Source: Catellatospora vulcania
GTDB lineage: Bacteria; Actinomycetota; Actinomycetes; Mycobacteriales; Micromonosporaceae
Assembly (NCBI RefSeq): GCF_009720385.1
Contig: NZ_WARX01000001.1
Span: 186,001-250,000, forward strand
Direction: 5' to 3'
Length of the DNA stretch: 64,000 nucleotides
Numbering within the stretch: position 1 is the stretch's first letter; the number at the start of each line of letters is the position of its first letter. The notes under the pieces were generated by a model. That model was not told the DNA's origin. It saw only the letters and a program-made list of their open reading frames with translations, and made no database searches. This document shows positions 1 through 64,000 of this stretch, piece by piece. The translations under genes and the position numbers were made by a program.

Positions 1-1
1 C

Positions 2-127
2 GAGGGCGGCATCGTCGCGGCCGGGCCGATCCCGGAGACGATCACGTCGGACAACCTGTCGGCGACCTTCGGCCTGCCGCTGGAGGTCACCTCGGCCGAG
101 GGCCGGTTCACGGCCCGCGCCAGGTGA
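2..127 (+). CDS. ABC transporter ATP-binding protein, C-terminal fragment
   Basis: Only the last 41 residues lie in the window; the gene begins upstream. The tail reads EGGIVAAGPIPETITSDNL, then FGLPLEV, and ends ARAR. A 'G.IVA.GP...T...L...FGLPL.V' segment after the ATPase core is common in actinobacterial ABC ATPases of the iron/siderophore and cobalamin import type. No Walker or signature motif is visible here, so the family call rests on this tail alone and the substrate cannot be named. The stop overlaps the GTG start of the next gene (GTGA), so the two are probably translated together. Confidence 0.55.
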   Translation, partial: EGGIVAAGPIPETITSDNLSATFGLPLEVTSAEGRFTARAR

Positions 128-741
128 CCCGCCGCTTCACCCCCGGCGAGACCGTCGTCCGGCGGGAGATCATGCACGGCGAGGTGTGGTTCGGGTACGC
201 GGGAGTCTGCGTGCAGGACACCGACGACCTGCTGGCCACGTTCGTGCCCCCGGGCACCCGGTTCGGCTTCCCCGCGTCCGGGACGTTCCCGGTCGGCGAG
301 CACCCGTACCTGCTGGAGGGCAAGCAGGAGTGGCGCGGCCACGGCATGCTCTGCCTGCACTTCCCGGGGGTCGACCACGCGATCTTCGTGTTCTGGACGG
401 GTCCGCAGCGCGAGTGGAACGGCTGGTACGTCAACCTCCAGGACGCGCCCCGGCGTACCGCCATCGGGTTCGACACCCTGGACCACGAGCTGGACCTGAA
501 CGTCCCCGCGACCACCGGGCAGTGGGAGTGGAAGGACGTCGAGGCCTTCGCGCGCACCGGCCCGGCCCGCTACCCCGGGCGGATGGCGGCGATCCAGGCC
601 GAGGGCGACCGGGTGGCTCAGTTGCTGGAGGCCGGCGAGCGGTGGTGGGACGAGTCCTGGGCCCGGTGGCAGCCGGATCCGGCCTGGCAGCCGCGACCGC
701 TGCCCGCGGGATGGGACGAACTCGCGCCTACCTTGCCCTGA
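124..741 (+). CDS. DUF402 family protein
   Basis: A 205-residue soluble protein that looks like the DUF402 (FomD-like barrel) family, whose characterised members are metal-dependent nucleotide or phosphate-ester hydrolases. Supporting motifs are WYVNLQDAPRRT (about 101-112), DTLDHELDL (about 117-125) and WEWKDVEAF (about 134-142); the acidic residues and Lys of the last two form the usual active-site cluster. The GTG start overlaps the stop of the upstream ABC ATPase by four bases, which fixes the start and implies coupling. The substrate is unknown and a link to the transporter is only inferred from the overlap. Confidence 0.8.
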   Translation: MTRRFTPGETVVRREIMHGEVWFGYAGVCVQDTDDLLATFVPPGTRFGFPASGTFPVGEHPYLLEGKQEWRGHGMLCLHFPGVDHAIFVFWTGPQREWNGWYVNLQDAPRRTAIGFDTLDHELDLNVPATTGQWEWKDVEAFARTGPARYPGRMAAIQAEGDRVAQLLEAGERWWDESWARWQPDPAWQPRPLPAGWDELAPTLP

Positions 742-759
742 CCCGTCACGATCGTAGGT

Positions 760-1137
760 ATGCGCACGCTCCTGAACATCCTGTGGTTCATCTTCGGTAG
801 CGGCTTCCTGCTGGCCATCGCGTACGGGCTGGCCGGCATCATCTGCTTCGTCCTGATCGTGACCATCCCGTTCGGGGTGGCCTCGTTCCGGCTCGCCCGG
901 TACGCGCTGTGGCCGTTCGGGTACACCATCGTGGAGAAGCCCAGCGCCGGGCTGGCCTCGACGCTGGCCAACGTCGTCTGGCTGATCGTGGCGGGCTGGT
1001 GGCTGGCGCTGATGCACATCGTCACCGGCATCGCCCTGTGCATCACCCTGATCGGCATCCCGTTCGGCGTCGCCAACTTCAAGCTGGTGCCTGCCGCCCT
1101 GTGGCCGCTCGGCCGGGAGATCGTCGAGCGCCCCTGA
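760..1137 (+). CDS. YccF domain-containing membrane protein
   Basis: A 125-residue hydrophobic protein of the YccF (DUF307) family, which sits in the cytoplasmic membrane and has no settled function. It shows an internal duplication: IPFGVASFRLARYALWPFG (36-54) and IPFGVANFKLVPAALWPLG (100-118), each preceded by a hydrophobic stretch. Length matches the family. The ATG follows a TAGGT sequence with short spacing. It lies 18 bases after the DUF402 gene and ends at a perfect palindromic terminator facing the next, convergent gene. Confidence 0.88.
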   Translation: MRTLLNILWFIFGSGFLLAIAYGLAGIICFVLIVTIPFGVASFRLARYALWPFGYTIVEKPSAGLASTLANVVWLIVAGWWLALMHIVTGIALCITLIGIPFGVANFKLVPAALWPLGREIVERP

Positions 1138-1148
1138 CCGTCGTGCCG

Positions 1149-1184
1149 CGGTCGGCCCGTCCCGGATCCGGGACGGGCCGACCG
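1149..1184. terminator. bidirectional hairpin terminator
   Basis: A perfect 36-bp palindrome (18-bp arms, no spacer) centred on CCCGGATCCGGG. It lies 11 bases after the YccF stop and 7 bases beyond the DUF6232 stop on the opposite strand. Its placement between convergent genes suggests termination in both directions; there is no T-run on either side. Confidence 0.75.
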
Positions 1185-1191
1185 TGCCGCG

Positions 1192-1668
1192 CTACCGGTG
1201 TTGTTCGAGGGCGCGCTGGATGGAGCGGTAGATGCGGCCGAAGCGCGACTCGTCGGCCACGCGCAGCAGGAGCAGCTCGCGGCCGCGCCACACCGCCCAG
1301 ATCTCGTGCATCGAGATGCCCTGGTCGTAGCTGTGGTCCAGGCGGTGCAGCGTCCACTCCAGGGCGGGACCGGCCAGGCCGACCAGCAGCACCACGACCG
1401 CCAGCGGCACCAGCACCCGGCCCGCGGCTCCGGGGTCGCCGACCGTGGCGGCGATCAGGTAGATGAGTCCGAGCAGGGCGAGCACCGCCCCGACCACGAC
1501 GCCCGCGTTGAGCGCGCCGCGTCCGGCCAGCCGGCGCATGGACCGCGGATCTGCGGTGATCTCGCGGTGCCAGACGTACTCCAGATCCTCGAGCCGGAAG
1601 ACGCGGTCGTGGATGTGGATCGCGGTCGAGGTGACTTCGACCGCGGGATCGCGGTAATAGACGATCAT
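1192..1668 (-). CDS. DUF6232-type membrane protein
   Basis: A 158-residue protein with an N-terminal beta-rich segment (MIVYYRDPAVEVTSTAIHIH), two hydrophobic helices (about residues 54-75 and 83-104), then a soluble tail with WAVWRGRELLLLRV. The order 'YYRD..V.VTS..I' then two helices resembles the actinobacterial DUF6232 family, recalled rather than searched. The ATG has a good GGAGG site upstream on the minus strand. Function unknown; it is convergent with the YccF gene and divergent from the enoyl-CoA hydratase gene. Confidence 0.65.
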   Translation of the reverse strand: MIVYYRDPAVEVTSTAIHIHDRVFRLEDLEYVWHREITADPRSMRRLAGRGALNAGVVVGAVLALLGLIYLIAATVGDPGAAGRVLVPLAVVVLLVGLAGPALEWTLHRLDHSYDQGISMHEIWAVWRGRELLLLRVADESRFGRIYRSIQRALEQHR

Positions 1669-1748
1669 CGCAGCCTCCGGCCCTCACCGTAGGCGATGCA
1701 CGCAAACCGCCTAAGCTCGTCCTATCGGCACTCGATGAGGAGGCAGCG

Positions 1749-2522
1749 GTGGGCGAGTTCGTGAACGTGGAAGTCGACGCAGGGATCGGCACCATCCGGT
1801 TGGAACGCCCGCCGATGAACGCGCTCAACGTCCAGGTCCAGGAGGAGCTGCGGGCCGCGGCCCAGGCGGTCACGACCGACAGCCGCATCGCCGCCGTCGT
1901 CGTCTACGGCGGACCGAAGGTCTTCGCGGCCGGCGCCGACATCAAGGAGATGGCGGACATGTCGTACGTGGACATGTCAGCTCGCGCCGGTGCGCTGAGC
2001 AGTGCCTTCGACGCCGTCGCGCGCATCCCGAAGCCGGTCGTCGCGGCGATCACCGGCTACGCCCTGGGCGGCGGCTGCGAGCTGGCCCTGGCCTGCGACT
2101 GGCGGGTCGTCGCCGAGGACGCCAAGCTCGGCCAGCCCGAGATCAAGCTGGGCATCATCCCCGGCGCGGGCGGCACCCAGCGGCTGGCGCGCCTGGTCGG
2201 CCCGGCCAAGGCCAAGGACATCATCTTCTCCGGCCGCATGGTCGACGCCGAGGAGGCGCTGGAGATCGGGCTCGCCGACCGGGTGTGCGCCGCGGACATG
2301 GTGTACGACCAGGCCAAGGCACTCGTCGCGGGTTACGTGAACGGTCCGGCCCAGGCGTTGAAGGCGGCCAAGCTGGCCATCGACGGCGGCCTCGACCGCG
2401 ACCTCGCGGCCGGTCTGGCCTGGGAGTCCCAGCTGTTCGCGGCGCTGTTCGCCACCGAGGACCGGCGCGAGGGCATGACCGCTTTCGTGGAGCGCCGCCC
2501 GGCGAAGTTCATCGGCCGCTGA
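1749..2522 (+). CDS. enoyl-CoA hydratase/isomerase family protein
   Basis: A 257-residue crotonase-fold enzyme, probably adding water across a 2-enoyl-CoA in fatty-acid or amino-acid breakdown. The oxyanion-hole segments are FAAGADIKEM (59-68) and GYALGGGCELALACD (103-117). Both catalytic glutamates of true hydratases appear present: Glu111 in GGGCELA and Glu131 in GQPEIKLG, with the usual 20-residue spacing. The GTG start is chosen because GAGGAGG stands six bases upstream. It precedes an IlvG-like gene on the same strand; the acyl chain used cannot be told from sequence. Confidence 0.9.
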   Translation: MGEFVNVEVDAGIGTIRLERPPMNALNVQVQEELRAAAQAVTTDSRIAAVVVYGGPKVFAAGADIKEMADMSYVDMSARAGALSSAFDAVARIPKPVVAAITGYALGGGCELALACDWRVVAEDAKLGQPEIKLGIIPGAGGTQRLARLVGPAKAKDIIFSGRMVDAEEALEIGLADRVCAADMVYDQAKALVAGYVNGPAQALKAAKLAIDGGLDRDLAAGLAWESQLFAALFATEDRREGMTAFVERRPAKFIGR

Positions 2523-2592
2523 CGAGTTTGTGAGTCCTCTTCATATTTTCCTGCGTGCTGGATAGGCTCCCGGCACACGAAGGGACACGGTC

Positions 2593-4224
2593 ATGGCTGA
2601 GACCTCTGACATCGCTGTTTCCGGCCACGGTGGACAGCTCGCGCTGGCCGCGTTGCAGGCCGCGGGCGTACGCGAGATGTTCACCCTCTCCGGGGGGCAC
2701 GTCTTTCCGCTGTACGACGCCGCCCATCAGGTCGGCTTCCCGCTCTACGACGTGCGGCACGAGCAGACCGCGGTGTTCGCCGCCGAAGCGGTCGCCAAGC
2801 TGCAGCGCCGTCCGGGCGTCGCGGTGCTCACCGCCGGTCCCGGTGTCACCAACGGTGTCTCCGGCCTGACCAGCGCCTTCTTCAACGCCGCGCCGGTGCT
2901 GGTGCTCGGCGGCCGGGCGCCGCAGTTCCGCTGGGGCTCCGGTTCGCTGCAGGAGATCGACCACCTGCCGATCGTCGCGCCGGTCACCAAACACGCCGCC
3001 ACCGTCACCGCCACCGACGACATCGCGTCGGCGGTGACGACCGCGCTGGAGCACGCGCTCGCCCCGCACCGCGGACCGTCGTTCCTGGACCTGCCGCTGG
3101 AAGTCGTCTTCAGCACCGGAGACGGCAAGGCGGTCGCACCGCAGGTCCAGGTGCTGGAGCCGGACCCGGACCTGGTGGAGAAGGCCGCTCGCCTCATCGC
3201 CGGCGCGTCGCGGCCCGTGATCATCGCGGGTTCGGACGTGTACGGCGGGGACGCCACCGAGGCGCTGCGGGCCGCGGCCGAGGCGCTGACCGTGCCCGTC
3301 TTCGCCAACGGCATGGGCCGCGGCTCCCTGCCCCCGAGCCACCCCCTCGCGTTCGCCAAATCCCGCCGCAAGGCCCTGGACGGGGCCGACGTGGTGGTCG
3401 TCGTCGGCACCCCGCTCGACTTCCGCCTCGGCTTCGGCGACTTCGGCGCGGCCCAGGTCGTGCACGTCGTCGACGCGCCGAGCCAGCGCGCCGAGCACGT
3501 CTCCGTCGCCGTCTCGCCCGCGGGTGACCTGCGCGCGATCCTGTCCGGCTTCGCGGCGTACGCGGGGGACCGGGTGGACCACGCGGACTGGGTGGCCACG
3601 CTGCGGGCCGCCGAGCAGGCCCAGGCCGCCAAGCACGAGCTGGAGATGCAAGCCGACACCGAGCTGATCAAGCCGGCCCGGGTCTACGGGGAACTGCGCA
3701 AGGTGCTGGCCGCCGACGCGGTCACCATCGGCGACGGCGGCGACTTCGTCTCGTACGCCGGGCGCTACCTGGAGCCCTCGGTCCCCGGCAGCTGGCTCGA
3801 CCCCGGCCCGTACGGCTGCCTCGGCACCGGCATGGGCTACGCGATGGGCGCCCGCGTCACCTACCCCGACCGCCAGGTCTGCGTGCTGATGGGCGACGGC
3901 GCCGCCGGCTTCTCCCTGATGGACGTCGAGTCCCTGGTCCGCCAGAAGCTGCCCGTCGTCATGGTCGTCGGCAACAACGGCATCTGGGGCCTGGAGAAGC
4001 ACCCCATGCGCGCCATGTACGGCTACGACGTCGCCGCCGACCTCCAGCCCGGCCTGCGCTACGACGAGGTCGTCAAGGCCCTCGGCGGCGGCGGCGAAAC
4101 CGTCGCCAAGGCCGCCGACCTCCCCGCGGCCCTCTCCCGCGCCTTCTCCGCCGGCGTCCCCTACCTCGTCAACGTCATCACCGACCCCGCCGACGCCTAC
4201 CCCCGCTCCGCCAACCTCGCCTAA
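2593..4224 (+). CDS. ilvG: acetolactate synthase-like thiamine diphosphate enzyme (IlvG type)
   Basis: A 543-residue enzyme with the three-domain acetolactate synthase layout. The Glu that activates thiamine diphosphate is in RHEQTA (Glu57); the GDG...NN cofactor motif lies near residues 434-463 (MGDGAAGF, then NNGIWGLEKHP). Recalled sequence similarity is highest to the mycobacterial protein annotated IlvG, which shares TLSGGH, SLQEIDH and a C-terminal YPR..NLA. It is distinct from ilvB at 50.3 kb and has no regulatory subunit gene beside it. Whether it makes acetolactate or acts on another 2-oxoacid or acyl-CoA is open. The ATG has GAAGGGA upstream. Confidence 0.85.
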   Translation: MAETSDIAVSGHGGQLALAALQAAGVREMFTLSGGHVFPLYDAAHQVGFPLYDVRHEQTAVFAAEAVAKLQRRPGVAVLTAGPGVTNGVSGLTSAFFNAAPVLVLGGRAPQFRWGSGSLQEIDHLPIVAPVTKHAATVTATDDIASAVTTALEHALAPHRGPSFLDLPLEVVFSTGDGKAVAPQVQVLEPDPDLVEKAARLIAGASRPVIIAGSDVYGGDATEALRAAAEALTVPVFANGMGRGSLPPSHPLAFAKSRRKALDGADVVVVVGTPLDFRLGFGDFGAAQVVHVVDAPSQRAEHVSVAVSPAGDLRAILSGFAAYAGDRVDHADWVATLRAAEQAQAAKHELEMQADTELIKPARVYGELRKVLAADAVTIGDGGDFVSYAGRYLEPSVPGSWLDPGPYGCLGTGMGYAMGARVTYPDRQVCVLMGDGAAGFSLMDVESLVRQKLPVVMVVGNNGIWGLEKHPMRAMYGYDVAADLQPGLRYDEVVKALGGGGETVAKAADLPAALSRAFSAGVPYLVNVITDPADAYPRSANLA

Positions 4225-4285
4225 CGCCCCCCGGCGCCCCGCCCCGCGCCCCCCGCGCGCCGCGCTGCGCCGCGCTCCGAACGAA

Positions 4286-4336
4286 GGAAGGGCACCTTCT
4301 TAACGCCATGCGTAGAGGAGGGTGCCCTTCTTAACG
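4286..4336. repeat. family-A hairpin repeat, copy 1
   Basis: GAAGGGCACC (4287-4296) pairs with GGTGCCCTTC (4321-4330), and each arm is followed by the shared word TTCTTAACGC or CTTCTTAACG. The core GAAGGGCACCTTC recurs at 39.05, 60.94 and 62.13 kb, always just downstream of a plus-strand gene. Probable terminator-type dispersed repeat. Confidence 0.7.
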
Positions 4337-4367
4337 CCCACCCTCCGGCGCGCTGCCGCGGGAGGGG

Positions 4368-4434
4368 GAAGATCGCTGTTTCGTGTCAGAAACTGTGGTC
4401 AGACCGCAGATCATGACCAGAAACAGCGATCTTC
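4368..4434. repeat. long inverted repeat with inner stem
   Basis: A perfect 15-bp arm GAAGATCGCTGTTTC (4368-4382) pairs with its complement at 4420-4434. Inside it, GGTCA (4397-4401) pairs with TGACC (4414-4418). The right arm runs into the 35-bp tandem repeats, whose units also carry GCGATC. Terminator or mobile palindrome are both possible. Confidence 0.65.
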
Positions 4435-4530
4435 GCCGACCCGAGACCTGCACCGGGGCGGCGATCAGCGCCGACCCGAGACCTGCACCGGGGCGGTGAT
4501 CAGCGCCGAGCCGAAGACCGTACCGGGGCG
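4426..4530. repeat. three 35-bp tandem direct repeats
   Basis: Units at 4426-4460, 4461-4495 and 4496-4530. The first two differ at two bases (GATCTTCGCC against GATCAGCGCC); the third is more diverged but keeps GATCAGCGCCGA and ACCGGGGCG. A fourth unit begins (GTGATCTTCG) and breaks off. The units abut without spacers, so this is a minisatellite-like array. Confidence 0.8.
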
Positions 4531-4718
4531 GTGATCTTCGCCCCCGGCGGCCGGGGCGGCGGGCGGCGTCTTCAGCACGAACGTGAACGGAACCGGTAGC
4601 GGCCCGGTCGACGCGACGACCCGCACACCCCGCTGCTCGAAGCCCCGAACATGCCGTGCCCGGTCACCGTGCGCAGTGGTCGGCGGCGGGCGGTCAGGCC
4701 GCCGCCGACCGCTGCTGG

Positions 4719-6776
4719 TCAGGCTGCCGCCGGTTCCGGTGCGGGCTCGGCCGCCGGTGCGACTGCCCGGGTGCGCCCCGCGACGAGGACCGCGCCGAGG
4801 GCCCACGGGATCCAGACGACCTCGGTCAGCACCCGCAGCAGGGCGGGGGAGACCGGCAGCCACGGGATCATGATCAGCCCGTGGTCGATCGCGCCGAGCA
4901 GCGCGAAGACGGCCACGATCAGCGTTGTCATGCCCAGCTTGCGGGCGTGGGTCTCCCGCAGCGCCAGGCCCAGCAGGGCGAAGCCCGCGCCGTACAGGGC
5001 GAGGCCGATCGGGTGCAGCACGCTGCCCATGTCGAGGGTGCCGAAGACGCCGACGGTCAAGCCGCCGACCGCCAGCAGCAGCCCGAGCATGGCGCGCTTG
5101 GAGTCGCGCAGGCGGCGGTAGTAGAGGCCGATCGCCAGCAGCCCGAGCACGATTGCGCCGCCGAACGCCCACTTGACCTCGATGCGCGCCAGCCCCGAGG
5201 CGGCGTACTCGCCGTACCAGTCGCAGTCGGAGGGCAGGTGCTGCCGTCCGCCGTCGTAGCCGGCGCAGGCGTACATCTTCAGGGTGGCGGCGGGCTCGCC
5301 GAGGTAGCGGTGGGAGCCGATGGCGGGCAGGTCGTCGTCGCCGCAGGCGGGCACAGTACGGATGTTCGTGTCGGACATGCCCGTCCAGCAGCTGCCGACG
5401 CCCTGCCCGTCCCACCAGAAGTTCAGCCCGTTGGGCTCGGACTCGCCCTTCTCGCTGACCCCCATCACGTTGTCGAGGTAGCGGTTGTGGTGCGAGGTGT
5501 CGAACTGCTGCGCGAACTCGGTGTCGTTGCGCACGAACCCGGGTACGAAGCTGGTCACGAACCCGGAGTACCGGTTGCCGTAGATGTGGTTGCCGCGCCA
5601 GATGTTGTAGTTGCCGCCCGGGTTGACCACGCCCGCGCCGACCGGCAGGCCGACCGCCGGGCACACCACGCCCTGCTCGTACCCGCGCTGCTCGAAGGGC
5701 TTCTTGCAGGTGCCGTCGACGATGTGCCGGTAGTAGTCGGTGTTGTTGTTCGCGATGACGTTGTTCTCGAACTTCGAGTGGTTCTGCGGCATGCCCGGGT
5801 GGTCGGGGAAGGCGCTGTCGGTGGCGATGCCCGCGGTGTTCTCGGTGAAGACGCTGTCGTGCACCCAGACCGAGTCACCGGCCGTGCCGGAGTAGCCCAG
5901 CGTGTTGTGGTGGCCGTAGCAGCGCTGGATCTCCACGGCGTAGCGCGGCACGTCGTGGCCCCGGTCCTTGTTGATGTTCGAGGCCGCGCCGGGGTAGAAG
6001 GCGGAGTCGCCGTTGCCGTAGCCCTCGCAGTCGGTGTAGAGGCCGTGGTCGACGGCGAAGGTGAGGAAGGCGTACTCGTCGTTCCAGCGGCCCATGGTCC
6101 GGTCGACCACGAAGCCGTCGGTCTCCATGATGTAGAAGGCGTTGAATTGGGCCCGCTGGGCGGACATGTTGCGGAAGTACACGCCGTCGGCGTTGTCGGC
6201 CCGGATCGCGTTGAGCTTCTTGTACTGCGCGTCGACGAGCACATCGGCCGGGTTCGCGCCGGTGCCCTCCAGCTGGAGGTTCTTCTTGCCGAGGATGGCC
6301 ACCAGATTGGCCAGGTGCGGGCAGGCGAGCTGCTGGTCCCAGGTGAGCACCGGGTAGCCGTAGATGCGGCCGCGTACCGCGCCGTTCTCCATGGCGGCGC
6401 ACTGGGGGCTGGCCGGGGCGATGCTCGGCTCCTCCAGGTACACCCCGGGCAGGATCTTGATGTTGGTGCCGGGCAGGTGGGCGGCGTCCACGGCCTGCTG
6501 GATGTGGCGGAACCCGTCGTTCTGGCACTGCGTCCACAGCTGCTCGTTCACGGCCTTGAGCTCGGCCGGGAAGGCGGCGATGCGGGTCGCGAAGTCGGCC
6601 GGGTCGGTCTTGCAGACCAGCAGGGTGGGCCCGGTGGTGCGGTAGACCGGGACGCTGCCGGTGCCGTCCAGCTCGCGGGTGGCCCGCTCCTCGTGCGCCG
6701 AGGCCGCGGTGGCCGGGCCGAGTATCGCTATCGCCGCCACGGCGACGATGCCGAGCAGACGTGTGTATGCCTTCAT
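4719..6776 (-). CDS. secreted right-handed beta-helix protein with C-terminal membrane domain
   Basis: A roughly 685-residue exported protein. MKAYTRLLGIVAVAAIAILG is a signal peptide with a likely cut after ASA near residue 27, which favours this ATG over a GTG 27 bases upstream. The middle (about 70-510) looks like a parallel beta-helix of the pectate-lyase superfold type: Asn/Gly-rich turns such as NHIYGNRYSG, NVIANNNTDYY and HHNRYLDNV, plus paired Cys. The last ~150 residues hold about five hydrophobic helices and an Ala/Pro tail, so the helix domain is probably displayed outside the membrane. No catalytic residues can be assigned. It is divergent from a sugar-type operon and may act on an external polysaccharide (inference). 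Confidence 0.75.
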   Translation of the reverse strand: MKAYTRLLGIVAVAAIAILGPATAASAHEERATRELDGTGSVPVYRTTGPTLLVCKTDPADFATRIAAFPAELKAVNEQLWTQCQNDGFRHIQQAVDAAHLPGTNIKILPGVYLEEPSIAPASPQCAAMENGAVRGRIYGYPVLTWDQQLACPHLANLVAILGKKNLQLEGTGANPADVLVDAQYKKLNAIRADNADGVYFRNMSAQRAQFNAFYIMETDGFVVDRTMGRWNDEYAFLTFAVDHGLYTDCEGYGNGDSAFYPGAASNINKDRGHDVPRYAVEIQRCYGHHNTLGYSGTAGDSVWVHDSVFTENTAGIATDSAFPDHPGMPQNHSKFENNVIANNNTDYYRHIVDGTCKKPFEQRGYEQGVVCPAVGLPVGAGVVNPGGNYNIWRGNHIYGNRYSGFVTSFVPGFVRNDTEFAQQFDTSHHNRYLDNVMGVSEKGESEPNGLNFWWDGQGVGSCWTGMSDTNIRTVPACGDDDLPAIGSHRYLGEPAATLKMYACAGYDGGRQHLPSDCDWYGEYAASGLARIEVKWAFGGAIVLGLLAIGLYYRRLRDSKRAMLGLLLAVGGLTVGVFGTLDMGSVLHPIGLALYGAGFALLGLALRETHARKLGMTTLIVAVFALLGAIDHGLIMIPWLPVSPALLRVLTEVVWIPWALGAVLVAGRTRAVAPAAEPAPEPAAA

Positions 6777-6785
6777 GGCGGCGGA

Positions 6786-6893
6786 GCCTAGAGAAGGTTT
6801 CACGTTCGCACCAGACCCGTCGGCGCGACACGCTGCCGTTCATCTGTCCGGGTGGCGAGCCTGGTGCGAACATGAAAAGTTCTCTAAACTCCG
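6786..6893. promoter_or_regulatory. symmetric divergent promoter/operator region
   Basis: The left half (6786-6813) contains CTAGAGAA, TTTCAC and GTTCGCACCAG; the right half (6862-6892) contains CTGGTGCGAAC, ATGAAA and TTCTCTA in mirror order. The two roughly 28-base arms are near-perfect complements around a centre close to 6839, one facing the beta-helix gene and one the MFS operon. This suggests one regulator controlling both directions, or paired identical promoters. No regulator gene lies adjacent. Confidence 0.6.
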
Positions 6894-6929
6894 CGCGACG
6901 GGAATCACACCTGGCCCGAGGGACCCCCC

Positions 6930-8219
6930 ATGACCGAACCGGCCACGCTCACTACGGCTGACCCCGCAACGCCCCCGCCCGCTCCGTTCGCCGAGCCGCA
7001 ACGGCCGGTCACCGGCCGCTGGATCAGCCTGTTCGCACTGGCCTGGCTGGGCATCTGGATGGCGCAGCTGACCCCCGTGCAGCTGCTGCTGCCGATCCAG
7101 GTCGAGGCGCAGCTCAAAGCCGCGGACTGGGTCGACAACGTGGTCGCCTTCGGCATCGTGTCCGGCATCGCCGGCGCGTTCGCGCTGATCGCGTACCCGC
7201 TGACCGGCGCTCTCTCGGACCGCACGGTGTCGCGGCTCGGCCGCCGCCGTCCCTGGATCATCTTCGGCGCGCTGCTGTTCGCCGCCTCGCTGGTGGTGCT
7301 CGGCCTGCAGGACGACATCGTCGGCATCGGCGTGTGGTGGACGCTGACCCTGGTCGGCTTCTGCGTGCTGACCGCGGCCCTCACCGCCACCATCTCCGAC
7401 CAGGTTCCGGTCGGCCAGCGCGGGTACGTCTCCGGCTGGATCTCCGCCCCGCAGGCGATCGGCACCATCCTCGGCATCGTGCTGGTCACCGAGCTGGCGC
7501 TGAGCCAGGTCATCGGCTACTCCCTGATGGCCGGGCTGCTCGTGCTGCTGGTGCTGCCGTTCGTGCTCGGCGCGCCCGACGAGGTGCTGCCGCGCTCGGC
7601 CCGGCCGCCGTTCAGCTTCCGCGACCTGGCCGCCGGGTTCTGGATCAGCCCGCGCCGCTACCCCGACTTCGGCTGGACGCTGCTCAGTCGCATCCTGGTC
7701 AACGTCGGCAACGCGCTGGGCACCACGCTGCTGCTCTTTTTCCTGATGTACCACGTCAAGGTCGAGAAGGCCGAGGACGCGCTGCTCGTCCTGACGCTGA
7801 TCTACATGCTGTTCGTGGTGCTGGCCGCGCTGTTCCTCGGCCGGCTGTCGGACCGCATCGGACGGCGCAAGGTCTTCGTTCTCGTCTCGTCGGGGTTGCA
7901 GGGCGTCGCCGCCGTGCTGCTGGCGTTCTTCCCGACCCTGACCGTGGCCACGATCGGCGCGGGCCTGCTCGGCCTGGGCTACGGCTGCTTCCTGTCGGTG
8001 GACCAGGCGCTGGCCACCCAGGTGCTGCCGGACCCGGCGGCCCGCGGCAAGGACCTCGGCATCATGAACATCGCCACCGCGGTGCCGCAGGCGATGGCCC
8101 CGCTGCTCGGCGCGTTCGTCGTCGCGCAGCTGGGCGGCTTCGGGCCGTTGTACGTGGCGTCCGGTGTGATCTCGGTGCTCGGCGCGCTCGCCGTGCTGCC
8201 GGTGAAGGGAGTGCGCTGA
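6930..8219 (+). CDS. MFS transporter
   Basis: A 429-residue major facilitator protein with about 12 membrane helices after a Pro-rich 30-residue cytoplasmic start. The loop 2-3 motif is GALSDRTVSRLGRRRPW (93-109) and its second-half copy is GRLSDRIGRRKVF. The organisation resembles sugar/cation symporter-type MFS proteins, but the substrate is not evident. It is first in a tightly overlapping operon (TGATG overlap with the next gene) that ends with a glycosidase, so uptake of a glycoside or sugar acid is plausible (inference). Confidence 0.88.
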   Translation: MTEPATLTTADPATPPPAPFAEPQRPVTGRWISLFALAWLGIWMAQLTPVQLLLPIQVEAQLKAADWVDNVVAFGIVSGIAGAFALIAYPLTGALSDRTVSRLGRRRPWIIFGALLFAASLVVLGLQDDIVGIGVWWTLTLVGFCVLTAALTATISDQVPVGQRGYVSGWISAPQAIGTILGIVLVTELALSQVIGYSLMAGLLVLLVLPFVLGAPDEVLPRSARPPFSFRDLAAGFWISPRRYPDFGWTLLSRILVNVGNALGTTLLLFFLMYHVKVEKAEDALLVLTLIYMLFVVLAALFLGRLSDRIGRRKVFVLVSSGLQGVAAVLLAFFPTLTVATIGAGLLGLGYGCFLSVDQALATQVLPDPAARGKDLGIMNIATAVPQAMAPLLGAFVVAQLGGFGPLYVASGVISVLGALAVLPVKGVR

Positions 8220-9460
8220 TGACTCTGGCGCTGCAGGTGTCGGCTCCGTCCACGGCCCGGCCGTGGGAGGACGCCGACGCGTACTGGTCGGCGATGAACA
8301 CGGCGACCGCGGCGCTGGATCCGGTGTTCGGCGCGGTGAACCTGGCCGCGCTGTCGTACAACGCGCACGACCTGGCCCGCCGCGCGAACGGCGTGCCGAT
8401 CCGCATCGCCAGCAAGTCGGTGCGCTCCCGCGGCGTGCTCGACGCGGTGCTGGCGCTGCCCGGCTACCACGGCGTGCTGGCGTACACGCTGGCCGAGGCG
8501 CTGTGGCTGGCCGAGACGATCGACGACGTGGTCGTCGGTTACCCGAGCGCGGACCGGGCCGCGATCGCGCAGCTCGCGGCCTCGCCCGAGCTGGCCGGCC
8601 GGGTCACCATCATGATCGATTCGGTGGATCACCTGGACCTGGTGGACGCCGTCGTCGCGCCGAGCGCGCGGGCCGACATCCGGGTCGCCATCGAGCTGGA
8701 CTCGTCGTTCAAGTCGCGGCTGCTCGGGCATATCGGGGTGTGGCGCTCGCCGGTGCACCGCGCCGAGCAGGCTCGCGCGCTGGCCGAGGCGGTCGTCGCC
8801 CGGCGCGGCTTCCGGCTGGTCGGCATGATGGGCTACGAAGCCCAGATCGCCGGGCTGGGCAACGCCCCGAAGGGCAGCCCGCTGCGCGGCGCGATGGTGC
8901 GCGCGTTGCAGCGCTCCTCGATGTCCGAGCTGCTGGAACGTCGTGCGGCAGCCGTCGCGGCCGTGAACGAGCTGGCCCCGCTGGAGTTCGTCAACGGCGG
9001 CGGCACCGGCAGCCTGGAGGTCACCGGCGCGGACCGCTCGGTGACCGAGGTCGCCGCCGGTTCGGGGCTGTTCGGCCCGCACCTGTTCGACAACTACGCC
9101 CACTTCACCCCGGCTCCCGCGGCCGCGTTCGCGCTGCCCGTGGTACGCCGGCCCGCCCCGGACCGGGTCACCCTGCTCGGCGGCGGCTGGATCGCGTCCG
9201 GCCCGCCCGCCATGGACCGGCTCCCGCAGATCGTGTGGCCCGCGGGGCTGAAGATGGTGCCCCGCGAGATGGCCGGCGAGGTGCAGACTCCGGTGGTGGG
9301 CCAGGCCGCGACCCGGCTGCGCCTCGGCGACCGCGTCTGGCTGCGGCACACCAAGGCGGGCGAGCTGTCCGAGCACGTCAACGAGCTTCACCTGATCGAC
9401 GCAGACACGGTCGTGGGGACTCTGCCCACCTACCGTGGTGAAGGAAAGGCATTCCTGTGA
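8219..9460 (+). CDS. amino acid deaminase/aldolase (alanine racemase N-terminal fold)
   Basis: A 413-residue PLP enzyme of the D-threonine aldolase/alanine-racemase barrel type. Lys66 in IRIASKSVRS is the expected PLP-binding lysine, and EFVNGGGTGS is the phosphate-binding Gly-rich loop; GLFGPHLFDNY and the C-terminal RHTKAGEL segment fit the D-threonine aldolase-like C-terminal domain. ATG is chosen because it overlaps the MFS stop as TGATG. Actinomycetes often keep this gene beside a sugar-lactone oxidase, as here, but the substrate is not established. Confidence 0.82.
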   Translation: MTLALQVSAPSTARPWEDADAYWSAMNTATAALDPVFGAVNLAALSYNAHDLARRANGVPIRIASKSVRSRGVLDAVLALPGYHGVLAYTLAEALWLAETIDDVVVGYPSADRAAIAQLAASPELAGRVTIMIDSVDHLDLVDAVVAPSARADIRVAIELDSSFKSRLLGHIGVWRSPVHRAEQARALAEAVVARRGFRLVGMMGYEAQIAGLGNAPKGSPLRGAMVRALQRSSMSELLERRAAAVAAVNELAPLEFVNGGGTGSLEVTGADRSVTEVAAGSGLFGPHLFDNYAHFTPAPAAAFALPVVRRPAPDRVTLLGGGWIASGPPAMDRLPQIVWPAGLKMVPREMAGEVQTPVVGQAATRLRLGDRVWLRHTKAGELSEHVNELHLIDADTVVGTLPTYRGEGKAFL

Positions 9461-10767
9461 GCAGCAGCACCGTGTGGCGGAACTGGAGCCGCATCGAGAG
9501 CGTCACCCCGGCGCGGGTGGCGTATCCGAGCAGCCCCGACGAGGTGGTGCAGGCGATCGCCGCCGCGCGTGCCGACGGGCTGCGGGTCAAGCCGATCGGC
9601 GCGGGCCACAGTTTCACCGGCATCGCCGTCGCCCCGGGCGTGCAGCTCGACCTGCGCAACCTGCAAGGCGTGCTGGCCGTCGACGAGCAGCGCCACCGGG
9701 TGAAGCTCGCCGCGGGCACCCACCTCTACCGGCTGCCCGAGCTGCTCCAGCCGTACGGCCTGGCGCTGCAGAACATGGGCGACATCGACGCGCAGACCAT
9801 CGCGGGCGCGACCTCGACCGGCACGCACGGCACCGGGCACGCGTTCGGCGGGCTGGCCACGCAGATCGTCGCGCTGACCCTGGCCACCGCCGACGGCCGC
9901 GTCCTGGAGATCTCCGAGAACAGCAACCCGGAACTGCTCGACGCGGCCCGGCTCGGCCTGGGCGCGCTCGGGGTGCTGCTCGACATCACCGTGCAGTGCG
10001 TGCCCGCGTTCCAGCTCCAGGCGATCGAGAAGCCGGAGCCCCTGACCGAGGTGCTGGCCCGGTGGGAGCAGCGGGCGCTGGGGGCTGACCACTTCGAGTT
10101 CTACTGGTTCCCGCACACGCAGACCGCGCTGACCAAGACCAACACCCGGCTGCCGATGGACGCCCCGCGCAAGCCGCTCGGCGGCTTCCAGCGATGGATG
10201 GACGACGACTTCATGTCCAACACCGTCTTCAACTGGGTGTGCAACCTCGGCAAGGCCGCGCCTGCGCTGACCCCGCCGATCAACCGGCTGGCCCAGCGGC
10301 TCACCAACAACCGGGAGTTCACCGACGTGTCCACGTCGGTCTTCACCACCAAGCGCGAGGTGCGCTTCCGGGAGATGGAGTACGCCCTGCCGCGTGAGGA
10401 GGTGCCCGACGTGCTGCGCGCGCTGGACCGCCTGATCACGCAGAACAACTGGCGCATCTCGTTCCCGGTCGAGGTGCGGGTCGCCGCCCCGGACGACATC
10501 TGGCTGTCCACCGCGCACGGGCGCGAGACCGGATACGTGGCTGTCCACCGGTTCTTCAAGGAGGATCCGCACACCTACTTCCGCCTCGCCGAGCAGATCT
10601 TCCGCGCGCACGGCGGGCGGCCGCACTGGGGCAAGATGCACTACCAGGATGCTGGCACGCTCGCGCCGACGTACCCCCGGTTCGGCGACTTCCTCGCGGT
10701 GCGCGACAAGCTCGACCCCGAGCGCGTCTTCGCCAACGACTACCTGGACCGGGTGCTGGGCGCGTGA
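9457..10767 (+). CDS. D-arabinono-1,4-lactone oxidase-family FAD enzyme
   Basis: A 436-residue flavoprotein of the VAO type. The FAD domain shows IGAGHSFTGIA (48-57 region) and GATSTGTHGTGHAFGGL (117-133); the ALO domain ends with PHWGKMH near residue 388. These enzymes oxidise aldonolactones or related sugar derivatives at the expense of oxygen. The GTG start overlaps the preceding stop (GTGA) and the gene's own stop overlaps the next start, so it is translated as part of the four-gene operon. His51 lies in the GAGHS motif where many members bind FAD covalently. Confidence 0.87.
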   Translation: MSSSTVWRNWSRIESVTPARVAYPSSPDEVVQAIAAARADGLRVKPIGAGHSFTGIAVAPGVQLDLRNLQGVLAVDEQRHRVKLAAGTHLYRLPELLQPYGLALQNMGDIDAQTIAGATSTGTHGTGHAFGGLATQIVALTLATADGRVLEISENSNPELLDAARLGLGALGVLLDITVQCVPAFQLQAIEKPEPLTEVLARWEQRALGADHFEFYWFPHTQTALTKTNTRLPMDAPRKPLGGFQRWMDDDFMSNTVFNWVCNLGKAAPALTPPINRLAQRLTNNREFTDVSTSVFTTKREVRFREMEYALPREEVPDVLRALDRLITQNNWRISFPVEVRVAAPDDIWLSTAHGRETGYVAVHRFFKEDPHTYFRLAEQIFRAHGGRPHWGKMHYQDAGTLAPTYPRFGDFLAVRDKLDPERVFANDYLDRVLGA

Positions 10768-12152
10768 TGGATCCGGCGATCCCCAGGGACTTCACGCTGG
10801 GCGTGGCCACGGCGGCGTACCAGATCGAGGGTGCTGTCACCGAGGGCGGGCGCGGGGTGTCGGTCTGGGACACCTTCTGCACCCAGCCCGGCCGGGTGCT
10901 CGACGGAGCCACCGGGTCGGTCGCCTGCGACCACTACCACCGCTACGAGCAGGACCTCGATCTGGTACGCGAACTCGGGGCCGACGCGTACCGCTTCTCC
11001 GTCGCGTGGCCGCGCATCCAGCCCGACGGCACCGGACCGGCCAACCCGGACGGTCTGGCGTTCTACGACCGGCTCGTCGACGCGATGCTGGCCCGGGGCA
11101 TCGAGCCGGTGGCGACCCTGTTCCACTGGGACACCCCGCAGGCCCTGGAGGACGCGGGCGGCTGGCTGTCGCGCGACACCGCGGAGCGCTTCGGTGAGTA
11201 CGCCGCCCTGATGGGCGCACGCCTCGGCGACCGGGTCGGCAAGTGGATCACGATCAACGAGCCGCACTCGGTGACCCTGGCCGGCTATGCCACCGGCGCG
11301 CACGCCCCGGGCCACGCGCTGCTGTTCGACGCGCTGCCCGCCGCACACCACCAGCTCCTGGGCCACGGCCTGGCCGTGCAGGCGCTGCGCGCCGCCGGGG
11401 TGGCCGGGCAGATCGGCATCACCAACGTGCACACGCCCGTGGTCGCCGCCTCGGAGCGCCCCGAAGACCAGCTCGCCGCCGCCCTCTACGACCTCATCGC
11501 CAACCGTGTCTTCGAGGACCCGGTGCTGCTCGGCCGGTATCCGCAGGCCCCGGAGCCGTTCACGGAGATGTTCGACGCGTTCGGCGCGGTGCCCGCGGAG
11601 GACCTGGCGGTTATCTCGTCACCGCTGGACTTCTACGGCGTCAACTACTACTACCCGAGCCGGGTCGGCATGGCGGACCCGGACGCGGCCACCGACCACA
11701 CGCCCGAGGGCGACTTCGCCCGGGTCGGCGAGCTGCCGTTCGCCTTCGCGGAGATCGAGGGCCTGCCCCGGACCGGCTTCGGCTGGCCGGTCAGCCCGGC
11801 CGGGCTCGGCGACACCCTCGACGAACTGTCCGAACGCTACGGTGACCGTCTGCCGCCGGTGTACATCACCGAGGGCGGGGCCAGCTTCCCCGACGAGGTC
11901 GCCCCGGACGGCTCGGTGCCCGACCCGCAGCGCGTGGACTACCTGCGCGAGCATCTCGCGGTGGCGCTGCGCAAGCGGGCGGACGGGCTCGACCTGCGCG
12001 GCTACTTCGTGTGGAGCCTGCTCGACAACTTCGAGTGGGCGGCCGGCTACCGCCAGCGCTTCGGGCTGGTGCACGTGGACTACCCGACGCAGCGGCGTAC
12101 GCCCAAGGAGTCCTTCCACTGGCTGGCGGGGCGGTTGCGCGACCGCGCCTAG
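10767..12152 (+). CDS. GH1 family beta-glucosidase-like glycosidase
   Basis: A 461-residue retaining glycoside hydrolase of family 1. The acid/base glutamate is Glu165 in ITINEPHS; the nucleophile motif reads YITEGGASF, where most members have TENG. N-terminal FTLGVATAAYQIEG and C-terminal YFVWSLLDNFEWAAGY are typical substrate-site segments. There is no signal peptide, so it probably acts on imported glycosides, in line with the MFS gene three genes upstream. ATG is preferred over the adjacent GTG because it gives a TGATG overlap. Its 3' end overlaps a convergent gene by four bases. Confidence 0.9.
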   Translation: MDPAIPRDFTLGVATAAYQIEGAVTEGGRGVSVWDTFCTQPGRVLDGATGSVACDHYHRYEQDLDLVRELGADAYRFSVAWPRIQPDGTGPANPDGLAFYDRLVDAMLARGIEPVATLFHWDTPQALEDAGGWLSRDTAERFGEYAALMGARLGDRVGKWITINEPHSVTLAGYATGAHAPGHALLFDALPAAHHQLLGHGLAVQALRAAGVAGQIGITNVHTPVVAASERPEDQLAAALYDLIANRVFEDPVLLGRYPQAPEPFTEMFDAFGAVPAEDLAVISSPLDFYGVNYYYPSRVGMADPDAATDHTPEGDFARVGELPFAFAEIEGLPRTGFGWPVSPAGLGDTLDELSERYGDRLPPVYITEGGASFPDEVAPDGSVPDPQRVDYLREHLAVALRKRADGLDLRGYFVWSLLDNFEWAAGYRQRFGLVHVDYPTQRRTPKESFHWLAGRLRDRA

Positions 12153-12568
12153 TCGTCGGCCTTGTCCGGCTTGCGCAGTTCCTCTTCGCGGCGGCGCAGG
12201 TCCATCTCCCACTTGCTGAGCAGCTCGCGGTCGGCGGCCGCGGTCTCGCGCTGCTCCTTGGCGAGCCGGCGCAGGAAGTCCGGGTCGTCGTCCGGGGCCA
12301 GCTGGCGCGGGCGCTGGTGCTCCGGGAAGCCGCTGCCCTGCCGCCACACCTTCGGGTTCGGCGTCGTCTCGCGGCCGACCACGAACCAGGCGATGGCCCC
12401 GATCGGCGAGAACAGCAGGATGATGAGGACCCAGCCCCAGCGCGGCAGCGCGTTGAGGCGGTGCTCCTCCGCGGACAGGCAGCTGATCAGCGCGGCCACG
12501 GTCAGCACGAGCTCGGCGAGGAAGATGAACATCCAGAGGCGTCCCACGGCGTAGAGCGTAGACCTCAC
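12149..12568 (-). CDS. PLDc_N-type two-helix membrane protein with charged tail
   Basis: A 139-residue protein: two membrane helices (about 12-30 and 46-64) around ALPRWGWVLIILLFSPIGAI, which matches the 'phospholipase D nuclease N-terminal' small membrane domain, followed by a long Arg/Glu-rich, probably coiled-coil tail (about 95-135). The GTG start is chosen because it overlaps the stop of the upstream DUF202 gene (GTGA); a later ATG (12532) is possible. No catalytic HKD motif is present. Likely a membrane-associated accessory protein in a three-gene operon. Confidence 0.72.
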   Translation of the reverse strand: MRSTLYAVGRLWMFIFLAELVLTVAALISCLSAEEHRLNALPRWGWVLIILLFSPIGAIAWFVVGRETTPNPKVWRQGSGFPEHQRPRQLAPDDDPDFLRRLAKEQRETAAADRELLSKWEMDLRRREEELRKPDKADD

Positions 12569-12903
12569 CAGAGGATGAGCAGTACCCCCAACAGACCCAT
12601 CACGATGCTGGAGACGGTGACCGCCGCCATCGTCCGGGCTACCCCCGTCGGATGCTGCCGCGCCATGGCCCTGATCCGCCGCTGGGCGACCAGGAGCAAC
12701 GCCAGCCAGCTCAGCAGCGTGAGCGCGAGAGCCAGCGCCCCGGCGTCGTCCAGGCCGCGGCTGAACGCCAGCCGGAACAGCAGCAGCGCGCACGCCGTGC
12801 CCGACAGCACGGTGCGCCGCCAGGCGAGCCGGGTGCGTTCCGGCTGCGCCCCGTGGTCGGGGGTGGTGTGCACGGCCGCGCGGTGGTCGGCGGGGCTGCT
12901 CAC
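12565..12903 (-). CDS. DUF202 family membrane protein
   Basis: A 112-residue membrane protein with the DUF202 signature ERTRLAWRRTVLS (about 22-34) followed by three hydrophobic helices. The GTG start overlaps the stop of the YidH gene and its own stop overlaps the next GTG, so three short membrane genes are coupled end to end. DUF202 proteins have no firm function. The pairing of a YidH-type and a DUF202-type gene is common in actinomycetes. Confidence 0.8.
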   Translation of the reverse strand: MSSPADHRAAVHTTPDHGAQPERTRLAWRRTVLSGTACALLLFRLAFSRGLDDAGALALALTLLSWLALLLVAQRRIRAMARQHPTGVARTMAAVTVSSIVMGLLGVLLILW

Positions 12904-13280
12904 CGGCTCCGGTACCAGTCGATGAAGACCTCGGCCAGCAGGGCCAGCGTGCCCAGCGCGACGACGATCGCGAGCACCGCGGGGAAGTGCGACGGCGGCA
13001 GCGGGCGGCCGTTGCGCATCGCGATCTCGCAGCGGATCCAGTGGTCGACGGCGCGCAGCGCGCAGCCCACGCCGAGCAGGATCAGCGCCACTCCGAGGAT
13101 CTTCGTCAGGTGCGGCACGGCCATCGGCGGCAGGAACTGGGCCACCACCAGCCCGCCGCCGATCATGGCCAGGCCGGTGCGGATCCACGCGAGGAAGGTG
13201 CGCTCGTTGGCCAGCGAGAAGCGGTAGTCGGGAGTCTGCCCTGTTTCGTGAACTTCGCGCGGATCAAACCAGTTGCGCAC
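12900..13280 (-). CDS. YidH family protein (DUF202)
   Basis: A 126-residue membrane protein with FSLANERTFLAWIRTGLAM (about 22-40), the hallmark of YidH/DUF202, and three hydrophobic helices ending EVFIDWYR. The GTG at 13280 is chosen because AGGAAGG lies about 11 bases upstream; a GTG at 13292 directly touches that site and is less likely. It heads the YidH-DUF202-PLDc_N operon and is divergent from a GNAT gene only 30 bases away, so their promoters must overlap. Confidence 0.8.
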   Translation of the reverse strand: MRNWFDPREVHETGQTPDYRFSLANERTFLAWIRTGLAMIGGGLVVAQFLPPMAVPHLTKILGVALILLGVGCALRAVDHWIRCEIAMRNGRPLPPSHFPAVLAIVVALGTLALLAEVFIDWYRSR

Positions 13281-13310
13281 TCTAGCCAGCACCTTCCTAG
13301 TATCAAGGCG

Positions 13311-14117
13311 ATGACTTCTGAACTTGATCCCAACGCCCTGCTGAGCGCGTACGACGAGCAACTGCGCACCGAGATCCCCGACCCCCTGCCCGCGGGCATG
13401 GTCGTCGAATGGGACGGCCCGGTGGTCCGGATGAGCGGCCTCGACCGCGGCGGATTCGTCACCTATCGCGACGTGTCCCACCTGAGCGGCCCCGACCTCG
13501 ACGCGCTGATCGCCCGCCAGCGCGACTACTTCGCCGCTCGCGGCGAGGAGGTCGAGTGGAAGCTGCGCGGCCATGACCTGCCCGCCGACCTGCCGGACCG
13601 GCTGGTCGCGGCCGGGTTCGCGCCCAACGAGCTGGAGACGGTGATCATCGGCCTGGCCGAGCCGCTGGCCAAGGCCCCGGTGCTGCCGGACGGGGTGACG
13701 CTGCGCGAGGTGACCTCGCGAGACGACCTGGAGCGGATCGCGGCCATGGAGGAGGCGGTCTGGCAGGAGGACCGCAGCCACCTGGTGCACGGCCTGGCCA
13801 AGGAGCTGGACGCCGATCCGCAGGGGCTGACGATCGTGGTCGCCGAGGCGGGTGGCGAGGTGGTCTGCGCCGGGTGGATCCGGTACGAGAAGGGCACCGA
13901 CTTCGCGGGGCTGTGGGGCGGGTCCACGCTGGAGCAGTGGCGGGGGCGGGGGATCTACAAGGCGATGGTGGCGCACCGGGCGATCCGTGCGGTGGCGCGC
14001 GGGTTCAGGTATTTGCAGGTGGACGCGTCGGCGGACAGTCGGCCGATTTTGGAGCGGCTCGGGATGGTCGCGGTGACGACGACTACTCCGTACATCTGGA
14101 AGCCGCCGGCTGCGTAA
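13311..14117 (+). CDS. GNAT family N-acetyltransferase
   Basis: A 268-residue protein. The C-terminal half (about 120-260) is a GNAT domain: VAEAGGEVVCAGWI for the central strands, then LEQWRGRGIYKAMVAHR as acetyl-CoA motif A (Q/R-x-x-G-x-G/A type) and SADSRPILERLGM. The N-terminal ~110 residues are family-specific and contain an LSGPDLDALIARQ segment. Substrate unknown. It shares a short divergent promoter with the YidH operon and ends at a family-B palindrome. Confidence 0.85.
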   Translation: MTSELDPNALLSAYDEQLRTEIPDPLPAGMVVEWDGPVVRMSGLDRGGFVTYRDVSHLSGPDLDALIARQRDYFAARGEEVEWKLRGHDLPADLPDRLVAAGFAPNELETVIIGLAEPLAKAPVLPDGVTLREVTSRDDLERIAAMEEAVWQEDRSHLVHGLAKELDADPQGLTIVVAEAGGEVVCAGWIRYEKGTDFAGLWGGSTLEQWRGRGIYKAMVAHRAIRAVARGFRYLQVDASADSRPILERLGMVAVTTTTPYIWKPPAA

Positions 14118-14154
14118 CCCGCGCTCGGCGGCCGGGCGGCGCGGCCCGTTTTTA

Positions 14155-14219
14155 ATAGACGTTGGCCTATCTGGATGAGTTCGATCGCCGAAAAGTCATC
14201 CAGATAGGCCAACGTCTAT
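14155..14219. repeat. family-B 65-bp palindrome, copy 1
   Basis: A perfect 24-bp stem: arms 14155-14178 and 14196-14219, each with ATAGACGTTGGCCTAT or its complement at the base. The 17-nt loop is GTTCGATCGCCGAAAAG. It lies between two convergent genes. Three other copies (20.2, 34.1 and 42.3 kb) share the base and loop but differ in the inner eight stem pairs. Confidence 0.85.
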
Positions 14220-14245
14220 GGAAAAGCGAGTCCGAGCGGCGGTGG

Positions 14246-14422
14246 TCAGCTGCGGGTGAGGTTCCAGAGGTGGCGGATCGTGTCGCGGACGCAGTCGTCG
14301 CGTAGGCGGCCACAGGTGCACAGGTGTTCGTCGGGCTCGGCCTGCCGGTGGTGCTCCGCCTCGGGGCCCAAGCCTGGATCGGTCGTGGGGCGGCCCGGCA
14401 GGGGTGCGGTTTGCGTGGTCAT
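14246..14422 (-). CDS. small Cys-containing hypothetical protein (58 aa)
   Basis: A short ORF starting MTTQTAPLPGRPTTDPG and ending HLWNLTRS. It carries CTCGRLRDDC, three Cys within ten residues plus nearby His, which could bind a metal. Support for coding is a strong AGGAGGT site eight bases before the ATG, an intergenic position with no competing gene, and a family-B palindrome just beyond its stop, as for the other minus-strand genes next to that family. No relative recognised. Confidence 0.55.
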   Translation of the reverse strand: MTTQTAPLPGRPTTDPGLGPEAEHHRQAEPDEHLCTCGRLRDDCVRDTIRHLWNLTRS

Positions 14423-14474
14423 GTCATGACACCTCCTGCTAGGCGTGACTTTACGGGATGGGTGTCGTCAATGG

Positions 14475-14488
14475 GTGACCTCTGTCAC
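14475..14488. promoter_or_regulatory. GTGAC-N4-GTCAC dyad upstream of etfB
   Basis: GTGAC and GTCAC are separated by CTCT, a perfect inverted repeat in the 249-base gap between the small Cys ORF and etfB. It could be an operator for either divergent gene. No cognate regulator can be named. Confidence 0.3.
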
Positions 14489-14671
14489 TATTGGCGGCCG
14501 TCCTGGCGGGTAGACGAGCAGGGGCAATAAATTACTCGTCAGTAACCTGCGGCGGGCTGGCAAAAGTGGCAACGTCCACAGCCGGTCGAGCTTGACCCGC
14601 GACGTGTCAGGCGACAGGCTCGCGGCGAGGGCATGAACGTCCGTTCAACTCAGGAGGGTCGTCAGAGCGCG

Positions 14672-15451
14672 ATGAAGATCGTCGTACTTGTCAAGCAGGT
14701 GCCGGACTCCGGCGCCGAGCGCAATCTGCGCGCGGACGACAACACCGTCGACCGTGCCTCGGCCAACAACGTCATCAACGAGATGGACGAGTACGCCATC
14801 GAGGAGGCGCTGCGGCTGCAGGAGGCGCACGGCGGTGAGGTGACCGTGCTGACCATGGGGCCGGACCGGGCCACCGAGTCGATCCGCAAGGCGCTGTCCA
14901 TGGGCCCCGACGCGGCCGTGCACGTCCTCGACGACGCCCTCGCCGGCACCGACGCGCTCGGCACCAGCCGGGTGCTCGCCGCCGCGATCAGCGCGCTCTC
15001 GCCCGACCTGGTCATCTCCGGTGCCGAGTCGACCGACGCGCGCGGCCAGGTCATGCCGCACATGCTGGCCGAGCGGCTCGGCTTCGCGGCGCTGACCGGC
15101 GCGCGCAAGCTCACCGTCGAGGGCTCGCAGCTGACCGTCGAGCGCCAGACCGAGGAGGGGTACGAGGTCGTCACGGCCGCCACCCCCGCGATCGTCAGCG
15201 TGTGGGACACCATCAACGAGCCGCGTTACCCGTCCTTCAAGGGCATCATGGCGGCCAAGAAGAAGCCGGTGGACACGAAGTCGCTGGCCGACCTCGGGGT
15301 CGCCGCCGACCAGGTGGGCTGGGCGGGCGCCGCCACCACCGTGCTGTCGCACAGCAAGCGCCCGCCGCGCAGCGCCGGCCAGAAGGTCGCCGACTCCGGT
15401 GAGGGCGGCGTCGCGCTGGTCGATTACCTGTCGTCCGAGAAGTTCGTCTGA
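14672..15451 (+). CDS. etfB: electron transfer flavoprotein beta subunit
   Basis: A 259-residue protein starting MKIVVLVKQVPD, the canonical EtfB/FixA start; an in-frame upstream ATG (14633) would add 13 non-conserved residues. AGGAGGG stands about 13 bases before the chosen ATG. It has the AMP-site region (GAESTDARGQVMPHMLAE) and the long arm that wraps the alpha subunit. With EtfA it accepts electrons from acyl-CoA and other dehydrogenases and passes them to the quinone pool. etfA follows after 12 bases. Confidence 0.96.
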   Translation: MKIVVLVKQVPDSGAERNLRADDNTVDRASANNVINEMDEYAIEEALRLQEAHGGEVTVLTMGPDRATESIRKALSMGPDAAVHVLDDALAGTDALGTSRVLAAAISALSPDLVISGAESTDARGQVMPHMLAERLGFAALTGARKLTVEGSQLTVERQTEEGYEVVTAATPAIVSVWDTINEPRYPSFKGIMAAKKKPVDTKSLADLGVAADQVGWAGAATTVLSHSKRPPRSAGQKVADSGEGGVALVDYLSSEKFV

Positions 15452-15463
15452 GAGGCGCCGACA

Positions 15464-16420
15464 ATGGCTGAGGTTCTGGTAGTCGTCGAGTCCTCCGGCG
15501 GCACGGTCAAGAAGGTCACGCTGGAGATGCTGACCCTGGCGCGCTCGCTCGGCGAGCCTGCCGCGGTGGTGCTGGGCGCTCCCGGCACGGCCGCCCCGCT
15601 CGTCGACAAGCTCGGCGAGTACGGCGCGACGAAGGTCTACGCGGCCGAGAGCGCCGAGATCGACGAGCACCTGGTCGCCCCCAAGGCCACCGCGCTCGCG
15701 CAGCTGGTCAAGACGGCCTCCCCGGCGGCCGTGCTGATCGGCTCCACCCAGGAGGGCAAGGAGATCGCGGGCCGGCTCGCGGTCAAGCTGGACAACGGCG
15801 TGCTGCACGACGTGGTCGAGCTGGCCGCCGACGGCACCGCCACCCAGGTCGTCTTCGCGGGCTCGACCATCGTGAAGTCCAAGGTCACCAAGGGCCTGCC
15901 GCTGGTCACCGTACGGCCGAACTCGCTCACGCCCAGCCCCGCCGCGGCCTCGCCGTCGGTGGAGCAGGTCGAGGTGACGCTCGCCGACACCGACAAGCTG
16001 GCCGTGGTCACCAAGCGCGTCGCCGAGGCCAAGGGCGCCCGCCCGGAGCTGACCGAGGCGTCGATCGTCGTCTCCGGCGGCCGCGGTGTCGCGTCGGCGG
16101 AGAACTTCAAGATCATCGAGGAGCTGGCCGACCTGCTCGGCGGGGCCGTCGGCGCGTCGCGCGCCGCGACCGACTCCGGCTTCTACCCGCACGCGTTCCA
16201 GGTCGGGCAGACCGGCAAGACGGTGTCGCCGCAGCTCTACATCGCGGTGGGCATCTCCGGCGCGATCCAGCACCGGGCCGGCATGCAGACCTCGAAGACC
16301 ATCGTCGCGGTGAACAAGGACACCGAGGCGCCGATCTTCGAGCTGGCCGACTTCGGTGTGGTGGGAGACCTGAACCAGGTCGTGCCGCAGGCGTCCGAGG
16401 AGATTCGCAAGCGTCGCTAG
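15464..16420 (+). CDS. etfA: electron transfer flavoprotein alpha subunit
   Basis: A 318-residue FAD-binding subunit. The C-terminal FAD domain shows [14 protein letters not shown] (about 187-200), [11 protein letters not shown] and [19 protein letters not shown], then [11 protein letters not shown] and [11 protein letters not shown], all diagnostic of EtfA. Length and order with etfB are standard. The operon ends at a strong GC hairpin. In mycobacteria the same pair precedes iscS and mnmA, as here. Confidence 0.96.
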
Positions 16421-16437
16421 GGCGTACGCCCTGGACA

Positions 16438-16465
16438 GGGCCCGGCGGGAACCCCCGCCGGGCCC
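16438..16465 (+). terminator. etfBA terminator hairpin
   Basis: GGGCCCGGCGGG, loop AACC, then its exact complement: a 12-bp GC-only stem beginning 17 bases after the etfA stop. No T-run follows. Confidence 0.7.
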
Positions 16466-16473
16466 TCGTGCGT

Positions 16474-16488
16474 GTACTCCTGGAGTAC
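16474..16488. promoter_or_regulatory. 15-bp palindrome before the cysteine desulfurase gene
   Basis: GTACTCCTGGAGTAC is a perfect 7-1-7 inverted repeat 35 bases before the cysteine desulfurase start and just past the etfA terminator. This position fits an operator overlapping a promoter. The binding protein is unknown. Confidence 0.4.
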
Positions 16489-16523
16489 GGGTAAGCACCC
16501 TTACGGCTAGGCTTGGCGGCGAG

Positions 16524-17687
16524 ATGGCCTACCTTGATCATGCGGCGACCACGCCGATGCTGCCCGAGGCGCTCGACGCCTATGTCGCGACCGCGCGTGA
16601 GGTCGGCAACGCCTCGTCGTTGCACGGCCCGGGCCGTGCTGCCCGCCGCCGGGTGGAGGAGTCGCGCGAGCGCATCGCGGCGGTACTGGGCGCACGGCCA
16701 TCCGAAGTGATCTTCACCGGTGGCGGCACCGAGAGCGACAACCTCGCGATCAAGGGCATCTACTGGGCTCGCCGCCCCGATGGCCGGACCAAGGTGCTGA
16801 CCGGCGCCGTCGAGCACCATGCGGTGCTGGATGCGGTGCACTGGCTGGGCCAGCACGAGGGCGCCGAGGTGGTCTCGCTGCCGGTCGACCACGAGGGCCG
16901 GGTGCGGCCCGACGTGCTGGCCGAGGCGCTGGACGACACGGTCGCGCTGGTCACCGTCATGTGGGCCAACAACGAGGTCGGGACCGTCCAGCCGATCGCC
17001 GAACTGGCCGCGCTGGCCGCCGCGCGCGGGGTGCCGCTGCACACCGACGCCGTCCAGGCCGTCGGCCAGGTGCCGGTCGACTACGCCGCGAGCGGTGTCG
17101 CCGCGCTCACCCTCACCGGGCACAAGCTGGGCGGGCCGCTCGGCGTCGGCGCACTGGTACTGGGCCGCGACGTGGCCTGCACCCCGCTGCTGCACGGCGG
17201 CGGCCAGGAACGCGACGTGCGCTCCGGGACCCTCGACGTGCCCGGCATCGTCTCCTTCGCGTTCGCCGTCGAGCACGCCGTCAAGCACCAGGAGCAGCAC
17301 TCGCAGCGGCTCGCCGCGCTGCGCGACGAGCTGGTGGAGCGGGTACGCGCGGTGGTCCCCGACGCGGTCCTCAACGGCGCGCCCACCGGGCAGCCCGGCT
17401 CCCGCCTGCCCGGCAACGCGCACTTCAGCTTCCCCGGCTGCGAGGGCGACGCCCTGCTGTTGCTGCTCGACGCCCAGGACATCGCCGTCTCCACCGGCTC
17501 GGCCTGCTCCGCCGGCGTCGCCCAGCCCTCCCACGTGCTCCTGGAGATGGGCGCCGACCCCCTCTCCGCCCGCTCCTCCCTGCGCTTCACCCTCGGCCAC
17601 ACCAGCACCCGCGCCGACCTCGACGCCCTCATCACGGCCCTGCCCCCCGCCGTGGACCGCGCCCGCCGCGCCGGCATGTCCCGCTGA
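16524..17687 (+). CDS. iscS: cysteine desulfurase (NifS/IscS family)
   Basis: A 387-residue PLP enzyme that moves sulfur from cysteine to acceptor proteins. It starts [11 protein letters not shown], has the PLP lysine Lys201 in [11 protein letters not shown] and the persulfide-forming Cys328 in [14 protein letters not shown]-type placement of Cys, [10 protein letters not shown] and [12 protein letters not shown] are typical. The neighbouring mnmA needs a persulfide donor, so supply of sulfur for tRNA thiolation is the likely main job, as for the mycobacterial iscS-mnmA pair; Fe-S assembly is an alternative. Confidence 0.93.
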
Positions 17688-17710
17688 CCCACCCCTCCCG
17701 CGCCTCACCG

Positions 17711-17870
17711 CGTTGATCATGAACTTATGGCAAGGCTCAGCGGTGTGTCGTGTCCACAACCTCATGATCACCCGGGTGGTACGGGCGCGCCGGCTCGCGA
17801 TACCCAGAAGTGATCATGAACTTGTGGCGATGACACGCCGTCGACCCGTGCCATAAGTTCATGATCAACG
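17711..17870. repeat. family-C composite palindrome, copy 1
   Basis: The outer arms (17711-17732 and 17849-17870) are 22 bp and exactly complementary. Inside lie imperfect inner arms, so nearly 60 bases on each side can pair around a ~40-base centre. Four versions of TGATCATGAACTTATGG occur in alternating orientation. A second copy lies at 45.44 kb. It fills the gap between the cysteine desulfurase gene and mnmA. Confidence 0.85.
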
Positions 17871-17901
17871 GGGGAAAGTGGTGGGCGGGTAGGCTGTCGG
17901 G

Positions 17902-18981
17902 GTGCGGGTGCTGGCGGCTATGTCTGGTGGAGTGGACTCGGCGGTGGCGGCTGCCCGGGCCGTGGCGGCCGGGCACGACGTCACCGGGGTGCATCTGGCG
18001 CTGTCCAAGAATGCGGCGACGCATCGGACCGGGGCGCGGGGGTGCTGCACCAAGGAGGACGCGCACGACGCGCGGCGGGCGGCGGACGTGCTCGCGATCC
18101 CCTTCTACGTGTGGGACATGGCCGAGCGCTTCCACGAGGACGTGGTCGAGGACTTCGTCGCGGAGTACGCGGCGGGCCGGACCCCGAACCCGTGCCTGCG
18201 CTGCAACGAGAAGATCAAGTTCGCGGCGGTGCTGGACCGGGCGCTGGCCCTGGGCTTCGACGCGGTGGTCACCGGCCACCACGCGCGGCTGGGCGCCGAC
18301 GGGCTGCTGCGCCGCAGCGTCGACCTCGCCAAGGACCAGTCGTACGTGCTGGCCGTGCTCAACTCCGAGCAGCTGGGTCACTCGATGTTCCCGCTGGGCG
18401 ACTCGACCAAGGAGCAGGTGCGCGCCGAGGCGCACGCCCGCGGCCTGGGCGTCGCCGACAAGCCCGACTCGCACGACATCTGCTTCATCGCCGACGGCGA
18501 CACCCAGGGCTTCCTGCGCAAGCACCTGGGCAGCGAGCCGGGCGACATCGTCGACGGCAGCACCGGCGAGGTGCTGGGCAGGCACGACGGGGCGTTCGCG
18601 TACACCGTGGGGCAGCGCAAGGGGCTGGCGCTGGGCCGGCCCGCGCCGGACGGCCGACCGCGCTACGTGCTGTCGATCACGCCGGTCACCAACACCGTCA
18701 CCGTCGGCCCCGCCGAGGCGCTGGAGGTCACGCAGGTCGACGGCGCGCGTACGGTCTGGATCGCGGGCGAGCCGCCGACCGGGCCGATCGAGTGCGAGGT
18801 GCAGCTGCGGGCGCACGGCCGCCCCGCGCCGGCGGTCGTCGAGCTGGACGGCTCCGCGATGAGCGCACGGCTGCGCCGCCCCGAGCGCGGCATCGCCGCC
18901 GGCCAGGCCGTGGTCGCGTACCGGCCGGACCCGGCCGGTGACATCGTGCTCGGCAGCGCCACCATCACCACCGCGTCATGA
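17902..18981 (+). CDS. mnmA: tRNA 2-thiouridine(34) synthase MnmA
   Basis: A 359-residue ATP-pyrophosphatase that adds sulfur to U34 of tRNAs for Lys, Glu and Gln. The P-loop SGGVDS is at residues 8-13. The two catalytic cysteines sit in [14 protein letters not shown] (near 98) and [10 protein letters not shown] (near 194); [16 protein letters not shown] and the C-terminal barrel are present. The GTG start puts the P-loop at the usual distance from the N-terminus. A family-C palindrome ends 31 bases before the start. Confidence 0.95.
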
Positions 18982-19153
18982 CCGCGCGCGGTCCCCGCCG
19001 CGTTCCCTCGACCCACCGGCACGGTGTCCGTCGAGCTCTTTCCACAGGTGCGGATCAGCACATCCGGGCGGCGTTCGCGCTGCCCACCCCGCCGTCTCCG
19101 CGCCGCGGAGCGGCCGTACCGGGTCGTCCCCGCCAGTAGAACGAGGCCTCACC

Positions 19154-20194
19154 ATGAGCATGCCTGACGAGACCACGATCATTCCCGCGCAGCCGCTGTG
19201 GCCCGCCGGATCGGCGACGGGCATCGGCTCGCTGCCGGGCACCGACATCGCCGAGGCGGTCAAGTTCACCCTCGGCGAGCTGCCGGACCTGCCGTACCTG
19301 CCGGAACTGCCCGGCCGCGGGCCCGGCGCGGACATGATCGGCCGCAGCGCCGGGTTCCTGGTCGAGCTGCCGGTGGAGATCTACGCGGGCCGGTGGCGGG
19401 TCGCCGCCAGTGCGGGCCGGGAGCTTCGCCGGGCGTACGACCTGCGCGAGCGCGACCTGGACCAGCTCACCGAGCAGGCCGAGGGCTTCACCGGGACGCT
19501 GAAGGTGCAGTCGGCCGGGCCGTGGACGCTGGCCGCCAACATCGAGCTGGCCCTGGGCGAGGCGCTGGTATCCGACCACGGCGCGACCCGGGACCTGGCC
19601 GCGTCGCTCGCCGAAGGGCTCAAGACGCACGTGGCCGACGTGCGCCGCCGGGTGCCGGGTGCGCAGGTGCTGCTCCAGCTCGACGAGCCGTCGCTGCCCG
19701 CGGTGCTGGCCGGGCGGGTGCGCACCGCCAGCACCCTGCACACGTACCGCTCGGTGGCGCCGGCGACCGTTCGGGACACGCTCACCTCGGTGATCGAGGC
19801 GGCGGGGGTGCCGGTGATCGTGCACTGCTGCGCGCCCGAAGCCCCGCTGGCACTGCTGCGGGAGGCCGGGGCGTCCGGGCTCGCGCTGGACCTGGACCTG
19901 GTCGGCACCGGCGCGGAGAAGATCGACGCGATCGGTGAGCTGATCGACGCCGGGCTGGGCCTGTTCGCGGGCGTGGCACGCACGACGCCCGCGGCGAATG
20001 GGCGGCAGCCCGACGCCGCCGCGCTGGCCGAGCGGATCAAGCGGCTGTGGCGGGACCTCGGGTTCGCCGAGGACCTGCTGGCGCAGCGGGTGGTGGTCAC
20101 GCCGTCGTGCGGCCTGGCGGGCGCGTCGCCCGCGTACGCCAAGGCGGTCCTGGAGGCGTGCCGCGAAGCCGGCCGCCGCCTCATCGAACAGTGA
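19154..20194 (+). CDS. MetE C-terminal-like (cobalamin-independent methionine synthase) protein
   Basis: A 346-residue single-barrel protein resembling the catalytic half of MetE. A zinc site is visible: His224 and Cys226 in VIVHCCA and Cys319 in VTPSCGLAG; QLDEPSLPAVL matches the substrate-binding segment, and GSLPGTD begins the barrel. It lacks the N-terminal MetE domain. A single-domain protein of this type lies beside ligA in mycobacteria. It may transfer methyl groups from a donor other than polyglutamyl methyltetrahydrofolate; the donor is unknown. Two ATGs six bases apart are both possible starts. The 172-base leader shows no riboswitch I can recognise. Confidence 0.82.
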   Translation: MSMPDETTIIPAQPLWPAGSATGIGSLPGTDIAEAVKFTLGELPDLPYLPELPGRGPGADMIGRSAGFLVELPVEIYAGRWRVAASAGRELRRAYDLRERDLDQLTEQAEGFTGTLKVQSAGPWTLAANIELALGEALVSDHGATRDLAASLAEGLKTHVADVRRRVPGAQVLLQLDEPSLPAVLAGRVRTASTLHTYRSVAPATVRDTLTSVIEAAGVPVIVHCCAPEAPLALLREAGASGLALDLDLVGTGAEKIDAIGELIDAGLGLFAGVARTTPAANGRQPDAAALAERIKRLWRDLGFAEDLLAQRVVVTPSCGLAGASPAYAKAVLEACREAGRRLIEQ

Positions 20195-20221
20195 CCTTAC
20201 CGGCGTTCGGCCACTGCTGTC

Positions 20222-20286
20222 ATAGACGTTGGCCTATCCGGATGAGTTCGATCTTCGAATAATCATCCAGATAGGCCAACCTCTAT
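20222..20286. repeat. family-B 65-bp palindrome, copy 2
   Basis: Arms 20222-20245 and 20263-20286 pair with two imperfect positions; the loop is GTTCGATCTTCGAATAA. It lies between the 3' ends of the MetE-like gene and the HxlR gene, 27 bases after the plus-strand stop. Confidence 0.85.
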
Positions 20287-20339
20287 TCGAGGCGGCGGCC
20301 GGGGCTGGGAGCCGTCCGCCTGGCGCGTTGGTGATGGCG

Positions 20340-20993
20340 TCAGGGCGCGGGCGGGCCGGGGTGGCGCAGGACCTGGAAGGCGTGGGTCAGCAGGGCGGGG
20401 TCGCCGGTGGTGGTGAGGGTGTCGGCGGCGGGTGGGCAACCGCGGGTCAGGCCGTCGAAGGTGGCCAGGTCGCAGGTCACGGTGAGGTCGGCGGGGGTGG
20501 GCGCGGGGCCTGAGCGGGCGTACGCCGTGCCGTCGTCGGCGACGACGTGGAAGACCTCGTCGCCGACCTGGAACTGGTAGGTCTCGTGCAGGCCGCGGGA
20601 GTCCTCCGGCGCGCTGTGTTCGGTCAGGTAGAGCGCGATGAGCTCGGCGCGCAGCGTGGCGGGGTCGACGTCGTCGTCCATCGGCAGCCGGGATCCCCAG
20701 GCCGCCAGCTCGGCCAGCAGCGGCCGCAGCCGCTCGCCGTAGGCGGTCAGCTCGTAGGCGCGCACGTCCGCGGCGGCGGGCAGCGCGCGGCGCGCCACGA
20801 CCCCGCTGTGCTCCAGCAGTTGCAGCCGCTCGGCGAGGCGGTTGGTGCCCATCGCGGGTAGCCGGGCCAGGAGTTCCTTGAACCGCTTCGGGCCGAGCAG
20901 CAGCTCGCGCACGATGAGAAGGGTCCACCGCTCACCGAGCACGTCGAGTGAGCGGGCGATCGGGCACACCTGGCCGTACATCCGCTTGGGCAT
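20340..20993 (-). CDS. HxlR family transcriptional regulator with C-terminal SCP2-like domain
   Basis: A 217-residue protein. The N-terminal winged helix (about 5-100) has CPIARSLDVLGERWTLLIVR and GPKRFKELLARLPAMGTNRL, typical of HxlR/MarR-like DNA-binding proteins including the N-terminal Cys10. The C-terminal ~90 residues (QFQVGDEVFHVVADDG to the end) resemble the SCP2 sterol-carrier fold that some actinobacterial HxlR proteins carry as a ligand domain. It is divergent from an SDR gene, and two dyads in the shared promoter are its likely operators. Confidence 0.85.
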   Translation of the reverse strand: MPKRMYGQVCPIARSLDVLGERWTLLIVRELLLGPKRFKELLARLPAMGTNRLAERLQLLEHSGVVARRALPAAADVRAYELTAYGERLRPLLAELAAWGSRLPMDDDVDPATLRAELIALYLTEHSAPEDSRGLHETYQFQVGDEVFHVVADDGTAYARSGPAPTPADLTVTCDLATFDGLTRGCPPAADTLTTTGDPALLTHAFQVLRHPGPPAP

Positions 20994-21025
20994 CCCGCCA
21001 GCATACCTTTCGGGTAGTGGCCGCT

Positions 21026-21069
21026 ATATGATTCATATCGCAGGACGATGGCTATACGTTTCGTATAGC
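21026..21069. promoter_or_regulatory. double operator between HxlR and SDR genes
   Basis: Two dyads: ATATGATTCATAT (21026-21038, 6-1-6) and GCTATACGTTTCGTATAGC (21051-21069, 8-3-8, perfect). They share a TATA-rich half-site in an otherwise GC-rich area and lie in the 113-base divergent promoter. Binding by the adjacent HxlR protein is inferred. Confidence 0.6.
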
Positions 21070-21106
21070 TTGGCTGGTGAAGGCAGTACCCACCAGGAGG
21101 CGAAGT

Positions 21107-21805
21107 ATGAAGATCAACGGTTCTACGGCACTCGTGACCGGCGCCAACCGCGGCCTCGGCAAGGCGTTCACCGAGGCGCTGCTGGCTCGTGGCGCGACGA
21201 AGGTGTACGCCGCCGCACGTGACGCCGCGTCGATCACCGACCCGCGGGTGGTGCCGCTCCAGCTCGACATCACCGACCCCGACTCGGTGGCCGCGGCCGT
21301 GAAGCAGGCGGGCGACGTGCAGTTGCTGATCAACAACGCGGGCATCGCGACCGGGGCGGGCGTCCTCGACGGCGACGAGGCGCTGCGCCGCGAGATGGAG
21401 ACCAACTACTTCGGCACGGTACGGGTGGCCCGCGAGTTCGCGCCGGTCCTGGGCGCCAACGGCGGCGGCGCGATCGTCAACGTGCTGTCCGCGCTGTCCT
21501 GGTTCGCGATGCCCACCACCGCGGGCTACTCGGCCTCGAAGTCCGCCGCGTGGGCGGCGACCAACGCGCTGCGGCTGGCGCTGCACGAGCAGGGCACGCT
21601 GGTGACCGGGGTGCACATCGGCTACATCGACACCGACATGGCCGCACACGTCGAGGGCCCGAAGGTCGCCCCCGCGGACGTGGTGGCGCAGGTCCTGGAC
21701 GGCGTGGAGGAGGGCCTGCCCGAGGTGCTCGCCGACGACGTCAGCCGCCAGGTCAAGTCCGGCCTGTCCGGCGACCTGCGCAAGCTGTACCCGGCCGTCG
21801 CCTGA
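21107..21805 (+). CDS. SDR family oxidoreductase
   Basis: A 232-residue short-chain dehydrogenase. The cofactor loop is TGANRGLG (near 12-19), NNAG follows, and the catalytic Ser...Tyr-x-x-x-Lys is LSALSW then YSASK. An Arg after the Gly-rich loop and the AARD segment suggest NADP(H). AGGAGG lies seven bases before the ATG; an upstream in-frame ATG (21077) would overlap the operators and is rejected. Probably induced through the divergent HxlR regulator, perhaps against a reactive carbonyl (inference). Confidence 0.9.
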   Translation: MKINGSTALVTGANRGLGKAFTEALLARGATKVYAAARDAASITDPRVVPLQLDITDPDSVAAAVKQAGDVQLLINNAGIATGAGVLDGDEALRREMETNYFGTVRVAREFAPVLGANGGGAIVNVLSALSWFAMPTTAGYSASKSAAWAATNALRLALHEQGTLVTGVHIGYIDTDMAAHVEGPKVAPADVVAQVLDGVEEGLPEVLADDVSRQVKSGLSGDLRKLYPAVA

Positions 21806-21813
21806 TCGCCGAC

Positions 21814-21845
21814 GTCCGGGCGGCCGTCACGGCAGCCGCCCGGAC
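21814..21845 (+). terminator. hairpin after SDR gene
   Basis: GTCCGGGCGGC and its exact complement flank a 10-base loop, beginning nine bases after the SDR stop. An 11-bp GC stem with no T-run. Confidence 0.6.
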
Positions 21846-21873
21846 ACGGCGCGGGTGGCGTCGGGGTGGCAGG

Positions 21874-22878
21874 ATGCCGCGGGTGATGGTGATGGACGCG
21901 GCCAGCGGGTCGCTCTTCGGGTTGGCGTACGGCGACGCGCTGGGCAAGCCGACCGAGTTCCGCAGGTATGCCGAGATCACGGCGGATTACGGGCCGGGCG
22001 GGCCCCGGGAGCTGCCCGAGCCGGCGCTCGTCACCGACGACACGCAGATGGCGCTCGCGGTGGCCTGGGCGCTGCGCGACGCCCCCGAGCCGTCGGCCGC
22101 GGTGCTCGAACCGCTGCTGCGCGAGCGCTTCCTGGCCTGGGCGCAGAGTCCGGACAACAACCGCGCACCCGGCATGACCTGCCTGAACGCCTGCGCCAAC
22201 CTGTCGCAGGGACTGCGCTGGCAGGAGGCGACGGTCGCCGGTTCGAAGGGCTGCGGGGCGAACATGCGGGTCACCCCGGTCGGGCTGATCGCCGGTTACG
22301 ACCTGGACACGCTGGCCGGGGTGGCGCAGTTGCAGGCCGGGCTGACCCACGGGCACCCGACCGGGCTGGCGGCGGCCGAGCTGACCGCGCTGGCGGTACG
22401 CCTGCCGCGCGACGGCCTCGACCTGGCCGACGTGCCCGGCGCGCTGCGGGACCGCTGTGCCGACCAGCGCACCGTCTACCGCGAGGACTGGCTCGGCGAC
22501 CTGTGGCAGCGGCCGGGCGTGGTGACGCCGGAGGAGTTCATCGCGCGGGGCTGGGACGAGTGCGCGGACGCGCTGGACCTGCTGCTCGCGGCGCTGGCCA
22601 GGCCGGACTCGGGCGGTGACGTGTGCCGGGAGACCGGCGAGGGCTGGATCGCGGAGGAGGCGCTGGCCACGGCGCTGCTCGCGGCGCTGCGCCACGCCGA
22701 CGACCCGCTGGCCGCGCTCGGCCGGGCCGCGGCGACCAGCGGCGACTCCGACTCGATCGCCTGCCTGGCGGGCGCGTTCCACGGGGCCGCCACGGGCATG
22801 TCGAGCTGGCCGGCCGACTGGGCCGGGCGCATCGAGTACGCGGATCAGCTGGCGATGCTCGGCGCCGCCTGGGACTGA
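21874..22878 (+). CDS. ADP-ribosylglycohydrolase family protein
   Basis: A 334-residue all-helical hydrolase of the ARH/DraG family, which removes ADP-ribose from proteins, nucleic acids or small molecules using two Mg ions. Metal ligands are visible at both ends: VTDDTQMAL (Thr54-Asp55-Asp56) and GDSDSIACLAGAFHGA (Asp291, Asp293, Ser294). GLAYGDALGKPTEF is the standard start of the fold. ATGs at 21886 and 21892 are alternatives; the chosen one has GGGGTGG upstream. No ADP-ribosyltransferase lies nearby, so the target is unknown. Confidence 0.88.
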   Translation: MPRVMVMDAASGSLFGLAYGDALGKPTEFRRYAEITADYGPGGPRELPEPALVTDDTQMALAVAWALRDAPEPSAAVLEPLLRERFLAWAQSPDNNRAPGMTCLNACANLSQGLRWQEATVAGSKGCGANMRVTPVGLIAGYDLDTLAGVAQLQAGLTHGHPTGLAAAELTALAVRLPRDGLDLADVPGALRDRCADQRTVYREDWLGDLWQRPGVVTPEEFIARGWDECADALDLLLAALARPDSGGDVCRETGEGWIAEEALATALLAALRHADDPLAALGRAAATSGDSDSIACLAGAFHGAATGMSSWPADWAGRIEYADQLAMLGAAWD

Positions 22879-22881
22879 CGT

Positions 22882-25088
<2,207 letters not shown>

Positions 25089-25112
25089 ACAAGTGATCTA
25101 GCGTCGGCATCG

Positions 25113-26063
25113 ATGACGACGAAGGTGAACGATCTGGAAATCCGCTCGCTGCGCGTCGGCGAGCAGGACCTGTTCCTGGCGTACCCGCATGAGCCGGTGC
25201 CCGGCGTGGGCGTGGAGTCCCGCCGAGCCTGGCCGGAGTTTCTCGCGAACGGCCAGTACCGTCCCGGGTGGAGCTGGGTGGCGTTGCGCGCCGGGCGGAC
25301 CGTGGCGCGCTGCGCCTTCTGGGGCTTCCCCGAGTCGGCGAACCCGTACTGCCTCGACTGGCTGGAGCCGGGAGCCGAGCCCGACCGCCGGGAGATCGGC
25401 TCGGCGCTGCTCGCGGCGGCGCTGCGTGAGATGCGCACCGCCGACGGTGAGCGGCCCGAGTACCACCTGTTCCTTCCTCCTGGCTGGCGGGACACCGGCG
25501 GCGTGCGGGAGGCCGCCGAGGACCGGCTGGCCGCCGCGGCCGGCGCCGGGTACGAGCCGTTCGTCGAGCGGTTCAACTACACCTGGACCCCCGCGGACGA
25601 CGTGCCGGCGCGCCCGACCGGGCTGTTCTTCCGCGAGGTCGGCGACGAGCAGGCGCTGGCGATCTGCCGGACCTCGATCGAGGGCACGCTCGACGGCTAC
25701 AGCGCCCGCGACGCCGCCCGGCACGGCCTGGACGAGGCCGCCCGCATCATGCTGGCCGGGCTGGCCGAACTGCCGTCGCCGCGCGAGTGGTGGCGGGCCG
25801 CGTACACGCCGGAGGGCGACCTGGTCGGGCTGGTCGTGCCGTCCCGCAACCACACCCGCGCGGTGATCGGCTATCTCGCCGTCGTGCCCGCGCAGCGCGG
25901 ACGCGGCTACGTCGACGACCTGCTGGCCGAGGCCACAGCGCTGCTGGCGGAGCAGGGAGCCGAGGAGATCGGGGCCGACACGGACCTGGGTAACCGGCCG
26001 ATGGCCGCAGCCTTCGCCCGCGCCGGCTACCGCAACACCGCGATCCGGGTGGTGCTGCGGTAA
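25113..26063 (+). CDS. GNAT family N-acetyltransferase
   Basis: A 316-residue protein. The C-terminal domain (about 170-316) has GYLAVVPAQRGRGYVDDLL as acetyl-CoA motif A and GADTDLGNRPMAAAFARAGY as the following strand-helix. The N-terminal half looks like a degenerate second GNAT-like domain (VALRAGRTVARCAFWGFPE). The substrate is unknown. The stop overlaps the next start (TAATG), so it is co-translated with an unknown protein. The pair lies between ligA and gatC, where mycobacteria have different genes. Confidence 0.85.
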   Translation: MTTKVNDLEIRSLRVGEQDLFLAYPHEPVPGVGVESRRAWPEFLANGQYRPGWSWVALRAGRTVARCAFWGFPESANPYCLDWLEPGAEPDRREIGSALLAAALREMRTADGERPEYHLFLPPGWRDTGGVREAAEDRLAAAAGAGYEPFVERFNYTWTPADDVPARPTGLFFREVGDEQALAICRTSIEGTLDGYSARDAARHGLDEAARIMLAGLAELPSPREWWRAAYTPEGDLVGLVVPSRNHTRAVIGYLAVVPAQRGRGYVDDLLAEATALLAEQGAEEIGADTDLGNRPMAAAFARAGYRNTAIRVVLR

Positions 26064-27148
26064 TGCGTCCGCCGCCGGCCGACTGGTACGTCGACGTCCT
26101 CGGCACCGGCTGTATCGCGGGCGTGCACCCCGACGACGATCCGGACGAGGTGACCGCCCGGCTGGTCGAGCACCTCGGCGAGTACGCCGAGAACCGCAAC
26201 GGCGACAGCCTGTGGTACGACTTCGGCCTCGTCGAAGCGCACTGGCAGCGGTCGAGCCGGTTCGCGCCCTGGCAGGGCCTGTTCTTCATGGTGCAGACGC
26301 ACCGGCTGGACCTGCCACCGCACAGCACGCCCCCGTCCTTCGCGGAGATCGAGCGGCGGGCCGGCGTGCTTGGCATCGAGTTCGTCGACGTGCCGAGGTC
26401 CTACGACGACGGCTACCGGGACGTGTCCGCCGTGGGCACCGGCGTCAGCCTGCTGGTGATGCGCGAACCGCAGGAGTACACGCTGAGCGTCCCGATCGGC
26501 GCCATCGCGAAGATCAGCGTGCCCGAGCAGACGTCGTACCGCGATCCGCTGGGCGCGATGCCGTCGGGCCGGTGGGATTCGCTGCGCCAGTCGATGAAGG
26601 CCCTGCTGGCGATGGACGAAAGTCAGCGTCGGCGGTGGCTGGAGAGTCACGCCGACGGCGATGCGGCCCGGTCGCCCGACGGGAAGGCGGGCGGCGATGT
26701 GGTCTGGTGGCGGGAACGGCTGCGCGTGGCCGGCTCCCTCGTCACCATCCGGCCCGGTCCGGGACCGGCGTCGCCGGAAACGCTCGCGCTGGTGTTGTGG
26801 CTGTTCGACCGCGCCGCCGAACGGGTCGTGTTCGCGCCGGCCGTGGCGGCGCACATGCGTGCGTCCCTGCTGGTGGAGCTGGCGGATCGGGATCCGACGG
26901 TCGGCGCGGGCTCGGCGGCCGCCACGGACGCGGCGCGGCGCTGCCTGTCCGCGCTGCCGCTGACCGCGGCGGAGGCGAGGGCGCTGCCACCGAGCTGGCG
27001 GGACCGTACGCCAGCCGAGCGGGACGCGGCCCGGCTGACCCGCGCGCTGACCCGGCTGGCCTGGCGGCTGTCCCCGACGGACGGTGATCTCGCGGCGGAG
27101 GCGGCGTCCTGGGACGGGCTGCGCCGGGTGCTGTCGGGCGCGCCGTAG
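26063..27148 (+). CDS. uncharacterised actinobacterial protein
   Basis: A 361-residue soluble protein that I do not recognise by name. The first ~95 residues (GTGCIAGVHPDDDPDEVTARL, then WYDFGLVEAHWQRSSR and GLFFMVQTHRL) resemble a domain seen in many uncharacterised actinobacterial proteins, some small and standalone. The C-terminal half (about 170-361) is helical and Ala/Arg-rich. Start ATG overlaps the GNAT stop. No signal peptide or membrane segment. An immunity-like or modifier role has been suggested for similar short proteins, but nothing here proves it. Confidence 0.75.
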   Translation: MRPPPADWYVDVLGTGCIAGVHPDDDPDEVTARLVEHLGEYAENRNGDSLWYDFGLVEAHWQRSSRFAPWQGLFFMVQTHRLDLPPHSTPPSFAEIERRAGVLGIEFVDVPRSYDDGYRDVSAVGTGVSLLVMREPQEYTLSVPIGAIAKISVPEQTSYRDPLGAMPSGRWDSLRQSMKALLAMDESQRRRWLESHADGDAARSPDGKAGGDVVWWRERLRVAGSLVTIRPGPGPASPETLALVLWLFDRAAERVVFAPAVAAHMRASLLVELADRDPTVGAGSAAATDAARRCLSALPLTAAEARALPPSWRDRTPAERDAARLTRALTRLAWRLSPTDGDLAAEAASWDGLRRVLSGAP

Positions 27149-27339
27149 CGGCGGATGGAGATATACGCAAGGTTGCATGAGTCTTACGTGGAGTGACGGA
27201 GGAAAGGGTCAAACAATCACATCTTCGTCACACGCGAACGCGCAGAGTGGTCTGGGGCGTTTTCGGGCTTAGAGTGAAGTGACCAGCCGCGATCGGCGGG
27301 CGGCGCGGTCGCGCGTCAATCGGCCTCGGGAAGGTGTCC

Positions 27340-29385
27340 ATGGCGGCCACACCCCAAGCACTGCAGGCACATCGCAATCGCGTGCCCGCGGAGCGGCGGC
27401 GGAATTTCGGTGTGTACGTCATCGCGATCACCGTGGCGGCGGCAGCCATCACGCTGCGTGACCTCGCCGGGCTGCCGGAGGTGCTGGCGCATGTCACCGT
27501 CGGCTTCTGGCTGCTGGCCGGGCTCGCCGTCGCGGGCGACGCGCTGCCCGTGACGCTGCCCGGCCGGTGGAACACCTCGGCGATCTACCCGTCCATCTGT
27601 TTCACGTTCGCCATAATGATCGACTCCGGCCTCGCGGCCGCGGTGGTGGTGCAGGGCCTGGCGGTGGCGGTGGCCTCGCTGCGGCTGCGGCACGCGCTGT
27701 GGCGGGCCGTGTTCAACCTCGGCCAGTACACGCTGGCCTTCGGGTTCGCGTACGCGGTGCTGCACCTGTTCAGCGGCGACAACCCGCCCGGACTGCTCGC
27801 GCTGGCCGCCGCGGCGGCGACCTGGTTCGCGGTGAAGTACCTGACCACGGCGACCGCGATCTGGCTGCGCGACGGCGGCTCGCTGCTGCCGATCATCATG
27901 GGCCCGCTGGCCAACGAGGCGCTCAGCACCGGCGCGCTGCTGATGCTGGGCCCGGTCATCGCCGCGCAGACCGAGGTCGCCCCGGAACTGGTGCTGGCCC
28001 TGATCCTGCCGCTGCTGGCAGTGCGCCGGCTGTCCATCATCACCGCCGAGCAGAACCACCTGGCCAACATCGACACCCTCACCGGCCTGGCCAACCGCAA
28101 GGCGCTGATCGGCGAGGTGTCCGCCGCGGTCGCCGGCCACGCCCAGCGCGCCGTGCAGGGCGATCCGCGCAGCCGCTTCGGCCTGCTGCTGCTCGACCTG
28201 GACCGGTTCAAGCACGTCAACGACTCGCTCGGGCACGAAGTGGGGGACCGGCTGCTGATCGCGGTCGGCGACCGGCTCGACCGGCTGGTGCGCCCCGGCG
28301 ACCTGGTCGCGCGGCTGGGCGGCGACGAGTTCGCCGTCGTGGCGAAGCGCCTCGACAGCCCTGAGCAGGCACGGGAGCTGGCCGAGCAGATCGAGCAGGC
28401 GCTGACCGCCCCGGTCGTGCTGGACGGCCTGCCGCTCGACGTCGGCGGCTCCATCGGCATCGCCCTCTACCCCGACCACGGCACCAACTTCGCCACCCTG
28501 CTGCGCCACGCCGACGTCGCCATGTACACGGCCAAGCACGACGGCGACGGCGTCGCCGTCTACAGCCCCGAAGCCGACCAGAACTCCCCGCAGCGGCTCA
28601 GCCTGCTCGCCGACCTGCGCACCATGCTCAGCCAGCCGGACCGGGGCGGGCTGCGGCTGTTCTACCAGCCCCAGGTGGAGATCGCGACCGGCGAGGTCGT
28701 CGGCGTGGAGGCGCTGCTGCGCTGGCAGCACCCGACCCGCGGCCCGGTCAGCCCCGACGAGCTGATCCGGGTGGCCGAGCCCAGCTCCGTGATGCGCCTG
28801 CTGACGCGGTGGGTGGTCGAGGAAGCGGTGATCCAGCTCGCCAAGTGGTCCGCGTCGGGCCTGCAGGTGCGTATGGCGGTCAACGTCAGCGTGCGCGACC
28901 TGCACACCGGCGCGATCGTCGAGCAGATCGAGGAGCTGCTGGCGCGGTACGACGTGGAGCCGTACCGGCTGCAGCTGGAGATCACCGAGAGCGCGCTGAT
29001 GGCCGACCCGCACCGGGTGCTGGCCACGCTGACCCGGCTGCAACTGCTCGGCGTCGGCATCGCGCTGGACGACTTCGGCACCGGCTACTCGTCCCTGCAG
29101 CACCTGCGCCGGCTCCCGCTGTCCGAGGTGAAGATCGACCGGTCGTTCGTGATGGCCATGGCCGACGACCCGGACGACCTGGTGATCGTACGGTCGATCA
29201 TCGAGCTGGCCGGGGCGCTCGGCCTGCGCGTGGTCGCCGAGGGCGTCGAGGATGAGCGCGCCTGGCGCCTGCTCCAGTCCGCCGGCTGCGAGGTCGCCCA
29301 GGGCTGGTTCTACGCCCGGCCGCTGCCCCCCGACGAGCTCGCCGACTGGCTCGCCCGCACCACCCTGCCGGCCCGCAGCGCCTGA
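27340..29385 (+). CDS. membrane GGDEF-EAL cyclic-di-GMP enzyme
   Basis: A 681-residue protein: six or seven membrane helices (about 20-225), then GGDEF (about 240-400) and EAL (about 420-670). GGDEF is intact at about 327-331 (ARLGGDEFAVV), with an RPGD inhibitory site five residues before it. The EAL domain keeps all the expected metal/catalytic residues: EALLRW (about 457), VNVSVRDL, QLEITES, DDFGTGYSSL, KIDRSFV and VAEGVED. It could therefore both make and break c-di-GMP. The ATG is preferred to a GTG six bases upstream because of GGAAGG spacing. It may respond to a signal through its membrane domain. Confidence 0.92.
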   Translation: MAATPQALQAHRNRVPAERRRNFGVYVIAITVAAAAITLRDLAGLPEVLAHVTVGFWLLAGLAVAGDALPVTLPGRWNTSAIYPSICFTFAIMIDSGLAAAVVVQGLAVAVASLRLRHALWRAVFNLGQYTLAFGFAYAVLHLFSGDNPPGLLALAAAAATWFAVKYLTTATAIWLRDGGSLLPIIMGPLANEALSTGALLMLGPVIAAQTEVAPELVLALILPLLAVRRLSIITAEQNHLANIDTLTGLANRKALIGEVSAAVAGHAQRAVQGDPRSRFGLLLLDLDRFKHVNDSLGHEVGDRLLIAVGDRLDRLVRPGDLVARLGGDEFAVVAKRLDSPEQARELAEQIEQALTAPVVLDGLPLDVGGSIGIALYPDHGTNFATLLRHADVAMYTAKHDGDGVAVYSPEADQNSPQRLSLLADLRTMLSQPDRGGLRLFYQPQVEIATGEVVGVEALLRWQHPTRGPVSPDELIRVAEPSSVMRLLTRWVVEEAVIQLAKWSASGLQVRMAVNVSVRDLHTGAIVEQIEELLARYDVEPYRLQLEITESALMADPHRVLATLTRLQLLGVGIALDDFGTGYSSLQHLRRLPLSEVKIDRSFVMAMADDPDDLVIVRSIIELAGALGLRVVAEGVEDERAWRLLQSAGCEVAQGWFYARPLPPDELADWLARTTLPARSA

Positions 29386-29400
29386 GAGCCGCGGGCCCGG

Positions 29401-29500
29401 CGGCCAACCGCTGCCGCTTGGGCCGACCGCTTGCGGCTCCGGCCACCCGCTCTCGGCTCCGGCCACCCGCTTGTGGCTCCCGCCACCCGCGCTCGGGTCC
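29401..29500. repeat. five degenerate 20-bp tandem repeats
   Basis: Units begin at 29401, 29421, 29441, 29461 and 29481, with consensus GGCCACCCGCTTGCGGCTCC. The third and fourth differ at three bases. This is the first half of the 337-base gap between the GGDEF-EAL gene and gatC, which also holds a palindrome; the rest (29564-29722) probably contains the gatC promoter. Confidence 0.75.
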
Positions 29501-29523
29501 GGCCGCGGCATTCGCGCACGGGT

Positions 29524-29563
29524 CCACAACTTCTGGGTTGTGCCCACAACCCAGAAGTTGTGG
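29524..29563. terminator. perfect 19-bp palindrome
   Basis: Two exactly complementary 19-base arms separated by CC; the right arm is CACAACCCAGAAGTTGTGG. Located between codirectional genes, downstream of the GGDEF-EAL gene. A terminator is likely; an operator is possible. Confidence 0.6.
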
Positions 29564-29722
29564 AGCCGCCGCGAGCATCCCTGTCCGGACCGAGGGCCGT
29601 TCCCGGCGGGACGCAGGGGCGCTGCGAAAGACGCCACGGGTGACAAATAGACTCGCTACGGGCGCGGAGCGTGTGCCACCCTTCGCGCTGTCCGAGTTCG
29701 CCGCTACGTCTAGGGGGCAGTC

Positions 29723-30022
29723 ATGGCCGCCATCTCCCGCGAAGAGGTCGCGCATCTCGCGCGCCTGTCGCGGCTCGCCGTCACCGAACAGGAGCTGGAC
29801 CGGTTCGCGGGCCAGCTGGATGTGATCCTGCAGTCGGTGGCGCGGGTCGGTGAGGTCGCCGCGGACGACATCCCGCCGACGTCGCACTCGGTGCCGCTGG
29901 TCAACGTGCTGCGCGAGGACGTCATCGTGCCCGGCCTGACCCGGGACGAGGCGCTGTCGGGCGCCCCGGACAGCGCTGAGGACCGGTTCCGCGTACCCCA
30001 GATCCTTGCGGATGAGGAGTGA
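29723..30022 (+). CDS. gatC: Asp/Glu-tRNA amidotransferase subunit C
   Basis: A 99-residue GatC, which holds GatA and GatB together in the transamidosome. It starts [18 protein letters not shown] and has LRED (about 73) and the C-terminal FRVPQIL that are diagnostic. AGGGGGC precedes the ATG. gatA follows with a start within a few bases of its stop, so they are one transcript. Confidence 0.95.
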
Positions 30023-30027
30023 CCCCG

Positions 30028-31503
30028 ATGAGTGATCTGATCAAGCTGACCGCGGCCGACCTGGCGGGGAAGATCGCCGCCGGGGACGTGTCCGCGGAGG
30101 AGGTCACCCGCGCCCACCTGGACCGCATCGCCGAGGTCGACGGCCGGGTGCACGCGTTCCTGCACGTCGACGACTCGGGCGCGGTCGAGGCCGCGCGGGC
30201 CGTCGACGCCAAGCGTGCCGCCGGCGAGAAGCTCGGGCCGCTGGCCGGCGTGCCGATCGCGATCAAGGACGTCATCGCGACCAAGGGCATCCCCACCACC
30301 GCCGCCTCGAAGATCCTCGAAGGCTGGCGGCCGCCGTACGACGCGACGGTGATGACCCGCATCCGCGACGCGGGCATGGTCATGCTCGGCAAGACCAACA
30401 TGGACGAGTTCGCGATGGGCTCCTCCACCGAGTACTCGGCCTACGGCCCGACGTACAACCCGTGGGACCTGACCCGCATCCCGGGTGGCTCCGGCGGCGG
30501 CTCGGCGGCGGCGGTCGCCGGGTACGAGGCCCCGCTGGCCATCGGCACCGACACCGGCGGTTCGATCCGCCAGCCCGGCGCGGTCACCGGCACCGTCGGC
30601 GCGAAGCCGACCTACGGCGGCACCTCCCGCTACGGCCTGATCGCGTTCTCCTCGTCGCTGGACACGCCCGGCCCGGTCGCGCGCACCGTGCTGGACACCG
30701 CCCTGCTGCACCAGGTGATCGCCGGGCACGACCCGCGCGACTCCACCTCGATCCCGCTGCCCGTGCCGGACGTCGTCGCCGCCGCCCGCCAGGGCGCCTC
30801 CGGTGACCTCACCGGGGTGCGCGTCGGCCTGGTCAAGGAGTTCTCCGGCGAGGGCGCGGAGCCCGGCGTCATGGCCGTCTTCCGCGACACCGTGGAGGCG
30901 CTGACCAAGCTGGGCGCCGAGGTCGTCGAGATCTCCTGCCCGCACTTCCAGTACGCGCTGCCGGCCTACTACCTGATCGCGCCGAGCGAGTGCTCGTCGA
31001 ACCTGGCCCGGTTCGACTCGGTGCGCTTCGGCCTGCGCGTCGGCGACGACGGCCGCAACTCGCTCGAGGACGTCATGTCGCTGACCCGCGAGGCGGGCTT
31101 CGGCGACGAGGTCAAGCGCCGCATCATCATCGGCACGTACGCGCTGTCGTCGGGCTACTACGACGCCTACTACGGCCAGGCGCAGAAGGTGCGCACGCTC
31201 ATCACGCGCGACTTCACGTCCGCGTTCGAGCAGGTCGACGTGCTGGTCTCGCCGACCACCCCGTTCACCGCGTTCGAGCTGGGCGCGCGCACCGCCGACC
31301 CGTACCAGATGTACCTGGCGGACCTGTACACGATCCCGACGAACCTCTACGGCGGCCCGGCCATCTCGGTGCCGGCCGGCCTGTCCGAGGGGCTGCCGGT
31401 GGGTCTGCAGATCATGGCCCCGACCATGGCCGACGACCGGATGTACCGGATCGCCGCCGCGGTCGAGTCGACGGTGGGCACGTTCGCCCCGCCCGCGCTC
31501 TGA
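30028..31503 (+). CDS. gatA: Asp/Glu-tRNA amidotransferase subunit A
   Basis: A 491-residue amidase that releases ammonia from glutamine for tRNA amidation. [10 protein letters not shown] carries the catalytic lysine, [14 protein letters not shown] is the amidase signature, and [14 protein letters not shown] contains the nucleophile serine. The ATG is preferred over a GTG nine bases upstream (which overlaps the gatC stop) because GAGGAG is eight bases before it. It ends at a strong hairpin facing the convergent aquaporin gene. gatB lies about 1.1 kb downstream. Confidence 0.96.
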
Positions 31504-31518
31504 CGGTCTGACGCGAGG

Positions 31519-31553
31519 CGGCGTCCCCCTCCCGGCCGGGGAGGGGGACGCCG
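31519..31553. terminator. gatCA terminator hairpin
   Basis: A 15-bp perfect stem with left arm CGGCGTCCCCCTCCC and loop GGCCG, 15 bases after the gatA stop, followed by CTTTCTC. It may also serve the convergent aquaporin gene. Confidence 0.8.
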
Positions 31554-31623
31554 CTTTCTCATTGCCTGAGGAGTGGGTCCGGGTCAGGGCACGGGCCGCG
31601 CCACGGAGCCGGCGGACCGGGCG

Positions 31624-32289
31624 TCAGGAGGCGGCCCCCTTCAAGCGGGGGTAGAGCAGGCCCGCGAGGACCGCGCCGATGGCGCCGGAGACGGCGAACA
31701 CCCAGATGTCGGACCAGTCCGACGCGCCGCCCGCCAGGGTCAGCGCGAGTTCGGGCCCGAAGGTGCGGGCGAAGTTGAGCGACGCGCTGGTGACCGCCGC
31801 GATGGCAAGCGTGCCACCGGCGTACGCCAGGCCGAGGCTGATGCCCGAACGCTCGCCGTCGCCGACCGCGAACATGACGCAGGCGATGACGAACACGGCC
31901 AGCGCCTCGGCGACGATCGCCGCGACCAGGCCCTTGCCGGAGCTCGCCGCCTCGGACAGGCGGTTCGCGCCGAGCCCGGCGGCGACGCCGTTCTCGCCGT
32001 AGCACAGCCACATGAGCAGGCCGCCGACGAAACCGCCGACCAGTTGTGCGGCGATGATCAGAGCGCCGCCGACCCAGTCCACGCTGCCGCGGACCGCGGC
32101 GGCGAGGGTGAGCCAGGGGTTGAAGTGACCGCCGAAGATCCAGGCGGCGGCGGCCGCGGCGATCATCAGGCCGACCGCGCCGGCGAGCAGCGGACCGCCG
32201 CCGACGAGCAGTGCGCCGACACCGAAGAAGACCAGCACTGCGGTGCCGAGCGCCTCGGCGGTGAGGCGGGACAGCGTTGCGGAACCCAT
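31624..32289 (-). CDS. MIP/aquaporin family channel with atypical NPA motifs
   Basis: About 221 residues with six membrane helices and two half-helices, the aquaporin layout. The two pore motifs are altered: the first reads GGHFNPWLTLA (NPW in place of NPA) and the second ASLNFARTFGPEL (NFA in place of NPA), though both Asn and the Arg of the selectivity filter remain. Solute could be water, glycerol or another small molecule. Two adjacent ATGs are possible; this one has better spacing to GGGAGG. Its promoter region faces that of gatB. Confidence 0.82.
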   Translation of the reverse strand: MGSATLSRLTAEALGTAVLVFFGVGALLVGGGPLLAGAVGLMIAAAAAAWIFGGHFNPWLTLAAAVRGSVDWVGGALIIAAQLVGGFVGGLLMWLCYGENGVAAGLGANRLSEAASSGKGLVAAIVAEALAVFVIACVMFAVGDGERSGISLGLAYAGGTLAIAAVTSASLNFARTFGPELALTLAGGASDWSDIWVFAVSGAIGAVLAGLLYPRLKGAAS

Positions 32290-32292
32290 CAT

Positions 32293-32610
32293 GCACCTCC
32301 CTGTGCATCGATGAGGGAAAGAACGCGACGCGGGGAACCGGCAGGCCGGATAGGGGTGGCCCGGTCGGTGCGTGTCCCGTTCTCAGGGTGCATTCAGGAT
32401 CGGGGCGGCGGTGATCAGCGCACAGCGACGAATGAATGAATGCAGGCTCACCCGATCGGTTCATGTTGTGACGTACGCCACTCGTTCTGTCATGATCGAT
32501 GCGTCCGGGGGCGGATAACCCGGTGTGAGCGGGGCCGGGCGGGCTACTAGGCTGGTGGTTGTTTTGTCCGGCGGCGTCTCGCACGCCCACGCCCAGCCTG
32601 GAGCGAGCAG
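32293..32610. other. divergent intergenic region, aquaporin/gatB
   Basis: About 318 bases holding the promoters of both genes. A short GAAT tandem (CGAATGAATGAATGC near 32430) is visible. I see no convincing operator, riboswitch or gene here. Confidence 0.5.
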
Positions 32611-34107
32611 ATGAGCACCAACGTGCTGCCCACCTACGACGACGTCATCTCGCGGTACGAGCCGGTCATCGGCCTGGAGACGCACGTCGAGCTGGGCACG
32701 GTCACCAAGATGTTCTGCGGCTGCCCGACCGACTTCGGCGGCGAGCCGAACACCCAGGTGTGCCCCGTCTGCCTGGGTCTGCCCGGCAGCCTCCCGGTGG
32801 CCAACCGCGCCGCGATCGAGGCGACCATCCGCATCGGGCTCGCGCTGAACTGCTCGATCGCCACCTGGTGCCGCTTCGCCCGCAAGAACTACTTCTACCC
32901 GGACATGCCGAAGAACTTCCAGATCAGCCAGTACGACGAGCCGCTGTGCACCGACGGCTACCTCGACGTCGAGATCGACGGCGAGACCGTGCGCATCGGC
33001 ATCGAGCGCGTGCACCTGGAGGAGGACACCGGCAAGACGCTGCACGTCGGCGGCGCCACCGGGCGCATCCACGGCGCGACCGAGTCGCTGGTCGACTACA
33101 ACCGGGCCGGCATCCCGCTCGTCGAGATCGTCACCAAGCCGGTGCCCGGCCTCGGCGCGCGCGCCCCCGAGATCGCCAAGGCGTACGTCGCCGAGCTGCG
33201 CGACATGATCCGCACGCTCGGCGTCTCCGACGTGCGCATGGAGCAGGGCTCGATGCGCTGCGACGTGAACACCTCGCTGAACCTGCCCGGCGCGGAGTGG
33301 GGCACCCGCACCGAGACCAAGAACGTCAACTCGCTGCGCAGCGTCGAGCGCGCGGTGCGCTCGGAGATGCTGCGCCAGGCCATGGTCCTCGACGGCGGCG
33401 GCGCCATCACCCAGGAGACCCGGCACTTCCACGAGGACACCGGCGACACCACGTCCGGCCGGTCCAAGGAGACCGCGACCGACTACCGCTACTTCCCCGA
33501 GCCCGACCTGGTGCCGCTCGCGCCCGAGCCGGCGTGGGTGGCCAAGCTCAAGGCCGCGCTGCCGGAGCTGCCGAGCGCGCACCGGGCCCGGCTGAAGACC
33601 GACTGGAACCTGTCCGACCTGGACATGCAGTCCATCCTCAACGCGGGCGCGGTCAGCCTGATCGAGCGCACCGTCGCCGCGGGCGCGTCGCCGGAGGCGG
33701 CCCGCAAGTGGTGGCTGGGCGAGCTGTCGCGCCGCGCCAACGCCGAGGGCGTCGAGCTGGAGGCCGTCGGCGCCACCCCGGAGCAGGTCGCGAAGCTGCA
33801 GGTGATGGTCGAGTCGGGCAAGCTGACCGACAAGCTGGCCCGCCAGGTGCTGGAGGGCGTGCTGGCCGGCGAGGGCGACCCGGAGCAGATCATGGCCGCC
33901 CGTGGGCTGGAGGTCGTCTCCGACACCGGTGCGCTGACCGCCGCCATCGACGAGGCCATCGCCGCCAACCCCGCGGTCGCCGAGAAGATCCGCGGCGGCA
34001 ACCAGGCCGCCGCCGGTGTCATCATCGGCGCGGTCATGAAGACCACCAAGGGCCAGGCCGACGCCAAGACCGTCCGCGAACTGGTCCTGGCCCGCCTGGC
34101 TAGCTGA
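32611..34107 (+). CDS. gatB: Asp/Glu-tRNA amidotransferase subunit B
   Basis: A 498-residue subunit that binds tRNA and phosphorylates the misacylated Glu or Asp before amidation. ETHVEL, the zinc cysteines in [10 protein letters not shown] and CPVCLGLPG, and [15 protein letters not shown] are diagnostic. The helical and YqeY-like C-terminal domains (about 300-498) are complete. GGAG stands eight bases before the ATG. It is separated from gatCA by the aquaporin gene and has its own promoter; a family-B palindrome follows. Confidence 0.97.
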
Positions 34108-34144
34108 CCGGTCCGCCGGTCACGCGGGACGCCCTGCCTTTTCC

Positions 34145-34209
34145 ATAGACGCTGGCCTATTACATCGAGTTCGATCTTCGAATAATCGATGTAATAGGCC
34201 AGCGTCTAT
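34145..34209. repeat. family-B 65-bp palindrome, copy 3
   Basis: A perfect 24-bp stem (34145-34168 and 34186-34209) with loop GTTCGATCTTCGAATAA. Its inner stem half TACATCGA is different from the other copies but is matched by TCGATGTA on the other arm. TTTTT follows the right arm. It lies between the convergent gatB and metallophosphoesterase genes. Confidence 0.88.
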
Positions 34210-34274
34210 TTTTGGCGGGTGGGGTCGCCGCGGGGAGGTCGCCTCAGGCTGAGGGCAGGCTGAGGGTCAGCGGG

Positions 34275-35858
34275 TCAGCGGGTGCGGGAGGGGGTCGGGC
34301 GGGGCGACGTGCCCGGGGCGGCTGACTGGCCCGGTGGGGTGTCGTCGACGACGTGGCGCGACAGGGCGACCTCGGCCAGGCCGGTGCCGCCGACGGTGAT
34401 GTCGTCGTACGCCATCAGCGCCCGGTTGTCGTCGAAGTAGAGCACCGACATCGTCAGCGGCGTGGGCGTCTCGCCCTCCAGTCCGCGCAGCCCGGCCCCG
34501 CCGGTCGAACCCTGCACCATGAGCATGGTCTGGTCGTCGCCCAGCTTGCTGATCTCCCGGTGGTGCCGGTGCCCGGCCAGCACCAGCGGGGTGTACCCGG
34601 CCAGCGGCCCCGCGGACATCGGATCGTGCACCAGCGCCAGGTCGACGACCTCGTCCCGCTGCTTGGCTATGGTGTCGGCGAGCTGGTCCCCGACGTCGAT
34701 GACCCGTTCGACGGTCTGCTTCGAGTCGCCGGAGCCCGCCGGTTCCAGCCCCTTGTCGGGGGTGAAGCGCGGGTCGCCGATCCCGGCGATGCTCAGCCCG
34801 GCCACCCGTACCACCTTGTCGTCCAGCACGATCGCGTTCGGCTGGGCGGCGACAGCGGCCTGGGTCACGGCCGAGTCGTGGTTGCCGCGCACGAAGACGT
34901 ACGGCACCTTCAGCAGCGAGATCGACGCCACGAACGCCTTCTCCGGCTCGCTGCCCCAGTCGGTGATGTCGCCGGTGTCGACGACGACGTCGATGTGGAA
35001 GTTGTCCACCACGGTCCGGATCACGCCCCACGCGGCCGGGTTCAGGTGCAGGTCGGAGACGTGCAGCACGCGCAGCGTGTTGTCCTCGGGGGAGTAGACG
35101 GGAAGGTTCTGCACCGTGGCGTAGAGGCTGCCCACGTTCTGCACCAGCTTCTGCAGCTGGGCTGCGTACTCGTCGTACCGGTCGGCGATGCGCTGCGCGT
35201 TGCCGAGCACCGACGGCGCGTTGGCCAGCAGCCCCTCGTACCGCGGCTCGCGCAGCGCACCCGGGTTGAAGGTGCCGAACGCCGATCCGAACGCCGCCGC
35301 CATGATCGTGAGTGCGAGCCCGCCCGCCCAGGCGACCCGGCGCATCCGCCGGTACACCAGCGCGGACAGCAGCATCGCGCCGAGCACCGCGACCGCGGTG
35401 GCGCGCAGCACCAGCCGGGTGACCCCGGCGCGCACGTCGTCGACGGCGGTGCGGCTGGCCGCGGTGATGCCCGCCGGGTCGGTGATCAGCGCCTCGGTGC
35501 GGGCGCGGTCGAGCGCGTCCAGCCGCACCATCAGCCGGGCGGGGCCGTCGTGGCTGTCGAGCTGCAGTGAACCCAGCGGCGGCAGGATGATCTCGGTGTC
35601 GCCGTACCACGACGGGGTGACCGCCATCGTCGACCGGAACGGGCCGACGTCGACGCTGGTGCCGGCGGCCAGGTAGAGGCCGAGCGCGAGCCCGGTCAGC
35701 GACACGGCGAGCAGCCCGAGCGCGGAGCCGAACCGACGCCACGGCACCCGGCCGAACGCGTCCCACACCTGCACGGCACGCCCGCGCGGGGGCTCGCCGC
35801 CAGACCGGTCTGCCCCGCTGCGGCTCAGCGGCCGTGCCCACCGCGGCAACCGAGTCAT
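34275..35858 (-). CDS. membrane metallophosphoesterase
   Basis: A 527-residue protein with one membrane helix near 47-67 and two more near 158-205, then a calcineurin-like phosphoesterase domain (about 265-510). All metal-binding motifs are present: HVSDLHLN, DTGDITDWG, VRGNHDS and LAGHRHHRE. The segment between the first helices (about 70-155) is probably outside the cell; the domain's side of the membrane depends on topology. Substrate unknown. It ends toward gatB across a family-B palindrome, and its start lies 21 bases from the next gene's stop, so both minus-strand genes may be co-transcribed. Confidence 0.87.
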   Translation of the reverse strand: MTRLPRWARPLSRSGADRSGGEPPRGRAVQVWDAFGRVPWRRFGSALGLLAVSLTGLALGLYLAAGTSVDVGPFRSTMAVTPSWYGDTEIILPPLGSLQLDSHDGPARLMVRLDALDRARTEALITDPAGITAASRTAVDDVRAGVTRLVLRATAVAVLGAMLLSALVYRRMRRVAWAGGLALTIMAAAFGSAFGTFNPGALREPRYEGLLANAPSVLGNAQRIADRYDEYAAQLQKLVQNVGSLYATVQNLPVYSPEDNTLRVLHVSDLHLNPAAWGVIRTVVDNFHIDVVVDTGDITDWGSEPEKAFVASISLLKVPYVFVRGNHDSAVTQAAVAAQPNAIVLDDKVVRVAGLSIAGIGDPRFTPDKGLEPAGSGDSKQTVERVIDVGDQLADTIAKQRDEVVDLALVHDPMSAGPLAGYTPLVLAGHRHHREISKLGDDQTMLMVQGSTGGAGLRGLEGETPTPLTMSVLYFDDNRALMAYDDITVGGTGLAEVALSRHVVDDTPPGQSAAPGTSPRPTPSRTR

Positions 35859-35879
35859 CGCCCCATCATGCCCCGGGTG

Positions 35880-37007
35880 TCACGCGGGAGCGAGCGTGAC
35901 GGCCAGAATTCGATCATCGGTTTCGGCGGGTTCACCGCGGCCGTCGTGGTTGCTGGTGAGCACCCACACCGAGCCGTCCGGGGCGGTGTGCGCGTCGCGC
36001 AGGCGGCCGTACTCGCCGACGAGCGCCGCCGCCGGGGCCGCCCGCAGCGTGCCGTCGGCCTGCACCGGCACCAGCCACAGCCGCTCGCCGCGCAGGCAGG
36101 CGGCGACGAAGACGTCCCCGGCCATCGCCGCACCCGAACACGACGCCTCGTCGGTCGGCCACGCCACCACCGGGTCGACGTACTGCCCCTCGCCGGCCGC
36201 GCCCTCGACCTCGGGCCAGCCGTAGTTCTTCCCCGGCTCGATCCGGTTGACCTCGTCCCAGGTGTTCTGGCCGAACTCGGTCGCCCACAGGTGGCCGCCG
36301 GCGTCCCAGGCGATGCCCTGCACGTTGCGGTGCCCGTACGACCAGACCAGCGTGCCGTACGGGTTGCCGGGGGCAGGCTTGCCGTCGGGCGTCATGCGCA
36401 GGATCTTCCCGCCGAGGCTCTTCAGGTCCTGCGAGTTGCCCCGGGTCGCGGCGTCGCCGGTGGTCGCGTACAGGAAGCCGTCCGGCCCGAAGGCCAGCCG
36501 CCCGCCGTTGTGGATGCCCGAGATCGGAATGCCGGTGACGATCGGCTCCGGCCGTCCGCCGAGCTTCCAGCGCGCGATCCGGTTGTCGTCGCCCGCGGTG
36601 TAGTACAGGAACACCGTCTTGTCCTGCGCGTACTGCGGCGACACCGCGATGCCGAGCAGGCCGCCCTCGCCGCCGGAGTCCGCTTCGCGGATCGTCCCGA
36701 CCTCGGTGACGGTGAGCTTCCCGCCGGACGAGCCGGGGCCGACCTGCACGATCCGCCGCGAGTCGCGCTCGGTCACCAGCGCGCCGCCGTCGGGCAGGAA
36801 CGCCACCCCCCACGGCGCGCGCAGCCCGGTGGCCAGGGTCTTCACCTCGGCGGTACGCGGGCTGAAGGTCGCCGCGGCCGACGCCTGCGCGGCCGGCAGC
36901 GTCGGGGCCTGCGTGGCGATCGTCTCGGGCTCCTCGCTGCACCCGGCCGTGAAGGCGAACGCGGTCAGCGCCGCGATGATCCCGTTCCGTGCCCGGCGCG
37001 ACGACAT
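35880..37007 (-). CDS. PQQ-dependent sugar dehydrogenase-like lipoprotein
   Basis: A 375-residue six-bladed beta-propeller of the soluble glucose/aldose sugar dehydrogenase family. The signal sequence ends in lipobox FTAGC, so Cys23 is probably lipidated and the protein anchored outside. [36 protein letters not shown] and [12 protein letters not shown] are family landmarks, the last with the catalytic-type His. MSSRRARNG is chosen as start because it gives a normal signal peptide. Physiological substrate and cofactor are not proven. Confidence 0.88.
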
Positions 37008-37110
37008 GCGAACGAGCCTATCTCCGTGCGCTGTGCTCAACTACTGCCTCGTTTCTCTCAACCCGCGCCCGCACATCCGCGTCGGGAAGGGCGACGGAAG
37101 GAGGAGCCGT

Positions 37111-37617
37111 ATGGCGGACGAGGGGTTCCGCGAGTTCGTGCAGCTTCGCTACGGCGAGCTGCTGCGCACCGCATACCTGCTCACCGGCTCGACCCACGCT
37201 GCCGAGGATCTCGTGCAGTCGGCGCTGCTCAAGGCGTACCGGCGCTGGGACCAGGTGGACGAGCCCATGGCGTACCTGCGGCGGGCGCTGGTGAACCAGC
37301 GCACCAGCGTGTGGCGCCGGATCGGCTCCCGTGAACTGCTCACCGGCGTGCTGCCGGAACGAGGGCGGGCAGACGGGAGCGCAGCCCACGCCGAACGCGA
37401 CGAGCTGATGGCGGCGTTGGCGGAGCTGCCGGTGCGCATGCGCGCCGTGCTGGTGCTGCGGTACTGGGAGGACATGTCCGAAGCGGACACCGCGGCGCTG
37501 ATGGGCTGCTCGGCGGGTTCGGTGAAGTCGCAGGCCAGCCGTGGGCTGGCGAGGTTGCGGGAGGTGCTGCGCCCGGAGCCCCGGCGCGCGGGCGACGTGG
37601 CGGAGGTGATCGCGTGA
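37111..37617 (+). CDS. SigE-family ECF RNA polymerase sigma factor
   Basis: A 168-residue sigma factor of the actinobacterial 'SigE family' type. Region 2 is LRTAYLLTGSTHAAEDLVQS (about 15-34); region 4 is LPVRMRAVLVLRYWEDMSE and the helix-turn-helix TAALMGCSAGSVKSQASRG (about 129-147). GGAGG lies before the ATG. The stop overlaps the next gene (GTGA), whose product has a single membrane helix and may be the partner anti-sigma or sensor protein (inference). Confidence 0.92.
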   Translation: MADEGFREFVQLRYGELLRTAYLLTGSTHAAEDLVQSALLKAYRRWDQVDEPMAYLRRALVNQRTSVWRRIGSRELLTGVLPERGRADGSAAHAERDELMAALAELPVRMRAVLVLRYWEDMSEADTAALMGCSAGSVKSQASRGLARLREVLRPEPRRAGDVAEVIA

Positions 37618-39038
37618 GCGAGCGTGAGCTGATCGAAGGGCTGGCCCGGCTGGCCGGTCCGGTGGTGCCGGGGGAGGACCCGTACGGCCGCCTGATGCGC
37701 CGGCACCGGCGCGGCCGTCGGCGGATGCTGGCCGGCGGCATCAGTGCGGTGCTGGCCGCCGCGCTGGCAGGGATCATGCTGGGCCCGCTGGGACCGGCGA
37801 CGACCGCGCAGCCGGAGGTCGTCGACCCGTCTGCCTCGCCGGTGGGGGTCATGCATCGCAGCGAGCCGATCACGCCGTGGATCCGGCGGCTGATCGAGTC
37901 CCCCACCCGGGGCAGCCTCGCGGCCGACCGGGGGTTCGTCGACGAGCTGGCCGCGCGGTTGCGGCAGCGCGACGTCGACGTGGTGCCCGACGGAGCGGTG
38001 AAGATCCTCTTCGTGGGGGACGTCGGGACCGCCCGCCTCGTCGTCGCCGCCCGTTACGACGCCGGGCAGCAGGTCGGCATCGCCGTGTTCGACGAACGTG
38101 GGGCGAGCCCGGAGCAGCTGGCCAACGCGGGCACCGAGCAGCGCGCCAACGGCTCGATGGTCTCGGTGTACCCGCTGAACCCATACGTCGGCGTCTCTTT
38201 CGCCAACACCGCCGTCGCCTGGGGTGCCGGCGTCGATCTTGCGCTGGTCCCGGCCGGCTGCCGGATCGCCGTCGCGACGATAAGCACGCCGCGGACGTGG
38301 CGCGACGAACCGACGGGTGACCTTGTCCTGGACGTCCAGCCGACGCAGGTACACCGGGTGACCTGCGACGGCAAGGTGCGCTACCTGGGCAGGGCCGGAG
38401 CCGGCGGGCTCAGTGAGCACAACGTGCGACCGCTCACCGAGGAGGAGGTGACCGCGGCCGTGGCCGCGGCCCGTGGCGAGGTCGACCCCGTCAAGGCCGC
38501 GGCGCTGCTCCGCAGGCAGGGCAGCACGAGCGGGCTGATCGGGCCGCCCCGGTTGCTGTACATGGGGCGGCTGCCCGACGCGCCCGCGGACGAACCCGCG
38601 ATCAGCCTGATCGTGGCCCCGGAGGCGGACGGCATCTGGCGAGTCGAGGTGGAAACCCAGCAGGCCGCCTTCGGCTTCCACACCGACGTCGACCTGGGCC
38701 GGGCCGGTGCGATGATCGCGATGGAGTCCTGGTGGCTGACCCCGCCGAGCTCGACGCCGAACCCCACGCCGAACCCGACGCTGAGCCAGACGCCGAACCC
38801 GACCCGGGTGCTGGTACTGGCGCCGCCCGAAGCGGTGGAGGTGCGGCTGCTGGCGGCGGATGACCGGGTCACCGGCACCTTCGAGCTCGTCGACGGGGTC
38901 GGCGCCTTCCCCTACGACGGCAAGAGCAGGTTACGCCTGCAGGCGGTCGATGCCGCCGGTGCGGTCGTGGGCACCGGGAACGCCCCGTTCAGCTCGTACG
39001 ACGCCTCGCTCGAGCAGGAGTCGATCTACTGGGAGTGA
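37614..39038 (+). CDS. putative sigma-factor partner membrane protein
   Basis: A 474-residue single-pass protein: a basic cytoplasmic start (about 1-38, ending RRHRRGRRR), one membrane helix (about 40-60) and a large extracellular part that I do not recognise. Near 380-398 there is a threonine/proline linker of NPTPNPT repeats, then a short C-terminal domain. The start GTG overlaps the sigma-factor stop, and actinobacterial SigE-family genes often have such a partner. There is no ZAS zinc motif, so an anti-sigma role is only inferred from position. Confidence 0.72.
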   Translation: MSERELIEGLARLAGPVVPGEDPYGRLMRRHRRGRRRMLAGGISAVLAAALAGIMLGPLGPATTAQPEVVDPSASPVGVMHRSEPITPWIRRLIESPTRGSLAADRGFVDELAARLRQRDVDVVPDGAVKILFVGDVGTARLVVAARYDAGQQVGIAVFDERGASPEQLANAGTEQRANGSMVSVYPLNPYVGVSFANTAVAWGAGVDLALVPAGCRIAVATISTPRTWRDEPTGDLVLDVQPTQVHRVTCDGKVRYLGRAGAGGLSEHNVRPLTEEEVTAAVAAARGEVDPVKAAALLRRQGSTSGLIGPPRLLYMGRLPDAPADEPAISLIVAPEADGIWRVEVETQQAAFGFHTDVDLGRAGAMIAMESWWLTPPSSTPNPTPNPTLSQTPNPTRVLVLAPPEAVEVRLLAADDRVTGTFELVDGVGAFPYDGKSRLRLQAVDAAGAVVGTGNAPFSSYDASLEQESIYWE

Positions 39039-39051
39039 CGGCGGGACGTCA

Positions 39052-39088
39052 TGAAGGGCACCTTCCGGAACGCGGCAGGTGCCCTTCA
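39052..39088. repeat. family-A hairpin repeat, copy 2
   Basis: TGAAGGGCACCT and its exact complement AGGTGCCCTTCA flank 13 bases. It begins 13 bases after the preceding stop and lies in the 82-base gap before the dehydrogenase gene. This copy lacks the TTAACG extension of copies 1 and 3. Confidence 0.72.
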
Positions 39089-39120
39089 CCCACCCCCTCC
39101 GCGGCCGCTAGCGTGGGGCC

Positions 39121-40044
39121 GTGCGCATGTGGATCGCCCATGAGGCCGGACGTGAACTGATGGGCCCGCTGCCGGCGGGTGTCGAGGTGGCGGTGCTGCC
39201 CCGCCCCGACGCGCCCCTGCCGGGCGACCCGGCCGAGGTCGAGTTCTGGGTGCCGCCGTTCCTCAGCGGCGGCGACGTGGTCGGCCTCGCCGACCGGATG
39301 ACCGGGCTCAAGGTCGTGCAGCTGACCACCGCCGGGGCCGATGCCTGGGTCGGACGGCTGCGCGAGGGCGTGACGCTGTGCGACGCGCGCGGTGTGCACG
39401 ACTCGCACACCGCCGAATGGGTGGTCACGGCGATCCTGTCCTCGCTGCGCCGTTTCGACCACTTCGCGCGGGCGCAGGCGGCGCACCGCTGGTCGTACGC
39501 CGAGGTCACGCCCACCGACGAGCTGGGCGGCAAGCGGGTGCTGATCGTCGGCGCGGGCTCCATCGGCGCGGCGGTCGCGGCGCGGCTGGCCCCGTTCGAG
39601 GTGGACCTGGCCTATGTCGCGCGTACCGCCCGCGACGGCGTGCACGGCGTCGACGAGCTGCCCCGGCTGCTGCCGCAGGCCGACGTGGTGGTGCTGCTGG
39701 TGCCGCTGACCCCGCAGACCCGGGGTCTGGTGGACGCGTCGTTCCTGTCCGCGATGGCCGACGGGGCCATGCTGGTCAACGCCGCCCGGGGGCCGGTCGC
39801 CGACACCGCGGCGCTGGCCAAGGAGCTGGCGTCGGGCCGGATCAGCGCGGCCCTGGACGTCACCGACCCCGAGCCGCTGCCCGCCGGGCACCCCCTGTGG
39901 GACATGCCCAACGTCCTGATCACGCCACACGTGGCAGGTTCGGTGCGCGGCCTGCTGCCGCGCGCGTACCGCCTGGTGGCCCGGCAGCTACACCGCCACC
40001 TCGCTGGCGAACCCCTCGACAACCAGGTCCACGACGGCTACTGA
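39121..40044 (+). CDS. D-isomer-specific 2-hydroxyacid dehydrogenase
   Basis: A 307-residue NAD(P)-dependent reductase. The Rossmann loop is VLIVGAGSIGAAVAARL (about 140-156); the catalytic Arg, Glu and His sit in VNAARGPVADTAAL, TDPEPLPAGHPLW and ITPHVAGS. The substrate domain is short, as in the glyoxylate/hydroxypyruvate reductase-like group. The start is GTG. The physiological acid is unknown. It converges on a PH-domain gene with only nine bases between stops. Confidence 0.88.
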   Translation: MRMWIAHEAGRELMGPLPAGVEVAVLPRPDAPLPGDPAEVEFWVPPFLSGGDVVGLADRMTGLKVVQLTTAGADAWVGRLREGVTLCDARGVHDSHTAEWVVTAILSSLRRFDHFARAQAAHRWSYAEVTPTDELGGKRVLIVGAGSIGAAVAARLAPFEVDLAYVARTARDGVHGVDELPRLLPQADVVVLLVPLTPQTRGLVDASFLSAMADGAMLVNAARGPVADTAALAKELASGRISAALDVTDPEPLPAGHPLWDMPNVLITPHVAGSVRGLLPRAYRLVARQLHRHLAGEPLDNQVHDGY

Positions 40045-40053
40045 CCTGCCTCG

Positions 40054-40410
40054 TCAGGCGGTGGTGAGGGGTTGTCCGGCGGCGGCGACCAGCTTGGGCA
40101 GGTCGGTGGGGCGGACGGCGGTGAGGGTGAGGGCGCTGCCGTCGGTGAGCACGGCGACGACACGCTTGGGGCCGTCCGCGCGCAGCTCGGCGACCTGGGG
40201 CCAGAGCACGATCCGGGTGCCGAGCAGGGCCCGTACGCGCAGCCCGCGCTCGTTGGCGTCGGTGCCGGCCCGCCAGGCCCAGACCATGATCGCGGCCGGG
40301 ACGAGGAGCACCAGCCACCAGAACCCGCCCTGTGCGGCGATGGGGAAGCCGCCGAGCACGGTGATCAGGGCGGCGACGCTGATGGCGGCGGGGAGGCGGA
40401 AGCGGGTCAC
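40054..40410 (-). CDS. PH domain-containing membrane protein
   Basis: A 118-residue protein: two membrane helices (about 8-24 and 29-46), then a small bacterial PH-like domain (ANERGLRVRALLGTRIVLWPQVAEL). This 'two helices plus bPH6' layout is frequent in actinobacteria and is often encoded near cell-envelope or translation genes. No function is known. Confidence 0.8.
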   Translation of the reverse strand: MTRFRLPAAISVAALITVLGGFPIAAQGGFWWLVLLVPAAIMVWAWRAGTDANERGLRVRALLGTRIVLWPQVAELRADGPKRVVAVLTDGSALTLTAVRPTDLPKLVAAAGQPLTTA

Positions 40411-40533
40411 GCCACGATTGTTCCACGTAGTGTGTTGTGTCGGACGTCACGGGCATCCTGGCCGACCGGGCAGGGGCAGCTCAGGGTGCGCGCAGCGGCC
40501 GATGCCGTGGAACCTGAGACGAAGAGGTCGACG

Positions 40534-41619
40534 ATGACCGTTCTGCTGCTCATAGGCACAGCGAAAGGGCTGTTCCTGGCCCGCCGGGACCGGGTCGGGG
40601 ACGCCTGGCAGATGTCGGTGCCGCAATTCCCGATGACCGGGGTGTACGCCGTGGGCGTCGACACCCGCCGCGCCACGCCCCGCCTGCTGGCGGCCGTCGA
40701 CAGCTCGCACTTCGGCCCGAGCGTGGCCACCAGCGACGACCTGGGCGCCTGCTGGCGCGAGCCGGACCACGCCCCGCTGGCGTTCCCGCGCGAGACCGAT
40801 ACGGCGCTGACCAGGGTGTGGGCGCTGCAGCCGGGCTCGGCCGCCGAGCCGGACGTGGTCTGGGCGGGCACGCAGCCGTCCGCGCTGTTCCGCTCGACCA
40901 ACGGCGGCCTGACCTACGAGCTGGTCCGCAGCCTGTGGGACCACCCGCACCGCACCGAGTGGGGCGAGGGCTTCGGCGGCCAGGCCATCCACACGATCCT
41001 GCCGCACCCGGCCGATCCGCAGCGGGTGCTGGTGGCGATGTCCACCGGCGGCGTGTATCGGACCACCGACGGCGGGCAGACCTGGCACCCGTCCAACAGC
41101 GGCATCAAGGTGACCTTCAGCCCCGACGCGTTCCCGGAGTTCGGCCAGTGCGTGCACAAGGTCGCCCGCGACGGCGAGGACCCCGAGCGGCTGTACCTGC
41201 AGAACCACCACGGGGTGTACCGCTCCGACGACGACGGCCAGACCTGGTCCTCGATCGCGGACAGCCTGCCCAGCGACTTCGGCTTCGCGATGGTGGCGCA
41301 CCCGCGCCGCGGCGGCACCGCCTGGAACTTCCCGATCACCGCCGACGCGCTGCGCTTCCCGGTCGAGAACAAGTGCCGGGTCTTCCGCACCAGCGACGCG
41401 GGCAAGACCTGGACCCCGCAGTCGTACGGGCTGCCCACCGCCCCGTTCTACCCGTCGGTGCTGCGTGACGCCATGTGCGCCGACGACAACGACCCGGTCG
41501 GCGTCTACTTCGGCAGCCGCACCGGCGAGGTGTTCGCCAGCGCCGACGAGGGTGACAGCTGGGCGCTGGTCGCGGCGCACCTGCCCGACGTGCTGTGTGT
41601 ACGGGCGGTCCGGATCTGA
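40534..41619 (+). CDS. BNR/Asp-box repeat (sialidase-like) propeller protein
   Basis: A 361-residue cytoplasmic beta-propeller. Five Asp-box motifs are visible: STNGGLTYE, TTDGGQTWH, SDDDGQTWS, TSDAGKTWT and SADEGDSWA. There is no signal peptide, and the sialidase catalytic Arg triad is not evident, so glycosidase activity is doubtful. It overlaps by one base (TGATG) with a gene encoding a MoaD/ThiS domain. In actinomycetes this propeller type is often followed by a small ubiquitin-like protein, which suggests a functional pair (recalled, not searched). Confidence 0.83.
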   Translation: MTVLLLIGTAKGLFLARRDRVGDAWQMSVPQFPMTGVYAVGVDTRRATPRLLAAVDSSHFGPSVATSDDLGACWREPDHAPLAFPRETDTALTRVWALQPGSAAEPDVVWAGTQPSALFRSTNGGLTYELVRSLWDHPHRTEWGEGFGGQAIHTILPHPADPQRVLVAMSTGGVYRTTDGGQTWHPSNSGIKVTFSPDAFPEFGQCVHKVARDGEDPERLYLQNHHGVYRSDDDGQTWSSIADSLPSDFGFAMVAHPRRGGTAWNFPITADALRFPVENKCRVFRTSDAGKTWTPQSYGLPTAPFYPSVLRDAMCADDNDPVGVYFGSRTGEVFASADEGDSWALVAAHLPDVLCVRAVRI

Positions 41620-42305
41620 TGGTCACGGTGCTGGTGCCGGGGGCGCTGCGGACCGAGGTCGGCGGCGAGTCCAAACTTGAGGTACAGGCGGACGGCACGC
41701 TGCGTGCGGTGCTGGACGAGGTCGATCAGCGCTGGCCCCGGCTGGGCCGGCGCATCCGCGACGAGCGGGGCGAGCTGCGCCGCTACGTCAACGTGTACGT
41801 GGATGGGGAGGACTGCCGGATGCTGTCGGGTCAGGACACGCCGGTCGCCGGCGGCGGCGAGGTGCAGGTGCTGCCCAGTGTCGCGGGCGGCAGCGTGGAG
41901 CAGGACGCGCCCGCGCTCGACGGGGACCGGACCCTCGCCGAGAACTTCGCCCCGTGGGTGCTGGAGCTGGGGTTGACCGTGCAGGAGACGGGTCCGGACT
42001 GGGCCACGTTGCGGCTGCCCTGGTCGGACCGGCTGGCCCGGGAGGGCGGGGCGCTGAGCGGGCAGGCGCTGATGGCGGCCGCGGACACCGCGACGGTGAT
42101 CGCGGTCAGCGCGGCTCGGGGCGGCTTCGTGCCGATGACCACGGTGCAGCTGTCGACGACGTTCCAGCGGCCGGTGCTCGGCAGCGACGTGCTGGTCACG
42201 GCCCGGCTGACCAAGCTCGGCCGTACCATGGCCTTCGCCGACATCACGATGACCGCCAAGGGTGTGCTCGTGGCCCACGCAACCACGGTTTACGCCCTGC
42301 TCTGA
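41619..42305 (+). CDS. MoaD/ThiS sulfur-carrier-like domain fused to PaaI-type hotdog thioesterase
   Basis: A 228-residue two-domain protein. Residues 1-91 form a beta-grasp domain ending VQVLPSVAGG, with Gly90-Gly91 exactly where free MoaD/ThiS proteins stop. It runs without a stop into residues 92-228, a hotdog fold with GGALSGQALMAAADTATVIA and TTVQLSTTFQRPV, like PaaI/YbgC-type acyl-CoA thioesterases. A GTG at 41895 just after the Gly-Gly could start the thioesterase separately. As read, the diGly is internal and would need cleavage before adenylation. A fusion by loss of a stop is an alternative to a genuine two-domain protein. Confidence 0.8.
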   Translation: MVTVLVPGALRTEVGGESKLEVQADGTLRAVLDEVDQRWPRLGRRIRDERGELRRYVNVYVDGEDCRMLSGQDTPVAGGGEVQVLPSVAGGSVEQDAPALDGDRTLAENFAPWVLELGLTVQETGPDWATLRLPWSDRLAREGGALSGQALMAAADTATVIAVSAARGGFVPMTTVQLSTTFQRPVLGSDVLVTARLTKLGRTMAFADITMTAKGVLVAHATTVYALL

Positions 42306-42335
42306 GCGTCGCCCGCGTTCCACACCCGGCTTTTG

Positions 42336-42400
42336 ATCGACGTTGGCCTATCTGATCGAGCCCGATCTTCGAAAACTCGATCAGATAGGCCAACGTTTAT
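42336..42400. repeat. family-B 65-bp palindrome, copy 4
   Basis: Arms 42336-42359 and 42377-42400; the outermost bases pair imperfectly but the inner 20 are exact. The loop is GCCCGATCTTCGAAAAC. Inner half-stem CTGATCGA is matched on the other arm. It lies between the fusion gene and a convergent minus-strand gene. Confidence 0.86.
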
Positions 42401-42434
42401 ATGTGGCACGGGCTGGGCGACAGGGTGGACGGGA

Positions 42435-42986
42435 TCAGGTGAGGTCGGACCAGAAGGGGACCTGTCTGGTGGAGGCGCTGCCGAGGGTGGGGTCGGTGCG
42501 GGGCAGATCGAACTCATGGTGCAGGTAGGCGGGCAGGGTGTCGCCGTACACGATGACGTCGGTCTGCATGACCGAGAAGACGGGTAGGTCGGTCTCGGGG
42601 AGCGCGGGGGCGTAGCGGTGGCCGTACACGGGGACGAGCTGCGGGACCTGCACGAGCATGCGCCGGGCGACGGCCAGGGCGAAGGCGGTGCGTGACGGCC
42701 GGTCGCCCCACGCGGCCAGCCAGAACCCGTTCTCCTGCACGTCGAACAGCACCCCGTCGACGGGAGCCGCGAGCAGTTCGCGCAGGCGGTCCGGGTCGCC
42801 GTCGCGCCAGTCCGGCCAGCGCTCGCCGACCGGCAGCCCGGCGGTGAGCAGGGCGCGGTGATCGGGGTTGAAGACGAACCCGAAGCGGCTTGCCAGGCCG
42901 GCGAACTCGGCCGCGCTCAGCGGGTCGGCGACCTGGGCCGGCAGCGCCGCCAGCAGCTCGCGGGCGTACGCCGCGGACAGGGTCAT
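42435..42986 (-). CDS. SMI1/KNR4 (SUKH)-like hypothetical protein
   Basis: A 183-residue soluble protein. FGFVFNPDHRALLTAGLPVG (about 35-54) and the later VFSVMQTDVIVYGDTLPAYL resemble the SMI1/KNR4-type fold found in many actinobacterial proteins and toxin-immunity families. FDVQENGFWLAAWGDRP lies between. No toxin gene is adjacent. The fold call is tentative. It follows the LacI gene on the same strand, with 16 bases between, and may be in its operon. Confidence 0.65.
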   Translation of the reverse strand: MTLSAAYARELLAALPAQVADPLSAAEFAGLASRFGFVFNPDHRALLTAGLPVGERWPDWRDGDPDRLRELLAAPVDGVLFDVQENGFWLAAWGDRPSRTAFALAVARRMLVQVPQLVPVYGHRYAPALPETDLPVFSVMQTDVIVYGDTLPAYLHHEFDLPRTDPTLGSASTRQVPFWSDLT

Positions 42987-43002
42987 GGGCCGAGTCTAGG
43001 CC

Positions 43003-44019
43003 TCAGGCGGCCGGCGGAGCGGTGCTTCCCCGGGGCACGAGCTGCGGTGTCGTGTCCTGGAAGCCGCGGATCTCGGCCCCGTCGAGGATCTTCAGCAGCT
43101 GGTCGGCGGCGTGCGCGCCGTAGGCCGCTATGTCGCGGCTGACCGCGGACAGCTGCGGGTGCAGCAGCTGGCACAGCGGCGAGTCGTCCCAGGCCACAAT
43201 GGACAGCTGGTGCGGCACGGAGATGCCCATCTCGTGCGCGACGCCCAGCCCCGCGACCGCCATGGTGTCGTTGTCGTAGACGATCGCGGTCGGCGACGGC
43301 CGCCGGGACAGCAGCGCACGGGTGGCGCGGGCGCCCTCCTCGCCGGTGTAGTCGGTGTAGACGGTGGTCACGTCGGTCAGCCCGACCCGGTCGGCGGAGT
43401 CGGCGACGGCCTGCCCGCGCAGCGAGGTGTGCCACAGGTCGGCCAGCCCGGCGACCCGGGCGACCCGCCGGTGCCCCAGCGCGGCCAGGTATTCGACCAC
43501 CGAGGTGGTCACCGCGACCTCGTCGCTCCACACGCCGGGCAGGGTGCCGAGGCCGTGCGGGCCGCCGATGACGACGCACGGCATGTTCAGCTCTTCGAGC
43601 AGCGGGATGCGCGGGTCGTCGCGGCGCAGGTCCACGATGATCACGCCGTCCACCCGGCGCTGCGCCCACCAGCGGCGGTACGTCGCCATCTCGCGCTCGC
43701 GGTCCTCGGTGACCTGCATCAGCAGGCTGACGTCGCGGGCCGACAGGGTCGCCTCGATGCCCGAGATGAGCTGCATGAAGAACGACTCGATGCCCAGCGT
43801 GCGGGCCGGGCGGTCGACGATCAGGCCGAGCACGCCGGTGCGGCCGTCGGACAGCGCCCGTGCCGCGCTGCTGGGATGCCAGCCGAACTGCTCGGCCACG
43901 GCGAGGATGCGGCGGCGGGTCTCCTCGGAGACGCCGGGCCGGCCGTTGAGCGCGTACGACACGGCGCCTTTGGACACCCCCGCCGCGCGGGCGATGTCGG
44001 CGATGGTTACGCGCTTCAT
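43003..44019 (-). CDS. LacI family transcriptional regulator
   Basis: A 338-residue regulator. The helix-turn-helix and hinge are MKRVTIADIARAAGVSKGAV and SYALNGRPGVSEETRRRIL; the rest is a periplasmic-binding-protein-like sensor domain, presumably for a sugar. GGAG precedes the ATG. A perfect 12-1-12 palindrome lies 38 bases upstream and is the likely self-operator. A target operon is not adjacent; the GH1/MFS cluster at 7-12 kb is one candidate, but its dyad differs in sequence from this operator. Confidence 0.93.
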   Translation of the reverse strand: MKRVTIADIARAAGVSKGAVSYALNGRPGVSEETRRRILAVAEQFGWHPSSAARALSDGRTGVLGLIVDRPARTLGIESFFMQLISGIEATLSARDVSLLMQVTEDREREMATYRRWWAQRRVDGVIIVDLRRDDPRIPLLEELNMPCVVIGGPHGLGTLPGVWSDEVAVTTSVVEYLAALGHRRVARVAGLADLWHTSLRGQAVADSADRVGLTDVTTVYTDYTGEEGARATRALLSRRPSPTAIVYDNDTMAVAGLGVAHEMGISVPHQLSIVAWDDSPLCQLLHPQLSAVSRDIAAYGAHAADQLLKILDGAEIRGFQDTTPQLVPRGSTAPPAA

Positions 44020-44056
44020 ATGAGCTCCAGCTGCTTTGTCAATGATCGAAGCCCCC

Positions 44057-44081
44057 TTCGTGCTGAACAGTTCAGCACGAA
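44057..44081. promoter_or_regulatory. LacI-type operator
   Basis: A 25-bp perfect palindrome with half TTCGTGCTGAAC around a central A. It lies in the gap between glyA stop and lacI start, where a self-regulating operator is expected. Searching for this half-site would find the regulon. Confidence 0.7.
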
Positions 44082-44100
44082 AGGAGCTCCGATCACAGTG

Positions 44101-45366
44101 CTAGTCGGTGTACCCCGGCATGGGGAAACCCTGGAGCAGGTCGCGCACCTCGCCGGCGATGCGCTCGACGGCGGCGGTGTCGTCCTTGACGGCGGCGGTG
44201 ACGGCGTCGTCCATCCATGCCGCTACCTGCGGCATGTGCTGCTCGGTGAGGCCTCGCGTGGTGAGCGCGGCGGTGCCCAGGCGGATGCCGGACGGGCTCC
44301 ACGGCTTGCGCGGGTCGTAGGGCACCGTGTTGAAGTTCAGCTCGATGCCGGCCGCGTCGAGCACCTTGGCCGCGGGCTTGCCCTCGACACCCTTGCCGGT
44401 CAGGTCGATGAGCACCAGGTGGTTGTCGGTGCCCCCGGAGACCAGGTCGAAGCCCCGGTCGTTGAGCGCGGCCGCGAGCGCCTTGGCGTTCGCGACGACC
44501 TGGTGGGCGTACGCGGTGAAGGTCGGCTGCGCCGCCTCGTGCAGCGCGACGGCGATACCGGCGGTGGTGTGGTTGTGCGGGCCGCCCTGCAGGCCGGGGA
44601 AGACGGCCTTGTCGATGGCGGTGGCATGCTCGGCGCTCGCCATGATCATGGCGCCGCGAGGGCCGCGCAGGGTCTTGTGGGTGGTCGTGGTGATCACGTC
44701 GGCGTGGCCGACCGGCGACGGGTGCGCCCCGCCCGCGATCAGGCCCGCGATGTGCGCGATGTCGGCGACCAGGATCGCGCCGGCCTCGCGGGCGATCGCG
44801 GCGAAGGCCGGGAAGTCGATGGTGCGCGGGATGGCCGTACCGCCACAGAAGATCATCTTGGGGCGCTCGGCCAGCGCGATGTCGCGGACCAGGTCCATGT
44901 CGATGCGGCCGCTGTCCCGCCCTACGGTGTAGTGCACCGGCCGGAACCACTTGCCCGTCGCCGACACCGGCGAGCCGTGCGTGAGGTGCCCGCCCTGCGC
45001 CAGTTCCAGCGACAGGAAGGTGTCGCCCGGCTGCATGAAGGCCAGGTAGACGGCAAGGTTGGCGGGGGAGCCGGAGTACGTCTGCACGTTGGCGTGCGCG
45101 GTGCCGAACAGCGCCTTGGCCCGCTCGATGGCCAGCGTCTCGATCTGGTCGCAGAACTGCTGGCCCTCGTAGTAGCGCTTGCCCGGGTAACCCTCGGAGT
45201 ACTTGTTGTTGAGCACCGTCCCGCAGGCTTCCAGCACGGCGGTCGACACGTAGTTCTCCGACGCGATCATCCGCAGCTTGTCGTGCTGGCGTTTCGCCTC
45301 GCCCTCGATCAGCGCGGCCAGCGCCGGGTCGGCGGCCGTCAGGTGCGGCAGTTTGGGCTCGTGCAT
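44101..45366 (-). CDS. glyA: serine hydroxymethyltransferase
   Basis: A 421-residue PLP enzyme interconverting serine and glycine with transfer of a one-carbon unit to tetrahydrofolate. The PLP lysine is Lys231 in TTTTHKTLRGPRGAM; YSEGYPGKRYYEG and GGPHNHTTAGIA are canonical. The ATG giving MHEPKLPHL is chosen because AGGAGT lies seven bases upstream; an earlier in-frame ATG (45393) has no site. Located far from serA but serving the same pathway. A family-C element lies upstream of its promoter. Confidence 0.96.
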   Translation of the reverse strand: MHEPKLPHLTAADPALAALIEGEAKRQHDKLRMIASENYVSTAVLEACGTVLNNKYSEGYPGKRYYEGQQFCDQIETLAIERAKALFGTAHANVQTYSGSPANLAVYLAFMQPGDTFLSLELAQGGHLTHGSPVSATGKWFRPVHYTVGRDSGRIDMDLVRDIALAERPKMIFCGGTAIPRTIDFPAFAAIAREAGAILVADIAHIAGLIAGGAHPSPVGHADVITTTTHKTLRGPRGAMIMASAEHATAIDKAVFPGLQGGPHNHTTAGIAVALHEAAQPTFTAYAHQVVANAKALAAALNDRGFDLVSGGTDNHLVLIDLTGKGVEGKPAAKVLDAAGIELNFNTVPYDPRKPWSPSGIRLGTAALTTRGLTEQHMPQVAAWMDDAVTAAVKDDTAAVERIAGEVRDLLQGFPMPGYTD

Positions 45367-45438
45367 GGCGTCACTCCTATTGCTCGGTGCCACCCGATCC
45401 TATGCCGCCCATGATCACCAGCCCCAGGCCCCTTCCCG

Positions 45439-45580
45439 GGTTGATCATGAACTTATGGCACGGCTCACCGGCGTGTCCCCGGCACAACCTCATGATCACC
45501 GGCTCGCGCCGCCCAGGAGGTGATCATGAAGTTGTGGACATGACACGCCGTCGAGCCGTGCCATAAGTTCATGATCAACC
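45439..45580. repeat. family-C composite palindrome, copy 2
   Basis: Outer arms (45439-45466 and 45553-45580) are 28 bp and perfectly complementary; inner arms continue the pairing with few mismatches to about 62 bases per side around an 18-base centre. The same TGATCATGAACTT module appears four times in alternating orientation. It shares most of its length with copy 1 at 17.7 kb. Confidence 0.88.
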
Positions 45581-45598
45581 CAAGCGAATGGGCCTGGG

Positions 45599-45642
45599 CA
45601 CGCTGGTTGACCATGAACTTGGGTTCATGGTCAACCAGCGTG
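45599..45642 (-). terminator. ilvD terminator hairpin, related to family C
   Basis: A 20-bp perfect stem with loop TTGG; the arm contains GGTTGACCATGAAC, close to the family-C module (TTGATCATGAACTT). It sits 47 bases beyond the ilvD stop, in the place of a terminator. Confidence 0.7.
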
Positions 45643-45688
45643 AGGGAGTCCTCCCGCGGGGGCGTGCCTGCGCGGGGGACTGAGGGCT

Positions 45689-47533
45689 CTACGGGACTCG
45701 GCGGTAGGCGCCGTCGCTGGCGCTCGTGGCCATCGAGGCGTACGCCCGGAGGGCTGCGCTGACGGGGCGCTGCCGGTCGGCCGGGGTGTACGGTTTTTCC
45801 CGCTTGTCCTGAACGATACGCCTCTCCGCGAGCACCTGCTCGGGGACCTCCAGGACCATCGATCGGGCCGGGATGTCGATGGCGATGGTGTCGCCGTTCT
45901 CGACCAGCGCGATCAGGCCGCCGCCGGCCGCCTCGGGCGAGACGTGCCCGATGGACAGGCCGCTGGTGCCGCCGGAGAAACGCCCGTCGGTGATCAGCGC
46001 GCAGGCCTTGCCCAGGCCCCGGCCCTTGAGGAACGAGGTCGGGTAGAGCATCTCCTGCATGCCGGGGCCGCCGCGCGGGCCCTCGTACCGGATGACGACC
46101 ACGTCGCCGGCCACGATCTCGCCGCCGAGGATGGCGGTGACCGCGTCGTCCTGCGACTCGAACACCTTCGCCGGGCCGGTGAAGCGCAGGTTCTCCTCGG
46201 AGACGCCCGCGGTCTTCACGACCGCGCCGTCCGGGGCCAGGTTGCCGAAGAGGATGGCCAGGCCGCCGTCGGCGGAGTACGCGTGCGCCAGGTCCCGGAT
46301 GCAGCCGTTGGCCGCGTCGGTGTCCAGCGTGGACCACACGTTCTCGGTGCTGAACGGCTGCGTGGTGCGCACCCCGCCGGGCGCGGCGTGGAACAGCCGC
46401 TCCGCCTCGGGCAGCGTCGCGCCGCTGCGGATGTCCCAATCGGACAGCCAGCCGGCCAGGTCCGGCGAGTGCACCGCGTGCACGCCGGTGTGCAGCAGCC
46501 CGGCCCGGTTCAGCTCGCCCAGCAGGGCGGGGATGCCACCGGCCCGGTGCACGTCCTCCATGTGGTACTGCTGGCTGTTCGGTGCGACCTTGGCCAGGCA
46601 CGGCACCCGCCGCGAGATGGCGTCGATGTCGCCGACGCTGAAGTCCATCTCGGCCTCGCGGGCCGCGGCCAGCAGGTGCAGGATCGTGTTGGTCGAGCCG
46701 CCCATGGCGACGTCGAGCGCGACCGCGTTCTCGAACGCCTCGCGGCTGGCGACGGCCCGGGGGAGCACGGAGGCGTCGTCGCCGTCGTAGTAGCGCTTGC
46801 ACAGGTCCACGATCAGCGTGCCGGCCTGCTCGAACAGCGCCTTGCGGGCGGCGTGGGTGGCCAGCGTGGAGCCGTTGCCCGGCAGGGCCAGGCCGATCGC
46901 CTCGGTGAGGCAGTTCATCGAGTTCGCGGTGAACATGCCGGAGCAAGAGCCGCAGGTCGGGCAGGCGGACCGCTCGATCTGGCCGAGCTGCTCGTCGCTG
47001 ACCGCGTCGTTGGAGGCCGCGATCATCGCGTCGATGAGGTCGAGCTTGGTGTGCACGACGCCCTCGACGGCGACCGTCTTGCCGGCCTCCATCGGGCCGC
47101 CGGAGACGAACACGGTGGGGATGTTGAGGCGCAGTGCGGCCAGCAGCATGCCGGGCGTGATCTTGTCGCAATTGGAGATGCAGACCAGCGCGTCGGCGCA
47201 GTGCGCGTTCACCATGTACTCGACCGCGTCGGCGATCAGCTCGCGGCTGGGCAGCGAGTAGAGCATGCCGCCGTGGCCCATGGCGATGCCGTCGTCTACG
47301 GCGATGGTGTTGAACTCGCGGCCGACACCGCCGGCCTCGGCGATCGCGTCGGAGACCAGACCCCCGAGATCCTTGAGGTGTACGTGCCCCGGCACGAACT
47401 GGGTGTAGCTGTTGGCGACGGCGATGATCGGCTTGCCGAAGTCGCTGTCGGTCATACCGGTGGCACGCCACAGCGCGCGGGCGCCGGCCATGGTGCGACC
47501 GTGAGTGGAGGTGCGGGAACGCAGCTCGGGCAT
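45689..47533 (-). CDS. ilvD: dihydroxy-acid dehydratase
   Basis: A 614-residue Fe-S enzyme making 2-oxoisovalerate and 2-oxo-3-methylvalerate, the third step of valine/isoleucine synthesis. Cluster cysteines are in SNCDKITPG and [31 protein letters not shown] and the C-terminal [19 protein letters not shown] are diagnostic. No Shine-Dalgarno site is seen before the ATG, so translation may be from a leaderless or poorly led transcript. It is divergent from a GGDEF-EAL gene. Confidence 0.96.
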
Positions 47534-47666
47534 GTCGTAAGTGTGTCACTCGTCCGAGCACGCGCCCAGCTCAGCATTGTTGTGTCCACACCCCGGGACG
47601 GTGGTGATGCGGGAATGTCGCACAACGTGTCTCGCTTTGTGCTCATAGCTGCGGCAGAGTGGTGAC

Positions 47667-50111
47667 GTGGACCTCCCCCCGGGGCTCGCGATAGCCGTAC
47701 TGGCGAGCGTGTTGACCGCTGTGCCTGTGGTCTGGGCACTGGCGACGAATCGGCTGGTCGACCAGCACGGCCTGGTCGTCCGCGCGAACCGGCTGACCGC
47801 CGGTGCGCTGATGGTGTACGCACTCGCCGCCCCGATCGCGTGGCTGCACACGGCCGGCTGGCCGGACGGCTGGGTGGACCGGCTGGGCAGCCGGATGGTG
47901 CTGGGCGGCCTGCTCGGCCTGCCCGCGTCGATAGCGGCGCTGCTGCTGGTGGCCGCGCTGCTGGAGATCACCGACCAGGTGGTGGGTGACGGCGCCCGGC
48001 TGCGGCTGATGCTCGAATCGCTGATGGTGGCCTCCGGCCTGTTCATCGTGGCCTGGACTTTCGTGCTGGCTCCGGACAAGCCCGGGCACCACCCGGTGCC
48101 GGGGGCGTGCGTGCCGGTGCTGGTGGCCTCGGTGCTGTGCAGCGTGGTGCTGGGGTTGAGCGCGGTGCTGGTGGTACGCGCCCAGCTGCGCCGCGGCCCG
48201 CTGCTGCGGCACTGCGTCGGCGCGGGGCTGCTGTCGCTGGGCATGACCGGCATCGCTGGCGGTGCGTGCTACGGCGTGACACTCGTGGTGCTGGCGGGAG
48301 CGCTGGCCGTCCCCATCGGCGCGGGGCTGTGGTTCGTCGGGCCGCCCCCGCCGCCGCGGGCCAGTGACGCCGAGTCGGTCTCGCCCAGCTCCGGCCTGGC
48401 CACGGGCCTCGCCCCGGTGCTGACGATCTCGATCGTGGCGGTGCTCGGGTACAGCCGCAACATGGGCATCGAGCTGGTGACCGCCCTGGTCGGCATCTTC
48501 AACGGCTTCTTCATGGTCGGCCGGCAGTACCTGGCCGTGGTGGACGTGCGCAAGGCCAACAACCGGCTGGCCGACAGCGAGTCGCATTTCCGGGAGCTGG
48601 CGCACACCGACCCGCTCACCGGCCTGGCCAACCGCCGCGGGCTGCTGCGCACCATGTATCTCGACGCCGCGGGCGGCCCGCCGTGCGTGCTGCTCACCCT
48701 GGACCTGGACGGCTTCAAGAACGTCAACGACATGCGCGGCCACGACGCGGGCGACGCGGTGCTGATCGAGGTCGGCCAGCGGCTGCGGCTCAACCTGCGT
48801 CCCGGCGACCTCGCGGCCCGGCTGGGCGGCGACGAGTTCGCGGTGCTGATGTGGAGCAAGCCGGGCGAGGCGGCGAAGGTCGCCCAGCGCCTGCTGGCCG
48901 TGCTGTCCCGGCCGTACCAGCACGGGGCTGCGGACATCTTCCTGTCGGCCAGCATCGGCCTGGCCGGGTGCGGGGCCGCCGACGACATCCCGACCCTGCT
49001 GCGCAACGCAGACCTGGCGCTGCGGGCCGCCAAGCAGCGCGGCAAGAACCGGGTCGAGCTCTACGACGAGGTGTACGACAAGCAGCTGCGCCGCCGCACC
49101 GCGATCGAGCACGAGCTGCGCGGGGCCATCGACCGCCAGGAGCTGTCGCTGGCCTACCAGCCGGTGGTGGCCCTGCCGTCGACCCGCCCGGTCGGCGCGG
49201 AGGCGCTGATCCGCTGGAACCACCCGGAGCTGGGCCCGGTCGGCCCGCTGGAGTTCATCCCGATCGCCGAGGAGACCGGCCAGATCCAGGTGCTCGGCGC
49301 GTGGGTGCTGGACCAGGCCTGCCGCCAGCTGTCGCGCTGGGTGCAGGAGGGCTACGACGTCTGGGTGTCGGTGAGCATCTCCCCGCGGGAGCTGCACTCC
49401 ACCAAGTACGTCACCGGCGTCAAGGAGGTGCTGCGCAAGCACCGGGTGCCGCCGTCGCGGCTGGTGCTGGAGGTCACCGAGCACGCCGTGGCCACCGACC
49501 TGGACGAGTTCCGGCGCACCCTGGCCGCGCTGCGCGCGCTGGGGCTGCGCATCGCGCTGGACGACTTCGGCGCGGGTTACTCGTCGCTGGGACAGCTGCG
49601 CCAGATGCCGGTGGACATCCTCAAGATCGACCGTGACCTGGTCATCGACGCGCCGTCCGACCACGGGCCGGGCGCGCCGATGGTGGACGTCGCGGTGCGT
49701 CTCGGGCAGCGCCTCGGCCTGCAGGTGATCGCCGAGGGCATCAGTGAGCCGCATCACCGCCGCCTGGTCGAGGCGACCGGCTGCCCGTACGGGCAGGGCC
49801 AGCTGTTCGGCATGGGCGTGCCCGCCGAGCACCTGGAAGCACGGTTGGCGTCCTCCGCCAACGGGGGCCCCAAGGCCCTGCCGGCGGCACCGGCCCGGCC
49901 GCTGCCGAGCGTGCCGCCCGCGGGTGGCGCGGCGACCCCGACCAAGATGCTTCCCAGCGCGCAGAGCGCCCCGGGCAACAGCACCTCACCAGCCAAGTCG
50001 CTGCCGTTGGGGCAGCCGCTCAACGGGCTCCCGCCGTCTCGCGTCAGCGAGGCGAACAGCAGCTCAGCGGGACGCCACGACACGGCCGTCCCAACATCCG
50101 GGAGCAGTTGA
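47667..50111 (+). CDS. membrane GGDEF-EAL protein with Pro/Ala-rich tail
   Basis: An 814-residue protein: eight or so membrane helices (about 1-280), GGDEF (about 310-470; intact GGDEF at about 387-391 with RPGD five residues before), EAL (about 485-735), then an 80-residue Pro/Ala/Ser/Thr tail. The EAL domain keeps EALIRWNHP, LEVTEHAV, DDFGAGYSSL, KIDRDLV and AEGISE, but the metal-binding Asn of the usual VNVS motif is Ser570 (VSIS). Phosphodiesterase activity may be weak or lost. The start is GTG. It lies upstream of the ilvB leader. Confidence 0.9.
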   Translation: MDLPPGLAIAVLASVLTAVPVVWALATNRLVDQHGLVVRANRLTAGALMVYALAAPIAWLHTAGWPDGWVDRLGSRMVLGGLLGLPASIAALLLVAALLEITDQVVGDGARLRLMLESLMVASGLFIVAWTFVLAPDKPGHHPVPGACVPVLVASVLCSVVLGLSAVLVVRAQLRRGPLLRHCVGAGLLSLGMTGIAGGACYGVTLVVLAGALAVPIGAGLWFVGPPPPPRASDAESVSPSSGLATGLAPVLTISIVAVLGYSRNMGIELVTALVGIFNGFFMVGRQYLAVVDVRKANNRLADSESHFRELAHTDPLTGLANRRGLLRTMYLDAAGGPPCVLLTLDLDGFKNVNDMRGHDAGDAVLIEVGQRLRLNLRPGDLAARLGGDEFAVLMWSKPGEAAKVAQRLLAVLSRPYQHGAADIFLSASIGLAGCGAADDIPTLLRNADLALRAAKQRGKNRVELYDEVYDKQLRRRTAIEHELRGAIDRQELSLAYQPVVALPSTRPVGAEALIRWNHPELGPVGPLEFIPIAEETGQIQVLGAWVLDQACRQLSRWVQEGYDVWVSVSISPRELHSTKYVTGVKEVLRKHRVPPSRLVLEVTEHAVATDLDEFRRTLAALRALGLRIALDDFGAGYSSLGQLRQMPVDILKIDRDLVIDAPSDHGPGAPMVDVAVRLGQRLGLQVIAEGISEPHHRRLVEATGCPYGQGQLFGMGVPAEHLEARLASSANGGPKALPAAPARPLPSVPPAGGAATPTKMLPSAQSAPGNSTSPAKSLPLGQPLNGLPPSRVSEANSSSAGRHDTAVPTSGSS

Positions 50112-50142
50112 CTCATCGGCTGAGATGCGTCAAGCTGAGGCC

Positions 50143-50181
50143 ATGTCGACTTCTCGGCCGTCCGCCCGAGTACTTACCTGA
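50143..50181 (+). CDS. putative ilvB leader peptide
   Basis: A 12-codon ORF reading MSTSRPSARVLT, or 18 codons if started at the in-frame ATG at 50125. It ends with a valine GTA and a leucine CTT codon, both uncommon in this genome, and its stop touches the first hairpin of the attenuator. A GAGG precedes the ATG with short spacing. This fits ribosome-sensed control by branched-chain amino acids, as known for ilvB leaders in other actinobacteria, but is short on Val/Ile/Leu codons. Confidence 0.45.
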   Translation: MSTSRPSARVLT

Positions 50182-50244
50182 GCGCACTCTCCCACTGACG
50201 AGAGTGCGCTGGCCCCCGTGCGAACTTTGCACGAGGGCTTTTTT
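50181..50244 (+). promoter_or_regulatory. ilvBN transcription attenuator
   Basis: An 11-bp hairpin (AGCGCACTCTC and its complement, loop 8) is followed by a second hairpin, arms 50212-50221 and 50229-50238 with one mismatch, ending in six T residues. This is a rare U-tract terminator and stands 48 bases before ilvB. GTGCG in the second hairpin can also pair with CGCAC in the first, so alternative folds are possible. Confidence 0.7.
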
Positions 50245-50292
50245 GTTGGCCGGACGACCTGAGACCTTCCAGATGCCAAAGGTGATCGGAAA

Positions 50293-52113
50293 ATGACTAG
50301 ACCCAGCCCGGAGTCCCTGGCCCAGCGGGCCGCGGCGCAACGATCAGCGCCCCCCGCCGCCACCAGCGCCCAGTCCGCCCCCGTCGCGGCCACCGGAGCG
50401 CAGAGCCTCGTCAAGTCCCTGGAGGCGCTCGGGGTAGAGGTGGTCTTCGGCATTCCCGGTGGCGCCATCCTGCCCGCGTACGACCCGCTGTTCGACTCGA
50501 AACTGCGCCACATCCTGGTCCGCCACGAGCAGGGCGGCGGCCACGCCGCGACCGGGTATGCCCAGGCCACCGGCAAGGTCGGGGTGTGCATGGCGACCTC
50601 GGGGCCGGGGGCGACGAACCTGGTCACCCCGATCGCGGACGCCTACATGGACTCGGTGCCGCTGGTGGCGATCACCGGTCAGGTGGCCCGCCCGTCCATC
50701 GGCACCGACGCCTTCCAGGAGGCGGACATCCAGGGCATCACGCTGCCGATCACCAAGCACAACTTCCTGGTGCAGTCGCCCGACGACCTGCCCCGAGTGC
50801 TGGCCGAGGCGTTCCACCTGGCCGCGACCGGCCGGCCCGGCCCGGTCCTGGTCGACATCCCCAAGGACGTGCTGCAGGCGCAGACCACGTTCAGCTGGCC
50901 GCCGGCGCTGGACCTGCCGGGCTACCGGCCGACCCTGCACCCGCACGGCAAGCAGATCCGGGAGGCGGCCCGCCTGATCATGGCGGCGAAGCGCCCGGTG
51001 CTGTACGTCGGCGGCGGCGTGATCAAGGCGCAGGCCACCGACGCGCTGCTGGAGCTGGCCGAGCTGACCGGCATCTCGGTGGTGACCACGCTGATGGCCC
51101 GGGGCGCGTTCCCCGACTCGCACGCACAGCACGTCGGCATGCCCGGCATGCACGGCACGGTGTCCGCGGTGTACGCCCTCCAGCGCAGCGACCTGCTGAT
51201 CACGCTGGGCGCGCGCTTCGACGACCGGGTGACCGGCAAGCTGGACAGCTTCGCCCCGGACGCCCAGGTCATCCACGCCGACATCGACCCGGCCGAGATC
51301 GGCAAGAACCGCCACGCGGACGTGCCGATCGTGGGCGACGTCAAGCACGTGCTCGAAGAGCTGATCGCGGCGCTGAAGGCCGAGGCCCACCCGCCTCGCG
51401 AGGAGTGGTGGGCGCAGCTGAACGATCTGCGCACGCGCTACCCGCTGGGCTGGGAGGAGCCGGAGGACGGCACCCTCGCCCCGCAGTACGTGATCAAGCG
51501 GCTGGGCGAGATCGCCGGTCCGGACGCCGTCTACGTGGCGGGTGTCGGCCAGCACCAGATGTGGGCCAGCCAGTTCATCTCGTACGAGAAGCCGGCCACC
51601 TGGCTCAACTCCGGCGGCCTGGGCACCATGGGCTACGCGGTCCCGGCCGCGATGGGCGCCAAGGTGGCCCGGCCCGACGCGGTGGTGTGGGCGATCGACG
51701 GCGACGGCTGCTTCCAGATGACCAATCAGGAGCTGGCCACCTGTGCGCTCGAAGGCATCCCGATCAAGGTGGCCGTCATCAACAACGGCAACCTGGGCAT
51801 GGTCCGGCAGTGGCAGACGCTGTTCTACGACTCGCGCTACTCCAACACCGACCTGGGCACGCACAAGCACCGCATCCCCGACTTCGTGAAACTCGCGGAG
51901 GCGCTGGGCTGCATCGGCATGCGCTGCGAGTCGGCCGAGGACGTCGACAAGACGATCGAGGCCGCCATGGCGATCAACGACGCGCCCGTGGTCATCGACT
52001 TCGTGGTCGGCAAGGACGCGATGGTGTGGCCGATGGTCGCCGCCGGCACCAGCAACGACGAGATCCAGTTCGCCCGCGGCGTCCGCCCGACCTTCGACGA
52101 GGATGACCTCTGA
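50293..52113 (+). CDS. ilvB: acetolactate synthase large (catalytic) subunit
   Basis: A 606-residue thiamine diphosphate enzyme for the first common step of branched-chain synthesis. The activating Glu is in [26 protein letters not shown] gives the cofactor site and [13 protein letters not shown] is the regulatory-subunit contact region. An Ala/Gln-rich 35-residue N-terminal extension is present. AAGGTGAT precedes the ATG. Its stop overlaps the ilvN start (TGATG). Expression is likely attenuated through the leader just upstream. Confidence 0.97.
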
Positions 52114-52631
52114 TGAGTAAGCACACGCTCTCTGTTTTGGTCGAGAACAAGCCCGGTGTGCTGGCGCGCGTGGCGGGGCTGTTCTCGCGGCGCGGGTTCA
52201 ACATCGACTCGCTGGCGGTGGGGGAGACCGAGCACCCCGAGGTCTCCCGCATCACGGTCGTCGTCAACGCCGACGAGCAGCCGCTGGAGCAGGTCACCAA
52301 GCAGCTCAACAAGCTGGTCAACGTGCTGAAGATCGTGGAGCTGGAGCCGGCCACCGCGGTGCAGCGCGAACTCCTGCTGGTGAAGGTCCGGGCCGACCGC
52401 CCGGTGCGCTCGCAGGTGCTGGAGACGGTCGAGCTGTTCCGGGCCAAGGTCGTGGACGTGGCCCCCGACGCGCTCACCATCGAGGCGACCGGCACCGCGG
52501 AGAAGCTCGACGCGCTGCTGCGCGACCTGGAGCCGTACGGCATCAAGGAGATGGTGCAGTCGGGCCTGGTCGCCATCGGCCGCGGCTCGCGCAGCATCAC
52601 CGCCAACCCGGCCCTGCGCCTGGCCGCCTGA
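52113..52631 (+). CDS. ilvN: acetolactate synthase small (regulatory) subunit
   Basis: A 172-residue subunit that confers valine feedback on IlvB. The ACT domain is LSVLVENKPGVLARVAGLFS to about residue 75, with GFNIDSLAVG; the C-terminal domain contains LLVKVRADRPVR. The ATG overlaps the ilvB stop by one base. A multi-hairpin element separates it from ilvC. Confidence 0.97.
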   Translation: MSKHTLSVLVENKPGVLARVAGLFSRRGFNIDSLAVGETEHPEVSRITVVVNADEQPLEQVTKQLNKLVNVLKIVELEPATAVQRELLLVKVRADRPVRSQVLETVELFRAKVVDVAPDALTIEATGTAEKLDALLRDLEPYGIKEMVQSGLVAIGRGSRSITANPALRLAA

Positions 52632-52676
52632 CCACCCACCCGCCCGGCGGGCCGCCCGGCCCGCACCCCACTCCCG

Positions 52677-53923
<1,247 letters not shown>

Positions 53924-53975
53924 AGACTTTCCTCTCCCATAGGTGTCCGGCCGCGCAACCTTGCGGCCGGGCTTA

Positions 53976-54018
53976 CCGGGCCGTGCCCAGGCGATCCCTG
54001 GGCACGGCCCGGTTTTTT
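53976..54018 (+). terminator. ilvC intrinsic terminator
   Basis: A 16-bp stem beginning CCGGGCCGTGCCCAG, loop CGATC, then TTTTTT. One of the clearest rho-independent terminators in the window. A smaller hairpin (53947-53970, CCGGCCGC arm) precedes it. Confidence 0.92.
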
Positions 54019-54245
54019 CTGATCATGTCGTTTCGCCCGGTCAGCGCTTTCCCCGTGCTTCACCGCGTTCTTGACCGGTTCCAGAGACGGCCGGAAACGG
54101 ACTGAGCAGCACGAACGTGAGTACCGTCACGCGGTGGCTTGGACATGCGAAGCACCCGGGAGCCCGTAGCATCGCGTGGGTAGGGCCCGAAACGCAGTGC
54201 GGCGAACCGGGCTGAAGTCATCCAACTCTCTCCGTGAGGCAAGCT

Positions 54246-55847
54246 GTGACTCCCGTCGTTCTCATTGCCGAAGAACTCGCACCCGCCGCGCTCGACGTGC
54301 TGGCGCACGACTTCGACGTACGTCACGTCGACGGCACGGACCGGGCGGCACTGCTTGCCGCGCTGGCCGAAGCCGATGCCGTGATCGTGCGCAGTGCCAC
54401 CCAGATCAACGCCGAGGCCATCGCCGCCGCGCCGCGACTGAAGGTCATCGCCCGCGCGGGCATCGGCCTGGACAACGTCGAGGTGCCCGCCGCCACCGCC
54501 CGTGGCGTGATGGTGGTCAACGCGCCGACGTCCAACATCGTCTCGGCCGCCGAGCAGGCCATCGCGCTGCTGCTGGCCGTCGCCCGCAACACCGCCTCGG
54601 CGTCGTCGGCGCTGAAGAACGGCGAGTGGAAGCGCTCGAAGTACACCGGTGTCGAGCTGCAGGGCAAGACCGTCGGCGTGGTCGGCCTGGGCCGGATCGG
54701 CGTGCTGTTCGCGCAGCGCATCGCCGCGTTCGGCACCCGCCTGATCGCGTACGACCCGTACGTGCAGCCGGCCCGCGCGGCCCAGCTCGGCGTACGCCTG
54801 GTCGGCCTGGAGGAGCTGCTGCGCGAGAGCGACTTCATCTCGATCCACCTGCCGAAGACCCCGGAGACCGTCGGCCTGATCGGCGCGAAGGAGCTCCAGC
54901 TCGTCAAGCCCGACGTGCGGATCATCAACGCCGCGCGTGGTGGGCTGATCGACGAGGACGCGCTGGCGGAGGCGCTGGCCGAGGGCCGGGTCGCCGGCGT
55001 CGGCGTCGACGTGTACCTCAAGGAGCCGTGCACCTCGTCGCCGCTGTTCGCGTTCGACAACGTGGTCGCGACCCCGCACCTGGGCGCGTCGACGCACGAG
55101 GCGCAGGACAAGGCCGGCCTGGCCGTGGCCAAGAGCGTCAAGCTGGCGCTGCAGGGCGAGTTCGTGCCGGACGCGGTCAACGTCCAGGCCGGCGGCCTGG
55201 TCGCCGAGGAGGTGCGGCCGCTGCTGCCGCTGGCCGAGAAGCTGGGCAAGGTCTTCACGGCCGTGGCCGGTGGCGTCGCGGCCGGGGTCACCGTCGAGGT
55301 GCGGGGCGAGATCGTCAACCAGCACGACGTGTCGGTGCTGAAGCTGGCCGCCAGCAAGGGCCTGTTCAGCGCGATCGTCGAGGAGCAGGTCACCTACGTC
55401 AACGCGCCGCTGATCGCGGCCGACCGGGGCGTCGAGATCGACCTGACCACCAACCCTGAGGCCAACGAGCACAAGAACCTGGTGACGGTACGCGGCGCGC
55501 TGCCGGACGGCCGCACCGTCTCGGTCGCTGGAGCGGTCGTCACGCACGGCCTGCGCGAGCAGATCAAGCTGACCGAACTGGACGGCTTCGACCTGGAGCT
55601 GGACGCCGACGGCAACCTGCTGTTCTTCCGCTACCAGGACCGGCCCGGCGTGGTCGGCGCGGTCGGCACCGTGCTCGGCGCGGTCGGCGTGAACATCGCG
55701 GCGATGCAGGTGGCCCGGCGCGAGGCCGGTGGCGAGGCGCTGATGACGCTGACCGTCGACTCGCCGGTCGCGGCGGACCTGCTGCAGCGGGCCGCCGAGA
55801 ACATCGGCGCGGTATCGGTCAGCGCGGTGGATCTCACCGAAGAGTGA
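54246..55847 (+). CDS. serA: D-3-phosphoglycerate dehydrogenase
   Basis: A 533-residue first enzyme of serine synthesis, of the long actinobacterial type. The Rossmann loop is VGLGRIGVLFAQR; catalytic Arg, Glu and His lie in NAARGGLIDE, KEPCTSSPLF and ATPHLGAST. It then has the intervening ASB domain and a C-terminal ACT domain (FRYQDRPGVVGAVGTVLG) for serine feedback. The GTG at 54246 is chosen because GAGG stands six bases upstream; a GTG at 54234 is possible. A hairpin terminator follows. Confidence 0.96.
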   Translation: MTPVVLIAEELAPAALDVLAHDFDVRHVDGTDRAALLAALAEADAVIVRSATQINAEAIAAAPRLKVIARAGIGLDNVEVPAATARGVMVVNAPTSNIVSAAEQAIALLLAVARNTASASSALKNGEWKRSKYTGVELQGKTVGVVGLGRIGVLFAQRIAAFGTRLIAYDPYVQPARAAQLGVRLVGLEELLRESDFISIHLPKTPETVGLIGAKELQLVKPDVRIINAARGGLIDEDALAEALAEGRVAGVGVDVYLKEPCTSSPLFAFDNVVATPHLGASTHEAQDKAGLAVAKSVKLALQGEFVPDAVNVQAGGLVAEEVRPLLPLAEKLGKVFTAVAGGVAAGVTVEVRGEIVNQHDVSVLKLAASKGLFSAIVEEQVTYVNAPLIAADRGVEIDLTTNPEANEHKNLVTVRGALPDGRTVSVAGAVVTHGLREQIKLTELDGFDLELDADGNLLFFRYQDRPGVVGAVGTVLGAVGVNIAAMQVARREAGGEALMTLTVDSPVAADLLQRAAENIGAVSVSAVDLTEE

Positions 55848-55982
55848 GCACACGCTTGCGTAGCGTGTTGTTCGCTGGGTAACCTGCACAGGTGTCCACT
55901 GCGGACACGCTCGCCACACGTCCGGGACGGGTCTTCGGGTGACCTCTGCCGACGCGGGTGACGAGCAGCCAGACGAGCACCG

Positions 55983-56022
55983 ATCGGCCCGATGAGCTGT
56001 TGCCGCAGCTCATCGGGCCGAT
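55983..56022 (+). terminator. serA terminator hairpin
   Basis: ATCGGCCCGATGAGCT pairs exactly with its complement across an 8-base loop, giving a 16-bp stem with ATTGTCT following. It lies inside an N-terminal extension of the next open frame, which is a reason to start that gene downstream of it. Confidence 0.75.
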
Positions 56023-56062
56023 TGTCTACCCGTACCCCGGCAGGTTGCGCGGCCGCGTCATC

Positions 56063-57058
56063 ATGACCGCCATGCCGATGCCTGAGCCCGGGACCGCGTG
56101 GCGCGATCTGCCGGACGCCCTGCGTGCGCAAGCCCTTCGCGCGGGCCGGGCCGGGGCGGTGCCCGCCGACCCCGCCGTGCAGGACGCGATGGTCGTCCGC
56201 CATCACGCCTGGCTGCGCCGTAGCCGGTGGCTGACGTGGACGGTCGTGGCGTTGCTGCCGCTGGTGTGGCCGGGGACCTTCCGCACGACCGGCTTCCGCT
56301 CCGCGGCCGAGTCCCGGGCGGCGCTGGCGGGCATCGCGGTCGTGGCGCTGGCCGCGGCAGTCATGTTCGGCGTGGAGGTGGCCGGTTCCCGGTGGGCCCG
56401 GCTGGTCGCACCCGCCCGGGTGGCCGCCGCGCTGCGGAACCCGCGCGGGGCCGTGCCGACGGCGGTGCGGCAGCCGGGCCTCGGCTCGCCGATCATCGCC
56501 CTGCTCGTGTTCGGCGTGCCGGTGACCTACCTGTCGCTGGTGGTCTCCTCGATCCGCTTCGAGCAGGACATGCAGGCGGAGATGTTCCCGGGGGAACCGC
56601 TCGACTGGGGCGCGGTCGGCGGGTGGGCGATCGTGTGGGCGTTCACCATCCTCGTCCCCGCGTCGATCGGCCTGGTTCATGCGTACCGGCTGAAGCCCTT
56701 CGACCGGGGGCCTGCGGTGCGGGTGGACGAGTCGGGCATCTGGATCCGCCGGCTGCGGGCCACCGTCCCCTGGACCGAGGTGACCGGCCTGCACACGGTG
56801 GGCCCGAGCCGGCGCGACGGCGTGGGCCTGGCGGTGCAGGTGCGCGACCCCGACCGGATCGTGGCCCGGAGTGCCTACCCGCGCCCGCTGCGCCGGTATC
56901 TGCTGTGGGGCCTGCGCAGTGGCAACCGCTGGATCGTCGTCGACGAGCGGCTCCTGCGCGAACCCGCTGATGAGCTGCTCGCCGCGGCGCTGGCCTACCA
57001 GGCGACTCACCCGCCGGCGGCGGAGTTCGCCGTCCAGGGCGACTGGGGCTGGTGGTGA
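56063..57058 (+). CDS. hypothetical multi-span membrane protein with PH-like tail
   Basis: About 331 residues with four membrane helices (about 55-75, 90-110, 147-167, 195-215), followed by a soluble C-terminal region with RGPAVRVDESGIWIRRLRATVPW, which looks like a bacterial PH-type strand pattern. The start at MTAMPMPEPG is chosen because longer forms run through the serA terminator hairpin. Its 3' end overlaps the convergent hydrolase gene by 52 bases. No specific function recognised. Confidence 0.7.
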   Translation: MTAMPMPEPGTAWRDLPDALRAQALRAGRAGAVPADPAVQDAMVVRHHAWLRRSRWLTWTVVALLPLVWPGTFRTTGFRSAAESRAALAGIAVVALAAAVMFGVEVAGSRWARLVAPARVAAALRNPRGAVPTAVRQPGLGSPIIALLVFGVPVTYLSLVVSSIRFEQDMQAEMFPGEPLDWGAVGGWAIVWAFTILVPASIGLVHAYRLKPFDRGPAVRVDESGIWIRRLRATVPWTEVTGLHTVGPSRRDGVGLAVQVRDPDRIVARSAYPRPLRRYLLWGLRSGNRWIVVDERLLREPADELLAAALAYQATHPPAAEFAVQGDWGWW

Positions 57059-57891
57059 CCGTCGAGGAACGCGCCCACCGGGCCTACGATCTGCGGGTCG
57101 CCGAGGACCCGGCGGTGGCCCAGGCCGCTCGTGATCAGAAGCTGCGATCCCGGGTACGCGGCATGGATCCGCCGGGCGTGGTCGACGCCGACCACGTCGT
57201 CGTCGGTGTCGTGCACGACGAGTAGCGGGATCGTCAGCGCCTCGGGCGCGAACACGCTGGAAAAGCGCTGCCACAGGTCGGCGACGCCGAGATCGCGCAC
57301 CGAGTGGTCGCGCAGGTGTGCGGCCAGCGCGGGACGCAGCCGCAGCTGCCGGGAGAACTCGGTGACGAGGTGCTCGAACTCGGCCGGACCGGCGACGGCG
57401 ACCAGGCGTCCGGCGCGCAGTCCGCCGCGCAGCGCGTGGAAGGCGCAGGGCACCCCGAACGAGTGGGCGACGATCGCTGCGAAGTCGCCGTGCCGTTCCT
57501 GCAGCAGGCGCATGATGCGCTCGTACTGCAGCAGGTTCGTGGTGGCGCCGCCGGAGTCGCCGTGGCCGGGCGCGTCGAAGGTCACCGGGCTGAAGCCCCG
57601 GTCGAGCAGGTCGGCGATCATGCCGGCGAAGCGGGAGCCGCGCGAGCTCCAGCCGTGCACCAGCAGCACCGGGCGGCTGCCGTCGCCCCAGGTGTAGGTG
57701 ATGACCGGGACACCGTCGAGATCGACCCGTCCGACCGTGGCGGCCGCGTGCGCGTCCTGCTCGCGGGGGTGTACCGGGGCGCGACCGGTGGGGTGGAAGA
57801 AGAGCGTGTACGCGGCTCGCCGGGCCAGCGGCGGGGCGACCACGGCGGCGGCGTTGAGCAGCCGGCCGGTAAGGAATATCGCTGCCTTCAT
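57007..57891 (-). CDS. alpha/beta hydrolase
   Basis: A 294-residue hydrolase. The oxyanion segment is LVHGWSSRGSRF, the nucleophile Ser is in VAHSFGVPC (a G-x-S-x-G variant with Ala-His-Ser), and the acid and His are in HDTDDDVVG and SGLGHRRVLG. The N-terminal hydrophobic stretch could be a weak membrane anchor. A TetR-like dyad lies just upstream. The substrate is unknown. It overlaps the convergent membrane-protein gene at its 3' end. Confidence 0.86.
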   Translation of the reverse strand: MKAAIFLTGRLLNAAAVVAPPLARRAAYTLFFHPTGRAPVHPREQDAHAAATVGRVDLDGVPVITYTWGDGSRPVLLVHGWSSRGSRFAGMIADLLDRGFSPVTFDAPGHGDSGGATTNLLQYERIMRLLQERHGDFAAIVAHSFGVPCAFHALRGGLRAGRLVAVAGPAEFEHLVTEFSRQLRLRPALAAHLRDHSVRDLGVADLWQRFSSVFAPEALTIPLLVVHDTDDDVVGVDHARRIHAAYPGSQLLITSGLGHRRVLGDPQIVGPVGAFLDGHHQPQSPWTANSAAGG

Positions 57892-57919
57892 GGCGGCAGG
57901 CTAGCAACAAATAAGAACG

Positions 57920-57929
57920 ACCGATCGGT
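57920..57929. promoter_or_regulatory. TetR-like operator ACCGATCGGT
   Basis: A perfect 10-bp palindrome, AC-rich to each side, 28 bases upstream of the hydrolase start. ACCGATCGGT cores are common TetR-family sites. No TetR gene is in the window. Confidence 0.45.
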
Positions 57930-58022
57930 TAGTTATCTCACAACAGTGAACGCCGGTGCCTCGCGGCCCTGGTGGCGGCCGTAATCCGGCCGATGGGGGC
58001 CAGCACGTGGCAGCATTCCGGC

Positions 58023-58571
58023 ATGAGTGAGTCGTCCCAGACGGACATCGTCATCGAGCCGGTCGGCTTCGAGCACCTGCGTCAGGTCCTGGACCTCGGC
58101 TACCGGGTCTTCGACACGACCGTGAAGCCGTACACCTCGTGGTCGCTGACGGCCGTCGCCGAGCACCTGGACAGCGGGGACAGCGCCTGCTGGGTCGCGC
58201 TGGACGGCACGAAGGTGGTCGGCTTCGTGCTCGGCTCGCAGACGTTCGAGCTGCGCGACGACTGGGGCTACCTGGAGTGGATCGCGGTGGATCCGGCGTA
58301 CCAGGGCAGGGGTATCGCCGGACGGCTGGTCAACGCGTGCTGTGAGGCGCTGTTCGCGGGCGGGGCGAGCCGGGTGGTGACCGACGTCGAGTCGTCCAAC
58401 AGCGCCTCGGCGACGCTGATGTCGCGCAACGGCTTCGCCCCGGCGGTCACCGTCACCCTGTTCGTCCGCAGCAGCCAGCCTGGCGAGGACCCCGGTCGAG
58501 CTGTACGCGGCGTGTCCAAGCGCCCGCTGATCCGTAGCGGCCGCCTCCTCGGCGACCACCGCAACCCGTGA
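58023..58571 (+). CDS. GNAT family N-acetyltransferase
   Basis: A 182-residue acetyltransferase. Acetyl-CoA motif A is VDPAYQGRGIAGRLVNACCE (about 97-116), followed by VTDVESSNSASATLMSRNGF. An alternative upstream in-frame ATG would add 17 residues of no clear relation. The C-terminal ~25 residues are basic. Substrate unknown. It lies between the divergent hydrolase gene and leuB; mycobacteria have no equivalent here. Confidence 0.85.
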   Translation: MSESSQTDIVIEPVGFEHLRQVLDLGYRVFDTTVKPYTSWSLTAVAEHLDSGDSACWVALDGTKVVGFVLGSQTFELRDDWGYLEWIAVDPAYQGRGIAGRLVNACCEALFAGGASRVVTDVESSNSASATLMSRNGFAPAVTVTLFVRSSQPGEDPGRAVRGVSKRPLIRSGRLLGDHRNP

Positions 58572-58576
58572 TGAGA

Positions 58577-58591
58577 TTCCATATTCTGGAA
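58577..58591. promoter_or_regulatory. TTCCA-N5-TGGAA dyad upstream of leuB
   Basis: TTCCATATTCTGGAA lies 77 bases before the leuB start. IclR-family regulators often bind TTCC...GGAA-type dyads, and actinobacterial leucine genes are controlled by IclR proteins (LtbR/NdgR/AreB). The match is by form only. Confidence 0.4.
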
Positions 58592-58667
58592 CGGATGTAC
58601 CGTTGGGTGGGAGTGGGGCTTAACGTTCGGTAGACATGTGGGCATGAGCGGTAGGGAGCGGGCTGGC

Positions 58668-59690
58668 ATGCGTATTGCGGTCGTGGCAGGGGACGGGATC
58701 GGCGCCGAGGTGGTGGCGGAGGGGCTGAAGGTCCTCGACGCGGTGCTGCCGGGCGTGGAGACGACTCCCTACGACCTGGGCGCGGCGCGTTACCACCGGA
58801 CCGGTGAGGTGTTCCCGGACTCGGTGCGCGACGAGCTGGCCCAGCACGACGCGATCCTGCTCGGCGCGGTCGGCGACCCGTCCGTGCCGCCGGGTGTGCT
58901 GGAGCGGGGCCTGCTGCTGAAGCTGCGCTTCGACTTCGACCAGTACGTCAACCTGCGCCCGTCGCGCCTGTGGCCCGGGACCAGCGGACCGCTGGCCGGG
59001 GTCAAGCCGGGCGAGATCGACTTCGTGGTGGTGCGCGAGGGCACCGAGGGCCTGTACGCGGGCGCCGGCGGCGGCCTGCACCGGGGCACCCCGGCGGAGA
59101 TCGCCACCGAGGAGAGCCTGAACACCCGCCACGGCGTGGAGCGCGTCATCCGCGACGCCTTCGCGCGGGCCGGCGGCCGCACCCGCCGCAAGGTCACCAT
59201 GGTGCACAAGACCAATGTGCTTACCCACGCGGGCGGTCTTTGGGCGCGCACCTTCGCCGAGGTGGCCGAGGAGTTCCCGGACATCGCGACGGAGTACCAG
59301 CACGTCGACGCCGCCGCCATGTTCATGGTGACCAACCCGCAGCGCTACGACGTGATCGTCACCGACAACCTGTTCGGCGACATCCTCACCGACATCGCGG
59401 CCGCCGTCACCGGCGGCATCGGCCTGGCTGCCAGCGGCTGCATCAACCCGACCCGGGCGTACCCGTCGATGTTCGAGCCGGTGCACGGCTCCGCACCGGA
59501 CATCGCGGGCCAGGGCAAGGCCGACCCCGTGGCGGCGATCCTGTCCGTGGCGCTGTGCCTGGAGCACCTGGGCCATCCCGACGAGGCTCGCAAAATCGAA
59601 GAGGCCGTGTCCACCGAGCTCTCCGGGCGCACCGGCGAGCCGATCCGCACCGCCGAGGTCGGCGACCGGGTATCCGTACTCGTAGCATGA
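58668..59690 (+). CDS. leuB: 3-isopropylmalate dehydrogenase
   Basis: A 340-residue NAD-dependent decarboxylating dehydrogenase of leucine synthesis. [13 protein letters not shown] starts the fold; [30 protein letters not shown] and [16 protein letters not shown] carry substrate/metal residues and [19 protein letters not shown] the cofactor loop. The ATG giving [10 protein letters not shown] is chosen by family N-terminus; ATGs at 58638 and 58644 are alternatives. It follows the order serA...leuB seen in mycobacteria. Confidence 0.95.
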
Positions 59691-59822
59691 CCGTCGGGCC
59701 TCGGTCCGCCGGTGACCGGGGCTGATGCGTACAAACTGCCCAGGTCATCGACCGGGCTGGGGTTGAACGACCGTTAGAGGTAAGTTTTCCCCCAGATCCC
59801 CGAACGATGGAGGGCAGCGCGC

Positions 59823-60917
59823 ATGAGTGGCGGTGGCACGATCGACTTCGAGATCCGTCCGAGTTCGCAGCCGGTATCGGCCACGGAGCGCGAAGCGCTG
59901 CTGGCCAATCCCGGTTTCGGGCGGATCTTCACCGATCACATGGTGACCATCCGGTACGCCGAGGGCAAAGGCTGGTACGACGCGCGCGTCGAAGCACGGG
60001 CGCCGATCCCGATGGACCCGGCCACGGCCGTACTGCACTATGCCCAGGAGATCTTCGAGGGCATGAAGGCATACCGCCGGGCCGACGGCCAGGTCGGGTT
60101 CTTCCGCCCCGACGCCAACGCCCGCCGCTTCGCCGCCTCGGCCCACCGCATGGCGATGGCCCCGCTGCCCGAGGACCTGTTCCTGAGCTCGGTCCGGCAG
60201 CTCGTCGGCATCGACCAGGACTGGATCCCCACCAGCGCCGAGGGCAGCCTGTACCTGCGCCCCTTCCAGTACGCCAGCGAGGTCTTCCTCGGTGTGCGCC
60301 CCGCCCGCGAGTACCTGTACTGCCTGATCGCCTCACCGGTCGGGCCGTACTTCTCCGGCGGCCTCAAGCCGGTCACCATCTGGGTGTCCGACGACTACAC
60401 CCGGGCGTCGCCCGGCGGCACCGGGGCGGCCAAGTGCGGCGGCAACTACGCCGCCTCGCTGCTCGCCCAGGCCCAGGCCGCCGAGAACGGCTGCGACCAG
60501 GTCGTCTACCTCGATGCCGTGGAGCGCAAGTACGTCGACGAGCTTGGCGGCATGAACGTCTTCTTCGTCCGCAAGGACGGTTCGATGTTCACGCCGGAGC
60601 TGAACGGGTCGATCCTGCCCGGCATCACCCGCGACTCGATCATCACGCTCGCCCGCGAGCAGGGCCGCGACGTGCAGGAGCGCCCGGTCACCATCGACGA
60701 GTGGCGTGACGGCGCGCGCAGCGGCGAGATCGTGGAGACCTTCGCCTGCGGCACCGCCGCCGTGCTCACCCCGATCGGCACCGTGCGCGGCGTCGACGGC
60801 GAGTTCAAGCTCGGCGACGGCGGCACCGGCCCGGTCACCGCCGGCCTGCGCCAGTCCCTCGTGGACATCCAGTACGGCCGCGCCGCCGACCCCTACGGCT
60901 GGACCTCCACCCTCTAA
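59823..60917 (+). CDS. ilvE: branched-chain amino acid aminotransferase
   Basis: A 364-residue fold-type IV PLP enzyme for the last step of Val/Leu/Ile synthesis. The PLP lysine is Lys204 in GAAKCGGNYAAS. FEGMKAYR, LYLRPFQYASEVFLGV and FACGTAAVLTPIG (phosphate site) are typical. GGAGG lies 11 bases before the ATG. A family-A hairpin follows 18 bases after the stop. Confidence 0.96.
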   Translation: MSGGGTIDFEIRPSSQPVSATEREALLANPGFGRIFTDHMVTIRYAEGKGWYDARVEARAPIPMDPATAVLHYAQEIFEGMKAYRRADGQVGFFRPDANARRFAASAHRMAMAPLPEDLFLSSVRQLVGIDQDWIPTSAEGSLYLRPFQYASEVFLGVRPAREYLYCLIASPVGPYFSGGLKPVTIWVSDDYTRASPGGTGAAKCGGNYAASLLAQAQAAENGCDQVVYLDAVERKYVDELGGMNVFFVRKDGSMFTPELNGSILPGITRDSIITLAREQGRDVQERPVTIDEWRDGARSGEIVETFACGTAAVLTPIGTVRGVDGEFKLGDGGTGPVTAGLRQSLVDIQYGRAADPYGWTSTL

Positions 60918-60935
60918 CCGCTTTTGAGTGCAAAG

Positions 60936-60979
60936 GAAGGGCACCTTCTTAACGCTCCGCGTTATAGAAGGTGCCCTTC
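60936..60979. repeat. family-A hairpin repeat, copy 3
   Basis: GAAGGGCACCTTCT and its complement form a 14-bp stem that continues through TAACG/CGTTA with one bulged base to 19 bp, loop CTCCG. The best-formed copy of the family; likely the ilvE terminator. The rest of the gap before the next gene (to 61166) shows no further structure. Confidence 0.8.
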
Positions 60980-61166
60980 TTAACGTCATTAGTGTCTTGA
61001 GCTGGGATGATCCGGCTGGAGGGAATTCGCCCGCCGTTCGCGCGCAGGTGGCGGCATAGCAGATCAACACCGGTCGGCGGTGGTTGTCCACAAGCGGTGG
61101 GTTGTCCACAGGCAGCCCGGGTCGCATGGTTGTCCAGCCCTCGGAGGCGCGGCGACCCTGCCGTGC

Positions 61167-62117
61167 ATGACTTCCGACTCCGCCGCCGTGCTGGACGAGC
61201 TGGCGCACCGCCAGCAGCAGCTGGTGACCCGCGCACAGGTGCTCGCCGCCGGGCACACCGACATGATGATCTACCGCCGGATCCAGACCGGCCGCTGGCA
61301 GCGCGTGCTGTCCGGTGTCTACTGCGTGCACGGCGGCACCCTCACCGACGAGCAGCGCCGGGCCGCGGCCGCGCTGTACGCCGGCCCCGACGCGCAGATC
61401 ACCGGCCCCAGCGCACTGACCTGGTACGGCTTCCGCGCCCTGCCGCCCGCGCCTGAGGTGACCCTGCTCGTCCCGCACGCGACCCGTTGCCGCTCCAACG
61501 GCTTCGCCATCGTCAAGCGGGCGCTGTCCCTGGACCACCGGGCCCGGCACACCGACCATTACCGGGTCGTCAGCCCGGCCCGCGCGGTCGTCGACACCTG
61601 CCGGGAGGTGCGCGAGCTGCGCGTCGTCCGGGCGGTCATGGCCGAGGCGGTGCAGCGTTTCCGGGTGCCGTTGAAGGGGCTAGACGACGAGATCCGGCGA
61701 GCCGCGCGCAGCCGCACCGCGGTGGTGCGCAAGGTCCTCGCCGAGATCGCCGGCGGGGCGCGTTCGGCTCCCGAGGCGCAGGCGCGGGCACTGCTCGCCA
61801 ACCGGCCGGAGCTGGGCACGGTGCTGTGGAACCCGCGGCTGGCGCTGGTTGACGGGACGCCGCTGCCCACGCCCGACGGTTACCTGCCGGGCGCGGCGCT
61901 GGCGATCGAGGTGGATTCGCGGGAGTTCCATCTGAGCCCCGAGGACTGGGCCCGTTCGCTGGAGCGGCACAACGTGCTCGGGCGGCACGGTGTGCAGGTA
62001 CTGCACTTCACGCCCTCGTTCGTGTCACGTCAGCCGAACGAGGTACGCCGCATCGTCACCGAAGCCGCGACGCTGAGACGAGGATTCCGCACCAGCGTCC
62101 GCGTGGTCCGGAGTTAA
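61167..62117 (+). CDS. winged-helix plus DUF559/Vsr-like nuclease-fold protein (AbiEi-like N-terminus)
   Basis: A 316-residue protein. The N-terminus (about 5-55: LVTRAQVLAAGHTDMMIYRR then TGRWQRVLSGVY) is the AbiEi-type winged-helix region. The C-terminus (about 245-305: ALAIEVDSREFHLSPEDWAR, then RHNVLGRHGVQVLHFTPS) matches the DUF559/PD-(D/E)XK-like tail. In this position no toxin (AbiEii) gene follows, so it stands alone, which is common in actinobacteria. Whether it binds or cuts nucleic acid is not known. The start MTSDSAAV avoids a 29-residue low-conservation leader. Confidence 0.78.
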   Translation: MTSDSAAVLDELAHRQQQLVTRAQVLAAGHTDMMIYRRIQTGRWQRVLSGVYCVHGGTLTDEQRRAAAALYAGPDAQITGPSALTWYGFRALPPAPEVTLLVPHATRCRSNGFAIVKRALSLDHRARHTDHYRVVSPARAVVDTCREVRELRVVRAVMAEAVQRFRVPLKGLDDEIRRAARSRTAVVRKVLAEIAGGARSAPEAQARALLANRPELGTVLWNPRLALVDGTPLPTPDGYLPGAALAIEVDSREFHLSPEDWARSLERHNVLGRHGVQVLHFTPSFVSRQPNEVRRIVTEAATLRRGFRTSVRVVRS

Positions 62118-62127
62118 GCAGAGTTAA

Positions 62128-62172
62128 GAAGGTGCCCTTCCTCTACGAAAACCGATGGGAAGGTGCCCTTCC
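62128..62172. repeat. family-A-related repeat, copy 4 (direct arrangement)
   Basis: GAAGGTGCCCTTCC (62128-62141) and GGAAGGTGCCCTTCC (62158-62172) lie in the same orientation; each is itself nearly palindromic. It follows the nuclease-like gene by 11 bases and faces the stop of a small minus-strand ORF. The GAGTTAAG nearby recalls the TTAACG of copies 1 and 3. Confidence 0.65.
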
Positions 62173-62180
62173 TTCGCCTG

Positions 62181-62348
62181 TCAGCGGGTGGGGCGGTGGG
62201 TGCTGGTGGGGCGGGATCCCGAAGGGCGGGAACCGTGCGGGCGGGTTCCGGCGGGTCGGGTGCCTGCCCAGCGCGCTGCCGACGATCGTATGACCCCAAA
62301 TTGGGACTCGACGTGCGCCAGGTGCCGTTCTACGTTGTCAGGTGCCAT
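62181..62348 (-). CDS. small basic Arg-Pro-repeat hypothetical protein (55 aa)
   Basis: A short ORF beginning MAPDNVERHLAHVESQFG with a C-terminal half built from [TS]RP-x-G units (TRPAGTRPHGSRPSGSRPTS). A strong GAGGAGG site stands six bases before the ATG, the best Shine-Dalgarno site in this part of the window, and the ORF fills an otherwise empty gap. No homologue recognised. The strongly basic tail could bind nucleic acid or be disordered. Confidence 0.5.
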   Translation of the reverse strand: MAPDNVERHLAHVESQFGVIRSSAARWAGTRPAGTRPHGSRPSGSRPTSTHRPTR

Positions 62349-62447
62349 GTCGGACCTCCTCGATACCTCACCTAACGACCGCGCTGCCGGGCGGTCGCTG
62401 CCCGGTGCACGTCACCAGGCGGGTTCGAGGGGTGGAAGGGCTGCTGC

Positions 62448-63221
62448 TCAGACGGCTCGGCGCAGGGTCGGGGTGGGTTTGAGGGCGGCGGGCCGGGGCA
62501 GGGCCGGTGGGGCGAGCCGGCGGCGCGCGGTGACGGGCAGGTCCAGGAACGAGGCGTCGAGCGCCACCAGTGCCTGCACCAGGGCGGCCTGGAACTCGTC
62601 CGGGTCGGGCAGTTGCCAGCCGATGCTCTGCGGCGACACCTTCCAGCGGATCGGCCCGTCGGGCAGCACCGTGGGCGGGGCGGGGATCCACGAGCCGAGC
62701 GAGTGGCGCACCACGTCGACCCGGTGGTCCAGTTCCGGGGCGAGCGTGCCGCCCGAGCGCATCAGGAACATCCAGCTGCCCGTGGCGGTGACCGCGACGG
62801 GTCCGCGCACGTGGCCCGCGGAGGTCGCGCGGCCGGGGCCGGTCGGCGGCCCGCACACGGCCCGTGAGCCGAGCAGGGCGGGCACCTCCAGCACGTCGAA
62901 GGCGTGGCCGGTGGGCAGCAGCAGTGCGTGCGGGCGCTCGCTCCACCACTCGTCGAACTGCTCGGAGCTGGTGCTCGTCCGGGTCTCCCAGTCGTCGTAC
63001 AGCGGGTGGCTGCTGGTGGCGAAGCAGTTCACGCGGTCGCAGGCCATGCGTCGGCCGTTGAAGTATCCGCCGGGCATCACCGACCAGCCGTGGTCGGCGA
63101 AACGCTGCGCCGCCAGGCGCAACCGCCGCCGTAACAGGCCTCTGCCGAACGGCGCCTGTGGCCACCGCATGAGTCCGACCCCCTCTTCCGGGTTAAGGGC
63201 GTCGATCCTAGAGATCGACAT
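62448..63221 (-). CDS. bifunctional primase/polymerase (Prim-Pol) N-terminal-like protein
   Basis: A 257-residue protein. FADHGWSVMPGGYFNGRRM, then LLPTGHAFDVLEVP and a VTATGSWMFLMRSGG segment, match the Prim-Pol-like proteins found in Streptomyces and Micromonosporaceae. CDRVNCFATSSHPLYDDWE resembles the Cys/His-containing insertion of the group. The usual Asp-x-Asp metal motif is not clear (DVLEVP in that place), so it may not polymerise. The C-terminal ~50 residues are Pro/Ala-rich. It is divergent from an XRE regulator that probably controls it. Confidence 0.68.
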   Translation of the reverse strand: MSISRIDALNPEEGVGLMRWPQAPFGRGLLRRRLRLAAQRFADHGWSVMPGGYFNGRRMACDRVNCFATSSHPLYDDWETRTSTSSEQFDEWWSERPHALLLPTGHAFDVLEVPALLGSRAVCGPPTGPGRATSAGHVRGPVAVTATGSWMFLMRSGGTLAPELDHRVDVVRHSLGSWIPAPPTVLPDGPIRWKVSPQSIGWQLPDPDEFQAALVQALVALDASFLDLPVTARRRLAPPALPRPAALKPTPTLRRAV

Positions 63222-63345
63222 CCACGAAAGCCGTCACCGACGCGCCGAGTCGTCGTTACATCGACAACAGTCCAGAGCAACCGTCTGAATGCATTGTCCA
63301 ACTGCAACTTGCATCTGAAGATACGAGTGTCGGACCGGATGTGGG

Positions 63346-63375
63346 CGCACAGACTGTGCGACTCGGTCAGACCGA
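63346..63375. promoter_or_regulatory. paired dyads between Prim-Pol-like and XRE genes
   Basis: CGCACAGACTGTGCG (63346-63360, 6-3-6) and TCGGTCAGACCGA (63363-63375, 6-1-6), only two bases apart, in the 177-base divergent promoter. The second ends 23 bases before the XRE start. Probable operators, perhaps for the XRE protein itself. Confidence 0.5.
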
Positions 63376-63398
63376 CCCGATGAGGGGAGGGCTGGAGG

Positions 63399-64000
63399 AT
63401 GGACGAGCTGCCGATAGGCCGCCGGGTGTCGTACTGGCGCAACCGCCGCAAGATGTCGCAGCAGGTCTTCGCCGACCGCCTGGGCAAGTCGAAGAGCTGG
63501 GTCGACAAGGTGGAGCGCGGCGTGCGCCGGCTCGACAAGTTCTCGGTCGTGTACGAGATCGCCGACGTGCTCCAGCTCGACGTCCAGCTGCTGCTGGGCA
63601 AGGACCCGGAGCGCCGCCCCGACAGCATGAACTGCATCGACCAGATCGAGGTCGCCGAGATCCGCTCCGCGCTGGAGCGCTACGACCAGATCAGCGCGTT
63701 CTTCTACGCGGCCCCCGAGCCGCCGCCGATCGCGGAGATGCGCAAGGCGGCCCTGCACGCCTGGCAGACCTGGGAGCACGGCCGCTACGGCGTGCTGGCC
63801 CGCGCGCTGCCCAAGCTGCTGCGCGACGCCCAGGCCGCCGACACGGCGTACGCCCACTCCGACGACTCCCGTGAGGCAGCCCACCTGCTCGGCCAGGTGT
63901 ATCAGCTGGCCTCGTCGGTGCTGCGCAAGCTCGGCGAGCTGGACCTGAGCTGGCTGGCCGCGGACCGTTCCATCGCGGTGTCGCAGCGGGCGGGCGACCA
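63399..64000 (+). CDS. XRE family transcriptional regulator (3' end outside window)
   Basis: The first 200 residues are present. The helix-turn-helix is RNRRKMSQQVFADRLGKSKS followed by WVDKVERGVRRLDKFSV (about 14-50). After a linker the protein is helical and Ala/Leu-rich, like the TPR-type sensor tails of actinobacterial XRE proteins (for example REAAHLLGQVYQLASSVLRK). GGAGG and AGGGCTGGAGG lie before the ATG. It is divergent from the Prim-Pol-like gene. The gene runs off the window, so its full length is not known. Confidence 0.88.
   Translation, partial: MDELPIGRRVSYWRNRRKMSQQVFADRLGKSKSWVDKVERGVRRLDKFSVVYEIADVLQLDVQLLLGKDPERRPDSMNCIDQIEVAEIRSALERYDQISAFFYAAPEPPPIAEMRKAALHAWQTWEHGRYGVLARALPKLLRDAQAADTAYAHSDDSREAAHLLGQVYQLASSVLRKLGELDLSWLAADRSIAVSQRAGD

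Follow-up and report, generated by a model that had tools for sequence, protein, structure and literature searches.

Four 65-bp hairpins lie at gene ends in the window, i.e. in the whole 64-kb stretch of Catellatospora vulcania DNA which was analysed here (Table 1). All four have 24-bp arms and a 17-nt loop as stated in the original prediction; its quotations of the four inner octamers and of the loop in copies 2 and 3 also were correct. The flanking genes are ordinary: gatB, a metallophosphoesterase-like gene, an HxlR regulator and genes of ThiS/thioesterase-like, electron-transfer flavoprotein and methionine-synthase-like type. Two flanking genes had no family match. Genes were called by a codon-usage script which may miss small genes; a small gene on the reverse strand might be facing copy 1, which was counted as tandem.

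Table 1. Hairpin copies in the window and the flanks of copy 3.
Feature	Position	Strand	Parts	Context or source
Copy 1	14155-14219		arms 14155-14178 and 14196-14219, loop 14179-14195; inner stem CTGGATGA	37 bp past stop of 13311-14117 (+); next called gene 14672 (+); called tandem
Copy 2	20222-20286		arms 20222-20245 and 20263-20286, loop 20246-20262; inner stem CCGGATGA/CTGGATGA, two mispairs	convergent: 19154-20194 (+) and 20340-20993 (-, HxlR-type)
Copy 3	34145-34209		arms 34145-34168 and 34186-34209, loop 34169-34185; inner stem TACATCGA	convergent: gatB 32611-34107 (+) and metallophosphoesterase-like gene 34275-35774 (-)
Copy 4	42336-42400		arms 42336-42359 and 42377-42400, loop 42360-42376; inner stem CTGATCGA, two outer mispairs	convergent: 41619-42305 (+) and 42435-42986 (-)
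Copy 3, left flank	34134-34144	+	family consensus CCCCGCTTTTC, reads towards element; degenerate at 34145 copy	flank profiles
Copy 3, right flank	34210-34220	+	family consensus GAAAAGCGGGG, reads away from element; 34145 copy has TTTTGGCGGGT	flank profiles

Copies 1 and 3 are fully paired over 24 positions; copy 2 has mismatches at pairs 6 and 18, copy 4 at pairs 3 and 4. The single mispair previously ascribed to copy 2 is correct for the inner eight pairs; over all 24 pairs there are two. The small stem inside the loop, also noted before, is common (formed in 77.5% of cells over 30 copies), but not general. Folded as RNA together with their flanks, four of five strands (both of 34145, the + strands of the other copies) reached -52.1 to -58.5 kcal/mol and copy 2 reached -49.2 kcal/mol, with z-scores of -8.3 to -12.7 against 200 shuffles. 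The two-arm pattern had 575 forward matches in 11 Catellatospora genomes and none when read backwards. Because the fold z-scores are extreme and the backwards control was empty, the hairpin family is not a product of chance.

The base of the stem consists of 16 bp which are nearly locked in sequence; the inner stem varies, yet is mostly paired. Among 73 copies from the own genome pairs 10, 12 and 13 are invariant, pairs 11 and 16 vary once each, and at pair 15 two copies have G-C in place of the A-T of the other 71, a two-sided change. Pairs 18-22 have two or more Watson-Crick states each, e.g. G-C in 36 and A-T in 30 copies at pair 20, and T-A in 36 and C-G in 31 at pair 22. The final pair-state counts used all 205 copies, in which the arms of the added copies are partly selected: pair 19 is C-G in 94, G-C in 65 and A-T in 25, and pair 22 is C-G in 109, T-A in 51, G-C in 13 and A-T in 7. 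The copy finder required GGCCTAT and ATAGGCC with at most two changes each; thus, part of the arm conservation stems from the search itself. In named genomes copies were taken with exact arms at 33 nt, in G006 with exact arms at 18-48 nt.

The arm distance was counted from exact-arm pairs and also from single-arm matches. It was 33 nt in 550/575 exact-arm pairs even though 18-48 nt were allowed, and in G005, G008 and G009 222 of 235 arm pairs had this distance without being selected for it. Of 127 single-arm matches 100 were listed; 88 of these make 44 pairs (33 nt apart in 41), 8 are known copies with a mismatched other arm and 4 stand alone, compared with 2 in the backwards control. The length is 65 nt in 70/73 own-genome copies. 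Most copies of strain KI3 and C. tritici, chosen for the 33-nt distance, have an interior of a different type, e.g. CTAGAGGAC. The copies average 46% GC in a window with 71.5% GC.

Distribution in the genus and position behind genes

A DNA search of the own genome gave 44 matches on both strands. A covariance model built from 30 copies, the kind of search which the original prediction had proposed for this genome and its relatives, gave 146 matches which correspond to at least 73 loci. The model matched all 11 Catellatospora genomes; exact-arm copies numbered 1-113 per genome. The search covered 60 relatives and the own genome. Among 26 other genomes of the bacterial family one matched weakly (69% complete), and none of 24 other genomes of the order matched. 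The weak locus in G015, an incomplete genome of another genus (31 bits), and a weaker one in G033 (E = 0.007) were not counted as family members. In a scan of named genomes Catellatospora alone, with five named species and strain KI3, accounted for the 80 loci listed of 111, which does not imply absence elsewhere. Viral contigs contained no exact match, plasmids none by blastn. Rfam had no match above the gathering threshold in the 64-kb window; twelve matches at 34145, eleven to microRNA hairpin models and one to an sRNA model, were all far below it. Spread by local duplication was rejected as inner stems were not more similar between neighbours within 60 kb (36 pairs, 0.667 versus 0.643, p = 0.28).

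A set of 176 rows was reduced to 171 after dropping two in-gene false matches and three members of another palindrome family; gene context was determined for an enlarged set of 205 copies. Flanks and T-runs were counted in 167 copies; flank and permutation tests used 200 copies (65 nt, with full flanks where needed). Of the 205 copies 129 are located between convergent and 67 between tandem genes, 4 are divergent, 4 are at locus edges and one is inside a called gene. The own genome has 48 convergent, 24 tandem and one divergent copy and none in a gene. For comparison, gaps of at least 80 bp in the window are 20 tandem, 8 divergent and 6 convergent; gaps of at least 100 bp in copy-bearing loci, element gaps included, are 382 tandem, 200 divergent and 144 convergent. 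Where both neighbours were called (201 copies), 200 copies are extragenic and 196 lie behind a gene. Tandem copies start a median 43 nt past the upstream stop and are closer to the stop than to the next start in 60/67 cases. The loop of tandem copies was in sense orientation to transcription in 38/59 copies by a first rule and in 31/48 by a stricter one (p = 0.06).

Interchange at orthologous junctions

The regions of the window are syntenic among relatives, and the same junctions were compared in the 11 genomes. Behind gatB, the site of copy 3, the hairpin family is present in six (G000, G001, G004, G006, G009, G010); G002, G003 and G007 have a AAGGAAGGGCACCTTC hairpin, and G005 and G008 nearly no spacer. 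The 14155 site carries the hairpin family in G000, G001, G004, G006 and G010, a TGATCATGAACTTATGG palindrome in G003, a GCAGTTTCGGGG palindrome in G005, G008 and G009 and almost no spacer in G002 and G007. At the 42336 site the family was found in G000, G001, G004 and G010, elsewhere other repeats or short gaps, with a long gap in G002; at 20222 it was found in the own genome only. The inner-stem type and the direction of the loop change between species at the same site. Some orthologous convergent gaps have no palindrome at all, so that a given junction can do without the hairpin.

In gaps of 40-450 nt of the 11 syntenic windows strong inverted repeats were present in 43/69 convergent, 55/228 tandem and 1/93 divergent gaps; shuffled gaps had 0/138, 2/456 and 0/186, respectively. 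Because strong repeats fill convergent gaps far above shuffles, several long-palindrome families share one niche. Convergent gaps under 40 nt made up 29/101. A second family with facing GCAGTTTCGGGGAAAGTGC arms (searched at 10-36 nt) had 62 members in G008, 56 in G009, 14 in G005 and 0-4 in the other eight genomes; it is abundant in the lineage of C. tritici and KI3. Nearly all listed copies have a variable 22-nt interior. Locked arms, fixed size and variable interior therefore are not peculiar to one family.

Further repeats were noted. Paired palindromes with TGATCATGAACTTATGG-type arms are located in the window at 17688-17893, directly behind a called stop at 17687, and at 45438-45581, on the other strand at the 3' side of 45689-47491; the same family occurs at other junctions in relatives. 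A third palindrome family with CAACTTGCCGGGCAATCGGGCGTATC-type arms and 61 bp was seen in G008, G005 and C. tritici (L148 3485, L152 10497, L210 6533). In the syntenic regions of G003, G006, G007 and G010 the convergent gap near 5500-7000 contains palindromes of 46-52 nt, the arms of which have ATCTGGATG, ATCTAGATG or similar sequences. These resemble the inner stem of the 65-bp hairpins, and palindromes may exchange modules. At L088 1990-2663 (G000:C8:10889-11562) two hairpin copies about 545 bp from each other, their loops identical in sequence but opposite in direction, surround a broken gene which resembles the DUF559 or AbiEi type. A 50-nt imperfect inverted repeat between divergent genes (window 6781-6894) is unlike the 3'-end palindromes, and short direct repeats with periods of 35 and 20 bp are at 4428-4542 and 29416-29495.

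Pairing and covariation of the stem

The original prediction proposed selection on pairing rather than on sequence. The family is structured and dispersed, as stated there, and its covariation is real. Over 30 copies 93.2% of cells were paired and 13 of 28 pairs had changes on both sides. The covariation score of 0.223 was higher than in any of 500 shuffles (mean 0.105) or any slid version; the number of further pair types was reached by 4/500 shuffles. In 200 copies inner pairs 17-24 were Watson-Crick in 89.6% of cells compared with 60.4 ± 1.4% when the 3' halves were permuted. The excess was large in the own genome (92.1 versus 67.2% permuted) and in C. methionotrophica (96.4 versus 65.0%), moderate in KI3 (82.1 versus 66.2%), small in C. 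coxensis (86.0 versus 81.4 ± 1.2%, 49 copies) and within noise in C. tritici (80.6 versus 78.1 ± 3.1%, 9 copies). In C. coxensis, which has half-and-half inner stems, the situation which according to the original prediction would speak against structural selection is partly realised. A two-sided change in place was seen at the junction behind 13311-14117, where G004 has G-C at pair 8 and other copies have mostly T-A or C-G.

The outer 16 bp are nearly locked in sequence, however, so that there is a constraint on sequence as well. In 67 tandem copies the transcribed strands had GU and AC mismatches at about equal frequency (33:27, p = 0.52). This near-equality gives no sign of selection for pairing at the RNA level; it excludes only a strong GU preference. 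Compensatory changes are known to arise by template switching (PMC8794818), and template switching between the arms of a hairpin can yield them by mutation alone. Because of this and of the GU/AC counts, the data bear out only in part that pairing rather than sequence is selected. Pairing in the drifting inner stem may be maintained by selection, by template-switch correction between the arms, or by both. In general, covariation in a bacterial palindrome is by itself no proof of a functional RNA. The family is suited to address whether compensatory change in hairpins needs selection or comes from template switching: it offers hundreds of copies with near-locked arms and a drifting, paired interior, and occupied as well as empty versions of the same junction in sister species.

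Proposed transcript ends, rival readings and known systems

The flanks occur in the order CCCCGCTTTTC, element, GAAAAGCGGGG, i.e. a T-run precedes the hairpin and an A-run follows, the reverse of a bidirectional intrinsic terminator. Only 1/265 transcribed strands had a T-run of at least 4 in the 12 nt after the hairpin (0/55 tandem, 1/210 convergent). When both strands of 196 convergent and tandem copies from the enlarged set were counted, the + strand of 34145 was again the only one, with TTTT directly behind the hairpin. Judged by its sequence, this copy could act as an ordinary terminator in one direction. An extension of the stem into the flanks was ruled out: left and right flanks pair less than permuted ones (0.414 versus 0.463 ± 0.009; 11 positions, 200 copies).

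From both sides, the leader between stop and element is rich in C and poor in G on the transcribed strand (C 0.534, G 0.292; 219 linkers, last 11 nt left out). Regions 3' of genes without the element had C 0.406 and G 0.344 when convergent, and C 0.375 and G 0.334 when tandem. The approaching strand 41-120 nt away, which is mostly coding, had C 0.42-0.48 and G 0.27-0.31, a comparison without a coding control in which the C excess is not leader-specific. A C-rich leader alone does not show use of Rho. Rho is present in 11/11 Catellatospora genomes. A second Rho-like gene (L317 5952-7271, G000:C19) was seen in 9/11. These nine have 7 or more 33-nt-spaced copies of the hairpin; in the two with one copy each, G002 and G007, it was not found. 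As G002 and G007 are sisters, the split is one event. Two Rho matches were also present in 9/26 other genera of the bacterial family, which had no element match at E ≤ 0.001. A link between the second Rho-like gene and the hairpin family is a lead only.

Position, symmetry, strength, absence of a U-tract, C-rich leader and interchange with other palindromes fit a U-less bidirectional 3'-end hairpin. Tentatively, and with a confidence that stays just short of even, we read the elements as bidirectional transcript-end hairpins without U-tract, perhaps helped by Rho, which form a genus-level REP-like palindrome family. RNA polymerase arriving from either side would first transcribe about 40 nt of leader, rich in C and poor in G, followed by the same hairpin of about 50 kcal/mol, usually without a U-tract. 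The hairpin would pause the polymerase and thus lead to termination, either U-less (I-shaped) or aided by Rho. It would also block 3'-to-5' exonucleases so that the 3' end of the transcript would be marked and protected in both directions, and it may limit antisense read-through into the facing gene. Points against a transcript-end hairpin are its dispensability at single junctions and the C excess beyond the leader. Further, selection for RNA pairing predicts more GU than AC mismatches, contrary to the counts above, and a generic terminator or exonuclease block needs neither a strict arm sequence nor a strict distance of 33 nt. U-less 3'-end hairpins have been described for Streptomyces (PMC8269248, PMC12207403), and in Streptomyces clavuligerus U-lacking structured 3' ends are the larger structured class, 353 versus 182 (PMC8269248). 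The family also gives access to the question of how transcription of convergent genes stops without U-tracts in GC-rich actinobacteria.

A very stable hairpin behind the stops of facing genes at once recalls the canonical bidirectional intrinsic terminator, a hairpin with a U-tract on both strands, and the TTTT behind 34145 (+) agrees with it. As a general rule this is highly improbable and refuted by the U-tract counts, 34145 (+) being a possible exception; the outward GAAAAGCGGGG flanks place the T-run before and the A-run behind the hairpin. A generic terminator scan flagged none of the four hairpins, which is a weak test as its loop limit is 3-8 nt. A short palindrome which is or once was mobile (MITE- or REP-like), lacks a host function and uses gene ends as harmless sites would agree with copy numbers from 1 to 113 between species of one genus, with the switching of sites between this family, other families and no spacer, and with the two copies of identical loop sequence which face each other around the broken gene of L088. 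Published REP families are also found mainly between convergent or unidirectional ORFs (PMC3733652). Nevertheless, we consider mobility without function rather unlikely. Direct repeats of at least 5 flank 0/200 copies (at k = 4 there were 2 versus 0.6 expected), and the arms hardly ever stand alone, which indicates that they are not the ends of a larger element. No match to a Y1 (RAYT/IS200) transposase, the only transposase family searched, was found in the own genome, G002, G005, G008 and G009, which hold 1 to 113 exact-arm copies, and the searches of viral contigs (exact match) and plasmids (blastn) were empty. Further, strong repeats of several families fill 62% of convergent versus 24% of tandem gaps, suggesting a niche and not the insertion habit of one element.

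Possibly the element acts as DNA: inverted 16-bp arms at a fixed distance would bind a protein, or a cruciform would extrude where convergent transcription piles up supercoils. Near-locked arms around a changing interior, the constant 33 nt, the missing GU excess and the low GC content of the copies within a GC-rich window are in line with such a site, and REP elements are reported to bind gyrase. On the other hand, a plain binding site needs no paired interior, and the pattern is one of 3' ends, as merely 4 of 205 copies are divergent and 1 is in a gene. A DNA-level site appears unlikely. More speculative and quite unlikely is a scheme of interchangeable transcript-boundary palindromes of 60-65 bp. 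Here, families with locked arms would be read by a factor which gauges a constant spacing of the arms (33 nt, or 22 nt as in nearly all listed GCAGTTTCGGGGAAAGTGC copies), the interior mainly would have to pair and would be renewed by template switching, and families would replace each other at the same convergent junctions. The second Rho-like protein could belong to such a system.

How do the transcript-end hairpins proposed here relate to described systems? The size and the position 3' of genes are similar to integron attC sites, which have conserved ends and a variable palindromic centre. The end motifs of attC are RYYYAAC...GTTRRRY. Such a site was dismissed because the arms lack these motifs in the required order, the stems are near-perfect and most copies are singletons at unrelated genes. 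Compared with MITEs, there were no flanking direct repeats of at least 5 in 200 copies, and merely 4 of 100 listed arm matches were alone. The best-ranked open-licence literature on Micromonosporaceae and Streptomyces palindromes contained no description of the family, which does not imply novelty. In the portions available, PMC12306157 lists three Actinomycetota, none from the bacterial family of Catellatospora, and the main text of PMC2267715 mentions neither Streptomyces nor Actinobacteria by name.

The earlier statement that the element matches no described class is correct insofar as the defining tags of REPs are lacking; its position and the lack of a U-tract are shared with them. In the broad sense of dispersed extragenic palindromes the family qualifies as REPs, with at least 73 loci, 200/201 copies extragenic and 196/201 behind a gene. 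REPs of the GTAG and CGTC superfamilies likewise are dispersed palindromes near stops, mainly at convergent or unidirectional genes, with many copies and species-variable numbers (PMC3733652). An unpaired GTAG or CGTC tag was absent at the flank consensus CCCCGCTTTTC / GAAAAGCGGGG, GACG/CGTC being inside the paired base. The size also differs from the REP range (stem 5-13 bp, element 20-40 bp): the stem has 24 bp in an element of 65 bp (70/73 copies), compared with 5-13 bp in GTAG or 8-9 bp in CGTC REPs (PMC3733652). In addition, and unlike these REPs (PMC3733652), the hairpins are mostly singletons, not dimers, and have a near-fixed arm distance and a variable, paired interior. PF01797, the RAYT domain, had 0 matches in the own genome, G002, G005, G008 and G009 and 1-3 matches in 6/11 genomes of the genus; a RAYT-mobilised REP was rejected since the own genome had no Y1 transposase match. 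CGTC REPs are also without a dedicated transposase (PMC3733652).

The highly structured, U-lacking transcript ends of Streptomyces (HS-U-lack TEPs, I-shaped terminators) are defined by RNA 3'-end data and, in the sections at hand, are not described as one repeat family (PMC8269248), whereas the Catellatospora hairpin is known from its sequence. Both have in common a stable stem without U-tract in a GC-rich actinobacterium, and bidirectional ends have been described for Streptomyces as well (PMC8269248).
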